Assembly: GCF_030812255.1 (NCBI RefSeq)
Contig: NZ_JAUSSH010000001.1
Span: forward strand, 310,001-374,000
Source: Paeniglutamicibacter psychrophenolicus
GTDB lineage: Bacteria > Actinomycetota > Actinomycetes > Actinomycetales > Micrococcaceae
Direction of reading: 5' to 3'
Length of the DNA: 64,000 nucleotides
The translations under genes were made by a program, and so were the position numbers. The stretch's first letter is position 1; every line of letters starts with the position of its first letter. Positions 1 to 64,000 of the stretch are shown piece after piece. The notes beneath the pieces are model-generated. The model did not search any database. It worked only from the letters and a program-made list of their open reading frames with translations, and was not told the DNA's origin.

Positions 1-2
1 GC

Positions 3-326
3 AACTTCATCGTGGAGGTCGGCAACGCACTTTTTGGCTTCGACACCGACAGCGGCTCGATCTTCGGATACCTGACGAGCCGGGGCGTGGACCTGACCCG
101 GGGCAGGCACGTGATTGATGCGGTCGGCGCGGACGCGACCGACGCCGAGCTGTTGGGCGTGGAGCCGGGCTCGGCACTGCTGCGCGAGCACCGGCTGACC
201 TATGCGGCCGACGGACGCATCCTTGAATGCTCTGATGACCGGTACCTGCCGCACCTTGCGAACTTCGTCATCGAAAACACCAGGACAGCCAGGGCCGCGT
301 TGGTGCGTGTCCCGCTGGTCGCCTGA
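3..326 (+). CDS. GntR-family regulator, UTRA ligand-binding domain (5' truncated by window edge)
   Basis: The frame is open from the first bases of the window, so this is the C-terminal 107 residues of a longer protein. The visible part reads as a UTRA domain, the effector-binding half of HutC-type GntR repressors, with a hydrophobic core, a VEPGSALLREHRLTY stretch and a final LECSDDRYLPH strand. The DNA-binding half lies outside the window. It ends 31 bp before a phosphonatase-like hydrolase on the same strand, so the two are probably co-transcribed. UTRA regulators next to phosphonate genes (PhnF-like) usually control them; that role is inferred here. Family confident, ligand unknown. Confidence 0.8.
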   Translation, partial: NFIVEVGNALFGFDTDSGSIFGYLTSRGVDLTRGRHVIDAVGADATDAELLGVEPGSALLREHRLTYAADGRILECSDDRYLPHLANFVIENTRTARAALVRVPLVA

Positions 327-357
327 AACCTGAACCAACAACATAAGGATGAAAACC

Positions 358-1047
358 ATGATTGAACTTGTCGTTTTGGACATGGCCGGCACCACCGTGA
401 ACGAGCACGGGATCGTCTACCGCGCCCTAGAGGACGCGGTCACGGCCACGGGGGCCACCGTGGATGCGGCCGATCTGCAGACCTGGATGGGGGCGGACAA
501 GACCGAGGCCATTGCCGCACTGATGGAACTCGGCGGAGTGAAGGCGGACGCCGACGTCGTTGCCGCGCAGTTCGACCACTTCCGGGCCCTGCTGGCCGAG
601 CGTTACGCGGCGAGCCCGCCGGTGGCCCTGCCGGGCGTCGAGGACGCGCTGCGCGCACTCAAGGCCCGCGGAATCAAGGTAGGCCTGACCACCGGTTTTT
701 CGCGCGATGTTGCCGCACCGATCCTGGAGACGCTGGGCTGGGGGATCGGCGAAGGCCAGCTGCTCGATGCCGTGGTCACCAGCGACGAGGTGGCCGCCGG
801 CCGGCCGGCGCCGTACATGATCCACCGGGTCATGGAGGCCACCGGGGTGCATGATGTACGTGCGGTCGTGGCCGGCGGGGACACCGTGGTCGACCTCCTG
901 GCGGCACACCATGCAGGCGTGCAGGGCCTGGGCGTGCTCACCGGGGCGCTGGGCCGCGAGGAACTCGAGCAGTATCCGCACAGCTGGGTGTTGGAGGGCG
1001 CCAAGAACCTTCCCAGCGTTCTCGGGTCTGCACTAGTCAGCCGCTAA
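358..1047 (+). CDS. Phosphonatase-like HAD hydrolase
   Basis: 229-residue haloacid dehalogenase-superfamily enzyme close to phosphonoacetaldehyde hydrolase (PhnX), which cleaves a C-P bond through a Schiff base. Motif I is LDMAGTTV with nucleophile D8. MGADK places K48 where phosphonatase has its Schiff-base lysine (MGLLK). Motif III is GRPAPYMIHR and motif IV is AGGDTVVDLL. An ATG at 349 is possible, but the AAGG at 345-348 is well spaced only for the ATG at 358. It probably belongs to the 'phosphonatase-like' branch, whose substrate is unsettled. The upstream GntR/UTRA regulator suggests phosphonate-responsive control. No phosphonate transporter or aminotransferase is visible. A terminator follows at 1066. 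Confidence 0.8.
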   Translation: MIELVVLDMAGTTVNEHGIVYRALEDAVTATGATVDAADLQTWMGADKTEAIAALMELGGVKADADVVAAQFDHFRALLAERYAASPPVALPGVEDALRALKARGIKVGLTTGFSRDVAAPILETLGWGIGEGQLLDAVVTSDEVAAGRPAPYMIHRVMEATGVHDVRAVVAGGDTVVDLLAAHHAGVQGLGVLTGALGREELEQYPHSWVLEGAKNLPSVLGSALVSR

Positions 1048-1065
1048 TAATATCGTTTTGGTAAC

Positions 1066-1104
1066 AGCGCCTCGGAGGCCAGCGCGGCTCCCGGGGCGCT
1101 TTTT
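1066..1104 (+). terminator. Rho-independent terminator of the HAD hydrolase gene
   Basis: An imperfect GC-rich hairpin (AGCGCCTCGGAG pairing with CTCCCGGGGCGCT) is followed by five T. It lies 19 bp after the hydrolase stop. Confidence 0.65.
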
Positions 1105-1205
1105 GGCGTGTGATTAACTTTTTTCCATGTTTTGACTAGGTGTTATGCATGTCGATGGGGCTCCCGGCTTGACTCGGCCCCGGGGTGGTGTCGTACGGTC
1201 TTTGA

Positions 1206-2087
<882 letters not shown>

Positions 2088-2123
2088 ACCGGTCCCTCGT
2101 ACGAGCGGACGAACGGCCAGGAG

Positions 2124-2170
2124 GGCTGTTCCCTAGCCAAACCCCCAAGTGGCTAGGGAGCAGTCCTTTT
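2124..2170 (+). terminator. Rho-independent terminator of rpf
   Basis: A 16-bp stem (GGCTGTTCCCTAGCCA with its near-complement, two G-T pairs) is followed by TTTT, 37 bp after the rpf stop. Confidence 0.75.
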
Positions 2171-2208
2171 GCGTGTCCGCTCCCCGACGCCGGGGCCGCG
2201 GGAGCGGC

Positions 2209-3558
2209 TCAGGCGAACGCGAAGACCGGCGGGAAAACGAACACCACCAGGGCCGCCCACAGGCCATAGACGGGCAGGTACCTGGTCTGCCAGTGTTCAA
2301 GCACCGCGAACCGGCACCGGCCGCGCAGGAACCCGGCCGAAAGCCGGGCCGCCCACAGCAGGTGGACAAGCAGCAGCAGGTTCAGCCCCAGCGCGGCGAT
2401 CTTGTTGGGGCTGGATCCGAACTCGGCGATCCTCGCCAGCATGGCGGTGAGCATCACCGCGTCCACGGCCAGCGCCGCCACCAGCAGGACCAGCTGCAGG
2501 ACATCGAAGATGCCCGCCGGAGCCAGCGGCTCGCGCGCCGACAGTGCGTAGAGCAGCAGGCACAGTACCAGCACCAGCACCGCATTCATGAGGATCAGCA
2601 GGCCTCGGTCCACATCGATGAGCCCGCCCGCGGTGGTGAGCACGACCAGCATGGCCAGCAGCATGGCGATGGTCAGCGGCGTGAAGATGCGCGTGAGCAC
2701 CGGGGCGATGTTCTCGATGACATCCTGTTTGGCCTCCACCAGCCAAGCGGCGACCACCAGCGCGCCGGGCACGGCGAAGGGCAGGATCCAGGCCTCCATG
2801 GCCGGTTCCAGGTCCAGGCCCACCAGTTGCAGCACCGCGGCGGTGAGCCCGATGAGCACACCTCCGCCCAGGCCCAGCAGCGTGAAGTAGATGGCCAACT
2901 CGCCGGTGAACCTCACGAAGTCCATGCGCCGCCCGTCGCTTCGCCAGCGCCCGCCGACGTACGCGACCCCGGCCAACAGCCACAGGAGCACCGGGGCATG
3001 CAATGCCGCCAACATCCCGGTGGAACCCTCCGGGGCGAACGGGTAGGCGTTCAGCACCACGGCCAGCGCGGCGAAGGGAACAACCAGCGCGAGCAGAAGC
3101 CGGCCGGAGAGCTGCCGCTTCCACGCGAAGTAGGCGGCCAGGAACGGGAAGACCAGCAGGCCCGCGTTGCGCAACAGCACCTCATCCCCACCCAGCCAGG
3201 AAAGCCCGGCCTTCAGCGCCAGACCCGCACCCACTGCCAGTGACAGCACGACGGCAAGCTCGCGCCATGGCGGAACGCCTGCGGCCGCGGGGTGCTCGGG
3301 GAGCAGCACAAGCTGCTTCCACAGCCTTTCGGAGTGTTCCCGGGCGAACTCGCGTGAAACCGCGTCCAGGTTGCCCATGCGCTTGATGGCCACCAGGAAG
3401 GACTCGTCCTCGTCCAGCCCGCCGGCCCGCCGTTCGGCGATTTGCTCGCGCAGATGGTCCTCGAGCTCGTCGAGGTCCGCGGGCGAGATGGCCCGGCGCC
3501 GGGCGACGTAGCCGCGCCAGTAATCGATCTGGGCTTCGAGCCCCTCTTGGGGTTCCAT
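2209..3558 (-). CDS. Permease-prefix-domain polytopic membrane protein
   Basis: 449-residue protein with a soluble N-terminal region of about 85 residues (LDELEDHLREQI...FLVAIKRMGNLDAVSREFA), typical of the 'permease prefix' helical domain found with PadR regulators. About 10-11 hydrophobic segments follow. Its start overlaps the stop of the PadR gene by one base (TGATG), so the two form a translationally coupled operon. In this arrangement the PadR protein usually represses the membrane protein, often in response to antimicrobials or envelope stress. The transported substrate, if any, cannot be read from the sequence. It is convergent with rpf. Confidence 0.75.
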   Translation of the reverse strand: MEPQEGLEAQIDYWRGYVARRRAISPADLDELEDHLREQIAERRAGGLDEDESFLVAIKRMGNLDAVSREFAREHSERLWKQLVLLPEHPAAAGVPPWRELAVVLSLAVGAGLALKAGLSWLGGDEVLLRNAGLLVFPFLAAYFAWKRQLSGRLLLALVVPFAALAVVLNAYPFAPEGSTGMLAALHAPVLLWLLAGVAYVGGRWRSDGRRMDFVRFTGELAIYFTLLGLGGGVLIGLTAAVLQLVGLDLEPAMEAWILPFAVPGALVVAAWLVEAKQDVIENIAPVLTRIFTPLTIAMLLAMLVVLTTAGGLIDVDRGLLILMNAVLVLVLCLLLYALSAREPLAPAGIFDVLQLVLLVAALAVDAVMLTAMLARIAEFGSSPNKIAALGLNLLLLVHLLWAARLSAGFLRGRCRFAVLEHWQTRYLPVYGLWAALVVFVFPPVFAFA

Positions 3559-3923
3559 CACGCCCACCCCGTTTCCATTGCCGGCGGGAGCTGCGCGTTG
3601 TGCCACACCTGCCGCAGCGCCTTGGCCACCACGCTCCACTGTTCCCGCCGCTCGGCCAGGGCCTCGCGTCCGGACAGAGTGATGGCGTAGTGCTTGCGCC
3701 GGCGCCCGGTCTCGGGGGAGTGGCCCCACCTCGCCTCGAGGTGGCCGAGCCGCTCGAGGCGGTGCAGCAAGGGGTAGAGCATCCCGTCGGTCCATTGCAT
3801 GTCTCCGCCGGAAAGCTCGCCGACCTTCTTGATGATGGCATAGCCGTGCAGCTCGCCCTCTGAGAGGATCCCCAGCACGAGCGGGGTCGCCGATGCGGCG
3901 ACCAGGTCCTTGTCGATGCGCAC
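3558..3923 (-). CDS. PadR-family transcriptional regulator
   Basis: 121-residue winged-helix repressor with the PadR signature: LVLGILSEGELHGYAIIKKV at about residues 15-34, TDGMLYPLLHRLERLGHL as recognition helix and wing, and GRRRKHYAITLSG in the wing. The C-terminal dimerisation helix is short. It is the first gene of a two-gene operon with the membrane protein downstream and probably controls that operon. The ligand is unknown. Confidence 0.88.
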   Translation of the reverse strand: MRIDKDLVAASATPLVLGILSEGELHGYAIIKKVGELSGGDMQWTDGMLYPLLHRLERLGHLEARWGHSPETGRRRKHYAITLSGREALAERREQWSVVAKALRQVWHNAQLPPAMETGWA

Positions 3924-4009
3924 ACTTCCTCCTATACATAGATCTTCTATGTATTGAACGCCCGGGTGTCCCTGAAAGCAAGCGAAGGCGGTTTCGGCTC
4001 AACGACAAA

Positions 4010-4046
4010 GGTCCCGTTGCCCCACCTTGCGGGGGGCAACGGGACC
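4010..4046 (-). terminator. Strong terminator hairpin after the monooxygenase gene
   Basis: A perfect 14-bp stem (GGTCCCGTTGCCCC at 4010-4023 with 4033-4046) has a 9-nt loop. Read on the minus strand it is followed by CCTTTG. It lies 34 bp beyond the monooxygenase stop and also insulates the padR promoter. Confidence 0.75.
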
Positions 4047-4079
4047 TTCGCGAGGCTGCCCGGAGATGGCGCCGGTTGC

Positions 4080-5489
4080 CTACTTGCCCCTGGCCAGGAT
4101 GGCGTTGGCATCCACGGTCGCCATGGCATTGGTGTCCATGTTCTGCGACGGGCCGTTGAGGAAACGCTCCAGCGAGTCGTCCATGGCGTTGATCCAGCGC
4201 GTGTGGTGGATCTCGGCCATGGTTCCGGTGATCACCGAACGGTGGGCCTTGTCGCGGTAGCCCAGGATGTCCTCGGACTTGTGGCGCATCCAGTCCTTGA
4301 ACAGGGTGCTGACGGCATCAAGGTCGAATTCCGGGTAATCGGTCGCGTTGATCAATTCGCGGACGTAGTCGGTCTGGAAATCGGCCTCGGCGTCGTGGTC
4401 GGCCAGGGCGGCCTGCATATCGAGCCAGGACTCGATGTCAGCGGCGCGTTCCTCGGCCGAGGGCATGGCGATCTTGCCGGTCATGACGTCGCGGGCAAAC
4501 CATGCCTGCGCATCGAACATGTTGAAGGTGTAGTACTGGTCCTGTGCGCCCAGGTAGAACAGGTTGGTGTTCTGCTGCCACACCACGCCCTTGTAGAGGT
4601 TTCCCGGGTACAGGACGTTGGGGGAGTTCACCGCCAGGTCCGAGGGCAGGAACGGGTACTTGTGCAGGTAGCCGGTGCACATGATGACAGCATCGAACTC
4701 GCCGCTGGTACCGTCTGCGAAGTGCGCAGTGGTGCCCTCGAAGCGGGTGACCAGCGGACGCTCGACGGTGGTTGAAGGCCAGTCGAATCCCATGGGTCCG
4801 CTGCGGTAGCTCAGGGTGATCGAGGCGGCGCCCATCTTGTGCGCCTGCATGCCGATGTCCTCCGCGGAGTAAGAGGACCCGATCATCAGCAGTCGCTTGC
4901 CGCCGAAGCGCTCGGCCCCGCGGAAGTCGTGGGCGTGCAGCACCTCGCCGGGGAAGGTGTTGATCCGGTCGAACTCCGGGATGTTGGGGGTGGAGAAGTG
5001 CCCGGTGGAGACGACCAGCTTGTCGAAGACATGGGTCTTGGATTCCCCGGTCTTCACGTCTTGGCTGAAGAGCGTGAACTCCTCGGTTGCCTCGTCGTAG
5101 TTGACCCAGCGAACGGCGGTGTTGAACTGGATGTACTTGCGCACGTCGGACTTTTCGACGCGGCCTGCAATGTAGTCGAAGAGGACCTCGCGCGGCGGGA
5201 ACGAGGAAATCGGCCGGCCGAAGTGCTCATCGAAGGTGTAGTCGGAGAACTCCAGGCATTCCTTGGGGCCGTTGGACCACAGGTGCCGGTACATCGACGA
5301 GTGGGCCGATTCCCCCGAGCCGTCGATGCCGGTGTGCCAGCTGTAGTTCCACTGGCCGCCCCAGTCGGACTGCTTTTCGAAGCAAACGATTTCGGGCATG
5401 TCCGCACCCTTGGCGCGCGCGGCCTCAAATGCCCGCAGCTGTGCCATTCCGCTGGGTCCTGCACCAATGATTCCGACTCGCAAGCTCAT
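4080..5489 (-). CDS. tmm: Flavin-containing monooxygenase, trimethylamine-monooxygenase type
   Basis: 469-residue class B flavoprotein monooxygenase. The FAD site is GIIGAGPSG (residues 6-14), the FMO-identifying motif FPGEVLHAHDF is at 179-189, the NADPH loop region GSSYSAED at 204-211, and CTGY at 271-274. Openings such as VCFEKQSDWGGQWNYSW and SMYRHLWSNGPKE closely resemble bacterial Tmm enzymes that oxidise trimethylamine to its N-oxide, so that activity is the best guess; indole- or other amine-oxidising relatives cannot be excluded. The start at 5489 has AGGAG upstream, unlike the ATG 30 bp earlier. It is a single gene with its own terminator and a long, structured leader. No TMAO demethylase or transporter is in the window. 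Confidence 0.85.
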   Translation of the reverse strand: MSLRVGIIGAGPSGMAQLRAFEAARAKGADMPEIVCFEKQSDWGGQWNYSWHTGIDGSGESAHSSMYRHLWSNGPKECLEFSDYTFDEHFGRPISSFPPREVLFDYIAGRVEKSDVRKYIQFNTAVRWVNYDEATEEFTLFSQDVKTGESKTHVFDKLVVSTGHFSTPNIPEFDRINTFPGEVLHAHDFRGAERFGGKRLLMIGSSYSAEDIGMQAHKMGAASITLSYRSGPMGFDWPSTTVERPLVTRFEGTTAHFADGTSGEFDAVIMCTGYLHKYPFLPSDLAVNSPNVLYPGNLYKGVVWQQNTNLFYLGAQDQYYTFNMFDAQAWFARDVMTGKIAMPSAEERAADIESWLDMQAALADHDAEADFQTDYVRELINATDYPEFDLDAVSTLFKDWMRHKSEDILGYRDKAHRSVITGTMAEIHHTRWINAMDDSLERFLNGPSQNMDTNAMATVDANAILARGK

Positions 5490-6225
5490 GCTTTTCTCCT
5501 CATTCCAGGGCCGATTCAATTACCCGTGGCAAAGGGCAATTCGGGACCGCGCCAATGAAAGGCGACAATGGAAGTTCGACCCTTAATAGAGGCAAAGCTC
5601 TCCTCCGAATACGAGGCCCGGCGCTTCGTGCGCCGCAAGGTCAAATGCTCCCGGGCCTCGATCCCCGCAGGGGGGAGAGGCACCGCAATAACAGAAAAGG
5701 ACCGGCAGATAGCGGTCATTGCGGTTCCGAATGAACCAGCGTTCGGCCCGATGTGGGTGGACTGGTTCTCTCTCCATAACAGCAGTAGCGGGCCAATTAG
5801 TCAAATCTTGTGCCCTAATTCAAGGCCGGGAACCCAGCCAAAAACAAGAGTTTCAAATACTTATATGTTGGCATATTGCCCGGGATCCGGGGCCGGGGCA
5901 GCAGCTGGAAAGGCATTCCCGGGCGTCCGCATGCAAAGGTAACAATTTAGACATTGACATGGGTAAATTGACAGATACTGAAATGTTAAATCGTTCTGCC
6001 GGAATAGGTTGCCGCAGGCGTTGTGGCGGATTTCGGACCAGGACCAAGCGCGTATGCTGACCCGGAGCGCAGCTTGGGGCAGCTTCCTTCTGCACCGGAT
6101 GTTGCCGCCGGTATCGCTCCGGCCGACGGATTCCCCTTCACTGTCCACTTTGGGTTTGGCAGGGTCTTGTTTGGTGGCGTCCCGGGGATGCCGCGGCAGG
6201 GCGGCCACCCCGGGACACGTGGTGG
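5490..6225. other. Intergenic region with no convincing gene
   Basis: Between the monooxygenase start and the SRPBCC gene end (735 bp). The section nearest the monooxygenase carries a structured element at 5598-5679. The stretch from about 5800 to 6000 is visibly AT-richer than its surroundings and contains TTGACA-like hexamers on the + strand, but no gene follows them. The short open frames here have no recognisable protein features. Confidence 0.6.
5598..5679 (-). promoter_or_regulatory. Structured leader element upstream of the monooxygenase gene
   Basis: Three nested pairings fit a three-way junction. The closing stem is CTCTCC (5598-5603) with GGAGAG (5674-5679). The long arm is CGAGGCCCGG (5612-5621) with CCGGGCCTCG (5651-5660), a perfect 10 bp. 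A small hairpin CCCC-GCA-GGGG lies at 5663-5673. It sits about 110-190 nt before the monooxygenase start, in its 5' leader on the minus strand. It matches no riboswitch class I know. Function is inferred from structure and position only. Confidence 0.4.
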
Positions 6226-6699
6226 TCAGCGGGCGGAGAGCAGGGCCTCCAGCCGTTGGTAGCCCTGCGACATGCCCTCTTCCATTCCCGAGGCGGCCAT
6301 GCCGTCCCGAGCCTCTTGGGTCGGGTAGACGGAGTGGCCCACCAGCCGGCAGCGGTTGCCCTCCAATGCTTCGAAGCGCATGTAATCCATGGCAACGACG
6401 TCGGGGTATCCGTCGAACTCGAAGGTCTGGATGGCGAACTCGTTCTCGCGCACGGTGTGGAACACCCCGCTGAAGCCGTAGGTTCCTGATTCATCGGAAT
6501 GGGCGTACTTATAGGAGCCTCCGGTGCGGAAGTCGTAGTGCTCGACTTCCATCTTCATGTTGTTCGGCCCAAGCCATTGGGCGACGAGGGCCGGATCGCG
6601 ATGCGCCTCGAACACGGCGTCAACGGGGAAATCGAACTCCCGGGTGAAATCAATGAAGGGCGCGCCTTCGGGGACGGTGAGGTTCAATGGGTTGCTCAT
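6226..6699 (-). CDS. SRPBCC-family protein (AHSA1-like)
   Basis: 157-residue START/Bet v1-fold protein of the activator-of-Hsp90-ATPase-1-like group. Supporting motifs are FDFPVDAVFEAHRDPALVAQWLGP at the N-terminus, a GGSY beta strand, and GMEEGMSQGYQRLEALL at the C-terminal helix. It is the second gene of an operon with an ArsR-type regulator 18 bp upstream. This ArsR + SRPBCC arrangement is very common; the ligand of the hydrophobic pocket is generally unknown. Confidence 0.85.
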   Translation of the reverse strand: MSNPLNLTVPEGAPFIDFTREFDFPVDAVFEAHRDPALVAQWLGPNNMKMEVEHYDFRTGGSYKYAHSDESGTYGFSGVFHTVRENEFAIQTFEFDGYPDVVAMDYMRFEALEGNRCRLVGHSVYPTQEARDGMAASGMEEGMSQGYQRLEALLSAR

Positions 6700-6717
6700 G
6701 ATGAGACTTTCCTGGAA

Positions 6718-7053
6718 TTATCCGCGGCGTGCGGAATGCTTTTGGAGCACGGCATCCAAGCGGTCGTATTTTGCCTCGGCAAGTATCCTGTACTTGTCGA
6801 TCCAGCCGGTCAGTTCCGTGAGAAGTGCAGGATTCAAGTGGACCGGGCGGCGTTGCGCCTCGCGTGTGCGGGTCACCAAGTGCGCCTGTTCCAGGACCTG
6901 AATGTGCTTCGAGATGCCTTGGATGGACATCTTGAACGGTTCGGCGAGTTCGTTGACGGTGGCCGGTCCGGCCGAGAGCCGGACGATGATTTGCCTCCGT
7001 GTCGGGTCAGCGAGGGCGAGGAACGCCCTGTTGAGGTCTTGCTCGTCAAACAT
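6718..7053 (-). CDS. ArsR-family winged-helix regulator
   Basis: 111-residue repressor. LADPTRRQIIVRLSAGPATV and MSIQGISKHIQVLEQAHLV form the ArsR winged helix; the metal-binding ELCVC-type cysteines are absent, as usual for the group that pairs with SRPBCC proteins. It leads the operon and is preceded by a perfect inverted repeat at 7076-7093, its probable own operator. Autoregulation is inferred. Confidence 0.9.
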   Translation of the reverse strand: MFDEQDLNRAFLALADPTRRQIIVRLSAGPATVNELAEPFKMSIQGISKHIQVLEQAHLVTRTREAQRRPVHLNPALLTELTGWIDKYRILAEAKYDRLDAVLQKHSARRG

Positions 7054-7075
7054 CGCGTATTCAACTCATTTCTTT

Positions 7076-7093
7076 ATCAACCTTTCGGTTGAT
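7076..7093 (-). promoter_or_regulatory. Inverted-repeat operator of the ArsR/SRPBCC operon
   Basis: Perfect palindrome ATCAACC-TTTC-GGTTGAT, centred about 32 bp before the ArsR start, where it would cover the promoter or transcription start. CAACC/GGTTG half sites are typical for this regulator group. Confidence 0.6.
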
Positions 7094-7244
7094 TACAAGA
7101 TTGCTCCGATGCCCTTCCGTAGTCAAGGGGTGGACCAGGGAAATCTGGGAAATTTCCCGATCCGGCACAATTCAAGACCCAGCCTGTGCGGGTGTTGCCA
7201 TGGGGAATCTCCCGGGCAGCACCCGCGACCAGGCGCGGCTCCAT

Positions 7245-8069
7245 TTATGCGACAGAGCGCATGAACTCGCGTGCAGCGGCGGCATGGCGCCCCTGGATTC
7301 CAAGGAACAGCTCTGCGCTTCGGTGTCCGGGCCAATTGCCGGGCAGGTAGTCCTCGGGCAAGCCGGGGTCCAGATAGGGGATGGTACGCCAGGAGTCGAT
7401 GGCGCGAACGTAGGCCGCGAAGCTGTCGCCGGCGCTCGGGAAACCGGTCTCGGCCATCGCCCCGTTCTGTTCGAGGAACATCTGGTGCAGAGCGGCCAAC
7501 GCATCCAGGTCCCACCATGCTGCGGCCAGGGCCCGCGGCGTGCCGGTGAACTCCAGGGTGTTGGAGACAATGATGGTCGCGTGGTCCTCCAGGCCGAGCA
7601 CGCGCAGGATCTCCCACACCTCGGCGCGCAGGTAGTCCGGGAAGATCCACAGCCCCGGGGCCACCAACCCGCCACCGATACCCTGCAGGTACTTGCGCAG
7701 TTGGTGGCGGCGTTCGCGTTCGGACTCCGGAATGGAGTAGGAGGCCAGGCACCACGAGTCGTCCGCGCCCATGGAACGCGGCTCGAAGATGCGCCGATCC
7801 CCGCGGGCCAGGATGCGTTCGCCGGTGGCCGTGAGCTCGAGCCCCGAAACCCCGTCGCGTTCCCGTTGCTCCAGTATCCCCTTCTTCTTCAGGCGTGAGA
7901 TCGCCGTCCGGGTCACCTGCGCCTTGGTGCCCAGGGCGTCCATCAGCGCGATCAGGTGCGCCGAGGAGATCCAGCCGCCCAATTCGCGCAGGTACAGACC
8001 CACGATGGTGCGCACCAGGGAAGTGGTGCTGCCCGGGCGGGCATCGAGGTCATCGAGTTCGGAAAGCAC
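7245..8069 (-). CDS. PaaX-family transcriptional regulator
   Basis: 274-residue protein with the PaaX layout: an N-terminal winged helix (TSLVRTIVGLYLRELGGWIS, then VTRTAISRLKKKGILE), a middle domain (RRIFEPRSMGADDSWCLASY, RRHQLRKYLQGIGGG) and the PaaX C-terminal domain (AWWDLDALAALHQMF). PaaX proteins repress aromatic-acid catabolism in response to CoA thioesters. Here it lies 9 bp after tryptophan 2,3-dioxygenase in one operon, so control of tryptophan/kynurenine breakdown is a likely role. It starts with GTG. Confidence 0.85.
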   Translation of the reverse strand: MLSELDDLDARPGSTTSLVRTIVGLYLRELGGWISSAHLIALMDALGTKAQVTRTAISRLKKKGILEQRERDGVSGLELTATGERILARGDRRIFEPRSMGADDSWCLASYSIPESERERRHQLRKYLQGIGGGLVAPGLWIFPDYLRAEVWEILRVLGLEDHATIIVSNTLEFTGTPRALAAAWWDLDALAALHQMFLEQNGAMAETGFPSAGDSFAAYVRAIDSWRTIPYLDPGLPEDYLPGNWPGHRSAELFLGIQGRHAAAAREFMRSVA

Positions 8070-8078
8070 GTGTCTGGG

Positions 8079-8948
8079 CTACTTGCCGATCTCGGTGCGC
8101 ACGGCGTACAGCTCCGGGAAGAACGTGAGATCCAGGGCGCGCTTGAGGAAATCGACGCCGGAGGATCCGCCCGTGCCCTTCTTGAAGCCGATGGTGCGCT
8201 GCACGACGCGCATGTGGCGGAAGCGCCAGGCCTGGAAGTTGTCCTCCAGGTCGACGAGGTCCTCGCAGGCCTGGTAGAGGCTCCACGTGGTGTCGTCGGA
8301 TTCGTAGATGTCCTTGTAGATGGGCACCAGGGCCTCGTGGAACACCCATGGCTTGGTGACGTCGCGGCCCAGGATTTCCTCGGGAATCGCATATCCGGAG
8401 CGGGCCAGTGCATGCAGGAAGGCGTCGTAGACGGTCGGTTCGTGCAGGACCTGGGTGAGCAGCTGGTGCGCCTCCGGATCGGATTCGAAGACCTTGAGCA
8501 TGCCCTCGTGCTTGTTGCCCAGGATGAACTCGACGGCCCGGTACTGGAAGGACTGGAAGCCGGAGGACGATCCGAGGAAGCCGCGGAACTGTGCATACTC
8601 GCGCGGGGTCAGTGTGGCCAGCACCGCCCACTGCTCGGTGAGGGTCTTTTGGATGTGCTTGACGCGGGCCAGGCATTTAAGGGACTTGCCGATTTCGTCG
8701 TTGTCCATCAGCCGGCGCGACTCCATGAGCTCATGCAGCATCAGCTTGAGCCAGAGTTCGCTCGTCTGGTGCTGGATGATGAACAGCATTTCGTCGTGGT
8801 GCTCGGGAACGCTGACCGGGTGCTGGGCCGAGAGCAGGCGCTCGAGGTCCAAGTAGCTTCCATAGGACATGGCGTTGTGGAAGTCGGTGCGGACGGTGTC
8901 TTCGATTTCGCGTGCACCCTCGGGTGTCTGTGCGTGTGGGCAGGCCAT
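8079..8948 (-). CDS. kynA: Tryptophan 2,3-dioxygenase
   Basis: 289-residue haem dioxygenase that opens the indole ring of L-tryptophan to N-formylkynurenine, the first step of the kynurenine pathway. Family motifs are clear: HDEMLFIIQHQTSELWLKL with substrate-pocket H60, haem ligand H245 in FRHMRVVQRTIG, and the GTGGSSG loop near 259-264. Length is normal for the bacterial enzyme. It leads an operon with a PaaX regulator. No kynureninase or formamidase lies nearby, so the rest of the pathway must be elsewhere. The region just upstream holds TTGACG and a GATACTGATAC repeat that may be promoter or operator. Confidence 0.95.
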   Translation of the reverse strand: MACPHAQTPEGAREIEDTVRTDFHNAMSYGSYLDLERLLSAQHPVSVPEHHDEMLFIIQHQTSELWLKLMLHELMESRRLMDNDEIGKSLKCLARVKHIQKTLTEQWAVLATLTPREYAQFRGFLGSSSGFQSFQYRAVEFILGNKHEGMLKVFESDPEAHQLLTQVLHEPTVYDAFLHALARSGYAIPEEILGRDVTKPWVFHEALVPIYKDIYESDDTTWSLYQACEDLVDLEDNFQAWRFRHMRVVQRTIGFKKGTGGSSGVDFLKRALDLTFFPELYAVRTEIGK

Positions 8949-9193
8949 GGGAACAGCGTATCAGTATCTCAACGTGCGTCAAGAAAATGAAATGAGCCTG
9001 AGTTGGATCCCCGGGGCAAGCGGTGGACGGATGCCTGGTCGCGGCGGGTCAGGACGCTTGCGATGTCTGTTCGGGGCTGTCGCCGGTCTGCCTCATGTCG
9101 AGCGCCTATTCCGGGCGTTGCCATGGTTTGATTGAAGTTTGCATCGAGATCATGGGCCGCAGAGAAAACGCGCCCGAAAACATGGGGGGATTC

Positions 9194-9793
9194 ATGAAGA
9201 CTTTCACTCGCACGCTCACTGCCCTTGCCGCGGCGGTGTCGATCGCGTTTTCCGGGGCCGCCGTGTCAACGGCCGCACCCGTGGCGCCCGTGCAGGGGGT
9301 CAGCGTCGTTGCTGCCAAGAAGGCGCCGGCCGTTGCGATCGGGAAGATTCCCACCAAGACCGTCAAGGGATCCGCGAAGGCCACCATCAAGCCGTTGGCC
9401 AAGGCGGCCAAGGGCGTGAAAATCACCTCCAAGGTGCTGACCGTCAAGCAGGGGAAGAAGACCGTTGCCAAGAACAAGGCTTCGGTCAAGCTGAAGACCG
9501 GCACCTACAAGGTGACGACAAAGGTCAACTACAAGGTCGGCAAGAAGAAGGGGACCATCTCCAAGACGCAAACCCTGACCGTCAAGAAGGCCGCGGCGAA
9601 GAAGTCGTGGGCCGCACCCAAGGGCAAGAGCTGCCCGGCAGGGTTCCCGGTCAAGGGCAACAAGACCGGCAGCAACAAGGAATGGAAGTACCACGTTGAA
9701 GGCGGCCAGTTCTATGGCCGCACGACCCCGGAGCAGTGCTTCAAGAACACCTCCGACGCACGCAAGGCCGGATACCGCGTCTCCAAGCGCTAA
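9194..9793 (+). CDS. Secreted Lys-rich protein with sunset domain
   Basis: 199-residue exported protein. It has a signal peptide (MKTFTRTLTALAAAVSIAFSG, cleavage near STAAP), a very Lys/Thr/Val-rich repetitive middle (many KxxK, KTG, KVTT steps, probably beta-rich and strongly basic), and a C-terminal sunset domain at about 155-199: CPAGFPVKGN, YHVEGGQFYGRTTPEQCF, DARKAGYRVSKR. The ATG at 9194 has GGGGGA upstream and begins the signal peptide; the longer open frame does not. The sunset domain often accompanies extracellular nucleases and surface proteins; its function is unknown. The next gene is a secreted HNH nuclease. Confidence 0.8.
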   Translation: MKTFTRTLTALAAAVSIAFSGAAVSTAAPVAPVQGVSVVAAKKAPAVAIGKIPTKTVKGSAKATIKPLAKAAKGVKITSKVLTVKQGKKTVAKNKASVKLKTGTYKVTTKVNYKVGKKKGTISKTQTLTVKKAAAKKSWAAPKGKSCPAGFPVKGNKTGSNKEWKYHVEGGQFYGRTTPEQCFKNTSDARKAGYRVSKR

Positions 9794-9903
9794 AGCCGTT
9801 CCGGCAATTGAATGACGCCGTGGCCCGCAGTCAAACCGTGGGCCACGGGTGTTTACATGTACCTTTGGCGTTGTGCCTCGTTGAGTCATGTTGAAAGAGC
9901 GAT

Positions 9904-10905
9904 TTGAAACACCTGATTTCCTTTATTCTCACCGTGTTGATCCTGACCGGATCCCTGGTCGTGGACCCCGCCGTCATGGACGGAGCTGCACCGCCGGAGG
10001 CCCGTGTTCCGGCCGCCGCGAGCGGTACCTCGGCATCCATCAGCGTTCCCGCCGCGAAGGCCAAGGCCAAGGCGCCCGCGGGGGTCGCAAAGGTCCTCCC
10101 AGGCGCCAGGCTTGATGGCCCTGCCGCGGTGACCGTCCTGAATACCTTGCCGATCAAGGGCAAGGCGCCGACTACCGGGTATGACCGGAACAAGAAGTTC
10201 GGGAACGGCTGGAAAGACTTCAACCGAAACAAGTGCGACGAGCGTCAAGACACCCTCAAGCGGGACATGTCGAAGGTGAAGTACAAGGACGCCAGAAAAT
10301 GCCAGCTGGCCTCGGGCGTCCTGGCCGACTCCTACACCGGAACCTCGATCAAGTGGAAGGTGAACAGCGGATCCGTTGACATCGACCACGTGGTTGCGCT
10401 GAAGAACGTCTGGATCTCCGGGGGCCAGAAGCTTTCCCAGGACCAGCGGCTGGCGGTCGCCAACGACCCGTTGAACCTGATGGCTTCGCAGGCCTCCGCA
10501 AACAGGTCCAAGGGCGATGCCAATGCCGCCGAATGGTTGCCGACCCACAAGCCTTTCCGCTGCCAGTACGTGGCCACCCAGGTCAGCGTGAAGAAAAAGT
10601 ATGCCCTTTCGGTGACCGCTGCCGAGAAGGCCTCCATGAAGCGCGTTCTCAACTCCTGCCCGAAGCAAAAAGCCGCAAAGGTGGCACCAATCAAGGTGGT
10701 TGCGGCCAAGGCTCCGCCCGCCGCACCGAAGAACACCGCGGCACCGACCAAGAAGCAGCCAACCAGCGTGGCCGCGCCCAAACAGGTGTCGCCCGGCGCC
10801 TACTGCGCGAAGGCCGACAAGGGTGCCAGGGGCATCGGCAAGACGAACGGCAAGAGGTACACGTGCAAGACCAGCAGCTCCGACACCCGGTTGCGTTGGC
10901 GTTAG
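9904..10905 (+). CDS. Secreted HNH endonuclease (DUF1524/GmrSD-C-like)
   Basis: 333-residue exported nuclease. It starts with TTG after AAGAG and has a signal peptide, an Ala/Lys linker to about 65, and the HNH domain at about 90-215. Catalytic signatures are DIDHVVALKNVW (the DH of the His-metal finger) and NDPLNLMASQASANRSKGD with AAEWLP. A Pro/Ala/Lys linker and a small C-terminal module (YCAKADKGARGIGKTNGKRY) end the protein. Secreted nucleases of this type scavenge extracellular DNA or remodel DNA in the matrix. It lies 110 bp after the sunset-domain gene on the same strand, possibly the same unit. A terminator hairpin follows at 10945. Confidence 0.85.
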   Translation: MKHLISFILTVLILTGSLVVDPAVMDGAAPPEARVPAAASGTSASISVPAAKAKAKAPAGVAKVLPGARLDGPAAVTVLNTLPIKGKAPTTGYDRNKKFGNGWKDFNRNKCDERQDTLKRDMSKVKYKDARKCQLASGVLADSYTGTSIKWKVNSGSVDIDHVVALKNVWISGGQKLSQDQRLAVANDPLNLMASQASANRSKGDANAAEWLPTHKPFRCQYVATQVSVKKKYALSVTAAEKASMKRVLNSCPKQKAAKVAPIKVVAAKAPPAAPKNTAAPTKKQPTSVAAPKQVSPGAYCAKADKGARGIGKTNGKRYTCKTSSSDTRLRWR

Positions 10906-10944
10906 CCCCCGCACCCAATCGCCGTTCTGTTCCGGTACGAACGT

Positions 10945-10982
10945 GAAATTGCCGCCCATGCATTTGCAGGGGCGGCAATTTC
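10945..10982 (+). terminator. Terminator between the HNH nuclease and the small Cys-rich gene
   Basis: A perfect 13-bp stem (GAAATTGCCGCCC at 10945-10957 with 10970-10982) has a 12-nt loop. It lies between convergent genes and may serve both. No long T run. Confidence 0.6.
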
Positions 10983-11007
10983 GCTTCATCTCGCGGTTGG
11001 CCCGGGA

Positions 11008-11181
11008 CTACCTGGCCGGGAAAAGCCGCCCGAGCCAACCGCCCTTCTTTTCCTTGGGCACATTCGGGTCGCAGCTGCATCGTTCGGTGCGCGGCACGTG
11101 CTTCATGACCTGCTGGACGTGTTGTCCACAGCCGGCCCAGGTGCTCTTTGAGCATTTGCGGCAGGTGACTGCTCGACACAT
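11008..11181 (-). CDS. 57-residue Cys-rich small protein
   Basis: Starts MCRAVTCRKCSKSTWAGCG and continues with QHVQQVMKHVPRTERCSC, then a basic tail. Six cysteines, arranged C-x4-C-x2-C-x7-C and a later CSC, plus two histidines suggest a zinc- or copper-binding knuckle. The ATG at 11181 has GGAG 7 nt upstream; the open frame extends further 5' without a ribosome site. Short proteins with the core C-x2-C-x3-TWAGCG are widespread in actinobacteria, and I know of no assigned function. A CsoR-type operator lies 67 bp upstream in a likely promoter, which points to a copper-related role. Confidence 0.75.
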   Translation of the reverse strand: MCRAVTCRKCSKSTWAGCGQHVQQVMKHVPRTERCSCDPNVPKEKKGGWLGRLFPAR

Positions 11182-11247
11182 ATTCGTTCTCCAGGGGGAA
11201 GTCCAAGGCGAAGACCGATTGGATGACGCCCAAACCAACTATCTCAT

Positions 11248-11263
11248 ATACCCCCAGGGGTAT
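11248..11263 (-). promoter_or_regulatory. CsoR-type operator upstream of the small Cys-rich gene
   Basis: Perfect 16-bp palindrome ATACCCC-CA-GGGGTAT. On the minus strand it lies between TTGATA (-35-like) and GATAGT (-10-like), 17 bp apart. G/C-tract palindromes flanked by ATA/TAT are the hallmark of CsoR/RicR-family copper or persulfide sensors. A site with 15 of 16 identical bases, in the same orientation to its gene, stands at 23244-23259. Confidence 0.6.
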
Positions 11264-11345
11264 CAAAATGGATGGCGTGGGCACCATCGCAAGCGCCCCG
11301 CACCCGCCAATCCGAAGCAGCCGGGGACCACGGATCGAACGCGGG

Positions 11346-12305
11346 CTATTGGACTTGGAAGTGGCGGCCGGTGCGCAAGGGGAGCACCTTGCCCAGGTCC
11401 ACGCCCTCCGCGGCGATTTGCAGCATCAAGCGCTGGCGTTCGCCGGTGGTGATGTCCGCCGCATGGCAACGCCTGGCCACCAGCGCCAACCTGTCGGCCA
11501 GCTCGTTCATGGGATCGCCCGAGTGTGCCTTGACCCAGCTGTACCGCACCTCGGACCGGGACAGCAGCTCGTGGATCTTGTGGACGATGGACCGGGCCGC
11601 CTGCGACCTGCTGCGTGCGTGGCTGGCCGGATTGTTGAGCAGGTCGATGGCCATGAGGGAATCGGATCGGATGTGGAACCGAACCCGTCCGGTGAACAGA
11701 TCCTCGCGGTACCTGCTAGCATCCAGCAGGGCGTAGTGGATCGAGTTCAATTCGCCTTGCAGTATTTCCTTGCCGGTGGCCGCATAGGCATTGATCGTTG
11801 GCGAAGAGCCCCTGCCGTAGTCAAGGATCCAGCCATGGCCCATCAACGGGCTGTGCCAACTGCGCGAGGCGTCGGTGGTGATCGTCAGTACGGAATGGTA
11901 GTCGTCGATGCTTTCACGCAGCAGTGCGGTGGCGGCGCGGGCTCCAACCAGCGGACGGAATTGCTCGGAGACCTCGAAACCCATCCGTGCCAGCGCCTCG
12001 GGCAACCGCAGGTGCCCCTCGAGCAGCACATTGTCGCAAAAGACGGACTCCGCCGCGTTGCAACGGACCGCACGAATGGCCTTGTCGATATGCGCCATGA
12101 GCACGCCGAGATTTTGCCCGGATTCGTGGACGGGAAGCACCCCGTTCCTTTGGCCAACCACCTCGACGGCCCGGGTCCGCACGACGGCCCAGAAGAGGTT
12201 CTGGTTGTGGGGCACCACCTCGACGGTGACCCCGGAGCGTTCGGTGACCGCTTGGACAGCAGGGATGAACCGCATGGCAGGAGGCATGGGGCGTGGTGTC
12301 TGCAT
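11346..12305 (-). CDS. RNase H-fold protein (ribonuclease HI family)
   Basis: 319 residues. The C-terminal half (about 138-285) is an RNase H domain with candidate catalytic residues D145 (TTDAS), E185 (QGELNSI), D215 (RSDS) and D271 (NELAD), plus H261 in the loop WVKAHSGDPMNELADRLA. This is the DEDD set of RNase HI, which cuts RNA in RNA-DNA hybrids. The N-terminal 130 residues are not a known hybrid-binding domain to me; parts (PHNQNLFWAVV, VLMAHIDKAIRAV) resemble a degenerate copy of the same fold. The ATG at 12305 has GAGGAGGAG upstream. Probably a housekeeping-like accessory nuclease; exact substrate unproven. Confidence 0.75.
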   Translation of the reverse strand: MQTPRPMPPAMRFIPAVQAVTERSGVTVEVVPHNQNLFWAVVRTRAVEVVGQRNGVLPVHESGQNLGVLMAHIDKAIRAVRCNAAESVFCDNVLLEGHLRLPEALARMGFEVSEQFRPLVGARAATALLRESIDDYHSVLTITTDASRSWHSPLMGHGWILDYGRGSSPTINAYAATGKEILQGELNSIHYALLDASRYREDLFTGRVRFHIRSDSLMAIDLLNNPASHARSRSQAARSIVHKIHELLSRSEVRYSWVKAHSGDPMNELADRLALVARRCHAADITTGERQRLMLQIAAEGVDLGKVLPLRTGRHFQVQ

Positions 12306-12514
12306 GGTCTCCTCCTCGGTTCGGCGCTCGGGCATTTCCGCATCCGGAAACCCCCATCTCCCAAAGCTACCCAAAATATTCCGTCGTGTGGATAGAAAGC
12401 ACTTCCCGGAGCACGGGAGTTGTCGGCATCGCTTGGCCGTCTCCTGGCCGGGGCCGCACCGCCGAAACAGTTGCCTTCCCTGTCATCCCTTCAACCGAAG
12501 TGCGGGAGCGCTGG

Positions 12515-13669
12515 CTACCGGCCGCCTTCGCCGCGGGTCATCGTGAAGGTGGAGGCGACCGCGCCGGAAAACCTGTCCGAGGCAAACAGCGCCCGGGCCA
12601 GGGCATCGCGCACACCCGTTGCCGGGCGCCACATCGGCCTGCCCAGCGCCATGTTCACCCGTGCCTGCACCGCCGCGCGGCGGGCCGCGGACAACCGGAG
12701 CCGGGAAAAGGCATCCAATTCCTCCCGGAGGCCGGCCCCGGATATCCGTCCACCCAATGCGGCATCCAGGATCCCCGTCAGCCCGGCGGCATCAAGCAGG
12801 CCAAGGGTCATGCCCTGCCCGCCGATGGGGCTGACCTCGTGGGCGGCGTCCCCGATGAGCAGCACGTCCCCGGGATTCATGGAGCGGACCGCCAGGTTCG
12901 CGGTCGTGAACCGGCTGAGCATGGAGTTCCGCCCGGCATCCACCGTGTGCCCGGTCCGCCGGACGATGAGCTCGGGCAGCGACGCGGTCTCCGATTCCCG
13001 GATCCAGCACACCCAGCGCCGCTTGTTCCCGGGCAGCGGAAAGGACTCGGTGATCCCGTGCTCGTGCAGGAACAACGCGGCGATGGACCCGAATTCCGTG
13101 CTTTCGGGGAAATCTCCCATCAGGTAGGTGTCCGGCAGCCGGTGGCCGGCAAACGGCGCCCCGGCACCCCGGCGCACGTCCGAGCGCGTGCCGTCGGCCC
13201 CGACGAGGAAGCGGCACCGCACGGTGCCCGGGTTCCCGCCGGTGTCCCGCGTGTGCGCGAGCAGGTGACCGGGGTGCGCATCCACGGAAGCGAACGCGGT
13301 TCCGGTGGCCAGCGCCCCGGCGTCCAGCGAGTGAAGCCGTGCCCGCAGCAGCGCGACGGTGTCGTTTTGCGGCAGCGAGAGCACAAAGCGGTGCTCCGCC
13401 CGAATCGAACCGAAGGACAATTCGGCCACGATCCGGCCCCGCGAGATGCCCACCCCGTGCCCGATCCGCATCCCGCGTGCCGCCGCCTCGGCACCGACGC
13501 CCAGCCGGTCAAGCACCGCCAGGCCCGGGGGGTGGATGCCGATGGCCCGGGAATGCTCGCCGATGGCGGTCCGGGATTCGAGCACTTTCACCCGGTGTCC
13601 GGATTCCAGCAGCAGGATCGCCAGGGCCAGCCCGCTGGGCCCGCCGCCGACGATGGCCACATCGATCAT
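12515..13669 (-). CDS. FAD-dependent hydroxylase of the type III PKS operon (SrsC-like)
   Basis: 384-residue class A flavoprotein monooxygenase. The Rossmann motif VGGGPSG is at residues 7-13, the central VGADGTRSDVRR covers the FAD/NADPH region, and GDAAHEVSPIGGQGMTLGL is the second FAD motif. Its ATG overlaps the methyltransferase stop (ATGA), so it is the third, translationally coupled gene of an operon. In Streptomyces griseus SrsC, encoded in the same position, hydroxylates alkylresorcinols to quinols/quinones. The same role is inferred here; a geranylgeranyl-reductase-like alternative is less likely. Confidence 0.8.
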   Translation of the reverse strand: MIDVAIVGGGPSGLALAILLLESGHRVKVLESRTAIGEHSRAIGIHPPGLAVLDRLGVGAEAAARGMRIGHGVGISRGRIVAELSFGSIRAEHRFVLSLPQNDTVALLRARLHSLDAGALATGTAFASVDAHPGHLLAHTRDTGGNPGTVRCRFLVGADGTRSDVRRGAGAPFAGHRLPDTYLMGDFPESTEFGSIAALFLHEHGITESFPLPGNKRRWVCWIRESETASLPELIVRRTGHTVDAGRNSMLSRFTTANLAVRSMNPGDVLLIGDAAHEVSPIGGQGMTLGLLDAAGLTGILDAALGGRISGAGLREELDAFSRLRLSAARRAAVQARVNMALGRPMWRPATGVRDALARALFASDRFSGAVASTFTMTRGEGGR

Positions 13670-14376
13670 GGGGCCATCCGTGCCTCGGCGCGCCAGATTG
13701 CCAGGTTCCGGTATTGGCCCTGGGTGTGCGCGTGCCAACCGGGCGGCAGCACGCGGGCCAGTTCACCCGGCGTGTAGCTTCGCCGGATGGAGGTCAGCCC
13801 GTCGCGCCGGATGAAGGAGGAACCGGCCAGCGGCAACGTGGCCAACCCGAACAGGAGCAGTGCGCTGCGTCGGCGCCGGATGTCGCTGTGGATCGACAGG
13901 CCGCGGGCGAGGTGCTGGCTGTCGGCCAGGACACCGGCCAGCTGCGGGGGATCGAGGTGGTGCAGGACGTGGTTGGAAACCACCACGTCGAAGCGAGCGC
14001 CCTCGGCCACCAGCACCGAGCTTGTGGTGCGCCGGAATTCGATCCCCGGTTCCCCGGGCCCGGCGGACGCGGCGGCCCGGGTGGAAAAATCGTGGGCGCG
14101 GGCATCGGGATCGATGCCCAGGACCCTGACCTCGTAGCCGTCGGCCCGCGCCCAGCGCAGCAACGCCAGCGCAAGGTCCCCGCCGCCGCACCCGATGTCC
14201 AGGATGGTGCCGGTTCCCCGGCGCGGCAGCTGCGGGCGGACCAGGCGCACATAGACGCCGCGCCACCCGGAAACGACGAGGTTCACCAGCCGGAACTGGG
14301 CGTAGGTGCGTTCGAGCAGGGCGGGATCGGCGTCGGGGCGCTCCATTTCCTCGGTGGCCGAGATGTCCCTTTGCAT
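13666..14376 (-). CDS. Class I methyltransferase of the type III PKS operon (SrsB-like)
   Basis: 236-residue SAM-dependent methyltransferase. Motif I is ILDIGCGGGDLALALL, an acidic post-motif is GIDPDARA, and FDVVVSNHVLHHLDP is motif IV. It lies 9 bp after the type III polyketide synthase and overlaps the hydroxylase start by 4 bases. In the Streptomyces srs operon the second gene is a methyltransferase acting on the resorcinol ring; by synteny that is the expected job here. Confidence 0.82.
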   Translation of the reverse strand: MQRDISATEEMERPDADPALLERTYAQFRLVNLVVSGWRGVYVRLVRPQLPRRGTGTILDIGCGGGDLALALLRWARADGYEVRVLGIDPDARAHDFSTRAAASAGPGEPGIEFRRTTSSVLVAEGARFDVVVSNHVLHHLDPPQLAGVLADSQHLARGLSIHSDIRRRRSALLLFGLATLPLAGSSFIRRDGLTSIRRSYTPGELARVLPPGWHAHTQGQYRNLAIWRAEARMAP

Positions 14377-14385
14377 GTGGTCGGC

Positions 14386-15525
14386 TTAGCCCCGCTGCCC
14401 GGTGTCAAGGGTCATCAACGCGGTCTCGACCGTGAGCCCGGGGCCGAAGGCCATGGAGCAGACGCGCTGCCCGGATGCCGAGTCCCTGGAGAGGTTCTCG
14501 TCCATGATGTCCTTGAGCACGAACATCACCGTGGCGCTGGACATGTTCCCGTAGTCGTTCAACACCCGGCGGGCCGGCATCAGCTGCTCGTCGCTCAGTT
14601 CGAGGCGCTTTTGCACGCGGTCGAGGATCGCCCGGCCACCGGGGTGGATGCCCCAGTGCTCGATGTCCGCATAGTCGGGGCCCAGCGACCCGTCGAGGGC
14701 CAGCAATGGTTCCAGGGCGCCGATGATGTGGTCGTCGATGATGTGCGGGACGTAGGTCCCCAGGACCATCTCGAAGCCCTCGTCGCCGATGTTCCAGGCC
14801 ATGGCCTCCTCGCCCACCGGGGTCAGGACAGTCTCGAAGTGGTCCAGCCGCAGGCCCGTCCCTGCATGCGGACGGGCCGTGACGATGGCCGCGGCGGCCC
14901 CGTCCGCAAAGAGTGCCGAGCCCATGATGGTGTCCGGGTCGTTGGAACTGCGCACATGGATCGAGCACAGCTCGGCGCAGACCACCAGCACCACGGAGTC
15001 CGGGTCCGCCTCGCAAAAGCTCTTGGCCGCACGCAGGGCCGGGAACGCGGCGTAGCAGCCCATGAATCCCAGGTGGTAGCGCTGCGTGGACGGGCGCAGG
15101 CCGAGCGCCCTGACCAGTTGGTAGTCGGGCCCGGGATTGTAGAAGCCGGTGCAGGAAACCGTGATCACGTGGGTGACATCGCCCGGTCCGAGGTCGGGGC
15201 AGGCATCGAGGGCCCTTTGCGCCGACTCGATGTAGAGTCCCGGGGCGGTGGCCACGAAGACCTCGTTGCGTTCCTTGGTGCTGGGGCTCAGCAGGAGCCC
15301 GGAATCCGCGTCGAAGAACAGCGGGTTCTCGGCCACCGTCTCGGTCGTGAACTCGGTGACGGCGGTGTGCCGGGTGGAGATCTGGGCCGAATCAAACGAC
15401 GTGCTGATCAGGCGCTGGCCCAACCGGGTCAGCCCTGGTTGGGCGCCAAAGACATCCCTGGCCTTGTCTTGGTACAGGATCGTGGGCGGAACGGCTGTTT
15501 GGATGGTTCTGAGCATCACCGGCAT
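14386..15525 (-). CDS. Type III polyketide synthase (alkylresorcinol/chalcone-synthase family)
   Basis: 379-residue thiolase-fold enzyme condensing malonyl-type extenders onto an acyl starter. The catalytic triad is visible: C125 in VSCTGFYNPGPDY, H294 in WGIHPGG and N327 in GNMSS. GFMGCYAAFPALR and the C-terminal FGPGLTVE signatures agree. The frame is open well upstream, but the conserved protein begins near the ATG at 15525 (another at 15516); the ribosome site is weak. The first gene of a PKS - methyltransferase - hydroxylase operon, the order of srsABC, so long-chain phenolic lipids or quinones placed in the membrane are the likely product. An inverted repeat GCACTTT-CAA-AAAGTGC lies upstream at 15617-15633. 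Confidence 0.88.
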   Translation of the reverse strand: MPVMLRTIQTAVPPTILYQDKARDVFGAQPGLTRLGQRLISTSFDSAQISTRHTAVTEFTTETVAENPLFFDADSGLLLSPSTKERNEVFVATAPGLYIESAQRALDACPDLGPGDVTHVITVSCTGFYNPGPDYQLVRALGLRPSTQRYHLGFMGCYAAFPALRAAKSFCEADPDSVVLVVCAELCSIHVRSSNDPDTIMGSALFADGAAAAIVTARPHAGTGLRLDHFETVLTPVGEEAMAWNIGDEGFEMVLGTYVPHIIDDHIIGALEPLLALDGSLGPDYADIEHWGIHPGGRAILDRVQKRLELSDEQLMPARRVLNDYGNMSSATVMFVLKDIMDENLSRDSASGQRVCSMAFGPGLTVETALMTLDTGQRG

Positions 15526-15722
15526 AGTGTTGAGCCTATGGCCGGACGCGGGTGCGGGTAAAGGGCGGGGCCCGGCAGCCGCCTGTGAGTCGGAAGGCCG
15601 ATGCCCCGGAACCCGGGCACTTTCAAAAAGTGCTGGATTCCGCGCGGGCTCAGGAGTATCGTGATTTTTGGGAGACCAGCATCGGTCATAAGCGATCCCC
15701 GCCCCAGGGTGAGAGGTAATTG

Positions 15723-15860
15723 ATGCCAGACAAATCACCACATAGACACGAACACAAAAAGCCTGCAGGCAAGTCGATCAAGGCGCGGCGCGCGGAGAAG
15801 CGCTCGAAGAACGCACCGGAGTCAGACACCGAGCAGGTAACCCACATCAAGAAACACTGA
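15723..15860 (+). CDS. Small basic conserved protein (45 aa)
   Basis: ATG after a GAGAGG ribosome site, 45 codons, very hydrophilic: begins MPDKSPHRHEHKKPAGKS, then KARRAEKRSKN, and ends HIKKH. A strong terminator follows at once, supporting a real monocistronic gene. Short proteins of this MPDKSP...K-rich type occur in Arthrobacter relatives, without a known function; a nucleic-acid-binding role would fit the charge but is only a guess. It is divergent from the polyketide synthase. Confidence 0.65.
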   Translation: MPDKSPHRHEHKKPAGKSIKARRAEKRSKNAPESDTEQVTHIKKH

Positions 15861-15890
15861 GCAACTTGATGATTGGAGATATCTTCAAGG

Positions 15891-15923
15891 GAAGCGGAGA
15901 AGAACAGACATCTTCTCCGCTTC
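15891..15923 (+). terminator. Terminator of the 45-residue gene
   Basis: A perfect 13-bp stem (GAAGCGGAGAAGA with TCTTCTCCGCTTC) has a 7-nt loop, 30 bp after the stop. No long T tract. Confidence 0.7.
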
Positions 15924-15988
15924 TTCCATGTCCGCCGACAAGCGGGATCGCGTCCCCTGCGCCGGCGAAAAACTTTCTTGGCATGATT

Positions 15989-16016
15989 CCAATCCGTTTG
16001 CCGCGCGGCACCGAAT
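15989..16016 (+). promoter_or_regulatory. SigK-type promoter of the fasciclin gene
   Basis: CCAATCC (15989-15995), 15 bp, CCGAAT (16011-16016). The same boxes with the same spacing stand before the molybdopterin oxidoreductase at 18411-18438. They resemble the mycobacterial SigK consensus (CCATCC ... CCGAAT), and the sigK gene is adjacent. The expected transcription start is about 70 bp before the fasciclin ATG. Confidence 0.65.
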
Positions 16017-16094
16017 GCTCCATGACAGCCCGAACCAACAGTGGTCGGGACGGCGCGGAGGCCCAGGAGGCCGACGCCAAGCAAGGAGCATGAC

Positions 16095-16784
16095 ATGAAG
16101 CGCATGAACAGCAGGTTTTCCGCAGCACTTGGACTGATCGCGATTGCCACCGTGGGACTGACCGCTTGCTCGGCAGGCACCGGGACCAGCGAGTCGATGG
16201 CACCGTCCTCCGCGGCGGCACCCTCCAGCGCATCGGCTGCCCCGAGCGGCTCGTCCATGTCCAGCGAAGCGGCCATGGACCCGGCAGCCAACCTCGTGGG
16301 TGCCGGCTGCTCCACCTACGCGAAGGCCGTGCCCAGCGGCGAGGGGTCGGTTGCCGGCATGGCGAAGGATCCCGTGGCCGTTGCAGCCTCGAACAACCCT
16401 CTGCTCAAGACCCTCACCGCGGCGGTGTCCGGCAAGCTCAACCCGAAGGTCGACCTGGTCGACACCCTCAACGGCGGCGAGTTCACCGTCTTCGCCCCCG
16501 TTGACGAGGCGTTTGCCGCCATCCCGGACAAGGACCTCAAGGCAGTGGTCGCCGACGCGGACACCCTGAGCACCATCCTGACCTACCACGTGGTTCCGGG
16601 CCAGATCGCCCCGAGCGACATCGCCGGCAGTCACACCACCGTCGAAGGACAGGACCTCAAGGTCACCGGCAGCGGCGACAAGCTCATGGTCAACGGCGCA
16701 TCGGTGATCTGCGGAGGCGTCCAGACCGCCAACGCCACCGTCTACCTGGTGGACACCGTGCTGATGCCCCCGGCCAAGAAGTAG
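16095..16784 (+). CDS. Fasciclin-domain lipoprotein (MPT70/MPT83-like)
   Basis: 229-residue lipoprotein. It has a basic N-terminus, a hydrophobic stretch and lipobox LTAC (Cys about 24), then a Ser/Ala-rich linker. A single fasciclin (FAS1) domain follows at about 85-229, with [15 protein letters not shown] and the YHVVPGQI motif. AAGGAG sits 6 nt before the ATG. In mycobacteria the related MPT83/MPT70 proteins are the main SigK regulon members, and here the sigK/rskA pair is the next locus. A SigK-like promoter stands upstream. Likely a surface adhesion or redox-linked protein; the actual ligand is unknown. An 18-bp terminator separates it from sigK. Confidence 0.92.
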
Positions 16785-16819
16785 CCACCGCACCCCGCAC
16801 AAGGGCATGGCAACAGACC

Positions 16820-16859
16820 CTGGGGGCTGCCGATGGATGCGTCCATCGGCAGCCCCCAG
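16820..16859 (+). terminator. Strong terminator between the fasciclin gene and sigK
   Basis: Perfect 18-bp stem (16820-16837 with 16842-16859, beginning CTGGGGGCTGCCGATGGA) and a TGCG tetraloop. It implies that sigK has its own promoter. Confidence 0.75.
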
Positions 16860-16949
16860 CGGTCGTCCTGATTCGACGGGGAGATTCGGCGCGACGGAAA
16901 GAAGAATTCTTTCCCGCCGCACCAGAAGGGATGAGGGATCGGAAATGGC

Positions 16950-17552
16950 ATGCATGAGACGCTTTATCGCATGAGCTCACATCTACCCGGGGGAACGGAC
17001 CAAACCGCCGTGCCCTCCACCGAAGACCTGATGCTCCGGATCGCGACAGGCAACGAGAACGCCTTCGAGGAACTCTACGACCGCCACGCACCCCAGGTCT
17101 TCGGCCTGGTTCGCCGGATCCTGAAGGACCAGGCGCAAAGCGAGGAAGTGGCCCAAGAGGTGTTTGTCGAAGCCTGGCAGCAGGCGGCGCGCTATGACGC
17201 GGCCCGCGGCAAGGCGATCACCTGGCTGCTGACCCTGGCGCACCGCCGGGCGGTTGACAGGGTTCGGGCCAGCCAAGCCAGCAAGGACCGTGACCTGCGC
17301 GAAGGCATCAAGGACTTCCAGGCGAGCTACGATGACGTTGAGGAAACGGCGATCGCGCACGATGAAGGCCGCCGCGTGGTCCGTGCCCTGGAGCAGCTCA
17401 GCGAGAATCAGCGCGATGCCATCCACCTGGCATATTTTGGCGGATACACCCACCTTGAGGTGGCCGAGCTGCTCAAGATCCCGGTGGGAACCGCGAAAAC
17501 ACGAATACGCGACGGAATGAACAAACTTCGAGACCTGATGGGAGTGGCGTGA
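16950..17552 (+). CDS. sigK: ECF RNA polymerase sigma factor SigK
   Basis: 200-residue group 4 sigma factor. Region 2 covers about 35-100 (AFEELYDRHAPQVFGLVRRI, EEVAQEVFVEAWQQAARYD, KAITWLLTLAHRRAVDRVR). Region 4 covers about 140-195 (LSENQRDAIHLAYFGGYTHL, KIPVGTAKTRIRDGMNKLR). Wording and neighbours match SigK: the anti-sigma gene RskA overlaps its stop, and a fasciclin lipoprotein and a molybdopterin oxidoreductase flank the pair. An alternative ATG at 16971 lacks a ribosome site. It probably directs the two matching promoters at 15989 and 18411; no such promoter is visible before sigK itself. Confidence 0.92.
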   Translation: MHETLYRMSSHLPGGTDQTAVPSTEDLMLRIATGNENAFEELYDRHAPQVFGLVRRILKDQAQSEEVAQEVFVEAWQQAARYDAARGKAITWLLTLAHRRAVDRVRASQASKDRDLREGIKDFQASYDDVEETAIAHDEGRRVVRALEQLSENQRDAIHLAYFGGYTHLEVAELLKIPVGTAKTRIRDGMNKLRDLMGVA

Positions 17553-18382
17553 TGGACAAGCAGAAGAACGAGCTGACCGGCAGCTTCGCCCTGAACGCCC
17601 TGGGCGACGCGGAACGCGAGGAACTGCTCCGGGACGCCGAAGCCTCCCAGGACGTCCGCCAGGAAGTGGAGGCAATGCAGGAAACCGCCGCGCTTCTGGG
17701 GCTTTCCGCCGCACCCGTGGCACCGCCGGCCCGGGTCAAGGCGAACATCATGTCCGCCATCCGCAACACCCCGCAGCTGCCGCCCGCTGCCGCCACGCAC
17801 CAGGCGCAGGACGCGGCCGCCCAGGCCGCAACGGACCACGCCCCGGAATCCGCGACGGAAACCGGCCCGGATCCACTCGTGCGGATCTCGCCACCCGCCC
17901 CGGCGAGGGGCAGCCGGCGGATGTTTGCCCTGGCGGCCGGCGTGCTGCTGGTTGCCGCAGGCGCCTTGGGCGGAGTGGTGGCAAACCAGAACGCCCAGCA
18001 ACAAAAACTCGAGGACCAACTGGCCGCGCTGAACACGAAGCAGGCCGAGCTGACCCGCATCCTGAGTGCCGCGGATGTCAGGTCCAAGACCCAGGAACTT
18101 GACAACGGGGCCAGGGTCACCCTGGCCTACTCGGCCACCGAGGGCATGATGGCGGTGACCACCGCCGGTTTGCCCGCGCTGCCCAGCGACAAGGGGTATG
18201 AACTTTGGCTGATCTCCGGCACGGGAGCCGTCTCCGCGGGAATGGTCGACGGTGCCAAGGCCGACGGCATGGTGATGGTTTCCGGCTCGATGCAGGGCGT
18301 GACGCACTTCGGGATCACGGTGGAACCGGCATCCGGCTCGCCGGCACCGACGACCGATCCGATCCTGGTCCAGGCCCTCTGA
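17552..18382 (+). CDS. rskA: Anti-sigma-K factor RskA
   Basis: 276-residue single-pass membrane anti-sigma factor. The N-terminal cytoplasmic sigma-binding domain starts LTGSFALNALGDAEREELL; a Pro/Ala linker follows. One membrane helix lies at about 131-150 (RRMFALAAGVLLVAAGALGG), then a short coiled coil (QQQKLEDQLAALNTKQAEL). The extracellular RskA C-terminal domain includes KGYELWLISG. The start overlaps the sigK stop (GTGATG; a GTG at 17549 is also possible), so sigma and anti-sigma are translationally coupled. Release of SigK by regulated proteolysis is known for the mycobacterial pair and assumed here. Confidence 0.92.
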   Translation: MDKQKNELTGSFALNALGDAEREELLRDAEASQDVRQEVEAMQETAALLGLSAAPVAPPARVKANIMSAIRNTPQLPPAAATHQAQDAAAQAATDHAPESATETGPDPLVRISPPAPARGSRRMFALAAGVLLVAAGALGGVVANQNAQQQKLEDQLAALNTKQAELTRILSAADVRSKTQELDNGARVTLAYSATEGMMAVTTAGLPALPSDKGYELWLISGTGAVSAGMVDGAKADGMVMVSGSMQGVTHFGITVEPASGSPAPTTDPILVQAL

Positions 18383-18410
18383 CCTGCCGCCGGAAAATGA
18401 TGGGTTGTTT

Positions 18411-18438
18411 CCAATCCGCCGGTGGTAGCGTTCCGAAT
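18411..18438 (+). promoter_or_regulatory. SigK-type promoter of the molybdopterin oxidoreductase
   Basis: CCAATCC (18411-18417), 15 bp, CCGAAT (18433-18438). Boxes, spacing and the preceding TT are identical to the fasciclin promoter at 15989. Lies 69-96 bp before the ATG. Confidence 0.65.
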
Positions 18439-18506
18439 ACGTAGTGGTTGGCTGTTCCTCTCGAACGCAGGGGACAAAGCATCACAACGTATGGGTGGGT
18501 GAAATC

Positions 18507-20066
18507 ATGACCAAGTTTCCAGCGACAAGGCCGCGGGGCACGGGGGCCTACGGGCTCGCGGGCTTCACCTCGGCCGCGGTGCTTTTTTCCGTGGCCCAAT
18601 TGGTGTCGGCCTTCTTCGCCACCGCGTCGGCGCCCCTGGTGGCCATGGGCTCGACGTTCATCGACCTGACCCCGCCATGGCTCAAGGACTTCGCCATTTC
18701 CGTCTTCGGCACCAACGACAAGTTGGCGTTGTTCGTCTCCATCGGCGTTGTCGTGGCGGTCGCCTCGGTCCTCCTGGGGATCCTGGCCAAACGCAGTTTC
18801 GCCGCGGCCGCCGCCTGCATCGTGCTGCTCGCCGTGGCCATTGGAGGTGCGGTCCTGTCCCGGCCCGCCACCGGACTTGTCGACCTGACCCCCATCATCC
18901 TGGGCGCGGTTGCGGGCCTGGCCTGTCTGCGCTGGCTGACCACGCTTGCCGCCAAGGACCGGGCGCCGGCTTCCGGGGCGGTTCCGGTCGCGGGCTCCTC
19001 GCGCCGGAACTTCCTGCTGGGCACCGCGCTGTCCCTGGTTGGCGCGGCCGTGGCCGCCGGGGTCGGGCAATCCCTGGCCACCGCAAGGAACATTGCGGAT
19101 TCGGCCCGGTCCGCCCTCGGGCTGCCCGCGGCCAAGGTTCCGGCCAAGGCCCCGCCGGCCGACGCACAGGTCGAGGTCGCGGGCATGCCGCAATTCATCA
19201 CGCCGAACAAGGATTTCTACCGGATCGACACCGCACTTTCGGTGCCGCGGATCAACCCGGCCGACTGGTCGCTGCGGGTGCACGGGATGGTGGAGAAGGA
19301 ATTCACCATGGGCTTCGAGGAACTGCTGGCCCAGGACCTGGTGGAAAGCTACCTGACGCTGACCTGCGTTTCGAACCCCGTCGGCGGCCAGCTCGTGGGC
19401 AACGCCAAGTGGCTGGGTTACCCGTTGCGCAGGCTGCTGGAGCGGGCGGTGCCCCGGGACGGCGCGGACATGGTGCTGTCGACCTCGATTGACGGCTTCA
19501 GCGCCTCGACACCGCTGGAGGTGCTCACCGACGACCGCATGGCACTGCTGGCGGTGGGGATGAACGGGGAACCGCTGCCGCTGGAGCACGGGTTCCCGGT
19601 CCGCATGGTGGTTCCAGGCCTCTATGGATACGTCTCGGCCACCAAGTGGGTCGTGGACCTGGAGGTCACCCGATTCGCGGACAAGGTCGCCTACTGGACC
19701 ACGCGTGGATGGTCCGACCACGGTCCCATCAAGCTCTCCTCGCGGGTCGATGTGCCGCGGTCCTTCGCCCGCGTCCCGGCCGGAAAGGTTGCCATGGGCG
19801 GAACCGCCTGGGCGCAGACCCGCGGCATTTCCAAGGTCCAAGTGCAAATCGACGACGGAGACTGGACCGATGCGGAACTGGGCGCCGAGGCCTCCGTGGA
19901 CACCTGGCGCCAGTGGCGCTATGTGTGGGACGGCGGATCCTCGGGAAACCATGTGGTCAGCGTCCGGGCCTTTGACGGGCAGGGTGAAATGCAAACCAGC
20001 GAGCAGGCAAACCCGGCACCCAATGGATCCAGCGGATGGCAGCGCGTCCAGTTTTCGGTTGGCTAA
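18507..20066 (+). CDS. Membrane-anchored molybdopterin-dependent oxidoreductase (sulfite-oxidase family)
   Basis: 519 residues. The N-terminal part has about four or five membrane helices (to residue 148). An internal SRRNFLLG twin-arginine motif at 165-172 precedes another hydrophobic helix, then comes the extracytoplasmic Moco domain of the sulfite oxidase / MsrP fold. C287 in LTLTCVSNPVGG is the expected molybdenum ligand. The C-terminal Mo-co dimerisation domain ends near 519 (VQVQIDDGDWTDAEL). Fourth gene of the SigK locus, with its own SigK-like promoter 69-96 bp upstream. The electron acceptor and substrate are unknown; protein-methionine-sulfoxide or sulfite chemistry at the cell surface is plausible. 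Confidence 0.88.
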   Translation: MTKFPATRPRGTGAYGLAGFTSAAVLFSVAQLVSAFFATASAPLVAMGSTFIDLTPPWLKDFAISVFGTNDKLALFVSIGVVVAVASVLLGILAKRSFAAAAACIVLLAVAIGGAVLSRPATGLVDLTPIILGAVAGLACLRWLTTLAAKDRAPASGAVPVAGSSRRNFLLGTALSLVGAAVAAGVGQSLATARNIADSARSALGLPAAKVPAKAPPADAQVEVAGMPQFITPNKDFYRIDTALSVPRINPADWSLRVHGMVEKEFTMGFEELLAQDLVESYLTLTCVSNPVGGQLVGNAKWLGYPLRRLLERAVPRDGADMVLSTSIDGFSASTPLEVLTDDRMALLAVGMNGEPLPLEHGFPVRMVVPGLYGYVSATKWVVDLEVTRFADKVAYWTTRGWSDHGPIKLSSRVDVPRSFARVPAGKVAMGGTAWAQTRGISKVQVQIDDGDWTDAELGAEASVDTWRQWRYVWDGGSSGNHVVSVRAFDGQGEMQTSEQANPAPNGSSGWQRVQFSVG

Positions 20067-20856
20067 GTGGCCGGCCTCGGCAAATCCGGTACCGGTGGCG
20101 ACCGAACCTGCCCTGCTGCGTACCAGCGCCAGCTCTCCTCCGTCTTCGCGTCGCCGGGAGACGAGGGTCGTGCCAAGCGCGTCGAGGACCGCATGGTTTC
20201 GGGTATCGCCGCAGGCAGACTGCTCGATGGGGACCGGCTGCCCAGCGAGTCCGAGCTGGCTGCCTCCCTCGGGGTGGCCACCATGACAGCACGCGAAGCG
20301 CTGGTCTTCCTGCGCGCCCGGGGCTGGTGAAGGCCACCCGAGGACGTGAGATCGGCACTTTCATCACGCTGCCCCGGGGCGACCGGACCAGCATCCTGCA
20401 AGACCGGCTGGCGGCCATGAGCCGGGTTGAGTTGCGGGACCTGGCGATCCACTACGCGGCCATCGCCTCCACGGGGGCCGAGCTTGCGGCGAATGCCGCC
20501 GACGAACACGACGTGGTGATCCGGCGTCAGGTGCTGGAAGGCAGGATGGAGGGCCATGGCGCACGCGGAACAGTGGTGGGTGGCTTCCTGCTTCAGCTGG
20601 CCGCCGAGCCAGTCGGCGCGGCTCACGCGTGATCACAGTCAGGCTACCCACGGACTTTGGTTCGTTGTTGGCCCTGGCGCACGCGGACCCGGAGTTTGAC
20701 GCCCGGATGATCCAGCTTTGCGGTGACATTCTTGATGCGATTTCCACCAGGGATCCGGCCAGGGCGGGAAAGCTGGTCGGTGACTTTGTCAGGGAGGGGG
20801 TCGTCTGGCTCATTGCCGACCAGTCCCAGTCCGGGATCCCGGCCATGAAGCCATAG
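20067..20856 (+). pseudogene. Decayed FadR-type GntR regulator
   Basis: Three reading frames in succession spell one GntR/FadR-family protein. 20067 to about 20322 encodes the winged helix (VEDRMVSGIAAGRLLDGDRL, SESELAASLGVATMTAREAL). The next frame continues GLVKATRGREIGTFITLP and an FCD-like helical part to about 20600. A third frame encodes the last helices (FGSLLALAHADPEFDARM) to 20856. The first break is at the G run 20320-20323, where one extra G would restore GLVK. At least two frameshifts make a functional product unlikely unless these are assembly errors. Confidence 0.75.
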
Positions 20857-20891
20857 AAGACCAAGCCCGGACGCCCCGTCCGGAGGGCCTC

Positions 20892-21466
20892 ATGAGCCAA
20901 GACAAGACCACCGGCACAGGTGCCGATGTTCCCTACTTCTTCGAATCCCTGCTTCCCGACTTGCACGAGTGGGCCGGCAGGATGGGCAAGGTCCTTGAAT
21001 CCCACGACGCGGCCCCCCTCTCCGCGACAACTCGATGCGGCGATCCATCCTCTGGTCGACGAGTTCCTGGATCGTAGGGAGCTGCCGCTGGTTGGTGCCG
21101 GGTTCGTTGCCGCCCGGGACGTATTGGCCGGTACGCCGTGGCACATGGCCTGGTGGCAGGGGCCGGCCAGGGAGCGCCTGCTCATGCCCACCATTGAATC
21201 GGCCGGCGAGACGTATTCGCGACGCGAATGGTTCAGCGTCCCCATGGAACCGGGTCAAGGAAATCGACCCGAGGGCCACGCTGGTCAACGGCAGCGGCCG
21301 CATCGCCTTGGCCGATCCGCAACTGGCCGCCGGAGCGCTGCTGGTCCGCGGTTGGCAGGGATCCGACGCTGCCAACCTGTCGGTTGCCGACAAGGACCTT
21401 GGTTTTGACAAGGTTGCCGTCGGCCGCTGCGGGAGGTTGCCGCTGGCTATTGCCGTACCGGCCTGA
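20892..21466 (+). pseudogene. Decayed gene next to the GntR pseudogene, possibly cache-domain type
   Basis: Begins in one frame (MSQDKTTGTGADVPYFFESL), shifts near 21030 to a second (LDAAIHPLVDEFLDRRELPL, WHMAWWQGPARERLLMP) and near 21255 to a third (VKEIDPRATLVNGSGRIALA, ending at 21466). The pieces read as one soluble protein that resembles the cache/PDC-like sensor proteins often found beside FadR-type regulators. Identification is from memory of that pairing and moderate. It probably decayed together with the upstream regulator. Confidence 0.55.
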
Positions 21467-21834
21467 TCCAGGCCCCAGGCAACCATAAACCTAGCTAGCA
21501 CAGCCATATCGGCGTAGTCTCGGATGTAGGTCGTTGTAGCGAACGCGCGCTCAAGCGGCCACCCAAAGGAACGCGGGAACTTCATATGGATGACGCAAAG
21601 AACTCGGTGCCAACGGCCATTCGGCCGTAGCCAGGCCCGGGGTGTGCGCAATGTGGACCCCCGTTTGAGTTCGGGGTTTTACGGCTTCCTTCTTTGGCGG
21701 AGCGCCTTGGCCCCGCAGGATCCCCGGCCCATTGCCTTGATTCCACGGACGGGCCCAACTGTCGGCACCCACCCGGGATGGCCCGGAAACCACCACCGAA
21801 AATCATTGCCCATGCTTTGGCGACTAAGGAGCGC
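21467..21834. other. Intergenic region after the pseudogene pair
   Basis: No gene. It contains a hairpin ACGGCC-ATTC-GGCCGT (21613-21628) and a terminator-like CCCCG-N8-CGGGG-TTTT (21659-21680), and near its end the AAGGAG of the next small gene. Confidence 0.5.
21659..21680 (+). terminator. Probable terminator downstream of the decayed gene pair
   Basis: CCCCG (21659-21663), 8-nt loop, CGGGG, then TTTT. Short stem but a proper T tract. Confidence 0.45.
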
Positions 21835-22002
21835 ATGATGAGCAAAGAAACCAAGGTCCAGCCAGTCCCTGACGTCCTGCCCGGCGACTCCACGGAAGCC
21901 CGGCCCAGGAGGCTGTCGCCGGATGAACTGCCGGACGGCTCGGGCAATGACGCACCCAAGCACCCGGAACTTGGCGACGAAAACCGATTCGACGCGGGAT
22001 AG
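21835..22002 (+). CDS. Small hydrophilic protein (55 aa)
   Basis: Starts MMSKETKVQPVPDVLPGDS and ends DENRFDAG; Pro/Asp/Glu-rich, with no hydrophobic core, so likely disordered. AAGGAG lies 4 nt before the first ATG. No domain recognised. It precedes, by 86 bp, a small membrane protein on the same strand. Moderate confidence that it is translated. Confidence 0.5.
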   Translation: MMSKETKVQPVPDVLPGDSTEARPRRLSPDELPDGSGNDAPKHPELGDENRFDAG

Positions 22003-22088
22003 CCCCGCATCACAACCGAGGCCTCGCGCCCGATAGTCGCGAGTGACAGCAACATCCTGCCTGGAAAACATGAAGGGAGTGAAAAGTC

Positions 22089-22376
22089 ATGACTCAAGAT
22101 GCACACATTCCGGCACCACGTGAGGAACCCGAGGCAACGCCGAGGATTCCGAAGACGCACCCTGCCCGCGGATTTATCGTAGGAGGGTCACTCACCGCAC
22201 TGCTCTTCCTGCTGTTCATCATCACCGGCGGCGCCACGATGGGCGATGCGGTCAGCCCGCTGTGGATCGGATTCATCATTGGCATCCTGGTCGCGCTCCT
22301 CGGAGTCTTCCGCCTCGTGGGCGGCACCGAGGCCTTCGGCCTGGGCGACACGGAGCACAAACACCCGACGGCATGA
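22089..22376 (+). CDS. Small two-helix membrane protein
   Basis: 95 residues: a hydrophilic N-terminus of about 26, a membrane helix at about 28-48 (GFIVGGSLTALLFLLFIITG), a short loop and a second helix at about 57-80 (LWIGFIIGILVALLGVFRLV), ending in HKHPTA. AAGGGAG stands upstream of the ATG. A terminator follows at 22400. Family not recognised. Confidence 0.65.
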   Translation: MTQDAHIPAPREEPEATPRIPKTHPARGFIVGGSLTALLFLLFIITGGATMGDAVSPLWIGFIIGILVALLGVFRLVGGTEAFGLGDTEHKHPTA

Positions 22377-22399
22377 CGTCGTTCGGGCACACCACCGCG

Positions 22400-22442
22400 A
22401 AAGGCCACCGTTCGGCACTCACCGGTCCGAACGGTGGCCTTT
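22400..22442 (+). terminator. Terminator of the small membrane protein gene
   Basis: Perfect 16-bp stem (AAAGGCCACCGTTCGG at 22400-22415 with 22427-22442), 11-nt loop, right arm ending in TTT. Confidence 0.75.
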
Positions 22443-22557
22443 CCCCTGCCCGGCGTGGGGAAAGTACTTGTGAAAGCCAAAGTGTCTTGGCCAAGGTGTA
22501 GCGCCGTGGCGGTTTAGGCTGGGCAGCACAGTACCTAGAAAGGGACCTGCACCTGAT

Positions 22558-23223
22558 ATGAGACGCGTCTTGGCCTACCTGCTGCGAATTGGCGGAAGCA
22601 TCGCCATCAGCGCCGCAGTGGTTGTGCAATTGCAACGAAGCATCACCAATGAGGGTTCGGGCCAGGGGGAAGTCGGCTTTGTCATCCAGAACTTCTTCTC
22701 GTTCTTCACCATTGAATCCAACGTCCTGGCGGCGATCGTCCTGTTCGTGGGCATCTTCACCTTGTCCGGACGACCCGAGCCCCGCGGCTGGAGCATGTTC
22801 CGGGCGGCCGTGACCGCATACATGGCAACCACCGGGGTGGTCTACAACCTGCTCTTGCGCGGCATCGAGCTTCCCCAGGGCGCCACCGTTCCCTGGTCCA
22901 ATGAAATCCTCCACGTCGTGGGGCCCGCCATCGTGGTGCTCGATTGGCTCATCGCCCCCGGGCGCCGGCGGCTGCACGCCAAGGCGCTCTGGGGGATCGT
23001 CGCCTTCCCCGTCCTGTGGGCCGGGTACACCTTGGCGCGTGGCGTGATGGTTCCCGACCCGCGCACGGACAAGCCGTGGTACCCCTATCCGTTCCTGGAC
23101 CCGAACACGAGCCCCAACGGGTACTACTCCGTCGGCTTCTACGTGGTGCTGATCGCCATGGTCATCGGCGTTGTCGGCTCGGGCGTCTTGTGGGTCAGCA
23201 GGGTCCGGCGCCGCACCGCGTAG
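22558..23223 (+). CDS. Pr6Pr-family membrane protein
   Basis: 221-residue integral membrane protein with six predicted helices. FFSFFTIESNVLAAIV, TTGVVYNLLLRG, NEILHVVGPAIVVLDWLIAP and PWYPYPFLDP are the signature stretches of the Pr6Pr (FAR-17a/AIG1-like) family. Its biochemical role in bacteria is not established. It stands alone, followed 20 bp later by a CsoR-like operator that belongs to the next gene. Confidence 0.82.
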   Translation: MRRVLAYLLRIGGSIAISAAVVVQLQRSITNEGSGQGEVGFVIQNFFSFFTIESNVLAAIVLFVGIFTLSGRPEPRGWSMFRAAVTAYMATTGVVYNLLLRGIELPQGATVPWSNEILHVVGPAIVVLDWLIAPGRRRLHAKALWGIVAFPVLWAGYTLARGVMVPDPRTDKPWYPYPFLDPNTSPNGYYSVGFYVVLIAMVIGVVGSGVLWVSRVRRRTA

Positions 23224-23243
23224 CCGTGCCGTCGCACCCCGGT

Positions 23244-23259
23244 ATACCCTTGGGGGTAT
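23244..23259 (+). promoter_or_regulatory. Second CsoR-type operator
   Basis: ATACCC-TTGG-GGGTAT. In the orientation of its downstream gene it differs from the site at 11248-11263 by a single base. It lies 33 bp before the ATG at 23293 and could control the small membrane protein and the FMN reductase behind it. Confidence 0.55.
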
Positions 23260-23292
23260 GTATCTCGGGCTTTCCGGGGACTTCAGGCGGCA

Positions 23293-23529
23293 ATGGCGGG
23301 ACGTGGCGGAATGCGGGATCGGGTGATCTGGCTGGTGGTTGGCGTGGTCCTTGCCGCCATGGCGGCATCGCTGTGGACCGATGCGTGGGTTGCCGCCCTG
23401 GGCGCCGGGTCCGCGGCAGCCTATTGCCTGCTGGCGGCCATCCGCGGACGCTGCTTCGGCGACGCGTGCGCGCTGTCGACCATCGATGTGCTACCGGTGG
23501 AAAAGGTCCAAGAAACCGCCCGGGAATGA
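23293..23529 (+). CDS. Small membrane protein downstream of a CsoR-like site
   Basis: 78 residues with two hydrophobic stretches (RVIWLVVGVVLAAMAASLW and WVAALGAGSAAAYCLLAAI), then RGRCFGDAC with two cysteines and an acidic tail. Layout resembles the DUF2892 (YgaP-type) membrane domain found in CsoR/CstR-regulated sulfur and copper operons, but the match is loose. A second in-frame ATG at 23311 follows GGCGGA and may be the true start. An FMN reductase starts 62 bp downstream on the same strand. Confidence 0.6.
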   Translation: MAGRGGMRDRVIWLVVGVVLAAMAASLWTDAWVAALGAGSAAAYCLLAAIRGRCFGDACALSTIDVLPVEKVQETARE

Positions 23530-23591
23530 ATTGGGGGCCGTCGTGGTTTTACATGCAAACACATGTACTCCATGAAAGGGAGCCACACACC

Positions 23592-24272
23592 GTGAGCCAA
23601 AACATCGTAGTCATCTCCGGCGGCCTGGGCACGCCATCGACCTCCGGCCTGCTGGGCCGCCAGCTCGGCGAATCCGCCGTCAAGGAACTTGCCGCCATGG
23701 GCGTCCAGGCGGACCTGACGGTGCTGGAGCTGCGTGACTACGCCGCGGACATCACCAACAACCTGCTCACCGGCTACGCCCCGCCGCGCCTGGCCGAGGC
23801 CATCGAGGCGGTCCGCACCGCCGGCGGATTGATCGCGGTATCCCCGGTCTTCACCGCCTCGGTCTCCGGGCTCTTCAAGTCGTTCATCGACGTCCTCGAC
23901 CCCGCCTCGCTCGACGACAAGCCCATGATCCTGGCCGCCACCGGCGGAAGCGCGCGGCACAACCTGGTCGTCGACTACGCGATGCGCCCGATCTTCGCCT
24001 ACCTGCGCGCACGGATCATGCCCACCTCCATCTTCGCCTCGCCCGAGGACTGGGGAGCGGACCAGGGCCATGGAGCTCTGGCCGAGCGCGAGCGCCGGGC
24101 GGGGGCCGAGCTGGCCCAGGCCATTGCCGGACCCAACGGGGCAGCCGCACACACCCAGGACCTGGGCGACACCCGCTCAATCGCCCCGCGCGTGAGCGAG
24201 ACCGCGAACCCGCGGGACAACATGACCTCGCTGCCCTTCGAGCAGTTGCTGGCCAACATCCAGGCGGGCTAA
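23592..24272 (+). CDS. NAD(P)H-dependent FMN reductase (CE1759 type)
   Basis: 226-residue flavodoxin-fold reductase. SGGLGTPSTSGLLGRQLGES is the FMN phosphate loop, SPVFTASVSGLFKSFIDVLD the second binding loop, and LAATGGSARHNLVVDYAMRP the third. Length and wording match the CE1759-type partner of luciferase-like monooxygenases. That LLM partner, normally adjacent, is absent. GTG start with AAGGGAG upstream. It may share a transcript with the small membrane protein before it. Confidence 0.85.
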   Translation: MSQNIVVISGGLGTPSTSGLLGRQLGESAVKELAAMGVQADLTVLELRDYAADITNNLLTGYAPPRLAEAIEAVRTAGGLIAVSPVFTASVSGLFKSFIDVLDPASLDDKPMILAATGGSARHNLVVDYAMRPIFAYLRARIMPTSIFASPEDWGADQGHGALAERERRAGAELAQAIAGPNGAAAHTQDLGDTRSIAPRVSETANPRDNMTSLPFEQLLANIQAG

Positions 24273-24288
24273 GGAGCCGGCACCCGGG

Positions 24289-25494
24289 TCACTGGGCGAA
24301 CTCCGGGTCGGTTGCGTCCTTGTTGTCGCAGCCGTCGACCGCGGCCCCCATGCGGTGGATCATCCCGCCCAGGACCGGGTGCGGGGTGGCGAAGTTCAGC
24401 CGGACGAACCCGCGGCCACCGCTGCCGCAGGCGCTTCCGTTGATCAACGCGACCTGCGCCTCCTTGAGGAAGAACTGGGCCGGGCCGGGCTCCAGCACCA
24501 GTCGGGAGACGTCCAGCCACGCCAGGTAGGTGCCCTGCGGGGGAGCGTAGCGAACCTGCGGCAGGTGCTCGGTGATGATCTCGCCAAGCAGCATCCTGGA
24601 CTCGTCCAGGTAGCCGATCACCGAATCGAGCCAGCCGGTGCCCGTGCGGTAGGCGGCGGTGGTGGCCGCCAGCCCCACGTTTGCCGCCCCGTGCTCGGGG
24701 ACTTCGCCCACCCGCGCCCACACCATGCGGTCCACGTCGTTGGTCAGCACCAGTTGCGCGCACTTGAGCCCCGGCAGGTTGAACGCCTTGGTGGCGGCGA
24801 CCGCCGTGATCGAATGCGCCGCGGCGGCATCCGACACCGTGGCATAGGGAATGTGCGTGGCGCCGTCGAACACCAGCGGCGCATGGACCTCGTCGGCAAA
24901 CACCCGTGAACCGGTGGCCTCGACCAGCGTGGCGATCCCCAGCAGTTCCTCGCGCGTGTAGACCTTGCCGAGGGGATTGTGCGGATTGACCAACACCAGC
25001 AGCGCGCCTCCGGCCAGGGCGCGCTCCAGGGCGCTCCAGTCGATCTCCCAGCCGGAGGGCGTGGGAACCATGGCCACCTGGATCGAATCCCGCCCGAAGC
25101 GCGAGGCCGTGGAAATGAACGGCATGTAGGCCGGGGTGAGCAGCACCAGCGGGGCATCCGGGCGGTACCTGGGGGAAAAGTGCATGACCGCCGCATCCAG
25201 GGCCGAGGCCACGGAGTTCAGCGGCCGCACCTGCTCGGGGTCCACCTTCCACTCAAACCGGTTGTCCAGCCAGGCCGCGGTGGCCTCCTGCATGTCGTGG
25301 ATCAGGCGGGTCGGCGCGTAGCCGATCAGGCCGTTGGCCAGGGTTTCCTGGGCCGCCGCGATGACGCCCGGAGCGGTCCCGAAATCCATTTCCGCCACCC
25401 AGGCGCCCAGCGACCCGCGGTACTCGGACCACTTCAGCGATCCGGTCTGGCGCAGTTGGTCAACGGTCAGCAGGTCGAATGGGTGGGCGCTCAT
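24289..25494 (-). CDS. PLP-dependent C-S lyase/aminotransferase, MalY/PatB type
   Basis: 401-residue fold-type I PLP enzyme. WVAEMDFGTAPGVI is the MalY/PatB N-terminal motif, VNPHNPLGKVYTREEL and FADEVHAPLVF bind PLP, and AATKAFNLPGLK carries the Schiff-base lysine. Members cleave cystathionine or cysteine conjugates to thiol, pyruvate and ammonia; some act as aminotransferases. Convergent with the FMN reductase (16 bp apart) and divergent from the DUF6328 gene. No operon partner; role in methionine metabolism or thiol release is inferred. Confidence 0.88.
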   Translation of the reverse strand: MSAHPFDLLTVDQLRQTGSLKWSEYRGSLGAWVAEMDFGTAPGVIAAAQETLANGLIGYAPTRLIHDMQEATAAWLDNRFEWKVDPEQVRPLNSVASALDAAVMHFSPRYRPDAPLVLLTPAYMPFISTASRFGRDSIQVAMVPTPSGWEIDWSALERALAGGALLVLVNPHNPLGKVYTREELLGIATLVEATGSRVFADEVHAPLVFDGATHIPYATVSDAAAAHSITAVAATKAFNLPGLKCAQLVLTNDVDRMVWARVGEVPEHGAANVGLAATTAAYRTGTGWLDSVIGYLDESRMLLGEIITEHLPQVRYAPPQGTYLAWLDVSRLVLEPGPAQFFLKEAQVALINGSACGSGGRGFVRLNFATPHPVLGGMIHRMGAAVDGCDNKDATDPEFAQ

Positions 25495-25671
25495 CTAGCC
25501 AGCTTAGACGCGTTCGCCGGCGAATGCGCCTGCCGTTTTTCTTTTCTTCTGCCCCCGGGGCGGCTTCTTCGGTAGGTTGGGAAGCCAAGAGGGCAAAAGG
25601 CGAATCCGGCAAGACCTCCCGGATCCGTTTCGTGCCCCGGTCCATGGGTTGGTTGCCCGGGAGGGAGCGCA

Positions 25672-26163
25672 ATGAACGGGCGCAATGAAAGTGTCGAGGA
25701 GCGTCTGGACCGGAACTGGAACGAGCTGATGCAGGAGCTGCGGGTCATGCAGACCGGTGCCCAGATCCTTGCCGCGTTCCTGGTGGTGCTGCCGTTCCAG
25801 ACCGGGTTCGCCTCGCTGGGACATCCGGAACGGACCTTCTACCTGGTTCTTTTGGTGTTCTCCGCACTGCTCATCGTCCTGCTGGTCACCCCGGTGGCGG
25901 TGCACCGGCATTTCTTCGGCCAGCGCGTCAAGGTCACCACGGTGCGCATGGGCCACCTGATTTCCAAGATCGTGATCATCGGGGTGGGAGTCCTCGTGGC
26001 CGGTTGCGTGTGGTTCGTGGTGCAGGTCCTCTACGGCTGGGCGGCCGGGGCGCTGGTGGGCGGGCTGGTGATGCTGGCGGTGGTATTCCTGCTGGTCGTC
26101 CTGCCGCGGATCATCAAGCCCAAGTCCTCGGTCCCGGTCCTGCCGGCCGACGGGCAGGTGTAG
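25672..26163 (+). CDS. DUF6328 family membrane protein
   Basis: 163 residues. A charged N-terminus with the signature LMQELRVMQTGAQILAAFLV, then four membrane helices with PFQTGF, VTPVAVHRHFFG and a final LPRIIKP. This fits DUF6328, a common actinobacterial four-helix family of unknown function. GTG- or ATG-start ambiguity is minor: the ATG at 25672 follows GGGAG. Confidence 0.8.
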   Translation: MNGRNESVEERLDRNWNELMQELRVMQTGAQILAAFLVVLPFQTGFASLGHPERTFYLVLLVFSALLIVLLVTPVAVHRHFFGQRVKVTTVRMGHLISKIVIIGVGVLVAGCVWFVVQVLYGWAAGALVGGLVMLAVVFLLVVLPRIIKPKSSVPVLPADGQV

Positions 26164-26366
26164 CGCGGCGACCCGATAGCCTTGCAAATGTGGGTCGGGG
26201 GCGGACTCCTCCGGGCCCCGGGTAGCCGGTTTGGTCCCCTGGCCCATGCCCACCGCCCGGAACCGGGCACAAATACGAGAATCGAGCGACAGTGCCCGCA
26301 AGCATCGAAAACCGCGCCGGGGACTTGCCCCGCCCAGTGGACGGCAGGGTATCCGAATCCGGCCGC

Positions 26367-27107
26367 ATGGCAGTTCACGCCAAACTTGAGATCGCGGTCC
26401 AGGACGCCGCCGGAGCCAGGATCGCCCTGGGGAACGGCGCTGACCGGGTCGAGCTGTGCACCGCGCTGGGCATGGGCGGGCTCACGCCCACCCTGGGCAC
26501 CATCGAGGCTGTAGTCGCCGTCGGGATCGGCGTGCATGTGCTGATCCGCCCGCGCGGCGGCGGCTACAACTACACCCCGGACGAGGTCGAGCTGATGGCC
26601 CGCGACATCACCCACGCAGCCCAGGCCGGGGCTGCCGGGATCGTGATCGGCGCACTGGCCGAGGGCGACGCCGCGCTGGACCTCGAGGTGCTCGCCACCC
26701 TGGTGGCCGCGGCGCACCTGGTGAACCAAGACATCGAAATCACCGTGCACCGCTGCGTGGATGTGCTGCTGGAAAACGGCCTGCCGATTGCCGACCTCGT
26801 GGCGCAGCTGCGCACCGTGGGCGCGCACCGGATCCTGACCTCGGGAGGGGCCCCGGCCTCGGGCGCCGGCGCCGAGATGTTGCGCCGGTTGCGCACCGAG
26901 GCGGCGGGCAACCCACAGATCCAGGCCGGCGGCGGCGTGCGGATCGAGGACATCCCCGCCCTGGCTTCGCTGGATGGCATCCACCTCTCGGCGCGCACCC
27001 AAACCACCCGGGGCGCCTCGGGTCCCGGCGGCGGGGAATCGGCGTTCGACGTGACCAACGCGGACCTGGTCTCCGCGGCCGCCGCTGCCCTGGCCGCATG
27101 CCGCTAA
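26367..27107 (+). CDS. cutC: Copper homeostasis protein CutC
   Basis: 246-residue TIM barrel. LEIAVQDAAGARIALGNGADRVELC is the family opening; ALGMGGLTPTLG, VLIRPRGGGYNYT, ITVHRCVD and LTSGGAPASGAG follow in the standard order. Length from this ATG equals E. coli CutC (248), so it is preferred over a GTG at 26292. CutC was linked to copper tolerance, though its catalytic role is still argued. A copper theme recurs in the window through two CsoR-like operators. Confidence 0.88.
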   Translation: MAVHAKLEIAVQDAAGARIALGNGADRVELCTALGMGGLTPTLGTIEAVVAVGIGVHVLIRPRGGGYNYTPDEVELMARDITHAAQAGAAGIVIGALAEGDAALDLEVLATLVAAAHLVNQDIEITVHRCVDVLLENGLPIADLVAQLRTVGAHRILTSGGAPASGAGAEMLRRLRTEAAGNPQIQAGGGVRIEDIPALASLDGIHLSARTQTTRGASGPGGGESAFDVTNADLVSAAAAALAACR

Positions 27108-27276
27108 CCGTCCGGAAACCCGGGGAGGCACCGCGCTGCGCAGACACAAAGATAGCCCGAATGTGACGCCGGTGACGTATTGGCTAACATGTTCAGGGTG
27201 CGACCCCGTGCCCGCAAGCCATGGCCGGGGAGCCACGTGACGTGCATCCAGAACTTCAGAAGGGGCCCAGGCCAGC

Positions 27277-28062
27277 ATGCTCAACGATGAGACCATCACC
27301 CGGATAGCCGATGAACTCGTGCAGGCGGGCCACGACCGCGTGCCGGTCAAGCGCCTGACCGCCCGCTTCCCCGAAATGACGGTGGAGGACTCCTACCGGG
27401 TCCAGAACCTCTGGCGCCAGCGCTCCGAGGCCAACGGCCGCGTCCTGGCCGGACGCAAGATCGGGCTGACCTCCCGCGCCATGCAAATGGCCACCGGCAT
27501 CACCGAACCGGACTACGGCATCATCTTCGATGACATGGTGCTCGACTCGGGCTGCACCATCGAGTGGGACAAGTACACCCACCCGCGCGTGGAAATGGAA
27601 CTCGCGTTCAAGCTCAACAAGGACGTCGAAGGCCCCAACGCCAACATCTTCGACGTCCTCAACGCCACCGAATACGTCATCCCGGCCCTGGAGATCCTGG
27701 ACTCGCGCATCGAGATGGAGGGCCGCACCATCGTGGACACCATCTCCGACAACGCGGCCATGGGCGCCATGGTCATCGGCGGCAACCCGATGAAGCCGCA
27801 GGACATCGACCTGCGCTGGGTCTCGGGCATCCTGTTCAAGAACCAGGTCGTCGAGGAAACGGGCGTCGCAGCCGGCGTGCTGAACCACCCGGCCGCAGGC
27901 GTCTACTGGCTGGCCAACAAGATCGCCGCCCACGGCGACAAGCTCAACGCCGGGGAAATCATCCTGGCCGGCTCCTTCACCCGCCCCATGTGGGTGGACA
28001 AGGGCGACACCGTCTTTGCCGACTACGGACGAATGGGGACCGTGACATGCCATTTCTCATAG
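27277..28062 (+). CDS. hpaH: 2-oxo-hept-4-ene-1,7-dioate hydratase
   Basis: 261-residue member of the fumarylacetoacetate hydrolase/hydratase fold. GRKIGLTSRAMQMATGITEP and YGIIFDDMVLDSG match HpaH, which hydrates 2-oxo-hept-4-ene-1,7-dioate to the 4-hydroxy compound in the homoprotocatechuate meta-cleavage pathway. VEMELAFKLNKDV carries the metal-binding acids. It overlaps the HpaI aldolase gene by 16 bp, giving the last two enzymes of the pathway in order. The upstream genes (hpaBCDEF) are not in the window. Confidence 0.88.
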   Translation: MLNDETITRIADELVQAGHDRVPVKRLTARFPEMTVEDSYRVQNLWRQRSEANGRVLAGRKIGLTSRAMQMATGITEPDYGIIFDDMVLDSGCTIEWDKYTHPRVEMELAFKLNKDVEGPNANIFDVLNATEYVIPALEILDSRIEMEGRTIVDTISDNAAMGAMVIGGNPMKPQDIDLRWVSGILFKNQVVEETGVAAGVLNHPAAGVYWLANKIAAHGDKLNAGEIILAGSFTRPMWVDKGDTVFADYGRMGTVTCHFS

Positions 28063-28862
28063 AACCGGACCCGTCCTTCAAGGATGCACTGGAACATGCA
28101 GATCACGCCCTGTCGGGGATCTGGGTGTGCTCGGGATCCCCGCTGGTCGCGGAGATCTGCGCCGGCGCCGGATTCGACTGGATCTTCATCGACGCCGAGC
28201 ACTCGCCCAACGGGCTCGAGTCGATCCTGGGCCAGCTGCAGTCGGTGCGCGGATACCCGGTCATCCCGGTGGTCCGCCCCCCGGTCAACGACACCGTGGT
28301 CATCAAGCAGTACCTTGACCTGGGCGTGCAGTCGCTGATCATCCCCATGGTCAACAACGCCGAGCAGGCCCGCGCCGCGGTCGCCGCCTGCCACTACCCG
28401 CCGACGGGCGTGCGCGGCGTCGGGTCGGCGCTGGCCCGCTCGGCCCGCTGGAACCGCATCCCCGATTACCTGACGCGCGCCGGGGACACCCTGACGCTGA
28501 TGGTGCAGATCGAATCGGCCGAGGCCGTGGCGAACGTCAAGGAGATCGTGGAAACCGAGGGCGTGGACGGCATCTTCATCGGTCCCTCCGACCTGGCCGC
28601 CTCGATGGGCGTGATCGGGCAGCAGGACCACCCGGACGTGGTCGCCGCGGTGGAGACCGCCATCGCCGCGGGCAAGGCCGCCGGAAAATACGTCGGCGTC
28701 AACGCCTTCGCGGAAGCGCCCGCCAAGCGCTACATCGAGCTCGGTGCCCACTACGTGGGTGTCGGGGCAGATGTTGCGCTGTTGGCCCGCGGCACCGAGG
28801 CACTGGCCGCCAAGTTCCGGCCCGGTGCCGGCAGCCAGGCCGGGACACCGGCCAGCTACTGA
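28047..28862 (+). CDS. hpaI: 4-hydroxy-2-oxo-heptane-1,7-dioate aldolase
   Basis: 271-residue class II aldolase of the HpcH/HpaI family, releasing pyruvate and succinic semialdehyde. WIFIDAEHSPNG carries the conserved acid/His pair and VVRPPVNDTVVIKQYLDLGV the substrate loop. QIESAEAVANVKEI has the metal-binding Glu, and DGIFIGPSDLAASMG the second metal ligand. Translationally coupled to hpaH by a 16-bp overlap. Substrate specificity within the family is broad. Confidence 0.88.
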   Translation: MPFLIEPDPSFKDALEHADHALSGIWVCSGSPLVAEICAGAGFDWIFIDAEHSPNGLESILGQLQSVRGYPVIPVVRPPVNDTVVIKQYLDLGVQSLIIPMVNNAEQARAAVAACHYPPTGVRGVGSALARSARWNRIPDYLTRAGDTLTLMVQIESAEAVANVKEIVETEGVDGIFIGPSDLAASMGVIGQQDHPDVVAAVETAIAAGKAAGKYVGVNAFAEAPAKRYIELGAHYVGVGADVALLARGTEALAAKFRPGAGSQAGTPASY

Positions 28863-29190
28863 CCGAACAGGGCCGGGGCCCGGAGCGCAAGACGAGCGGT
28901 CCTGCGGGAGGTCCTTTCCTCTTGCGGGGCCGCTTGCAACCTGTCCCCTCACGGATGCCCGGAAGGCTTCCGGCCTCCGGTGCAAAACCGGCAACATTTT
29001 AGTTCCGCAAAACCAACATTTAAATCCAGGGTCGATCCAAGCCCGGGATTGCGGGGTTTTGGGCAGTTCGTAGAAATCAAAAGAATTTGGATCGGTCGAT
29101 TCGGGATTTCGGATTGGGCGACGCCGGCCGGTCCGCCGGCGACTGGCCGGCCGACACAAACGCGCGGCCACAAGAGATAGGCTCGATCGA
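28863..29190. other. Intergenic region between hpaI and the TauE-type exporter
   Basis: No gene seen. The first part has imperfect hairpins (GCAAGA ... TCTTGC around 28888-28926) that may end the hpa operon. From about 29000 the base composition drops to visibly lower GC, and the promoter of the exporter must lie here. Confidence 0.5.
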
Positions 29191-29937
29191 ATGGAACTTC
29201 CCCTCATCTTGCTTGTGCTTGGCATGGTTGTGCTCGGTGCCATCGCGCAGCGCGTGGCGGGGCTCGGTTTCGCGATGCTCATCTCCCCGTTCCTGGTCCT
29301 CGCCCTGGGCGCCCACCAGGGGGTGTTCCTGGTGAACATCTGCGGAGTGGTCTCCTCGGCGATCATCGTCCCCCGGGTCTGGAAGGACATCGACTGGTCG
29401 ATGTTCCGCTGGCTGTGCTCCTTCAGCGTCGTCGGCTCGGTGGCCGGCGCGCTGCTGGCCGGGGGCCTGCCCCAGGCCCCGCTGTCGATCGTGGTCGGCG
29501 CCACGGTGCTCGCCGCACTGCTGCTCTCCCTGATCCTGGTGCGCGCAAACGTGACCGTCACCGGGCAGGTCCCCAAGGCCGGTGCCGGGTTCCTCTCCGG
29601 GCTCACCAACTCCCTGGCCGGGGTTGGGGGACCGGCGGTGAGCGCCTACGCGGTGCTCGCCCGCTGGCCCCAGCGCCCCTTCGCCGCGACCCTGCAGCCC
29701 TTCTTCGTGGTGACCGGGGCGGTCACCGTGGCCATGAAATTCATCACCACCCCCGACCAGTTGCCACCGCTGCCCGGATGGGCCTGGATCGCGGTTGCCG
29801 TATTCATCGGGGGCGGGGTGCTCATCGGCGAGCAGGTCCAACGCGTGGTCACCGACCGGCACGCGCGGTTCTTCGTGCTGTGTTTTGCCTTCTTCGGTGC
29901 TGTAACGGCATTGGCCAGCGGATTGCGCGCCCTGTAA
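29191..29937 (+). CDS. TauE/SafE-family (TSUP) anion exporter
   Basis: 248-residue membrane protein with about eight helices arranged as two similar halves. Recognisable stretches are QRVAGLGFAMLISPFLVLAL, then GAHQGVFLVNICGV, and FLSGLTNSLAGVGGPAVSAY with the Gly-rich repeat of the second half. TSUP members move sulfite, sulfonates or other organic anions. No linked sulfur gene gives the substrate here. Confidence 0.85.
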   Translation: MELPLILLVLGMVVLGAIAQRVAGLGFAMLISPFLVLALGAHQGVFLVNICGVVSSAIIVPRVWKDIDWSMFRWLCSFSVVGSVAGALLAGGLPQAPLSIVVGATVLAALLLSLILVRANVTVTGQVPKAGAGFLSGLTNSLAGVGGPAVSAYAVLARWPQRPFAATLQPFFVVTGAVTVAMKFITTPDQLPPLPGWAWIAVAVFIGGGVLIGEQVQRVVTDRHARFFVLCFAFFGAVTALASGLRAL

Positions 29938-30003
29938 CGCCGGGGTGCGCGCAAACGCGTCAATCAGGGCCGCAGACACGCATCGATGGCACGATTGGAA
30001 GCA

Positions 30004-31332
30004 ATGAGTGAGAAGAAAAAGCAGCCGCCCGCCGCGGCGGCATTGAACGCGGCACGCCAACGGCTGAGCACCGGCTGGCCCATGCCGTTGTTCCTGCAGG
30101 GGGCCTTCGAGTTCCTGCAGGCCGCCCTGTTCTCGGCCTTCCTCGTGGTCATCCCGTGGTTCGCCGTGTGGTTCAGCGGAGGCTTCGCGGACCGCAGCAT
30201 CGAATCGGTGTTGAAGATGGGCGGGCAGATCTGGCTGCTGATCCACGCCGTCCCGCTGCACCTGCTGCAGGTGGGCACCGGCGCCGACCCCTCCCAGGGC
30301 TCCGGGCTGCTGGATTTCACCCCGCTGGGACTTACGCTGATCCCGTTCTTCCTGTGCTGGCGCGCCGGGCGGCGCATCGCGCGGGCCTCCTACACCGACT
30401 CGTTGTGGCAGGGCATCCTCGGGGCGCTGGGCGTCTACCTGCTCTGCGGGCTGTTCACCGGGTTCCTGGTGAACAACGAGGAAGCCTCGGTTTCGCTGCT
30501 CGCCGCCACCCTCATCCCCGCCATCCCGGCCGGCGCCGGGGTGGTTATCGGAGCCCGCCGCGAGGCCGGATCCTGGGGCCGGCTGATCGGCTTCGACGCC
30601 GCGGCCTGGATCTCCAAGACCTCCCAGCACTCGCGCTGGGCCGGGTCCTACGTGTGGGCGGTGCTGTGCGGCGGCACCCTGGCCTACATGCTCACCTTTG
30701 CGCTGTCCTCGCTGCTGCTGGCCATCAACCTGGGCGTGCACTGGGTCGATGTCTCCAACGTCTACCAGCAGCTGCGCCCCGGGCCCATCGGCTCGGCCGT
30801 GCTGACCCTGGGCCAGCTGGGCATCATGCCCAACCTGGCACTGTGGACCCTGGCCTGGATCACCGGCGGCGGCTTCACCCTGGGGGTGGGCAGCACACTG
30901 TCCACGCTGGAAACCACCGTCGGGCCGCTGCCGGCGGTCCCGGTGCTCGCGGCCCTTCCCTCCGGGGACCTGGCCTACGCCTGGGCGTTCATGGGCCTGC
31001 CGGTGCTGGCCGGGATGCTGGCCGGCTGGTACTTCCTGCGGGTGGGGGAGAACCACCTGGATGACTGGGTCTCCAAGCGCATCCACTCCCGCTGGGCCTC
31101 CCTGGGCCTGTCAACCGTGGCCCTGGGCGTGTTCGTCGGAGCCTTCGCCGGGGCGCTGTCCCTGGTGGGCTCCTGGCTGGCCGGCGGCTCGCTGGGCATC
31201 GGGCGGTTCACCGAGGTGGGGCCGGATGTCCTGATGACCGCGCTGCTGCTGGCCGCCGAGGTCGCCCTGGGCACCGCCATCGGATACCTCATCTCCCCAC
31301 TGCTCGAGCACGACCCGGTGCTTGACGGCTAG
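30004..31332 (+). CDS. DUF6350 / PerM-like cell division membrane protein
   Basis: 442-residue polytopic protein with roughly ten to twelve helices. Its features (SFVW-free N-terminus, PLHLLQVGTGADPSQGSGLL, FTPLGLTLIPFFLCWRAGR, then a large C-terminal membrane block) match DUF6350, including mycobacterial PerM, which supports division and chronic persistence. GGAAG precedes the ATG at 30004; the earlier ATG at 29986 lacks a site. In many actinobacteria it sits next to purN and purH; here a peptide ABC operon lies between it and purN. Convergent with the next gene, 9 bp apart. Confidence 0.82.
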   Translation: MSEKKKQPPAAAALNAARQRLSTGWPMPLFLQGAFEFLQAALFSAFLVVIPWFAVWFSGGFADRSIESVLKMGGQIWLLIHAVPLHLLQVGTGADPSQGSGLLDFTPLGLTLIPFFLCWRAGRRIARASYTDSLWQGILGALGVYLLCGLFTGFLVNNEEASVSLLAATLIPAIPAGAGVVIGARREAGSWGRLIGFDAAAWISKTSQHSRWAGSYVWAVLCGGTLAYMLTFALSSLLLAINLGVHWVDVSNVYQQLRPGPIGSAVLTLGQLGIMPNLALWTLAWITGGGFTLGVGSTLSTLETTVGPLPAVPVLAALPSGDLAYAWAFMGLPVLAGMLAGWYFLRVGENHLDDWVSKRIHSRWASLGLSTVALGVFVGAFAGALSLVGSWLAGGSLGIGRFTEVGPDVLMTALLLAAEVALGTAIGYLISPLLEHDPVLDG

Positions 31333-31341
31333 GGTTCGGTC

Positions 31342-31884
31342 CTATCCCCGGCTGCGGGCCACGCCCAGGTCGTGGTGCAGGTGGTGGGCCGCGTCGTGCC
31401 AGGCGTACTGGGCCAGCGTGGAGGTGGTGAACACCGCGCCGTTGGACCGGGTTCCCATCCGCGGCATCTGCGCATCGGTCAGCGCCTCCAGAGCCCCGGC
31501 GAAGGCCAGTGAGGCCTCCTCGAGCATCCGGGCGACCTCGAGTGCGGGGATCGAGGCGTAGTCGTTGTCGACGGCCGCCGCGTCCTGGTCCCAGTTCGCG
31601 AACGACGGGGCGTCCTTCTCGACGATCAGTGCCAGGCGCTCGGTCATCACCTGGTACATCTGGGCCACATGCGCACAGTATTCGTGCGCGCTCCACACCA
31701 TCGGCGAGGGACGGGTGCCCGCGCCGGGGGAGCCCAGGACCTCGGCAAATCGTCCGGAAGCCTCGCGCACCAAGGCGGCGACCTGCGCGGTGCTCAGCGC
31801 CCGCACGTCGATCCCGCACTCGTCGCAGGTTTCGTTCAGCACCAGGGTCCAGTCCTTGGTGTCGGGCATGATGTTTTCGCTCAT
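31342..31884 (-). CDS. DinB / maleylpyruvate-isomerase-N-like protein
   Basis: 180-residue four-helix-bundle protein of the DinB superfamily. The opening DTKDWTLVLNETCDECGIDV is typical of actinobacterial members; WSAHEYCAHVAQMYQVMTER holds a metal-site His, and YAWHDAAHHLHHDLG the other two. These histidines bind a divalent metal in thiol-dependent transferases. The ATG at 31884 has GAGGAT upstream and overlaps the preceding membrane gene stop (ATGA), giving a two-gene operon. Substrate unknown. Confidence 0.8.
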   Translation of the reverse strand: MSENIMPDTKDWTLVLNETCDECGIDVRALSTAQVAALVREASGRFAEVLGSPGAGTRPSPMVWSAHEYCAHVAQMYQVMTERLALIVEKDAPSFANWDQDAAAVDNDYASIPALEVARMLEEASLAFAGALEALTDAQMPRMGTRSNGAVFTTSTLAQYAWHDAAHHLHHDLGVARSRG

Positions 31885-32288
31885 TTCAAGATCCTCAATC
31901 CACTGGGTTCCAGTTGTTTGACGTATTCCCGGGTGCATGCCGCCTGGGAGCGCAGCGTCAAGGCGTCGCGTTGGCATTGCTGGTATTGCAGGGACGGCCC
32001 GTAGAAGGCCAGCTGCCCGGCCAGCGGCAGGGCGAAGAGCCCGCAGGCCAGCGTGGCGACCGGGGCGGCCAACCGCAGCATGCCGGCGGCGGGGTTCCGC
32101 CACGCCAGCACGCAGGTGATGGCCCCGACGACGGTTCCGGCCACCGCGAAGGGCAGGCCGGCCAGCCGCCACGGCAGCGGCAGGTACCAGAAGCCCAGGG
32201 CACAGGCCATGGCCGCAATGGTGCCCGCGACCCAGCCCAGGAGCGGGCGTGCGGGATCGGATGCCCCGGTGGTGGTGTTGCTGCCCAT
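31881..32288 (-). CDS. Small polytopic membrane protein
   Basis: 135 residues with about four hydrophobic stretches (GTIAAMACALGFWYLPLPW, LPFAVAGTVVGAITCVLA, LAAPVATLACGLFALPLAG). A C-terminal part has two cysteines (YQQCQRDA, AACTREYV). The ATG at 32288 has GGAAG upstream; a GTG start 9 bp earlier is possible. Translationally coupled to the DinB-like gene. Function unknown. Confidence 0.65.
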   Translation of the reverse strand: MGSNTTTGASDPARPLLGWVAGTIAAMACALGFWYLPLPWRLAGLPFAVAGTVVGAITCVLAWRNPAAGMLRLAAPVATLACGLFALPLAGQLAFYGPSLQYQQCQRDALTLRSQAACTREYVKQLEPSGLRILK

Positions 32289-32443
32289 ATCTTCCACAGT
32301 AGACCCGGTGGCCGCGATCGTTACAGGGGCGGGTTAGCGCCGGGGCCCTGTGCGTACGATAATGGTTTGTCAGCGGTGCTTTCGCACCAGGGGCGGCGCC
32401 CGGCGCCGGCCCACCCCAGGCACTTCGAAGGAATGATGGTTCG

Positions 32444-33970
32444 ATGCAGGCAATCTTGACGGCCCGACGCGGCAGGCGGGGCGCACGGCTCGCCGCCGTG
32501 CTTGCTGCGCTGCTGATGCTGGCGGCCTGCAGCGCAGGATCCACCGGCGGGGCACCGGCGGACAAGGACAAGCTCGTGGTCGCGCTGACCGGAGAGCCCG
32601 TGAACCTGGACTTCACCACCACGGCCGGGGCAGCGATCCCGCAGGCCATGATGGCCAACGTCTACGAGGGCCTGGTGACCCTGGACCAGACCGGCGCGAT
32701 CCGCCCGCTGCTGGCCACGCAGTGGGAAACCAGCAACATGAACAAGTCCTACACCTTCACCCTGGTCGAGGGGGCCACGTTCTCCAACGGGGCCGCCTTC
32801 GACGCCGAAGACGTCAAGTTCTCCATCGAACGGGTCAAGTCCGCCGCGTGGCTCAACGGGCTCAAGTCCAAGATGGACGATGTCGAGGAGGTGGTGGTCA
32901 ACTCGCCGACCTCGGTCACGGTGAACCTTGCCCGTCCCTCGCAGGCCTGGCTGTACTCGATGACCACACTGGTCGGGGCCATGTTCGACCCTTCGGGCGT
33001 GGACGACTTGGCCAACAACCCGGTGGGCACCGGGCCCTACAAGCTTGCCTCCTGGGCGCGCGGGGAATCGATCAACCTGGAGGCCCGCCCCGACTACTGG
33101 GGTGCGGCCCCGGGCATCAAGGACGTGTCCCTGCGCTACTTCGCCGACGCCATCGCGACCACCAATGCGCTGTCCTCCGGGGACGTGGATGTCATCTACA
33201 ACATGCAGGCACCCGAGCTGCTTTCCTCCTTCGAGTCCAACCCCGCCTACCAGGTCATCGAGGGCACCTCCAACGGCGAGGTCATCCTCTCGATGAACAA
33301 CAAGGCCAAGCCCTTCAACGACAAGCGGGTGCGCCAGGCGGTGCTCTACGCCATCGACCGCAAGACCGTGCGCGACACCGCCTGGAACGGGTTGGGCACC
33401 CTGGTCGGCGGGCCGGTGCCGCCCACCGATCCGTACTACGAGGACCTCAACGACCGCTACCCCTTCGACCCGGCCAAGGCCCGGGCCCTGCTGAAGGAAG
33501 CCGGCGCCCAGGACCTGAAGATCACCTTCACGGTGCCCACCCGCCCGTACGCCACCGCGGTCTCGGAGATCGTCCAGTCGCAGCTGCGCGACGTGGGCAT
33601 CGACGCGAAGATCCAGAGTGCGGAGTTCCCGGCCGTGTGGCTGGATACGGTGTTCACGCGCCACGACTACCAGATGTCGGTGATCCTGGCCGTGGAGGCC
33701 CGCGACCTGCTGACCATGTTCAACAACCCCAACTACTACATCGGCTACGACAACTCCAAGATCAAGGACGAGGCCGCCGCCGCGGACGCGAGCGATGAGG
33801 CGACCTACGTGGAGGGCATGAAGAACGTGGTGCGAACCATCGTGGAGGACGCCCCGGTGGACACGCTGTTCATCTTCCCGAACATCTCGGTGGCCAAGGC
33901 GGGGATCAGCGGACTGGGGGCCAACTCGGTCACCGAGGCGCTGAACCTCGCGCCCATCGCCTGGTCCTAG
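32444..33970 (+). CDS. Peptide-type ABC transporter substrate-binding lipoprotein
   Basis: 508-residue family 5 extracellular solute-binding protein (DppA/OppA/NikA type). Lipobox LMLAAC with Cys about 28. VALTGEPVNLDFTTTAGAAI opens the binding fold. FDAEDVKFSIERVKS, NPVGTGPYKLASW and FNDKRVRQAVLYAIDRK are the classical SBP_bac_5 motifs. It heads an operon of two permeases and a fused double ATPase; the next gene begins 10 bp later. Oligopeptides are the default substrate; the sequence does not define it more closely. Confidence 0.9.
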   Translation: MQAILTARRGRRGARLAAVLAALLMLAACSAGSTGGAPADKDKLVVALTGEPVNLDFTTTAGAAIPQAMMANVYEGLVTLDQTGAIRPLLATQWETSNMNKSYTFTLVEGATFSNGAAFDAEDVKFSIERVKSAAWLNGLKSKMDDVEEVVVNSPTSVTVNLARPSQAWLYSMTTLVGAMFDPSGVDDLANNPVGTGPYKLASWARGESINLEARPDYWGAAPGIKDVSLRYFADAIATTNALSSGDVDVIYNMQAPELLSSFESNPAYQVIEGTSNGEVILSMNNKAKPFNDKRVRQAVLYAIDRKTVRDTAWNGLGTLVGGPVPPTDPYYEDLNDRYPFDPAKARALLKEAGAQDLKITFTVPTRPYATAVSEIVQSQLRDVGIDAKIQSAEFPAVWLDTVFTRHDYQMSVILAVEARDLLTMFNNPNYYIGYDNSKIKDEAAAADASDEATYVEGMKNVVRTIVEDAPVDTLFIFPNISVAKAGISGLGANSVTEALNLAPIAWS

Positions 33971-33980
33971 GGCGGCGCAC

Positions 33981-34940
33981 ATGCTGGTGCGCATTGCGGG
34001 GAACCTCGCACGCTTCGTGCTGTCCCTGTTGGCGGCCACCCTGGCGGTCTTCGCGTTGATGCGCGTGCTGCCCGGGGACCCGGCGGCCATCGCCGCCGGG
34101 GAAAACGCGACCCCCGAGGTGGTTGCGGGCCTGGCCAGGCAATTCGGCACCGACCGGCCGCTTCCGGTGCAGTACTGGGACTGGTTCTCCGGGCTCTGGC
34201 GCGGGGACTTCGGGGTGTCCTACGTGACCCGGACAGACATCTCGCCGCTGGTGGCGGACAAGGTGCAGGTCTCGCTGATCCTGGTGACCCTGGCCATGGC
34301 GCTCGCGCTGGCGCTCGCGATCCCGGCCGGGACCATTGCCGCGGTGCGGCACAACAGGCCCTCCGGCGCGGTGATCTCCGCGGCCAGCCAGCTGGGCATC
34401 GCGATCCCCGGCTTCCTGCTGGGCATCGTGCTGGTTTCCTTCTTCGCGCTGCGCCTGGGCTGGCTGCCGGCCAACGGCTGGGTGGCCCCGGGGGTCGACT
34501 TCGCCGGGTTCGCCTCCCGGCTGGTGCTGCCGGTCATCGCGCTGGCCGGGGTGCAGTCCGCGATCCTGGTGCGCTACGTGCGCTCCGCGGTGCTGGAGGT
34601 CATGCACGAGGACTACCTGCGCACCGCCCGGGCCAAGGGCCTGTCCCCGCTGGGGGCGCTGGTGCGGCACGGGCTGCGCAACGCCGCGATCCCGGTGCTG
34701 ACGGTGACCTCCGTGCAGTTTTCCGCCCTGATCATCGGGGCCGTGGTCATCGAGCGGGTCTTCGTGATCCCGGGCCTGGGCTCGATGCTGCTTTCCGCTG
34801 TGGCAAACCGGGACCTGCTCACCGTCCAGTCGGTGGTGATGGTGCTGGTGGCCCTCACCCTCGTGGTGAATCTGCTGGTTGACGTGCTGTACACCATCGT
34901 CGACCCGCGCATCCGCGCCGCCGCCCAGGGAGAACGATGA
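33981..34940 (+). CDS. ABC transporter permease (DppB type)
   Basis: 319-residue first permease: about six helices, MRVLPGDPA at the N-terminus, and the EAA-loop YLRTARAKGLSPLGALVRHG that contacts the ATPase. Overlaps the second permease start by 4 bases (ATGA). Confidence 0.9.
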   Translation: MLVRIAGNLARFVLSLLAATLAVFALMRVLPGDPAAIAAGENATPEVVAGLARQFGTDRPLPVQYWDWFSGLWRGDFGVSYVTRTDISPLVADKVQVSLILVTLAMALALALAIPAGTIAAVRHNRPSGAVISAASQLGIAIPGFLLGIVLVSFFALRLGWLPANGWVAPGVDFAGFASRLVLPVIALAGVQSAILVRYVRSAVLEVMHEDYLRTARAKGLSPLGALVRHGLRNAAIPVLTVTSVQFSALIIGAVVIERVFVIPGLGSMLLSAVANRDLLTVQSVVMVLVALTLVVNLLVDVLYTIVDPRIRAAAQGER

Positions 34941-35764
34941 GAAACGCCCGCCGCACCCCCGCCCTGCTCGCCGGGGCCGCGATCGTGGCCCTGATCGCGG
35001 CCGCGGCCCTGCTCTCCTTCGTCTTTACGCCCTTTGACCCGTTGCAGGTCAATGCGCCGGCGCGGCTGCAGGGCCCGAGCCTGCAGCACTGGCTGGGCAC
35101 CGACAACCTGGGCCGCGACCTGCTCTCCCGCATCCTGGTCGGGGCGCGGATCACGCTGCTGGTCGGGGTGGTCTCGGTGGGCATCGCGGTGCTCATCGGC
35201 ACCCCGGTCGGCATCTGGGCCGGGATGAAACGCGGAGCGGTGGAGGAGCTCACCATGCGCGGCGCCGACATCCTGCTGGCCTTCCCCGCGCTGCTGCTGG
35301 CCATCATGTTCGCCGCGATCTACGGCGCCTCCACGGTCTCGGCGATGGCGGCGATCGGGCTGGCCTCGGTGCCGGGCTTCGCCCGGGTGGCCCGCGCCGG
35401 GACGCTGCAGGTCATGAACGCCGAATACGTGCTCGCCGCCCGGGCCGCGGCCCAGCGCCCGGTGCGCATCGCCGCCCGCCACGTGCTTCCCAACATCACC
35501 GGGATGCTGCTGATCCAGTGCTCGGTGACCTTCGCGCTGGCCGTGCTGGCCGAGGCCGCGCTGTCCTTCCTTGGACTGGGCACGCCCCCGCCGGTGCCCT
35601 CCTGGGGGCGGATGCTGCAGGAATCCCAGCAATACTGGGGCACCTTCCCGGCCATGGCGATCTGGCCCGGGCTGGCAATCGCGCTGGCCGTGATGGGCTT
35701 CAACCTGCTCGGGGACGGGCTGCGCGACTGGCTGGACCCCAAGCTGGGCAGGGGCAAGGCATGA
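34937..35764 (+). CDS. ABC transporter permease (DppC type)
   Basis: 275-residue second permease: N-terminal helix, HWLGTDNLGRDLLSRILVGA (the DppC 'GTDxxGRD' motif), the EAA loop with EYVLAARAAAQRPVRIAARH, and LSFLGLGTPPPVPSWGRML near the C-terminus. Coupled by ATGA overlaps to both neighbours. Confidence 0.9.
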   Translation: MRNARRTPALLAGAAIVALIAAAALLSFVFTPFDPLQVNAPARLQGPSLQHWLGTDNLGRDLLSRILVGARITLLVGVVSVGIAVLIGTPVGIWAGMKRGAVEELTMRGADILLAFPALLLAIMFAAIYGASTVSAMAAIGLASVPGFARVARAGTLQVMNAEYVLAARAAAQRPVRIAARHVLPNITGMLLIQCSVTFALAVLAEAALSFLGLGTPPPVPSWGRMLQESQQYWGTFPAMAIWPGLAIALAVMGFNLLGDGLRDWLDPKLGRGKA

Positions 35765-37500
35765 GCGAGGGCCATGAATTCCACGGCGAGCCGCTGCTGC
35801 GCGTCGAAAACCTGGGCATCGCCGCCGGGTCCACGCCGCTGGTCTCCGAGCTGTCCTTCTCCATGGCCGCCGGCGAGCGCATCGGGCTGATCGGCGAATC
35901 CGGGTCCGGCAAGTCCCTGACCGCCACGGCCCTGCTGGGCCTGCTCCCCGAGGAGCTGGCGCTGACCGGCAGCGCGCACCTGCGCGGCTTCGCACCGGAG
36001 TTGTTCACCGCCGGGGACAAGGCCATGCGGGGGCTGCGCGGGGACGAGATCTCGATGGTCTTCCAGGAGCCGCTCTCGGCTCTGAACCCGCTGATGAAGG
36101 TCGGTGCGCAGGTCGCCGAGGTGATGCTGGTGCACCGCACCGTGCCCACCCGGGCCGCGGCCCAACGGCGTGCGGTCGAGCTGCTGGCCTCGGTGAAGAT
36201 CCCCGATCCGGCCCAGGCTGCCGGGGCCTACCCGCACCAGCTCTCGGGCGGGCAGCGCCAGCGCGTGATGATCGCGATGGCCCTGGCCAACGACCCGCAG
36301 CTGCTGCTGGCCGACGAGCCGACCACGGCCCTGGACGTCACGGTGCAGTCCCAGGTCCTGGAGCTGATTTCCGCCCAGGTGCGTGAGCGCGGCACCGGGC
36401 TGCTGTTCATCACCCACGACCTGGCCGTGGTCGCCAACATGTGCACCCGGGTGCTGGTGCTGAACAAGGGCAGGCTGGTGGAGTCCGGGGACATCGACAC
36501 GATCTTCACGGCACCGGCCCACCCGTACACCCGGGCGTTGCTGGCCGCCAGCGACATCTCGGCCACCGATGCGCGCGGCCGGCTGTTCACGGTGGACACC
36601 GCCGCCGGCTACGTGCCCCCGGCGCTGCGCACCGAGGTTGCCAAGGAGCCCGCCGCCGGTGCGCCGGAGCGTTCCGTGCGGCCGGCCGGGGACGGGCTGA
36701 TCACCGCCACGAACCTGGGCCGGACCTACCACCGCGCCCGCATCAGGGCCTTTGGCCCGCGGCCCGTGGTCAAGGCCCTGGACGGGGTCGGCTTCAGCAT
36801 TGCCGCCGGGGAACGGGTGGGCATCGTGGGGGAGTCCGGCTCGGGCAAGACCACGCTGCTGCGGATCCTGGCCGGGCTGGATGCCCCGAGCACCGGCAGC
36901 GCCGTGGTGGCCGGGACCGAGGTCGCCGGGGCCAGCGAGGCGGACCTGGCGCCGCTGCGCCGCCAGCTGCAGATCGTCTTCCAGGACCCGATGGGTTCGC
37001 TGGACCCGCGGATGAAGGTCGCCGACATCATTGCCGAGCCGCTGCTGGTGCCCGGCCACAAGCTGGATGCCCGCGGGCGCGAGGCCGCGGTGCACAGGAT
37101 GCTGGGGCTCGTGGGCCTGGAGCCGGAGTCCGCGTCCCGCTACCCGCACCAGTTCTCCGGCGGGCAGCGCCAGCGCATCTCCATCGCCCGGGCCCTGGTG
37201 AACCGCCCCAGCATCCTGGTGGCCGACGAGCCGGTCTCCGCGCTGGATGTCTCGGTGCGCGCCCAGGTGCTGAACCTGATCGCGGATTTGGTGGACGAGT
37301 ACGCGCTGACGCTGCTGATGGTCTCCCACGACCTGTCGGTGGTGCGCCACCTGTGCGACCGGGTCATCGTGATGAAGGACGGGCGGATCGTGGAAACCGG
37401 GGACACCGAGCAGATCTACAACAACCCCGCCCACCCCTACACCGCGCAGCTGGTGGCCAGCTCGTTGGAGCTGGCCGAGGAACTGGCGCCGAACCCGTAG
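35761..37500 (+). CDS. Fused double ATPase of the peptide ABC transporter (DppD-DppF)
   Basis: 579 residues carrying two complete ABC ATPase domains. First half: Walker A GESGSGKS (about 43-50), signature LSGGQRQRV, Walker B LLLADEPTT. Second half: Walker A GESGSGKT (about 357-364), signature FSGGQRQRI, Walker B ILVADEPVS. The first half ends with the oligopeptide-transporter C-terminal region (HPYTRALLAA). Fusion of the usual two ATPase genes is common in actinobacteria. Starts on the ATGA of the permease gene; last gene of the operon. Confidence 0.92.
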   Translation: MSEGHEFHGEPLLRVENLGIAAGSTPLVSELSFSMAAGERIGLIGESGSGKSLTATALLGLLPEELALTGSAHLRGFAPELFTAGDKAMRGLRGDEISMVFQEPLSALNPLMKVGAQVAEVMLVHRTVPTRAAAQRRAVELLASVKIPDPAQAAGAYPHQLSGGQRQRVMIAMALANDPQLLLADEPTTALDVTVQSQVLELISAQVRERGTGLLFITHDLAVVANMCTRVLVLNKGRLVESGDIDTIFTAPAHPYTRALLAASDISATDARGRLFTVDTAAGYVPPALRTEVAKEPAAGAPERSVRPAGDGLITATNLGRTYHRARIRAFGPRPVVKALDGVGFSIAAGERVGIVGESGSGKTTLLRILAGLDAPSTGSAVVAGTEVAGASEADLAPLRRQLQIVFQDPMGSLDPRMKVADIIAEPLLVPGHKLDARGREAAVHRMLGLVGLEPESASRYPHQFSGGQRQRISIARALVNRPSILVADEPVSALDVSVRAQVLNLIADLVDEYALTLLMVSHDLSVVRHLCDRVIVMKDGRIVETGDTEQIYNNPAHPYTAQLVASSLELAEELAPNP

Positions 37501-37600
37501 GGTGCAGGGCCTGGAAGTTGGAGCCCCGGAATTCGCCACCCGTGGCCGGCGGGAAGCGCCGTGTGCAGCTACCCCCATGCAGCCCACTAAACTTGAGCCC

Positions 37601-38167
37601 ATGCGCATCGTAGTTCTTGTCTCCGGCACCGGGTCCAACCTCCAGTCCGTCATCGACGCCGTCGCCGACGGGTCGCTGAAAAACGTGGAGCTCGCAGCCG
37701 TGGGCGCCGACAAGCACGGCACCTACGGGGTGGAACGCTCCGCGGCCGCAGGCATCGAGACCTTCGTGGTGAACTTCAAGGACTATGCCGAGCGCGCGGA
37801 CTGGAACCACGCGCTGACCGAAAAATGCCTGTCCTACGAGCCGGACTACGTGGTCTCATCCGGCTTCATGCGCATCGTCGGGGAGGAATTCATCAACGCC
37901 TTCGACGGCACCTACATCAACACGCACCCGGCCCTGCTGCCGTCCTTCCCCGGCGCCCACGGCGTCCGCGACGCGATGGCCTATGGGGTCAAGGTCACCG
38001 GCTGCACCGTGCACATCGCCGACGCCGGCGTGGACACCGGCCCGATCCTGCGCCAGGAAGCGGTGGTGATCGAGGACGACGACACCGAGGAAACCCTGCA
38101 CGAGCGAATCAAGGTCGTCGAGCGCCGCCTGCTCATCGCCACGCTGGCCGATTTGGCCGGGAAATAA
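37601..38167 (+). CDS. purN: Phosphoribosylglycinamide formyltransferase
   Basis: 188-residue enzyme of purine biosynthesis transferring formyl from 10-formyl-THF to GAR. VLVSGTGSNLQSVIDA binds phosphate. The catalytic Asn/His lie in INTHPALLPSFPGAHGVRDA and the catalytic Asp in ADAGVDTGPILRQ. The GAR start is set at MRIVVLVSG; an ATG 24 bp earlier is possible. Its usual partner purH lies 13 kb downstream on the same strand. A strong terminator follows at 38182. Confidence 0.95.
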   Translation: MRIVVLVSGTGSNLQSVIDAVADGSLKNVELAAVGADKHGTYGVERSAAAGIETFVVNFKDYAERADWNHALTEKCLSYEPDYVVSSGFMRIVGEEFINAFDGTYINTHPALLPSFPGAHGVRDAMAYGVKVTGCTVHIADAGVDTGPILRQEAVVIEDDDTEETLHERIKVVERRLLIATLADLAGK

Positions 38168-38181
38168 CACCCGCCTTTTCG

Positions 38182-38230
38182 AAGCAGGAGGCCTGCCCGG
38201 AGTGGTTCCGGGCGGGCCTCCTGCTTTTGT
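38182..38230 (+). terminator. Terminator of purN
   Basis: A 19-bp stem with one G-T pair (38182-38200 with 38208-38226, beginning AAGCAGGAGGCCTGCCCGG), 7-nt loop, then a T tract. Confidence 0.8.
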
Positions 38231-38257
38231 GTGGGTCAGCCTGCAGGTCTAGCGGCC

Positions 38258-39001
38258 TCATTCGTGTTTGAGCAGCTCGCGCAGGGCATGCACGGCATCG
38301 GCAAGTTCATCTTGGCCTACGCCGAGGCGGTGGGGATGCTGCGAGCCGAGGTCCTTGATGAGGCGCCTAATGCGCCAGGGCCCCCTGCCAAAGAGCGCTT
38401 GTCCACGGTTCGTGTCGGAGAGCAGCACCGCCAGGGAAATGGCATCCTGTAGGTGTCTTTGTGAATCCCTGGAGTCTGCTCGGTAGGCATCGGATTTGAG
38501 CATCAGCGCACCAACGATATCCGGGGCCGAGACGATGGACGATCCTTGCTCATGAATTAGTTCGAATTCAATGGTTCTGCGCAGGGCATTGGTGCCGCCA
38601 GGAGCTTGAATGACGCCCGGAGCCTTGAATCGTTGGAGGATTGAAGGAGCCAAATGGTCCGCCACCAAGAAATCGACTTGGTCGTTGCCTCGCCTGTAGC
38701 GATGTGCAGCCTGCCTGTGGTCGATGGGCATCTCCAGTCGATAGCCGAGGCGCTTCAATCCATCGGCAAACACGGACATGCTGTCGCCCGGGAGCTCAAC
38801 GTGAACCATGGCATCAACGTCACTTGTTGACCTGGTTGGCAACTTGCCAGCGGCAATCACGTGCAACTGGACCATCAAGCCGCCGACCAACGACCAATGC
38901 CGGCTTGGGACGGCATCAGCCAGTTCGAAAACATTTGGCCAGGGCGAAGGCCAGATGTCCCCAGGCACATGGACACTTTGGCGAGGTCGTTGCTCAGGCA
39001 T
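38258..39001 (-). CDS. Nucleotidyltransferase-fold protein (toxin-like)
   Basis: 247 residues. The pol-beta-type nucleotidyltransferase core shows LVGGLMVQLH followed by RSTSDVDAMVHV, the G-G...DxD metal site, and a later catalytic-type Asp in DQVDFLVAD. The C-terminal half is helical (APDIVGALMLKSDAYRADSR). It overlaps the end of an HTH gene by 8 bases, an arrangement shared with AbiE-type and MNT-type toxin-antitoxin or abortive-infection systems, in which the transferase modifies tRNA or protein. Assignment as toxin is inferred from layout only. Confidence 0.65.
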   Translation of the reverse strand: MPEQRPRQSVHVPGDIWPSPWPNVFELADAVPSRHWSLVGGLMVQLHVIAAGKLPTRSTSDVDAMVHVELPGDSMSVFADGLKRLGYRLEMPIDHRQAAHRYRRGNDQVDFLVADHLAPSILQRFKAPGVIQAPGGTNALRRTIEFELIHEQGSSIVSAPDIVGALMLKSDAYRADSRDSQRHLQDAISLAVLLSDTNRGQALFGRGPWRIRRLIKDLGSQHPHRLGVGQDELADAVHALRELLKHE

Positions 39002-39677
39002 TGGCGATCATCCGCTGCAATGCATCCCGCCCTGCCCCGCGTTCGCGGATGTCGTCGGAGTCCATCAAATCCAGTGCAATGACAGCATCGGAACCCACTG
39101 CACCCGAAATCAGTTCGTGGTCGTCTACAAACCTGACGAGCACTCCGCCAACTTCGTCGAGCGCCATCGGAATTCGATCAAGCAGTGACTCGATGGAACC
39201 GACCCAATACCCTTCCAAGCGGTCCTCTTCGAATGCTCCGGCCAAGCCGAACCTGTCAGCAATGGTGTCCTGGGCGATCGAGCTTACGCCGGTTGGCAGC
39301 AGCTTCCCGGCAAGACTGGACCGAACTCGCGAGCCCCCGCGGAACCGCCTCAGCTGGCTGTGGTTTCGTGCCAAACGGTGCAACTCGGCAGCTTCCAGCG
39401 AGCGCAACTGCCTGGTGAGCCTGGACCGACGGGGCTGGTCGATGAGTTCCGTCTGCTGGTTGTGCAGTATTTCCAACGCTGCCCATGCGGTTCTCGGAGA
39501 CCAAATACGTCCCGGTGACCGTGAACAGCGTTGGAGCCTGTGGATGGATGCCGGCTCGAAAAGTAGCGCCCCAGCCAATTTTGTCGCCTGGAGCCGACCG
39601 CTATCCACCAGGCGTCGCACGGCGGCCGGGGTGACGCCAAGCTCCTCGGATGCCATGACGGTCGTGTAGAGATCCAT
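38994..39677 (-). CDS. HTH-domain protein, antitoxin-like partner of the nucleotidyltransferase
   Basis: 227 residues. An N-terminal MerR/excisionase-like helix-turn-helix at about 1-45 (TVMASEELGVTPAAVRRLVD, SGRLQATKLAGALLFEPASI). A basic middle (RRSRLTRQLRSL) and a C-terminal domain rich in acidic and hydrophobic residues (LLDRIPMALDEVGGVLVRFV). Its stop overlaps the nucleotidyltransferase start, so the two are co-translated, HTH first, as usual for antitoxin-toxin order. Not matched to a named family. Confidence 0.65.
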   Translation of the reverse strand: MDLYTTVMASEELGVTPAAVRRLVDSGRLQATKLAGALLFEPASIHRLQRCSRSPGRIWSPRTAWAALEILHNQQTELIDQPRRSRLTRQLRSLEAAELHRLARNHSQLRRFRGGSRVRSSLAGKLLPTGVSSIAQDTIADRFGLAGAFEEDRLEGYWVGSIESLLDRIPMALDEVGGVLVRFVDDHELISGAVGSDAVIALDLMDSDDIRERGAGRDALQRMIANA

Positions 39678-39807
39678 GATTCAATCATATCTGAAACGAC
39701 ACTATTGATACATAGCTGGTGAGTCCGCCTGTCTGGGGAAATTGATGAAGGTACTGCAAAACGGCTCCAGAGGCGCCCAGTCTCGACTCTGAGGTCCACC
39801 CGCCGGG

Positions 39808-40326
39808 TCAATCGGTGAAGGCGTTCCAGCAAATGGCATTGCGGTGCTTCTGGTCCTCGAGAACCAGTTCACGGACCGCTGTAGGCAGTTGGGAGCGCTG
39901 CCACTCGCGTTCCGCAGCACGGGCCGCAGCGGCGTCCCGGGATTCCGCAGCGGCACCGGCCGCCCGAATGGCGTAGGCGGCGGCTCCCAGGTCGTGGGCT
40001 GCCACGTGGGCGACGGCGACGGCCTGCCCGGCCGCCAGGGCAGCGAATTTCACCGGGTCGGGCCTTGAGCGTCCGGCGGAATTGGCCACGAAAGCCTCTC
40101 GGTGCGCCTCGCGCATCGGCACCTCGCCACGGATCCAGGCCCGGCCGACCTCGATGGCGTGCCGGGGTCGGGTGTCGCCAGGTTGCCTGTCTTCGAAGAG
40201 CGGCAGCACGTGCTCGGCGCAGTCCAGCGCCCAGGCGGCAAGCAGCCGGTGGTTTTCATCGCTCAGTGTGCCCCCGCGACGGATGGTGACCAGCCGGGGA
40301 TCGCGCTCCTTGGGAAGGATCGGCAT
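39808..40326 (-). CDS. Putative immunity protein (Imm5-like)
   Basis: 172-residue all-helical protein. RDPRLVTIRRGGTLSDENHR and LLAAWALDCAEHVLPLFEDR, then AIEVGRAWIRGEVPMREA and an Ala-rich helical part (AHDLGAAAYAIRAAGAAAE), are the features of the 'putative immunity protein' family linked to polymorphic toxin systems. No toxin gene is adjacent, so it is an orphan. It lies 130 bp upstream of the HTH/nucleotidyltransferase pair on the same strand. Confidence 0.75.
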   Translation of the reverse strand: MPILPKERDPRLVTIRRGGTLSDENHRLLAAWALDCAEHVLPLFEDRQPGDTRPRHAIEVGRAWIRGEVPMREAHREAFVANSAGRSRPDPVKFAALAAGQAVAVAHVAAHDLGAAAYAIRAAGAAAESRDAAAARAAEREWQRSQLPTAVRELVLEDQKHRNAICWNAFTD

Positions 40327-40655
40327 GCTGCCAATATACGCTTCACGAAGTTCCAGGGCACGGGGTCCGGGGCGAAGCTTGCAGTTTTTCCGGGAGGTGG
40401 CACGGCGAGGGGAAGCAGCCCGTCTTTGTTCAACGCAAGCGAGGGAGCCGCTGCGGAGTGGGGGTACGGACTGCCAATGGGAGGGCCAGCCGCGCGGCCT
40501 GGCGGATCGCCCTGGGATCACCGAGGAAGCCGCCGTGGGCGACGTCGTGCATTTTCAGGATATCGCCTTCCATGGGGCTTGCCGCAAGCCCCGCGGCGTG
40601 CCATACACTGCTCGAAAGTGCCCTCTTTGGCGGGGCACCATCGGGAGGGAATAAC
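40327..40655. other. Intergenic region between the immunity-like gene and the flavin hydroxylase
   Basis: Divergent promoter space. The GC-rich sequence keeps an open frame on the minus strand (ending around 40430, LPLAVRTPTPQRLPRLR) that may be a fragment of a lost gene; I cannot identify it. GGGAGGG ahead of 40656 is the ribosome site of the hydroxylase. Confidence 0.4.
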
Positions 40656-42122
40656 ATGGCGGATGTCCTCATCGTGGGCAGCGGTCCGGCCGGAATGATG
40701 CTGGCCGGGGAATTGGCCTTGGCGGGCATCGACGTGGAGATCATGGAGCGGCGGCAGACGGGGGCATTGGCCGAATCCCGTGCCGGAGGATTCCACTGCC
40801 GCACCATTGAGATCCTCGACCAGCGCGGGATCGCCGATCGCTTCCTGGCGGCGGGAACAACGGTGCAGACCGCCCGCTTCGGCAGCACTGTGCTGGACAT
40901 CAGCGACTTTCCCACGCGGCACCCCTATGGGCTTGGACTGTGGCAGAGCCAGATACAGCCAATCCTCGAAGACTGGGTCAACCAGCTCGGCGTGCCCGTG
41001 CACCATGGGCGGGAGGTCATCGGCTTCGACCAGGACGACACCGGGGTGAGTGTCCGGACCTCCGGGGGTGCCACAGCCCGAACGACATATCTGGTGGGGG
41101 CCGACGGCGGACGCAGCCTGGTCCGCAAGGCGGCCGGCATCGAATTCCCCGGATGGGAGGCGACCCGCAGCAACCTGATCGCCGAAGTGGAGGTGTCCGG
41201 GAAACCACCCTCTGGCATGCACCAGGATGAGTCGGGCGTCCACGGCTTCAGCCTGCTCGAGGACGGGCGCACCTATCGGGTCATCACCACGGAACCGCAA
41301 CTCGGTTCACGCAACGATCCAACGTTGGATGATCTGGTCGATTCCCTGGTCGCGGCATACGGGACGGACTTCGGGGTGCACAGCCCAACCTCGATCTCCA
41401 GGTTCACCGACGCCACCAGGCAGGCGGCAACATACCGCAAGGAACGGGTGCTGCTCGTCGGGGACGCCGCGCACGTGCACTATCCCGCCGGCGGCCAGGG
41501 GATCGGCCTGGGCATGCAGGACGCCGTCAACCTCGGCTGGAAGCTCGCGATGGTCCTCAAGGGCTTTTCGCCCGAGTCCCTGCTGGACAGCTACCACGCG
41601 GAGCGCCATCCCGTGGGGCTCCGCGCTCTCAAGCACTCCATGGCGCAAACGGCCCTGCAGTGCATTGACGCACGTACCGCGGCGCTCGCCGAGACCGTCA
41701 GCGAGCTGATGCACATGGACCAACCACGCCAGCACCTCGCCGCGCTGATCCACGGCCTGGACATCGCCTACGACCTCGGCCAAGGGCACCCGTTGCTCGG
41801 ACGCCGCATGCCCGATCTTGACCTTGACACGGCCACCGGACCGCTAAGGGTCTACGACCTGCTTCATGATGCCAAGCCGGTGCTGCTCAAACTGGCCGGG
41901 TCCCATCGCCTCGAGACCGCGCCGCGGGCAGACCGGGTGCAGCATGTCGAAGCCCGGCTCAACGGTCCTTTGAAGCTTCCGCTCCTGGGTGAGGTGGCGG
42001 CCCCCACAGCGGTGTTGGTCCGCCCGGACGGCTACGTCGCCTGGGTGGGTGAAGGCTCCGACCAAGGGCTTGCTGACGCGCTCACGCTCTGGTTTGGACC
42101 GGGGACGCCCGCCGGAACGTGA
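40656..42122 (+). CDS. Class A FAD-dependent monooxygenase (aromatic hydroxylase type)
   Basis: 488 residues. FAD motif VGSGPAGMMLAGELALAG (about 6-23), GADGGRSLVRKAAG in the middle, and GDAAHVHYPAGGQGIGLGMQ as the third motif. The C-terminal thioredoxin-like domain (GPLRVYDLLHDAKPVLL, VLVRPDGYVAWVG) is typical of PHBH-like phenol/aminobenzoate and rifampicin monooxygenases. It starts after GGGAGGG. No neighbour indicates the substrate; antibiotic hydroxylation is possible but unproven. Confidence 0.82.
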   Translation: MADVLIVGSGPAGMMLAGELALAGIDVEIMERRQTGALAESRAGGFHCRTIEILDQRGIADRFLAAGTTVQTARFGSTVLDISDFPTRHPYGLGLWQSQIQPILEDWVNQLGVPVHHGREVIGFDQDDTGVSVRTSGGATARTTYLVGADGGRSLVRKAAGIEFPGWEATRSNLIAEVEVSGKPPSGMHQDESGVHGFSLLEDGRTYRVITTEPQLGSRNDPTLDDLVDSLVAAYGTDFGVHSPTSISRFTDATRQAATYRKERVLLVGDAAHVHYPAGGQGIGLGMQDAVNLGWKLAMVLKGFSPESLLDSYHAERHPVGLRALKHSMAQTALQCIDARTAALAETVSELMHMDQPRQHLAALIHGLDIAYDLGQGHPLLGRRMPDLDLDTATGPLRVYDLLHDAKPVLLKLAGSHRLETAPRADRVQHVEARLNGPLKLPLLGEVAAPTAVLVRPDGYVAWVGEGSDQGLADALTLWFGPGTPAGT

Positions 42123-42432
42123 TCGTTCCCGGGGTATGCACCGTTACTCCTGCGATGTCCGAACGCGTGGTGACGACGATCCCGGGCCCGGCGGCGGAAG
42201 CCTGGCGGGGACGGCCTCCGCCGGTGCGGAAAGAGGGCGTTTTTTGTTGCCGTGACCGTGGATCATCGTCGGTTCCGGGCGCGTTCCTTGTGCATGACCA
42301 TTTCCGTTTCAGCGGGGAGGAAGCCGAGCTTCGCGTTGATGGAACGCATCCACTTGTTCACGTAGTCACTGCTGGTCCTGACCCCACCGGCCATCGCCCT
42401 TCGGGACCTGAGCCAAAACGATGAATCCAATG
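42123..42432. other. Intergenic region with a gene fragment
   Basis: Between convergent genes. Contains a probable acetyltransferase C-terminal fragment on the minus strand and a short T-rich run (GTTTTTTG near 42240). Confidence 0.5.
42263..42420 (-). pseudogene. GNAT acetyltransferase C-terminal remnant
   Basis: On the minus strand a frame ending at 42263 reads YVNKWMRSINAKLGFLPAET then EMVMHKERARNRR and stop. The N-x2-M-x2-IN-x-KLGF pattern is the characteristic last helix-strand of GNAT acetyltransferases. The rest of the gene is missing. Short, so moderate to low confidence. Confidence 0.4.
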
Positions 42433-45400
42433 CTAGCGACTGAGGCTGAAGCGCAAGGTTCGCACCTCGAAGGCCGTCAAGGAAATTTTTACCGTCCCGT
42501 TGGTGTGTTCGGCAATACCGCCGTCACCTTCGATGTCATCCTCCAACAGCGTGATGGCCGAGGCGCTTGCCACCGGGTGGTGGATGTTCACGGTGCCCGT
42601 GGCACGGCGGCCCAGCGACTCGTAGACGCGCACGACCAGGTCGCCGGACTTGTCGCCGGCCAGCTTTACGCTCGAGAGCACGATGCCCGCACCCTCGACG
42701 GTGACCAGCGGGTCGAACCCGTGGGCGCCGGTGAGGGTGCGCTCCGCGGAGTTCAGCAGGGCGCCGGCCTCGGTGGCCGAGGCGATGTCGGCGCCGATGA
42801 CCAGGCCGTAGCGGTGCGTCTGGAGGCCCTGGTCGGTCTCCGGATCCGGGAAACGCGGGGCACGCAGCAGCGACAGGCGCACGTTGGTCATCACGCCGCT
42901 GTCGGTCGAATCGCGGGTGACATCGAAACCGTAGATGGAATCGTTGACCAACGCGGCGCCGAAGCCCGGCTCCTCGGCCAGCACGAAGCGGTGCATCGAG
43001 GTTTCGAACTTCGCCGCCTCCCAGCTGGTGTTCACGTGGGTGACCCGCTTGTGGTGGCCGAACTGGGTCTCGGCTATCACGTGCTCGGCACGGATATCCA
43101 GCGGGAAGGAGACCTTCAGGAATTTCTCGGTCTCGTGCCAGTCGGTGACCTGCTCGATCTGCAGCACCCGTGAGCCAGGGGAAAGCGTCAGTTCCTGGCG
43201 CACGGTGGAGGCGGAGAAACTGCGTTCGAGGACCACCCGGGCGGTGCCATCCGCATCGGTGGACAGGGTGATCGAATCGAGTTCGCGCAGGTCGGTGACC
43301 TGGTTGCGGTAGTACCTGTCAACGTCCCAGGCATCCCACTTGTTCGGGAAGTCCTGGTGCAGTTGCAGCAGGTTGGCCTCGGTGCCCACAGCGATGGTTT
43401 CGCGGCCCGTGGCGTTCTCGATCGCCGAGGTGACCAAGCCCCTGCGGGAAATCACGATGGTGACCAAGCCATTGGAGAGCACGAAGCCCTCCTCCGACTC
43501 GGTGGCGCTCACGGTGTCGCCGGCCGGGGCCAGCTCGGCCGCCGGCACGCCGGCGCCGGTGCGGATTCCCGAGCGGGGGAACGGGGCCGCATTCAGCGCG
43601 ATCGGGGTCTCGCCCGCGCCGACCAGTGCGCCCTGCGCGGCGGCGATGATGGCCTCGGCAGCCCGGGAGATGCGGGCGTATTCGACAACGACCTCGCGGT
43701 GCACCCAGGCGATCGAGGTGCCCGGCAGGATGTCGTGGAACTGGTGCAGCAGCACCTGCTTCCACAGCGCGTCGATTTCCTCGTGCGGGTACTCGAAGCC
43801 GGAGTACACGGCGGCGGTTGCGGCCCAGAGTTCGGCCTCCACCAGCAGTTGCTCGGTGCGGCGGTTGCCCTGCTTGGTCCGGTGCTGGGAAGTCAACGTG
43901 GCGCGGTGCAGCTCCAGGTAGAGCTCGCCCACCCACACCGGCGGGTTTGCCAGCTCGGTCTTGGCGCGCCTGAAGAACTCGTCGGGGTGTTCCCACTTCA
44001 CCTTGGCGCTGCCCTCGAGGTCGGCCAGGCGGCGTGCCTTGCCGGTCATCTCGCGGGTGGTGCCGCCGCCCCCGTCTCCCCAGCCCACCGGGGCAATGGA
44101 GCCGGTGGCGTGGCGGGATTCGCGGAACTGGCGCGAGGCGCGGGCCACCTCTTCGCCGGAGAGCTGCGAGTTGTAGGTGTCCATGGACGGGAAGTGGCTG
44201 AACACCCGCGAGCCGTCGATGCCCTCCCAGTTGAAGGTGTGGTGCGGGAAGGTGTTCTGCTGGTTCCAGGAGATCTTCTGGGTGAAGAACCATTCGAAGC
44301 CGGCCCGTTTCATCAGCTGCGGCAGCGCGGGGGAGTACCCGAAGGAGTCCGGCAGCCAGACCCCGGCGCAGGTGATCCCGAATTCCTCGCGGAAGAAGCG
44401 CTGGCCGTAGTAAAACTGGCGGACCATGGATTCGCCCGAGGGCATCACGGTGTCGGACTCGACCCACATGCCGCCCAGCGGCAGGAAGCGTCCGGAGGCC
44501 ACGGCCTTCTTGACCCGGACGTAGACCTCGGGGCGGTGCTCCTTGAGCCAGGCGTATTGCTGGGCGCTGGACATGCCGTAGAGGAAGTCCTCGTCGTCAT
44601 CGAGCATTTCCACCATGGAGGCGGAGGTCCGGGCGACCTTTCGGATGGTCTCGCGCACCGGCCACAGCCAGGCCGAGTCGATGTGGGAATGGCCCACGGC
44701 GGAGATTCGGTGCGCGGATTCGTCGGCGCGCGTGGCCAGCACCCCGGCCAGTTCGGCGCGGGCCGCGGGCGCGGTTTCGGTGATCCGCTGCAGGTCCAGC
44801 ACGTCAAGGGCGTTGTCCATGGCCTGCAGGATGCGCATGCGGCGCGGGCCCGCGGGCAGCTCGGCCTGCAGCTCGAGCAGCACCTCCAGGTCCAGGGAGA
44901 GCTCGTGGACCTCGGGTTCGAAGATCGCCAGGTCCATGCGTGCGGTGGTGTAAAGCCTGCGCGAGGACGAGGTCTGGATATCGCCTTCCCGGGTCGGGAG
45001 GAACGGGTGGTAATCCAGCAGCACCGGGTTGGCGGCGGCCTCGATGAAGTAGTCCACCTTCTCGTCGCCCGCGGCGGTGTCGGCAACGGGGATCCACTGG
45101 TTGCGCGGGTTGATGGCCTTTACGGTGCTGCCGTCGGCCCGGTGGACCAGGCCTTCGCATTGGAAGCCGGTCATGTTCTTGTCAAAGCCCAAATCAACCA
45201 GGGCCTCGACGCGCTTGCCGGCCCATGCGGCCGGGACGGTGCCGCGCAGGTGGAACCAGGTCGTTCCCCACGCCGCGCCCCAGGCGGTGCCGACCGAATA
45301 ATCGGTGTAGTCCAGGCCCATGGCTTCGGCCGGCGCGATGGGCTCGCCGGGAAGTTCGTGCCATTGAACCTCCAGCGGGAGGGCAACGGGGTGGATGGCA

Positions 45401-45465
45401 GGGCGGATGCGTTCCCCAAGGACCCGGGCAACACGTCCGAGGGTCAGGGGGATGTCGTCATGCAT
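42433..45465 (-). CDS. Alpha-mannosidase, glycoside hydrolase family 38
   Basis: 1010-residue enzyme of normal GH38 length. An N-terminal beta domain (about 1-210) precedes the catalytic (beta/alpha)7 barrel. The zinc site starts at VGHSHIDSAWLWPVRET, and the predicted nucleophile Asp lies in WLPDSFGYSPALPQLM. A three-helix bundle and large C-terminal beta-sandwich domains follow, ending VRTLRFSLSR. The start at 45465 is the first Met before the family homology, with AAAGG upstream. Divergent from a sugar kinase of the GlcNAc type, which suggests joint use of host or fungal glycans. Intracellular; no signal peptide. Confidence 0.92.
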   Translation of the reverse strand: MHDDIPLTLGRVARVLGERIRPAIHPVALPLEVQWHELPGEPIAPAEAMGLDYTDYSVGTAWGAAWGTTWFHLRGTVPAAWAGKRVEALVDLGFDKNMTGFQCEGLVHRADGSTVKAINPRNQWIPVADTAAGDEKVDYFIEAAANPVLLDYHPFLPTREGDIQTSSSRRLYTTARMDLAIFEPEVHELSLDLEVLLELQAELPAGPRRMRILQAMDNALDVLDLQRITETAPAARAELAGVLATRADESAHRISAVGHSHIDSAWLWPVRETIRKVARTSASMVEMLDDDEDFLYGMSSAQQYAWLKEHRPEVYVRVKKAVASGRFLPLGGMWVESDTVMPSGESMVRQFYYGQRFFREEFGITCAGVWLPDSFGYSPALPQLMKRAGFEWFFTQKISWNQQNTFPHHTFNWEGIDGSRVFSHFPSMDTYNSQLSGEEVARASRQFRESRHATGSIAPVGWGDGGGGTTREMTGKARRLADLEGSAKVKWEHPDEFFRRAKTELANPPVWVGELYLELHRATLTSQHRTKQGNRRTEQLLVEAELWAATAAVYSGFEYPHEEIDALWKQVLLHQFHDILPGTSIAWVHREVVVEYARISRAAEAIIAAAQGALVGAGETPIALNAAPFPRSGIRTGAGVPAAELAPAGDTVSATESEEGFVLSNGLVTIVISRRGLVTSAIENATGRETIAVGTEANLLQLHQDFPNKWDAWDVDRYYRNQVTDLRELDSITLSTDADGTARVVLERSFSASTVRQELTLSPGSRVLQIEQVTDWHETEKFLKVSFPLDIRAEHVIAETQFGHHKRVTHVNTSWEAAKFETSMHRFVLAEEPGFGAALVNDSIYGFDVTRDSTDSGVMTNVRLSLLRAPRFPDPETDQGLQTHRYGLVIGADIASATEAGALLNSAERTLTGAHGFDPLVTVEGAGIVLSSVKLAGDKSGDLVVRVYESLGRRATGTVNIHHPVASASAITLLEDDIEGDGGIAEHTNGTVKISLTAFEVRTLRFSLSR

Positions 45466-46006
45466 GAAGAATGCCTTTCGCGGGGCCGCGGCCCGAAGGA
45501 TGGTGTCCAAGGGGCCGGGCGGGGGTGCTCTGCAAGGATTTCGTCGTTGACCTGTCTTGTCAGCGTATCCGAGAAGACCTCCACCGTCCCGGAAGGTCCG
45601 GTCCAGGCCAACGGGAGGCCGTGCCGAACCTGCCTCCGTCCGGGGCGAGAACCCGGGAGACGACTCCGCGGGGGTTCGGGTGCCGGACCGCCACGTGGGC
45701 GTGTCCCGGAGGGATACACCGGTTCCCGGGCAGTGATGTCCAGCAATGGGACGGCAGCCGCCCACCGTGGCGGACGGGCAAGAACAGGCAATGGCGGATA
45801 CGATGCCATCATGATTCAGGGCTTGCACCCGCACGCGACGCTCATTGCCGCAAGGCCCGCCGAACCGACCGTGGCTGGCGGGGAGCCGCGGACATGCCGC
45901 CGTTCAGCCTCTCCGTGAACGGCCGGGGCACCAGGCAGCCGGGGGAAAATGGGCAGAAATCATCACCAAGGCGAGGCATTGGCATCGCCCACGAGAAGGA
46001 ACATTC
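45466..46006. other. Divergent control region between the mannosidase and the sugar kinase
   Basis: 541 bp without a convincing gene. Contains an inverted repeat TGAC-CTGTCTT-GTCA (45548-45562), about 85 bp before the mannosidase start, of the size expected for a GntR-type operator; no such regulator is adjacent. Confidence 0.4.
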
Positions 46007-46924
46007 ATGAGTAGCACCCGGCAGAAACCACTGGCCCTGGTGGGCCTGGACATCGGCGGCACCAAGACGCACGCCATGGCCTGGAACGGTGGAACCCGGC
46101 TCGCCGAGGCCAAGAGCGGAAGCGCCAACGTGCAGAACGTCAGCGTGGAGACCGCCAGGGCCAACATCGCCGAAGTGTTCGCCGCGCTCGGGGCCGGGCA
46201 TATCGACCGGGTCGTTGCAGGAGCCGGCGGCATCGACACCGAGGCGGACGCCGGGTTCCTGCGTTCCATGATCGCCGTCCACGCCCCGGATGCCGAGATC
46301 CTCGTGGTCCACGACACCCGGCTGGTCCTGGCCGCGGGCCACGCCTCCACCGGCATGGCTGTCATCCTGGGCACCGGTTCGGCGGCCTGGGGAGTCAACG
46401 CCGAAGGCAAGGAAGGCAGGGCCGGTGGCTGGGGCTACCTGCTGGGGGACGAGGCCAGCGGTTACTGGATGGGCCGCGAGGCGGTGCGCCACACGCTGCG
46501 CGAGTTCAACCGTGGACTGGCCCCGGGCGAGCTGGGCCGGCGCGTGCTCGCGGCCAACAAGGTTTCCTCCCCGGACGAGCTGATTGCGCTCTTCCACGGC
46601 GACACCGACCGCCGCTACTGGGCCCAGCAGTCCCCGCTGGTCTTCGAGGCCCTCGCGGCCGGGGACCCGGATAGTGCGGTGATAGTTGAGGATGCGGTCA
46701 AGCACGTTTGCCGGATGCTCGGGGATCTCTCGGACCTGCTGGATACCCGCGGACCCGTCATCATCGGCGGCGGCCTGGGCACGCACCAGCCCGTCTACCA
46801 GGAGATGCTGCGCCAGGCCCTGGGAGACTTGGGACTTGTCGGGATCCGCTTCCTGGATCTTGACCCGGTGGAAGGGACCAAGTTCATTTCCGACCACACT
46901 CCCTTGCCCGCAAAAACCGTCTAG
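46007..46924 (+). CDS. N-acetylglucosamine-kinase-type sugar kinase (BadF/BadG fold)
   Basis: 305-residue ASKHA kinase. The phosphate-1 loop is GLDIGGTKTHAMAW; phosphate-2 is GTGSAAWGVNAEGKEGRAGG with GWGYLLGDEASGYWMGREAV, the GlcNAc-kinase signature; the adenosine loop is IIGGGLGTHQP. Likely phosphorylates GlcNAc, glucosamine or a related sugar freed from glycans. AAGGA precedes the ATG. Divergent from the alpha-mannosidase and followed convergently by an MFS carrier. Confidence 0.85.
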   Translation: MSSTRQKPLALVGLDIGGTKTHAMAWNGGTRLAEAKSGSANVQNVSVETARANIAEVFAALGAGHIDRVVAGAGGIDTEADAGFLRSMIAVHAPDAEILVVHDTRLVLAAGHASTGMAVILGTGSAAWGVNAEGKEGRAGGWGYLLGDEASGYWMGREAVRHTLREFNRGLAPGELGRRVLAANKVSSPDELIALFHGDTDRRYWAQQSPLVFEALAAGDPDSAVIVEDAVKHVCRMLGDLSDLLDTRGPVIIGGGLGTHQPVYQEMLRQALGDLGLVGIRFLDLDPVEGTKFISDHTPLPAKTV

Positions 46925-46952
46925 GCTCCGCCGATCCGGACCTTGGCAAGAC

Positions 46953-48302
46953 CTATTGCAGGGCGCGGCCCTTGGTCTCGGGAGCGAAGAACGCCATCAG
47001 GATGACGGCGCCCAGCACCAGGGCCCCGGCCACCAGGAACAGGTTGCCCAGGCCCACCACGGGCCACAACGCGGCAAAGGCCAACGGCCCGAACCCGGCA
47101 CCCAGCCGGCTGAACGAGGACGCCCAGCCAAAGCCGGATCCGCGCAGCTCGGTCGGGTACAGCTCGGAGACGTAGGTGTAGAGCACCGGCACGGCGATCT
47201 GCACGACCACGCCGAAGACCAGCAGCCAGACCAACGCGAGGGTGGGCGCGTTGATGGTCACCGCGACCATCACCAAGATGATCGCGGACAGCGGGCCGGT
47301 GATGCCCAGCAGCCACTTGCGCCCGACCCGCTCGACCAGCAGCGCCGCGATGCCCACGCCGATCAACCCCATCAGCGCCATCACCGAGGTCATGAAGAAC
47401 GCCGTGGACTGGACCATGCCGGTGTCGGCCAGGATGGACGGCATCCACGTCAAGGCCAGGTAGTAGACCAGCAGGATGGTCAGGAACAGCGACCAGGAGA
47501 CCATGGTGATCTGCGGGCTGAAGCGCCAGATCTTCACCAGCTGCTCCAGCCAGGACCCCGCGGACAGGCGCGGGACGGACTGGGGCTCGGGCAGCGTGTA
47601 GGGCGCCGCGGTGGCTCCGGTGCGCGCCACCAGGTCGTCGATGACCTTGGCCGCGGCATCGCGCTGGCCCTTGCGGACCAGGTAGAGCGGGGACTCCGGG
47701 ACGCTGCGCCGCACCCAGAACACCAGCAGCGCCGGCAGCACCATGACCACCAGGATCAGCCGCCAGTTTCCCGTGGTCGCCTGGACCCAGCCGGAAACGA
47801 AGAATGACAGCGCGGCACCGATGGGCCACCAGCCATCCATCGCGGTGAGCACCCGGCCGCGTTGCCTGGCCGGGGTGAACTCGCCGACCAGTGCGTAGTC
47901 CACCGGGATGCACCCGCCCAGGCCCACCCCGGCGATGAAGCGGCAGGCCACAAACCAGCCGAAGCCCGGGGCCAGGGCCCCGGCGACGGTGAAGATGGAG
48001 AAGATCAGCAGTGTCCAGGTGAAGGCCTTCTTGCGCCCGATCTTGTCGGCAATGGTTCCCCAGAGGAACGCGCCGAGGGCCATGCCCACCAGGTTGCCGG
48101 TGCCCAGCAGGGCGGCGGTGGTCCGGTCCAGGCCCCACTCGGCGGCGACCAGCGGGATCAGGGCGCCATTGAGCGTGACATCCCAGGCGTCGAACATGAA
48201 ACCCAGCCCGCCAATGATGAAGATCCTTCCCTGCACACCCCACTTCCACGGAAGGTTCTGGACGACCGATTCGCCGGTGGGGAGCTTCAGGAAATTGTTC
48301 AT
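46953..48302 (-). CDS. MFS transporter (sugar porter / aromatic acid symporter type)
   Basis: 449 residues, twelve helices. Loop 2-3 motif GTIADKIGRKKAFTW, loop motif RFIAGVGLGGCIPVDYALVG (proline-rich helix 5 entry), VPESPLYLV after helix 6, and ELYPTELRGSGFG before helix 11 define the metabolite:H+ symporter branch. The start at 48302 follows GAAGG. A sugar or organic acid is expected; proximity to the kinase and mannosidase hints at a glycan-derived sugar. Confidence 0.88.
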   Translation of the reverse strand: MNNFLKLPTGESVVQNLPWKWGVQGRIFIIGGLGFMFDAWDVTLNGALIPLVAAEWGLDRTTAALLGTGNLVGMALGAFLWGTIADKIGRKKAFTWTLLIFSIFTVAGALAPGFGWFVACRFIAGVGLGGCIPVDYALVGEFTPARQRGRVLTAMDGWWPIGAALSFFVSGWVQATTGNWRLILVVMVLPALLVFWVRRSVPESPLYLVRKGQRDAAAKVIDDLVARTGATAAPYTLPEPQSVPRLSAGSWLEQLVKIWRFSPQITMVSWSLFLTILLVYYLALTWMPSILADTGMVQSTAFFMTSVMALMGLIGVGIAALLVERVGRKWLLGITGPLSAIILVMVAVTINAPTLALVWLLVFGVVVQIAVPVLYTYVSELYPTELRGSGFGWASSFSRLGAGFGPLAFAALWPVVGLGNLFLVAGALVLGAVILMAFFAPETKGRALQ

Positions 48303-48568
48303 CAGGAATTGGCCTTCGGAAAGGTGCGGACCGACGCAGGACGGGGTACAGCCAGGACAACATGGAGGCAAAGCGGCAGGGCGGAGGAAGTCCTTCGGCG
48401 CCTGCCGGGAACAACGCTACGCGGTGGAATGGAAAACCACAGAATAGGCCTTGACTTTTTGTGGCTTTGTGTTGCGCCGATCGGCATCATTCCGGCCCCG
48501 GCGCATCCGCCGAAGCCCCGGGTGCCGGGGCTGTTCCGGTGCGGGGCAACCCGGGGTAGGCTCTGGTT

Positions 48569-49315
48569 ATGGGAGTAGATTGGACCGCTCTCGAAGAGGC
48601 GATACGGGTGTCGGCTCTTCGCCAGGCGGAAGAAATAATTGACCGTCACCCGGACGAAGTGTTCTATGCCGTTGCCCTTGACGGGGTAAGCGCGGACGAA
48701 ACCGACCACATCGATTTGCCCGTGCTGGCCCTGAACTCCGAACAAGCCCTGACCCGTTCCCTCGCCGGCGACGACGAGGAAAACGACGAAGAGGACTTCG
48801 ACGACGAGGACGGGGAAGAAGACTTCGAGGAACGCGCCGACGCCGACGACGACGGGTCCGACAGGGACCTGCATCGCGACGACAACAACAGCAACTCGGA
48901 CGATGACGACGAAGACGAGGGCGAAGCCACCGACGAGGACGATGATGAAGACATCGACGCGGTCCTGAAGGCATTCGATGAGCTGGCCTCCGGCGCCGAG
49001 CAGGGCTACTACTCATCCAAGTGGAACCCCGCCGATTGGCAGTGGAGCCCCATTGAGCTCTTCGACGAGTCGGCCACCGAGCTGTGGAGCCAGGCGCTGA
49101 CCAACGTCGCCAAGGACCACGGGTGGGAAAAGACCAACCGCCTGTACTACGAGATGCTCATCCGTGTCACCGAGTCGGTGCGCAACTCCCTGGCCAAGGG
49201 CCGCAACAAGGACATGGTCGTCTACCTCTCGGATGACGACCACGGCGATGCCCTGCTGCGCAGGTGCCTCACCGAGGCACAGCTGGCCAAGCATTTCCCG
49301 GAACTGGCGCTTTAG
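48569..49315 (+). CDS. DUF4303-like protein with a long acidic insertion
   Basis: 248 residues. The opening VDWTALEEAIRVSALRQAEE and VFYAVALDG, and the C-terminal half (WNPADWQWSPIELFDESATE, LWSQALTNVAKDHGWEKTNR), fit the DUF4303 fold. The two parts are split by about 60 residues (68-131) almost wholly Asp/Glu with a few Asn/Ser (DDNNSNSDDDDEDEGE). The insertion is low-complexity and probably disordered. Overlaps the convergent anti-sigma gene by 4 bases at the 3' ends. DUF4303 proteins are often immunity-like; the role here is unknown. Confidence 0.6.
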   Translation: MGVDWTALEEAIRVSALRQAEEIIDRHPDEVFYAVALDGVSADETDHIDLPVLALNSEQALTRSLAGDDEENDEEDFDDEDGEEDFEERADADDDGSDRDLHRDDNNSNSDDDDEDEGEATDEDDDEDIDAVLKAFDELASGAEQGYYSSKWNPADWQWSPIELFDESATELWSQALTNVAKDHGWEKTNRLYYEMLIRVTESVRNSLAKGRNKDMVVYLSDDDHGDALLRRCLTEAQLAKHFPELAL

Positions 49316-49980
49316 CCCGGCAGCTGCGCAGGCCCGTCGGGAACATTGAGCTGCGCGAGGATCCTTGAATCCACGTCGCGCAGCTGGATCACCGAGATGT
49401 GCCCCAGCTGCGTGGGTACGGCCCCGCTCAGGCGGGCCGTACCTGTCTTGGTCGCGTTCCAGGATCCTGCCCGGTCGACCTGGCCCGAACCATCGATGAC
49501 CCACAGCGACAGGGTCCCGTCGGTGGGCAGATCGGTGCCGCTGAACTGCACCTCGGTGCCCCACGCCTTGGCATTCAATCCCACGTCCACGCGCGGCCCG
49601 GCGGCCGAAACGACCTGGTAGCTGGCATCGGGTGCCGGGGCAGGGTTCAACACCGGTGCCAGGAATACTCCGCCGGCCACGGACGCGGCAACCGCGAGGA
49701 CCGCCGCGGACCCCCATGCGGCCCGGCGCGTCCGGCGCCTGGCCCGCAGCCGGTCCAGCAGCTGAATCCCGGGCTCGGCCGCCGGCGCCGCCGGCTCGGC
49801 CTCAAGCATTGCCCGGGCGGCCTGTGGGTCCAAGGCACCCAGGCGCGTCGTCACCGGGGCATAGGAGGCAAGCTCCCAGCGGCACTGGGCGCACGATTCG
49901 AGGTGTGCCTCGAAGTTCCGGGCCGCCTCGGGGTCCAGCCCGCCCAGCACATAGGCACCCAGATCCAGGTGATCGTTCAC
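49312..49980 (-). CDS. Zinc-type anti-sigma factor
   Basis: 222 residues. The N-terminal anti-sigma domain has the zinc motif H-x3-C-x2-C in FEAHLESCAQCRWEL after LGAYVLGGLDPEAARNF. A membrane helix lies about 93-115 (AWGSAAVLAVAASVAGGVFL), and the C-terminal extracellular part resembles RskA (GTLSLWVIDGSGQVDRAGSW). It overlaps the ECF sigma stop by 4 bases, so the pair is coupled. Redox-sensing via zinc release is known for related factors. Confidence 0.88.
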   Translation of the reverse strand: MNDHLDLGAYVLGGLDPEAARNFEAHLESCAQCRWELASYAPVTTRLGALDPQAARAMLEAEPAAPAAEPGIQLLDRLRARRRTRRAAWGSAAVLAVAASVAGGVFLAPVLNPAPAPDASYQVVSAAGPRVDVGLNAKAWGTEVQFSGTDLPTDGTLSLWVIDGSGQVDRAGSWNATKTGTARLSGAVPTQLGHISVIQLRDVDSRILAQLNVPDGPAQLPG

Positions 49981-50510
49981 TGTTCCACCCCCATCTCCGC
50001 CAGGATCCCGCGCAGGGACCGCATCGCATAGTACGCCCGTGATTTCACCGTTCCCTGGGGGATCCCCAGGCTGGTGGCCGTTTGCGCCACCGTGGAACCC
50101 AGGTAGTGCAGGTGGACCACCACCTGCCGGTGCTCAAGGGTCAAACGCATCAGGGCCTCTTCCATGAGGATCTTGTCCAGCACCGCTTCCATGCCCGCGA
50201 AAGCCCCGGCGGCCTCCGGGTCCTGCTCGCCGAGTCCGGTGGCCGAAATCCGTGCCGCGGCGCGGCGGTGCCGGTCGATGATCACGTTGCGGGCCGTGGC
50301 AAACAGGTAACTGCGCAGCGAACCGGTCAACTCCGGCGCCGCCTTCCACACCTTGAGCACGGTTTCCTGCACCACGTCGTCGGCCTCGTCGCGGTCGGAG
50401 GCCACGCGCAGCACGAAGCGGCGCAGGGCATCTCCGTGGTCGCGGTAGATATCCGACACCACTTGCGCATCTAGCGGCACATGGGCTCCATTGGGTCTTC
50501 TCGGGAACAT
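49977..50510 (-). CDS. ECF RNA polymerase sigma factor
   Basis: 177-residue group 4 sigma factor. Region 2: DIYRDHGDALRRFVLRVASD and EADDVVQETVLKVWKAAPEL, then LRSYLFATARNVIIDRHRR. Region 4: LEHRQVVVHLHYLGSTVAQT, LGIPQGTVKSRAYYAMRSLR. The wording resembles SigL-like factors. The frame allows a start at 50522, but a predicted ECF promoter puts the transcript start at about 50517, so the ATG at 50510 is preferred, with a very short leader. The same promoter motif stands divergently before the neighbouring lipoprotein. Confidence 0.88.
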   Translation of the reverse strand: MFPRRPNGAHVPLDAQVVSDIYRDHGDALRRFVLRVASDRDEADDVVQETVLKVWKAAPELTGSLRSYLFATARNVIIDRHRRAAARISATGLGEQDPEAAGAFAGMEAVLDKILMEEALMRLTLEHRQVVVHLHYLGSTVAQTATSLGIPQGTVKSRAYYAMRSLRGILAEMGVEQ

Positions 50511-50524
50511 GGGTTCACCCATTC

Positions 50525-50551
50525 AGACGCATCGGGACGGCAAAAGGTTCA
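50525..50551 (-). promoter_or_regulatory. ECF-type promoter of the sigma/anti-sigma operon
   Basis: TGAACC (50551-50546), 16 bp, CGTCT (50529-50525) on the minus strand. Identical in boxes and spacing to the + strand motif at 50591-50617. GAAC ... CGTC is the classical ECF promoter form, so autoregulation is likely. Confidence 0.65.
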
Positions 50552-50590
50552 AACACCCTCCAAGTATGCGCAATAAAACCTGCAACACCA

Positions 50591-50617
50591 TGAACCACCT
50601 TGCGCTTTCGTGCGTCT
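50591..50617 (+). promoter_or_regulatory. ECF-type promoter of the lipoprotein gene
   Basis: TGAACC (50591-50596), 16 bp, CGTCT (50613-50617), about 109 bp before the lipoprotein ATG. Matches the divergent promoter of the sigma operon exactly. Confidence 0.65.
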
Positions 50618-50725
50618 TAGCCGGTGAGAGGTCTTCCGGAGGCACAGGTTTGGTGCCCCGGGGGGATCCCTGGCCCCGAAGATCACCGGGGCCCAAGTCC
50701 CGCCCCAAGTGTTAGGAATTGCATC

Positions 50726-51274
50726 ATGATCCGGAACAACCACCCGAAATTCGCTTCCACCGCCGCGGTGCTCCTGGGTGCTGCCCTGCTGCTGGCCGGC
50801 TGCGGCAACAGCACCACCCCGGCGCAAGATCCCGCCGCAACCTCCGCGGCCAGCTCCTCCGCCGGGGGAGACGGGTACGGGGCTCTGGCACCCGGCGCCA
50901 CCGCCTCGAGCCCGGCCGCGGCAACCACGGACCTGAAGACCGCATCCACCTCCCTCGGAAACATCGTTGTCGACTCCAAGGGCATGACGCTGTACTACTT
51001 CACCAAGGACGCCAAGGACACCACCACCAGTGCCTGCACCGGCGAGTGCCTGGCCGCATGGCCGATCGCCACCACCACCAACGCCACCCCCACGGTGGAA
51101 GGGGTGACCGGCAAGGTCGGGACAATCACGAGCCCGGACGGCGCCAAGCAGCTCACGCTCAACGGGATGCCGCTGTATTACTACGCCGCGGACTCCAAGC
51201 CCGGGGATGTCAAGGGACAAGGCGTCAAGGGCGTCTGGTACGTGGCATCGCCTGCGGGGGAAATGGTCAAATAG
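50726..51274 (+). CDS. COG4315-type lipoprotein with YxFxxD repeats
   Basis: 182 residues. Lipobox LLAGC (Cys about 23), a Ser/Ala linker, then two copies of the secreted repeat: LYYFTKDAKDTTTSACTGEC with AAWP, and LYYYAADSKPGDVKGQGVKG with VWYV. This is the layout of the COG4315 lipoproteins of unknown function, some thought to bind haem or be redox-linked. AGGAA precedes the ATG at 50726. A divergent ECF sigma/anti-sigma pair shares its promoter motif, so it is a probable regulon member. Confidence 0.82.
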   Translation: MIRNNHPKFASTAAVLLGAALLLAGCGNSTTPAQDPAATSAASSSAGGDGYGALAPGATASSPAAATTDLKTASTSLGNIVVDSKGMTLYYFTKDAKDTTTSACTGECLAAWPIATTTNATPTVEGVTGKVGTITSPDGAKQLTLNGMPLYYYAADSKPGDVKGQGVKGVWYVASPAGEMVK

Positions 51275-51364
51275 TTCACGCAGCACACGGAAGAAGGCCG
51301 CTCCCAACGGTGCGGGATAAGATGGGCAGTGCACCCCCTCAATTCCGCACCCTGGGAGACTTTT

Positions 51365-53032
51365 GTGAGCCAGACCGTCCTTGATCTCGTCCCGATTCGC
51401 CGGGCCCTGATTTCCGTCTATGACAAGAGCGGACTGGAGGAACTGGCCGCGGGCCTGCACGCAGCCGGCGTCGCCCTGGTCTCCACCGGTTCCACCGCCA
51501 AGCGCATCGCCGCCGCGGGCATCCCGGTCTCCGAGGTCGAGGAAGTCACCGGTTCCCCGGAAATGCTTGACGGCCGCGTCAAGACCCTGCACCCGCGCGT
51601 GCACGGCGGCATCCTGGCCGACCGTCGCGTCCCGGCCCACATGCAGACCCTGACCGACATGCAGATCGAGGCCTTCGACCTCGTCGTGGTGAACCTCTAC
51701 CCGTTCGTCGAGACCGTGCGCTCCGGCGCCGGGAACGACGCCGTGGTTGAGCAGATCGACATCGGCGGACCGGCCATGGTCCGCTCGGCGGCCAAGAACC
51801 ACGCTGCGGTGTCCATCGTGGTGGATCCGGCCTCCTACGGCGAGGTCATCGCCGCGGCTGCCTCCGGCGGCTTCGACCTGAAGTCCCGCCAGCGCCTGGC
51901 GGCCAAGGCCTTCGCGCACACCGCGGCCTACGACACGGCTGTCGCTTCCTGGACCGCGGCCCAGTTCCTGGACGAGGACGGCGACGGCGTCATCGACTGG
52001 CCCGCGTACACCGGCCTGGCCCTGGAACGCTCCGAGGTGCTGCGCTACGGCGAAAACCCGCACCAGCAGGCTGCCCTCTACGTGGACAAGGCCGCCCCGG
52101 CCGGTATTGCCCAGGCAGACCAGCTGCACGGCAAGGCCATGAGCTACAACAACTACGTCGACGCCGACGCCGCGCTGCGCGCAGCCTTCGACTTCGACGC
52201 CCCGGCCGTCGCCGTGATCAAGCACGCCAACCCGTGCGGCGTCGCCGTGGCCTCCCCGGATGCCGTGGACCCGATCGCCGACGCACACGCCAAGGCACAC
52301 GCCACGGACCCGCTCTCGGCCTTCGGCGGCGTCATCGCAGCCAACCGCACCGTGACCGTGGCCATGGCCAACGCCGTCAAGGACATCTTCACCGAGGTCG
52401 TCATCGCCCCGGCCTTCGAGGCCGAAGCCGTGGCCATCCTCGCGGCCAAGAAGAACATCCGCCTGCTGGCCCTGCCCGAGGGCTACGGCCGCTACCCGAG
52501 CGAAATCCGCCAGGTCTCCGGCGGCGTGCTGGTCCAGATGAGCGACAAGGTCGACGCCGACGGCGACAACCCGGCGAACTGGACCCTGGCCGCCGGTGCG
52601 GCCGCCGACGAGAAGACCCTCGCGGACCTGGCCTTCGCCTGGACCGCGGTGCGTGCCGCGAAGTCCAACGCCATCCTGCTGGCCAACAACGGCGCGGCCG
52701 TGGGCATCGGCATGGGCCAGGTCAACCGCGTGGATTCCTGCAAGCTCGCGGTCGAGCGCGCCAACACCCTGGGCGTCACGGTCGAATCGACCGTGGATGC
52801 CGCGGGCGGGGCCTCCGGTGCCGAAGGCACCTCGGCGGAGCGCGCCCGCGGCGCGGTTGCCGCCTCGGATGCGTTCTTCCCGTTTGCCGACGGACTGCAG
52901 ATCCTGCTGGACGCCGGTGTGCGCGCCGTGGTCCAGCCCGGCGGCTCGGTCCGCGACGAGGAAGTCATTGCCGCTGCCAACGCAGCCGGCGTCACCATGT
53001 ACTTCACCGGTGCACGCCACTTCTTCCACTAG
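51365..53032 (+). CDS. purH: Bifunctional AICAR transformylase / IMP cyclohydrolase
   Basis: 555-residue enzyme for the last two steps of IMP synthesis. N-terminal IMP cyclohydrolase (about 1-200): [47 protein letters not shown]-terminal AICAR transformylase: [13 protein letters not shown] with the Lys/His pair, [38 protein letters not shown] start after GGGAG. Separated from purN by about 13 kb of unrelated genes. A strong terminator follows. Confidence 0.95.
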
Positions 53033-53058
53033 GAAAAGCTCCACTGGCCAGCCAGTGA

Positions 53059-53108
53059 AAAGGCTGCCTCCGGCATTCCCCGCAAGGGGAAGGCCGGAGG
53101 CAGCCTTT
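53059..53108 (+). terminator. Terminator of purH
   Basis: Perfect 16-bp stem (AAAGGCTGCCTCCGGC at 53059-53074 with 53093-53108), with a smaller internal TTCCCC/GGGGAA pairing, ending in TTT. Confidence 0.8.
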
Positions 53109-53309
53109 CGTTAACGGATCCCATCGATATGCAAACCAATGTACCGAATTCCAGACGATCAGGCAGTTCCTTTGATGGAACGCCCGTAGGATTACGGGGC
53201 CCGCAATTCGGACAACTTGGCGCAGTTATAACGGCATGATGAAAATCAGTAAGAGATTCTTCTCAATGACTTCGAATAGGATCGTGCTTAGATCAGAAGG
53301 GACTACATC

Positions 53310-54197
53310 GTGGGATTCTTGAAAAGAATTTTTGGTGGCAGAACTGACCAAACGCCCTCACCTCATGTTCCACCGGGGTATAGCCAGGCAAACGATATTT
53401 CGCAGTCTCCAACTGGGGTTGAACTCTCGGTCTCGATGGGGGAGCAGACGCTGGTTCAGCTGACGGGGACCACAACTTTCGCGAAAGAGGCCGTCACAGA
53501 CCTCGCCTTACGGCATGGGATCGAGGGCGACGGATACTTCGAAGGTACGGGTACCCTTCAACGCGAGCCTGAGAACAAAGCTGATCCGCTTGCGGTAGCT
53601 GTCCTTGTCGAAGGTGAACGGATCGGGTACCTGCCCGGTTACCTTGCTCGAGGGCAAGCCATTTCTGTCGACGGAGCACGCGCCGTCCCAGTGCAGATTT
53701 TCTTCGAGATGCTCCCAAAGGGGCCGCGCGCAGAGGCATGGGCATGGTTGGGCAATGGAACTGCACAATGGCAATGGTCCGAGTTAGATAGACCACCGAT
53801 GTCGTCTGGTGCCAAGGCGGCCGCACGCCACCGCGAAACCCACGACATCGTAAACGAGGCTCTCGCTGAAGGAGGTGCGCGAGCGACATCCTTCAAAGCA
53901 GGCATGGTCAAAGGAGTCCACTATCTTCAATTGGTCGAGCCCATCAAGCAACTAAAGCGCGAAGGCAGACTAGAAGAAGCGCTCGCGCTTTGCAGCGCCG
54001 CAATCGAAGGCGCAGAACGAGGGCGGGAGGGGAGAGAGCCAGCGCCCTGGTATACCGAACAGGCGGCCATCATCCACCGCAAACTAGGGCAACACGACGA
54101 AGAAATCGCAGTCCTCCGTCGTTGGCTAAAAATCTGCCCGTCAAATCGCAGGGAAGGTAGCCGAATCAAAGCGCGGCTAGACAAGCTGCTGCCCTAA
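53310..54197 (+). CDS. HIRAN-domain protein with helical repeat tail
   Basis: 295 residues. After a short N-terminal part (GFLKRIFGGRTDQ), a HIRAN-like domain covers about 48-120: TGTTTFAKEAVTDLALRHG, LQREPENKADPLAVAVLVEG, ERIGYLP. HIRAN domains bind 3' DNA ends or modified bases in helicases and restriction-like proteins. The C-terminal half (about 210-290) is helical with TPR-like spacing (REGRLEEALALCSAAIEGAE, HDEEIAVLRRWLKICP). No helicase or nuclease domain is fused. GTG start after AAGGGA. The gene is AT-richer than its neighbours, suggesting acquisition. Confidence 0.7.
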   Translation: MGFLKRIFGGRTDQTPSPHVPPGYSQANDISQSPTGVELSVSMGEQTLVQLTGTTTFAKEAVTDLALRHGIEGDGYFEGTGTLQREPENKADPLAVAVLVEGERIGYLPGYLARGQAISVDGARAVPVQIFFEMLPKGPRAEAWAWLGNGTAQWQWSELDRPPMSSGAKAAARHRETHDIVNEALAEGGARATSFKAGMVKGVHYLQLVEPIKQLKREGRLEEALALCSAAIEGAERGREGREPAPWYTEQAAIIHRKLGQHDEEIAVLRRWLKICPSNRREGSRIKARLDKLLP

Positions 54198-54350
54198 TCG
54201 TGCAGCGTTAATCGGCGAGGGTATCTCCAGTTCCGGCAGGCCTGCTATTTGCGTGAATTCCTGTCCGCTACGCCGTTCACGGCAATCGGGCGTGACCCGG
54301 AACAAAAGTGCCTCTCTAAAACAGTCTTCTCACCCGAATCCGTGATCAGG

Positions 54351-55811
54351 TCAGGGCCGCTTGTCGACCGTGACGAAGAACGAGATTGCCAGGCCGACGG
54401 TGGCCAGGACGGCACCGACGATGAAGGCGACGTGGGCGCCGGAGAACAGTGCGTGGGCCAGGTCGGACCCCGCTTCAAGCCGTGCCGTGGAGAGCAGCGA
54501 CATCACGGTTATGAAGACGGTGGTGCCGATGGCGCCGCCGAGCTGCTGGCCGGTGTTGAAGATGGCCGAGCCGTGGCCGTACAGCCGGGGCTCGAGGCTG
54601 GCCATGGCCGAGGACATCAGTCCGGTCATCAGCAGCGCCAGCCCGATGGAGAAGATGACGTGGTTGACCATGAACACCCACAGGGCGGTGTCCGAATCCA
54701 CTGTCACGTAGAGCCACTGGCCAAGTGCCAGCAAAGCCGCACCCGGAATCACGACCGGGCGGGGCCCGAAGCGGTCGTAGATGCGCCCGAAGATCGGTGC
54801 GACAACGGCCTGGGCCAGGCCGCCGGGCAGCAGCATCATGCCGATGGCCAGCGTGCTGATGCCCGCGCCGGATTCGAGGATGATCGGCAGCATCACGATG
54901 GTGCCCAGCAGCGTGCCGAAGGCGATCATGATCAGCAGCACGGAGAAGGCGAAGCTGCGGGACTTGAACGGGGTCAGGTTCAGCAGTTCCCTGCCGTCGC
55001 GGGTGAGGTGGACCTGGCGCTTGATGAACAGTGCCAGGGACAGCAGGCCGAAGACGAAGCAGGCGATGACCAACACGGGGTTCTCGGCGGCATGCTCAAG
55101 GGTGGAGATGCCGTAGACCAGCAGGCCGAAGGCGAAGGCGGAGAGCACGACGGAGAAGACATCGACCGGGAGCTTGCGGGCCGTCGACGGGAGCTTGATG
55201 AAAACGATGCCCAGCACCAGGATGACCACGGCCAGCGGGGCCATCAGGATGAAGATGTAGTGCCAGCTGAAGGAGTTGACGATGGCGCCGGAAACGGTGG
55301 GGCCCACGGCCGGGCCCACGGAGATCACGATCGAGTTCAGCCCCATGACGGCCCCGCGCTTGTGCACGGGGACCAGCTGCAAAGTGGTGGTCATCAGCAG
55401 CGGCAGCACGATGGCGGTGCCGACGGCCTGGATGATGCGGGCCACCAGCAGCACCGCGAAGGTCGGGGCAACGATGGCGATGGCCGTGCCGACGACGAAG
55501 CTGGACAGCGCGAAGATGAACAGGGCTCGCGTGCTGAAACGCTGCAGCAGGAACCCGGTGGTGGGGATGACCACGGACATGGTCAGCAGGAACCCGGTGG
55601 TCAGCCACTGCCCGGCGGCCGCGGAGACGGACAGGTCCGCCATGATGGCCGGCAGGGCGACGCTGAGCACCGTTTCGTTCAGGATCATCAGGAAGGCGGC
55701 CAGGGCCAGGGCCCCGATGATGCCGGTGAGCTGCCTGGTGGGCAACGTGGGAGGGGCCTGTCGCGACGTGGTCGGGGGCGGCGGCATCGTGTCTTCTGCG
55801 GTCTGGGCCAT
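54351..55811 (-). CDS. DHA2-family multidrug efflux MFS transporter
   Basis: 486 residues, fourteen predicted helices. Motif A-like RFSTRALFIFALSSFVVGT, motif C in VISVGPAVGPTVSGAIV (G-x6-GPxxGP), and the DHA2 opening LALAAFLMILNETVLSVALP place it with EmrB/QacA exporters. The ATG at 55811 has AAGG upstream. Divergent from a TetR gene across a short region with two identical-type operator boxes, the common arrangement for drug-inducible efflux. Confidence 0.9.
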   Translation of the reverse strand: MAQTAEDTMPPPPTTSRQAPPTLPTRQLTGIIGALALAAFLMILNETVLSVALPAIMADLSVSAAAGQWLTTGFLLTMSVVIPTTGFLLQRFSTRALFIFALSSFVVGTAIAIVAPTFAVLLVARIIQAVGTAIVLPLLMTTTLQLVPVHKRGAVMGLNSIVISVGPAVGPTVSGAIVNSFSWHYIFILMAPLAVVILVLGIVFIKLPSTARKLPVDVFSVVLSAFAFGLLVYGISTLEHAAENPVLVIACFVFGLLSLALFIKRQVHLTRDGRELLNLTPFKSRSFAFSVLLIMIAFGTLLGTIVMLPIILESGAGISTLAIGMMLLPGGLAQAVVAPIFGRIYDRFGPRPVVIPGAALLALGQWLYVTVDSDTALWVFMVNHVIFSIGLALLMTGLMSSAMASLEPRLYGHGSAIFNTGQQLGGAIGTTVFITVMSLLSTARLEAGSDLAHALFSGAHVAFIVGAVLATVGLAISFFVTVDKRP

Positions 55812-55852
55812 CGAAAATACCTTCTTCTGTGAAAAGTGAACAGACCAAATCA

Positions 55853-55867
55853 TGTCACGGTGTGACA
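55853..55867. promoter_or_regulatory. TetR operator box 1
   Basis: TGTCA-CGGTG-TGACA, a perfect inverted repeat. Closest to the efflux gene, likely covering its promoter. Box 2 lies 33 bp away, about three helical turns. Confidence 0.65.
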
Positions 55868-55885
55868 CGTTTGGTAAGCTAAAGC

Positions 55886-55900
55886 TGTCAGAGTGTGACA
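55886..55900. promoter_or_regulatory. TetR operator box 2
   Basis: TGTCA-GAGTG-TGACA, same half sites and spacing as box 1. It precedes TATACT (55906-55911), a good -10 for the tetR gene, so binding would also repress the regulator. It also overlaps a possible GTG start at 55895, which is therefore unlikely to be used. Confidence 0.65.
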
Positions 55901-55966
55901 CAAGATATACTTTTCCAGGCCCCGGAACCCGCCGGGGCGCCGCCGCGTCAAGGAGTGGGACGAACT

Positions 55967-56551
55967 GTGGGGATCCGCGAAGAACGCCGCGCACGGATGC
56001 GCCGAGAGATCCAGGGAGCCACGCTGGACCTGGTGGAGAAGCAGGGCCTTGACGCCACGACGATCGGCGACATCGCCGCACGCGTGGGAATTTCCGAGCG
56101 CACGGTTTTCCGCTACTACGCATCCAAGGAACATGCGCTCATGCCCGGCCAGCAGAGCCTGATCGACACCCTGGTGGGCAGCGAAAGTGCCCATTCAACT
56201 TCCTCCGGAATCCTGGGGGACCTGCTGGCCGTGTGTCGGGACCTGTTCGCTCAGGAGGTCGAGCAGAGTGATTTCCGGAGGATCTCCCGCCTGATGGTGC
56301 AGGAGCCGGCGATGACGAGGGTGGTCGTTCGGCAAGAACGGAAACTGGTTGAGGCGCTGAGTGCCTCGCTCGTCGGGCGGGGGCAGCTGGAATCGATCCA
56401 GGCGCTGCTGGTGGCCGAGGTGGTCACGGCCGCCTGGCGGGTCGCCTGGCAAAGCTTTGCGCGGAACGAAGTCGACGGCGTGGATTCCGACCCGGTGGAA
56501 CTCTTCGAGAAAACCATTTGCGAATTGGGGAAGTTGTTTCACGAAGGCTGA
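55967..56551 (+). CDS. TetR-family repressor of the efflux pump
   Basis: 194 residues from GTG 55967; a longer frame opens at 55895, but that start lies inside an operator and before the likely transcript start. HTH: REIQGATLDLVEKQGLDATT, IGDIAARVGISERTVFRYYA, SKEHAL. The C-terminal ligand-binding domain is helical and unremarkable. Divergent from the DHA2 exporter; autorepression through two operator boxes is predicted. AAGGAG lies 11-14 nt upstream. Confidence 0.88.
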   Translation: MGIREERRARMRREIQGATLDLVEKQGLDATTIGDIAARVGISERTVFRYYASKEHALMPGQQSLIDTLVGSESAHSTSSGILGDLLAVCRDLFAQEVEQSDFRRISRLMVQEPAMTRVVVRQERKLVEALSASLVGRGQLESIQALLVAEVVTAAWRVAWQSFARNEVDGVDSDPVELFEKTICELGKLFHEG

Positions 56552-56718
56552 GGTGGGCGGCTCGGACCATTCAGTTATGACGCGTTAACTTAACTCGTCC
56601 CGGGCGCGGAAGCCCCGATTGCCCCGCCAATGCGCGGCGAAACGGTCCCGCAAGGTGACGGGATCCTTGCCACAAAAAGTGTTTGCGGGCGGAAAGTCGG
56701 GTAAGTTGGGGACGTTGA

Positions 56719-58995
<2,277 letters not shown>

Positions 58996-59697
58996 TCCCT
59001 CCCTTCCACAGGGAAGTACGGCAGAGGCCGCCACGATCCTGGATCGTGGCGGCCGTTGCTGTCTTTTAGAGGCGTTGTGGAGCGGCTTATTGCTCTTAGT
59101 CCCTTCCCTTGCTAGTGGAACTCTTTTGCGTCAATCTCCTCGGAGAGTTCTGAATGATGCTACGAACCGTAGTCAACAATGACGGAGTCGCCCGAGATGC
59201 CAGAACGACCGCAGATCGATTCATGCAGGTTTGCCCTCTGGTCATTAAGTCAACATACAGTTTCGTCATTGACCGATCGCATGCCTTCCTCGAGCCTTGG
59301 CGCCCGAAGCGCAAGCTCCTGTTTTTCTCGCCATTCGACAGCATTTTGTATGGCCATACTGGACAAGGTTGGATGCCTGGGGCGAAAGACAAGAATCGGA
59401 AAAGTCGGGGCTGCGGCGATCTTGTGAAGCATGGGTTTTGAAGGGTAACTCAGCAGGACGAATGGCTCGAGCAAGCCAACCGTCAAGAAGCACAAAGCCA
59501 CAGCGAAGCCGGGCTTTGCGCGCCGTTCCTCTTACGCCTGCCAGAGAACAGCATGTTTCTCCGTGGCGTTCCGCGAGTGAGAGAGTAATTCCGAAAGCAG
59601 CCTGCACGGCCTCGGCGAGGATTTGTTCGGCCTTATCCTCGACGCCTTCGATGCCCATGGCCGCGGGCCGAATCCAGCTCCAGAGGGGTCGTTTCTG
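58996..59697. other. Intergenic region after icd
   Basis: Holds the icd terminator, then about 640 bp of lower GC with several short open frames on both strands (for example 59154-59441 + and 59266-59658 -). None shows a recognisable domain or convincing ribosome site with coding character, so I treat it as non-coding or eroded sequence. Confidence 0.5.
59026..59054 (+). terminator. Terminator of icd
   Basis: Near-perfect palindrome GGCCGCCACGATCC-T-GGATCGTGGCGGCC, followed within 12 bp by TTTT. Confidence 0.8.
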
Positions 59698-60339
59698 CTA
59701 CTCGGATGCAACGGCCTCGGTGCCTCCTGCTCCCTTGGTAGTAGCGGATTCCACGACGCGCCGCGCAGCGAAGCCGGTCAGTGAAGCTACGGTGGCAGCC
59801 ATAAGAATCCCCGCCAATAGGTAGACCACCAACAGCACGGGAAAGGGTGTCTTTTCGTCGATGAACGGCGACGGTGCCAATGTCCAGAGGATACCGGCTG
59901 ACCACGCAAGAAAGTTTATGGGGATCCACCAGAAGGAACGCGGGGTCAGGCGGCGCAGGACGAGCCATTGCAAAGACGGAATCGAAACCAGAAGCAGTAC
60001 CGCGCCCACGAGAATCCAGGGCAGGGCTGACGGAGAACCTGGGTCGAAGCCGGCGATCGTGCTGGGCAGCATACCAATGGCCCATGCGACTGCAGCGCCC
60101 CCTGCGGTAGCCACGACCCACGAGGAACGTCTTACGACCGAAGGACCAAAACCGATCGACTGACCGGCCCCGAGCAGGGCCCCTTCGCACGCGCCGGCAA
60201 CAATCATCAAAGGGTAGACCACAAAGCCCGGCGCTGCTGCCAGCGCCAACAGTCCACCCACTGCGGCCGGGACCATGAATCCGATGGCTTCCCCTGCAGT
60301 AACGGCAAGTACCCACCGCCGCATGAATGAGCCTGTCAT
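59698..60339 (-). CDS. Integral membrane protein of unknown family
   Basis: 213 residues with about six hydrophobic helices (MVPAAVGGLLALAAAPGFVV, YPLMIVAGACEGALLGAGQS, WVVATAGGAAVAWAIGM, LPWILVGAVLLLVSIPSLQ, and two near the C-terminus). The start at MTGSFMRRWVLAVTAGEAIG fits a leading basic cap; the frame continues upstream without protein character. G-rich EGALLGAGQ motif noted but not assigned. Monocistronic. Confidence 0.65.
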   Translation of the reverse strand: MTGSFMRRWVLAVTAGEAIGFMVPAAVGGLLALAAAPGFVVYPLMIVAGACEGALLGAGQSIGFGPSVVRRSSWVVATAGGAAVAWAIGMLPSTIAGFDPGSPSALPWILVGAVLLLVSIPSLQWLVLRRLTPRSFWWIPINFLAWSAGILWTLAPSPFIDEKTPFPVLLVVYLLAGILMAATVASLTGFAARRVVESATTKGAGGTEAVASE

Positions 60340-60524
60340 GCGCCTACCGCTTTCCGGTGTCCACTCCAGACAGTGCGGCCTGCCATGTGCTCGAGCCGAC
60401 GTCTCTGTGCCCCGAAGAGGTAGGCTCCACTGCAATCGGAGGCAGAGCAAAGATACCTCCAGTAGTCATGCACCCTGAGTACATTGGTTTCGGGTCCTGG
60501 CTCCGCGGTATCCATAGCCTGAGC

Positions 60525-60830
60525 CTACAGACACGCCCAGTCTGGCAGTAGGGATGGAGATCCAGTGCAGCTGCTCAGGACTTCTTCAGGGCGCACCGCC
60601 TCTAGGAGGTCACGCCCGGTATCGGTGAGATGCAACTCGCGCCGCCGGCCGTCTTCCGCAGACGGGGTTGCGAGCACGAGGCCGCCCAGGATGAGGGAAC
60701 CGACTGTCGAGCTCATCGACCGTGGGCTCACGCTCTCGAGTCGTGCAAGGTCGGCAATGGTGATGCCCGGCCGCTGATGGAGGCGAGGGCTCATTGTCCA
60801 TGGAGATCTTCGCGGGCACGGAAACCCCAA
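60525..60830 (-). pseudogene. MarR-family regulator fragment
   Basis: About 101 codons with only the winged-helix core of a MarR protein: RPGITIADLARLESVSPRSM as recognition helices, STVGSLILGGLVLATPSAED with GRRREL as wing. Both the N-terminal dimer helices and the C-terminal helices are missing or out of frame, so it is likely a remnant. Confidence 0.55.
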
Positions 60831-60857
60831 CGCGCCACTGCGGCGAAGCGTGTGGGC

Positions 60858-61829
60858 TCATAGCCAGTCTTTGCGCCGAAAGATCATGAAGAGACCTACC
60901 GACAGCACCGCAATCAAAAGCGTTGATGCGATAAAGCCTGACTCGTGGGCGAAGCCGGGGTAGGGCAAATTCTGGCCGTAGAAACCGGTGATAGCGGTCG
61001 GTACGGCGATGATGGCGGCCCAACTTGTGACCTTCTTGGTGATGATATTGAGTCTATTGCCTTGGATGGTCAGATTGGTTTCCACGATCGTGGAGACCAG
61101 ATCCCGTAAGCTGTCGGTCCACTCGGTGGCTCTCAGCACGTGGTCGTAGAGGTCTTGGTAGTACGGTGCCATTTCGCGGGGAACCAGCTGGACGTCACGT
61201 CGAATGAGTGTGTTGATAACCTCGCGCATTGGAAGCACCACCCGACGTAGTCGAACAAGACTCTTTCGCAGTTCAAAGCTGCGGCGTTGCACGTCAGTGT
61301 CGTGGGATCGTTCGTCGAAGAGCAGGTCCTCGAGGGTCTCTATTTGTTCATCGAGCATTTGCACGGTGTCGAAGTGCCCGTCGACTATGAAGTCGAGCAG
61401 CCCGTATAGGAGCGCACTGATGCCATGCGTAATGAGTTCGGCGTTCTGTTCTAGGTGGTCAATCAAATCCCGAATGGGGAAGGCATCATCCTTGCGCACA
61501 GTGATAAGGGCCTTGGGAGTGATAAAAGCCGCAATCTCAGCCGTACTCAGCTCCCCCGAGGCCGTATCAAGGCGGACAGCATAAGCACTGAGATAGTCAT
61601 GATGCTCGTAGCGGTTGAATTTGGGTCGCTGTTGCACCGTCGTAGCGCCTTCGACGGCGAGCGAATGCAGGCTGAGTTCGTCGGCAACGGTCTGCAGGTC
61701 TTGCGGCGTGGGCCTGTACAGGTCGACCCAGATGACGGTGTCTTCGTGAATCAGATGTTCATCGAGCCCCTCCAGCGGGAAGCCTTCATCCAGTAGGACT
61801 CCTCGACGATAGCATCTTGTGGTGTTCAT
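60858..61829 (-). CDS. CorA-family divalent cation transporter
   Basis: 323 residues. A large cytoplasmic domain (VIWVDLYRPTPQDLQTVADE, KALITVRKDDAFPIRDLIDH, ERSHDTDVQRRSFELRKSLV) is followed by the stalk helix and two C-terminal membrane helices (TSWAAIIAVPTAITGFYGQN, FIASTLLIAVLSVGLFMIF), ending in FRRKDWL. The pore signature is Y-G-Q-N rather than the classical Y-G-M-N. The start MNTTRCYRRG at 61829 is preferred over one 27 bp earlier. Mg2+ is the default cargo. Confidence 0.85.
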   Translation of the reverse strand: MNTTRCYRRGVLLDEGFPLEGLDEHLIHEDTVIWVDLYRPTPQDLQTVADELSLHSLAVEGATTVQQRPKFNRYEHHDYLSAYAVRLDTASGELSTAEIAAFITPKALITVRKDDAFPIRDLIDHLEQNAELITHGISALLYGLLDFIVDGHFDTVQMLDEQIETLEDLLFDERSHDTDVQRRSFELRKSLVRLRRVVLPMREVINTLIRRDVQLVPREMAPYYQDLYDHVLRATEWTDSLRDLVSTIVETNLTIQGNRLNIITKKVTSWAAIIAVPTAITGFYGQNLPYPGFAHESGFIASTLLIAVLSVGLFMIFRRKDWL

Positions 61830-62493
61830 ACCGCCAGTATCACAGTCGCTGTGCAATCAAGGCCGGCGCATCGCCGACACCGCTTCCATCAAGAAGCCCG
61901 TCTGAGAGTGAACCGTTCCAGCTTGTGCGAAGGTAACGACATTTATGGATCCGGCCTTTTCGCGGACGCCCTCCGTGTCTTGGAGGCATTTGATCGGGAG
62001 TCCCTCGAGCAGGAGTCCGCGCGGAAACGGCTCACCGCCAAAGAGGTCGGATCCCCCTAATCCGTCCTGAGACGAGAGACAATGCGAGTACGCACCCGAG
62101 CTCCCCAAGGCCGACCGAGGAGTATGCGATCTAGAGGCTCGACAGCAAGATCCATTCGCCACCCCCATCGGGCACATGGAACATCAGTTGTTCGGCGATC
62201 GTATGCGCATCCGTACCTTACCGAGCAATAGTGTTTGATCCCGTTCAGAGTCCTTGGGTCTGTTCCAAGTTGTTCCTCTGTGAAGCAAGTTCAGCCAGCA
62301 GACAGTAGGCCTCAGGCTCGACCGCCCACTTGCCGCCGTATGGTTTGTATCTATTGCTCATGGGACCTAAGCCACTTCACCAACAGCCTCAGTAGGACGA
62401 CGATAGGAACACACAGAACCGAACCGGTCGACCGCCCCGAACACGCTACCTGCGCCGATGGGTCTGACTAGGCCGGCGTGAAGGACTGGGAAA
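61830..62493. other. Intergenic region before the DUF4386-like gene
   Basis: 664 bp with no convincing gene. A + strand frame near 61950-62060 (ALRVLEAFDRESLEQESARK) vaguely recalls the start of an IclR regulator but lacks everything else. Composition is less GC-biased at third positions than in neighbouring genes. Confidence 0.45.
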
Positions 62494-63249
62494 ATGACCG
62501 TGAACGCGTCAGGAACGCTCAGCGAGGCGGGGATGCCAACGTGGCGTTCCCTCTACTTGGTGGCCGGGATCGGGTCTATCGCTTTTGTGCTGCTGTTGAT
62601 CGGCGCGCTTGTCGTGGACTTCGTCGCTCCGCCGCCGGTGGATGGAGGTGCGGAGACGCTGGAGTTCATCGCCGCAAATAAGGTGCCCTATGTGCTGGAA
62701 CAGGTGCTGTGGATCCTCCCGAATGTTCTCGCTGTGCTGGTCTTCGTCGCTCTTTTCATCGCGCTGAAACCCATCAACAAGAGCTTCGCCCTGGTCGGCG
62801 CCCTCCTCGGGGCGTTGTCGTGGGCCACGTTCCTGGCCATCCCTGTCACCAGCCGTGGCTCGCTCACCCTCGTGTACCTCAGCGATCAGTATATGGCTGC
62901 AGCCGTCGCGGAGCGCGACCGGTTCGCAATCGCTGCGGAGGCGATTGTGGCCGAGAACAACACCCCGGCGATTGTCGCTGTCCTGTCCGCCGCGGGCATC
63001 CTCCTGATCTCTGTCGTGATGACAAGAGGTGTCATGCCGCGCGCAATAGGATGGCTCGGAGTGGTGACTGGGGCGCTGGGCATGCTCAGCGAAGCACTCC
63101 GGTACGCCGCGCCATTTTTTTACTGGGGCTACGGCATCCTGCTCTGGGGCTGGTTCATCTCAGTCGGGGTCGCACTCATCTTGCTCGGCCGGCGGACACC
63201 ACGCGTGTCCGCCGATGGAGGGCTGATGGTCCCGCCAACGACCAACTAA
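62494..63249 (+). CDS. DUF4386-like membrane protein
   Basis: 251 residues with six to seven helices: SLYLVAGIGSIAFVLLLIGA, VLWILPNVLAVLVFVALFIA, LVGALLGALSWATFLAIPVT, VAVLSAAGILLISVVM, and two near the C-terminus (RAIGWLGVVTGALGMLSEAL). The arrangement fits DUF4386, a family of unknown function often regulated by stress. Isolated gene. Confidence 0.65.
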   Translation: MTVNASGTLSEAGMPTWRSLYLVAGIGSIAFVLLLIGALVVDFVAPPPVDGGAETLEFIAANKVPYVLEQVLWILPNVLAVLVFVALFIALKPINKSFALVGALLGALSWATFLAIPVTSRGSLTLVYLSDQYMAAAVAERDRFAIAAEAIVAENNTPAIVAVLSAAGILLISVVMTRGVMPRAIGWLGVVTGALGMLSEALRYAAPFFYWGYGILLWGWFISVGVALILLGRRTPRVSADGGLMVPPTTN

Positions 63250-63433
63250 AGCTCGGGGCCGATGGCTTCATTATCTCGTCATTCGAGTGGTAGAGCGTCG
63301 TCGTACGTGGGCGCCCGTCCGTGACAGCTTGATGCGCGCCGTGCCTTCTTGGACGTGCCGCTCAATCCTCCAGCGTTGCCTGAAAAGCGAATCTCTAGCA
63401 TGGCCCCGGGACTGGTAATCCAGCCGTGCCCCG

Positions 63434-64000
63434 TTATCGAAGATCGCGCTGGGTTGCCGAGATTGTTGGCGGGTTGGGCTCAGCCCGTTCTCGGTTGGGG
63501 ACGAGCATCCAGACCATGACCGCTGGAAGGATCGGTGCGACCGACGCGTATACGATGTTGGGAATGCTGAGAAAGATCGTCTGGTACGTCAGGATCATCG
63601 CGGCACTCAGGACATATGACCCGACTCCGACAATAATGCGCCGTGCGGGGGTGAGGCCCCCCGCGGCGATGAAAGCGAGCGCGAAGTTGATGAGGAAGGG
63701 TCCCACGAACAATCCTTGGACCTGCACGCTCAAAGACTGTTCGGCGTCGATGGTAGCGCCGGACAAGACGGCGAATACCACCGATATCAAGGCGTAGCCG
63801 ACGAAGGCTAGCGATGCCGAGACCAGCGCGCGCGCAAGACGTTCGAAGACTGGTGGAAGCCCTGCGAGCAGGCCTTCCGGGTGACGTTCGTAAAGGGCGA
63901 CGAGCACGCTGAAAGTGAGTGTCTGCACAAGCATCTCCGGCATCCCGATCGCGTGGTACCACAGAGGAAGCTGCGTGTAGGTGATGCCTTCGATTGAGGA
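63434..64000 (-). CDS. Integral membrane protein, truncated by the window edge
   Basis: The frame is open to the last base, so the N-terminus lies beyond the window; 188 residues are visible. Helices include LVQTLTFSVLVALYE, LVSASLAFVGYALISVVFAV, GLFVGPFLINFALAFIAAG, IIVGVGSYVLSAAMILTYQT and APILPAVMVWMLVP. No family recognised. An internal ATG at 63943 exists, but the upstream codons (TYTQLPLWYHAIG) look coding. Confidence 0.6.
   Translation of the reverse strand, partial: SSIEGITYTQLPLWYHAIGMPEMLVQTLTFSVLVALYERHPEGLLAGLPPVFERLARALVSASLAFVGYALISVVFAVLSGATIDAEQSLSVQVQGLFVGPFLINFALAFIAAGGLTPARRIIVGVGSYVLSAAMILTYQTIFLSIPNIVYASVAPILPAVMVWMLVPNRERAEPNPPTISATQRDLR

Follow-up and report, generated by a model that had tools for sequence, protein, structure and literature searches.

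A 57-residue cysteine-rich protein behind a CstR-type operator in Paeniglutamicibacter psychrophenolicus: a candidate part of actinobacterial persulfide defence

Introduction

The cst operon of Staphylococcus aureus encodes a dioxygenase-rhodanese, TauE and CstA, a TusA-type sulfur carrier, and is governed by CstR, a persulfide-sensing repressor of the CsoR family. In Mycobacterium tuberculosis, MymT is a copper metallothionein under the copper sensor RicR. The gene described here follows the logic of the cst operon, in which a small thiol carrier is likewise included. By description alone it also resembles MymT, which has some 50 residues, is rich in cysteine and is likewise encoded behind a CsoR-family operator.

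In Streptomyces coelicolor sulfane sulfur is sensed by ScCsoR (SCO0620), which uses Cys37 and Cys66 for this purpose and binds a 16-bp ATACCn6GGTAT site, according to the portion of the report available to us (PMC7533328). That site, a CsoR-family repressor with two sensor cysteines, and genes for a persulfide dioxygenase, a rhodanese and TauE are shared with the loci analysed in this study. In the same portion the circuit is described with four genes and the mini-protein is unmentioned; the family was not found in 12 presumed Streptomyces genomes. In the copper CsoR regulon of S. lividans, as described in the part of PMC3902906 at hand, a similar G-tract TAC/GTA palindrome is bound by a CsoR-family tetramer and controls copZA. 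The Streptomyces copper consensus is 21 nt long and has a five-base spacer (N5), whereas the site described here has a spacer of four (N4).

Results and discussion

A short coding gene with an operator in its promoter

The window, the whole 64,000-nucleotide stretch that was analysed, carries on its minus strand (11008-11181) an open reading frame for a 57-residue protein with cysteines at positions 2, 7, 10, 18, 35 and 37 of the translation. The protein starts from the ATG at 11181 with MCRAVTCRKC and has an internal TWAGCGQH core; we coined the name MCRA family for it and its relatives. The six-cysteine protein claimed by the earlier note was thus found, the range given there (11008-11263) including the leader and the operator. 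Comparison with three same-genus orthologues gave dN/dS values of 0.28, 0.15 and 0.19, indicating purifying selection, and the frame is therefore a real coding gene. A GGAG ribosome-binding site, located by eye, lies 7 bases ahead of the ATG (11189-11192, minus strand). The gene is a solo copy with no sulfur genes adjoining, flanked by what we take to be an HNH-nuclease-like frame on one side and an RNase-H-like frame on the other.

Upstream, at 11248-11263, is the perfect 16-bp palindrome that the earlier note had pointed out, with two 7-bp arms, ATACCCC and GGGGTAT, around CA (ATACCCCCAGGGGTAT). Its TACCC-N4-GGGTA geometry is that of the S. coelicolor ScCsoR site (PMC7533328, the portion available). 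This published geometry and the relatives described below bear out its assignment to the CsoR-family type. The palindrome had been placed between -35- and -10-like boxes. Both boxes were seen by eye on the minus strand, but the operator is not strictly between them: the -35-like TTGATA (11261-11266), kept in the three same-genus orthologues, covers the first three operator bases. The best -10-like box, GATAGT (11238-11243), lies 5 bases past the operator and 17 bases past the -35-like box, and is inexact in the orthologues.

Operators, family copies and CsoR-family repressors in the host genome

Pattern searches were compared with shuffled and backwards controls. Allowing up to three mismatches, the operator matched at two places in the window (four strand-wise matches) against a shuffle mean of 0.25, and four matches were reached in 0 of 100 shuffles. 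In the 4.57-Mb genome, with up to one mismatch, it occurred at eight places against one per strand for the backwards pattern. Contig C10 has four of the eight, the window two, and C2 and C12 one each. The C12 site, with one mismatch and amid genes of other kinds, looks like chance. The exact pattern was present in 14 of 19 genomes (0-6 sites each) and its backwards control in none. A chance palindrome was rejected on the shuffles and on both backwards controls, those of the own genome and of the 19 genomes.

The second N4 operator of the window, ATACCCTTGGGGGTAT (23244-23259), precedes a frame for a 78-residue, two-helix YgaP-like protein (23293-23529, plus strand), a probable member of the same regulon as the family gene. 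A frame with a GTG start (23592-24272), presumably flavin-reductase-like, also lies behind this operator, so that the group spans 23244-24272. An N4 site with the small YgaP-like frame recurs in 5 of 11 same-genus genomes; in a family-wide sample of 61 genomes the frame was found in three, all of this genus. Those 11 genomes hold 23 operator clusters, 17 with the family gene (in a cst operon or as a solo copy like that of the window), five with the YgaP-like gene and one, made of two sites 2.1 kb apart, with a rhodanese. In two more distant genomes the family gene stood beside 0 of 7 N4 sites. Five of these seven had a sulfur-type gene (CstR, rhodanese, thioredoxin or, by eye, a sulfide:quinone reductase-like frame) and two had no recognised one.

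The host genome holds three family copies, namely the window gene, one on C10 and a 38-residue short form on C2, and an N4 operator is upstream of all three (3/3). The order on C10, read by eye, is presumably a divergent CstR-type repressor, the family gene, an MBL-fold persulfide dioxygenase-rhodanese, a rhodanese with a YgaP-like tail, a further rhodanese and TauE. The short form on C2 is divergent from a thioredoxin gene, with the N4 site between the two. Three CsoR-family repressors are encoded in the genome. At the sensor positions the repressor next to copA and copZ reads Cys-His-Cys, whereas the C10 and C17 repressors read Cys-Gly-Cys and, on these residues, are without the copper-ligand histidine. 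The CstR-like repressor on C17 (L045, 4641-6168), the second of its kind, is solitary and has an imperfect site, GTACCCCCGGGCGTAT, in its promoter; downstream of it is a frame which we take to be MOSC-like.

The operator and sulfur genes accompany the family

In a sample of the order, 94 of 198 genomes carried the family, in agreement with the earlier claim that such proteins are widespread in actinobacteria, and in at least 48 of 396 genomes of the phylum, a lower bound as 16 candidates per genome were scored in most genomes. A scan of genome contigs confirmed at least 585 relatives. The best 80 of them were kept as named loci, which are for this reason biased to close relatives. Within up to 8 kb on each side, a CstR-like gene was present at 50 of these best 80, a dioxygenase-rhodanese at 32 and one or more sulfur genes at 60. 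Within 250 bp upstream, 44 N4, four N3 and no N5 operators were found. An N4 or N3 site is thus present at 48 of the best 80 relatives, and operator and sulfur gene were both missing at none. Among the 32 without an operator of their own, 27 follow a same-strand sulfur or thioredoxin gene at a distance of 700 bp or less and are therefore probably co-transcribed with it; two have no such gene within 5 kb upstream. After deduplication, 136 members remained, 135 of them with at least 150 bp of upstream sequence, and these gave 67 N4, four N3 and no N5 sites. With the site present before orthologues in both counts, the idea of the earlier note survived the operator check that it had proposed.

Throughout the 1.18 Mb of named loci the palindrome occurred 116 times with spacer 4, nine times with spacer 3 and three times with any other spacer from 0 to 10 (spacer 5: none); the reversed control gave 0. 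Among control frames of at least 100 residues, an N3 or N4 site within 250 bp upstream was seen for 27 of 92 sulfur genes and 34 of 774 others. Several of these 34 are, by eye, divergent neighbours or themselves sulfur genes (sulfide:quinone reductase-like, CoA-disulfide reductase-like, thioredoxin). Alignment of 43 N4 sites from the named loci showed that the right arm enters a TATnnT hexamer, whose sixth base is T in 36 of the 43; the operator therefore covers the -10 box in most relatives. Two Agromyces relatives (L048, L071) have a 15-bp N3 operator, ATACCCCAGGGGTAT and ATACCCCCGGGGTAT, upstream of the family gene at 8001.

The family co-occurs with CstR

In the 198 genomes, family and CstR were found together in 82, the family only in 12, CstR only in 16 and neither in 88 (Fisher p 6e-26, uncorrected for kinship). 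A strong CstR match was taken as E up to 2e-12, a cut chosen after the gap to 2e-9 had been seen. Of 125 family places, 43 are within 600 bp of CstR and 66 within 5 kb. In genomes with no strong CstR match, an operator preceded 1 of the 12 copies examined, and most had no sulfur genes around them; for one copy (L170) the upstream sequence was limited to about 150 bp. The single operator-bearing copy of this set (L167) is on a 4.1-kb contig of a fragmented genome. Nine of the copies (L168, L169 and L171-L177) have neither an operator nor any of the queried sulfur genes. When CstR is encoded at a distance, the operator was kept by 6 of 7 scored copies; the eight genomes of this comparison were hand-picked, and one (L182) gave no member by motif and was left unscored. 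The operator thus tends to come and go with CstR. The operator-less copies in CstR-less genomes also indicate that the family protein has some use outside the CstR regulon. No family member was found in 12 genomes, taken for Streptomyces, among those without a match in the phylum search with its 16 candidates per genome in most genomes. These genomes and the 16 with CstR only indicate that the family protein is dispensable for the CstR circuit.

We consider it very likely, on the sequence evidence, that the window gene belongs to a CstR (sulfane-sulfur) regulon. The mini-protein is probably an unrecognised working part of actinobacterial persulfide defence.

The conserved residues suggest a metal-thiolate mini-domain

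Residue conservation was followed in 174 distinct frames of at most 75 residues, picked without requiring cysteine, from which four unrelated frames were removed by eye. C10, C18, H21 and C35 are present in all 170 remaining relatives; C2 and C7 are in register in 169, the 170th being one residue short in the CxxC loop. An extra ligand follows C35 in 170/170, as C37 in 55, H38 in 109 and H39 in 6. The conservation of the cysteines is not fully independent, because the searches partly used the TW.GCGQH core. Exchange of Cys and His at one position is typical of metal ligands. Seen here at the last position, it favours a metal ligand there more than a sulfur-carrying thiol, and a zinc-like metal site stays plausible. 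Short forms of 37-43 residues end shortly past the ligand residues, which makes the ligand region the family core, while longer forms have an extra variable linker and a GFFxRLFGR-like tail. These residues together (C2, C7, C10, C18, H21 and C35, with C37, H38 or H39) suggest a metal-thiolate mini-domain, and a metal-binding fold appears somewhat favoured.

AlphaFold2 gave a weak model (pLDDT 69.8, pTM 0.37) with two strands around the CxxC and a helix after CGxH; the single-sequence model was worse than the alignment-based one. A Foldseek search with this weak model returned nothing significant (best E 4.9). The window protein had no Pfam, NCBIfam or PDB-sequence match over the curated cut-off or E 0.001, and no Pfam family matched any of 42 members with E below 0.027. 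Membership of a known family was rejected on these searches. Compared with CstA of S. aureus, the mini-protein is much smaller and has a metal-ligand-like spacing, and the 42 members gave no TusA match in Pfam at E up to 1. In the literature searched, mostly without subscription papers, neither a characterisation of the family nor the string AGCGQH was found, in line with the earlier note, which had called such proteins uncharacterised. Despite much current work on persulfide sensing, this gene, linked with CstR in many actinobacteria, appears to have been overlooked, probably owing to the shortness of the frame.

A possible role in handling sulfane sulfur, and two alternatives

In the mechanism that we propose, a CstR-type repressor encoded elsewhere in the genome (on C10, perhaps also on C17) would shut the promoter at the predicted site 11248-11263. 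On accumulation of persulfide or polysulfide, CstR would be modified at its two sensor cysteines and come off the DNA, so that the mini-protein would be made together with the persulfide dioxygenase, the rhodaneses and TauE. The effector and the release of CstR are taken from the published S. coelicolor work; geometry, conservation, linkage and co-occurrence come from the sequences compared. The product would be a mini-domain of the metal-thiolate kind, compact in fold and with the pattern CxxC-x7-CxxH-x13-C followed by C or H. Its reactive thiols may accept sulfane sulfur, Cys2 (N-terminal after removal of Met) and Cys35 first. The sulfur could then be handed to a rhodanese, the dioxygenase or thioredoxin. 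The proposal as a whole, a CstR-regulon metal-thiolate mini-protein that accepts and passes sulfane sulfur, has in our judgement about an even chance of being correct. The acceptor or carrier role taken separately is a tentative assignment, a little below even. A further generalisation is rather doubtful, namely that the family consists of metal-thiolate proteins dedicated to trapping and carrying sulfane sulfur, produced on demand via a persulfide sensor across actinobacterial chromosomes and plasmids. If true, the family would resemble a metallothionein that deals with sulfur instead of metal. The mini-protein is a small candidate for what handles sulfane sulfur on its way from persulfide to enzyme in actinobacteria.

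The main rival to the acceptor or carrier reading is a zinc-finger-like adaptor of the same regulon, which would hold structural zinc, dock onto a partner and tune its activity without carrying sulfur. Such a role is possible, if somewhat unlikely. The CxxC and CxxH spacing, the Cys/His choice at the last ligand, the modelled hairpin around the CxxC and helix after CGxH, and the tail conserved in long forms are all consistent with it. However, the model is of low confidence with no significant structural match, no zinc-finger Pfam family matched the 42 members better than E 0.097, the tail is missing from the short forms, and the invariant Cys2, outside the finger spacing, is left unexplained. 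The partner of the adaptor might be the dioxygenase, a rhodanese, thioredoxin, CstR or, via the tail, a membrane.

Less probable still is a metal buffer or repair factor for sulfide stress. It would keep hold of a thiophilic metal, zinc or some other, which proteins would lose to sulfide and persulfide, and return it. The ligand-like set of cysteines and histidine would suit this function, and the evidence for the regulon serves it equally. Against it, no metal transporter or zinc regulator was conspicuous among the neighbours read, a reading that was unsystematic, and a CopA-like match was present in 6 of the loci of the best 80 of at least 585 relatives.

One spacer base separates the sulfur from the copper operators of this order

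For comparison, 20 copper-type loci of the same order (L239-L258) were hand-picked from among the weaker matches listed. A strict N5 site was present in 15 of the 20 and an N4 or N3 site in none. The repressor had Cys-His-Cys in 19 and Cys-Tyr-Cys in one, and the family gene was in 0 of 20. The host genome agrees: its own copper repressor promoter (C2, L044) has two TACCC-N5-GGGTA sites, ATACCCCCTGAGGGTAT and GTACCCCCATGGGGTAT, with a spacer one base longer than that of the window site. In the named loci the copper-ligand His is replaced by Ala, Gly or Ser in 46 of 48 distinct repressors (one has Glu, one was unread), and no CsoR-family gene in the loci of the best 80 of at least 585 relatives matched a copper CsoR best. 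Thus, copper and sulfur operators of the CsoR family differ in this order by one spacer base, N5 against N4, a rule by which two confused regulons can be separated from sequence. The portion of PMC7533328 at hand likens the ScCsoR site to the sites of Geobacillus CsoR and of RicR, which senses copper in M. tuberculosis. The rule is therefore not to be stretched to all bacteria, and N4 alone is not always decisive.

The earlier note had left the sensor as one for Cu(I) or persulfide. The spacer, the sensor residues of the neighbouring repressors, the operon content and the co-occurrence are all of the persulfide type and point to CstR, so that the persulfide half of the proposal is favoured and the copper half disfavoured. 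Its suggestion of a copper or zinc chaperone or sink divides similarly: the copper part is disfavoured by the persulfide-type regulon, and a zinc-like site keeps its plausibility from the Cys/His swap at the last ligand. A copper-handling protein (chaperone, sink or metallothionein-like) controlled by a CsoR that senses Cu(I), as MymT is by RicR, would fit the CsoR-family operator, the many cysteines, the MymT precedent, the few CopA-like matches and the likeness to the RicR site, but is very improbable given the N5 spacers of the order's copper loci, of the genome's own Cys-His-Cys copper CsoR and of the S. lividans regulon (PMC3902906, the part at hand), and the repressors and neighbours of the sulfur type, which set the mini-protein apart from MymT. 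Membership of a copper regulon was disfavoured on the lack of N5 at the best 80 relatives, the sensor residues and the neighbours.

Copies on plasmids, on a phage scaffold and in a locus labelled Acidobacteria

One locus labelled Acidobacteria (L092) may come from a mislabelled metagenome-assembled genome, because its neighbours resemble, by eye, those of Arthrobacter. In a plasmid collection the family was found in 67 records in one search and 60 in another; the named organisms are actinobacteria (two genera are unnamed in the 67-record set). In 38 of 40 plasmid records listed there was no annotated feature under the match, in a gene table that describes itself as incomplete. The family frame of an Arthrobacter plasmid, itself unannotated, occupies the gap from a gene labelled 'metal-sensitive transcriptional regulator' to one labelled 'MBL fold metallo-hydrolase', after which come two rhodaneses and TauE. 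A rhodanese and a metal-sensitive regulator are close to the family frame on a Clavibacter plasmid, and on a Rhodococcus plasmid TauE, rhodanese and MBL-fold genes are 3-5 kb from it. An unannotated human-gut phage scaffold, MT835623.1 (L238, 6001-6162), carries a full-length relative which is 66% identical to the query.
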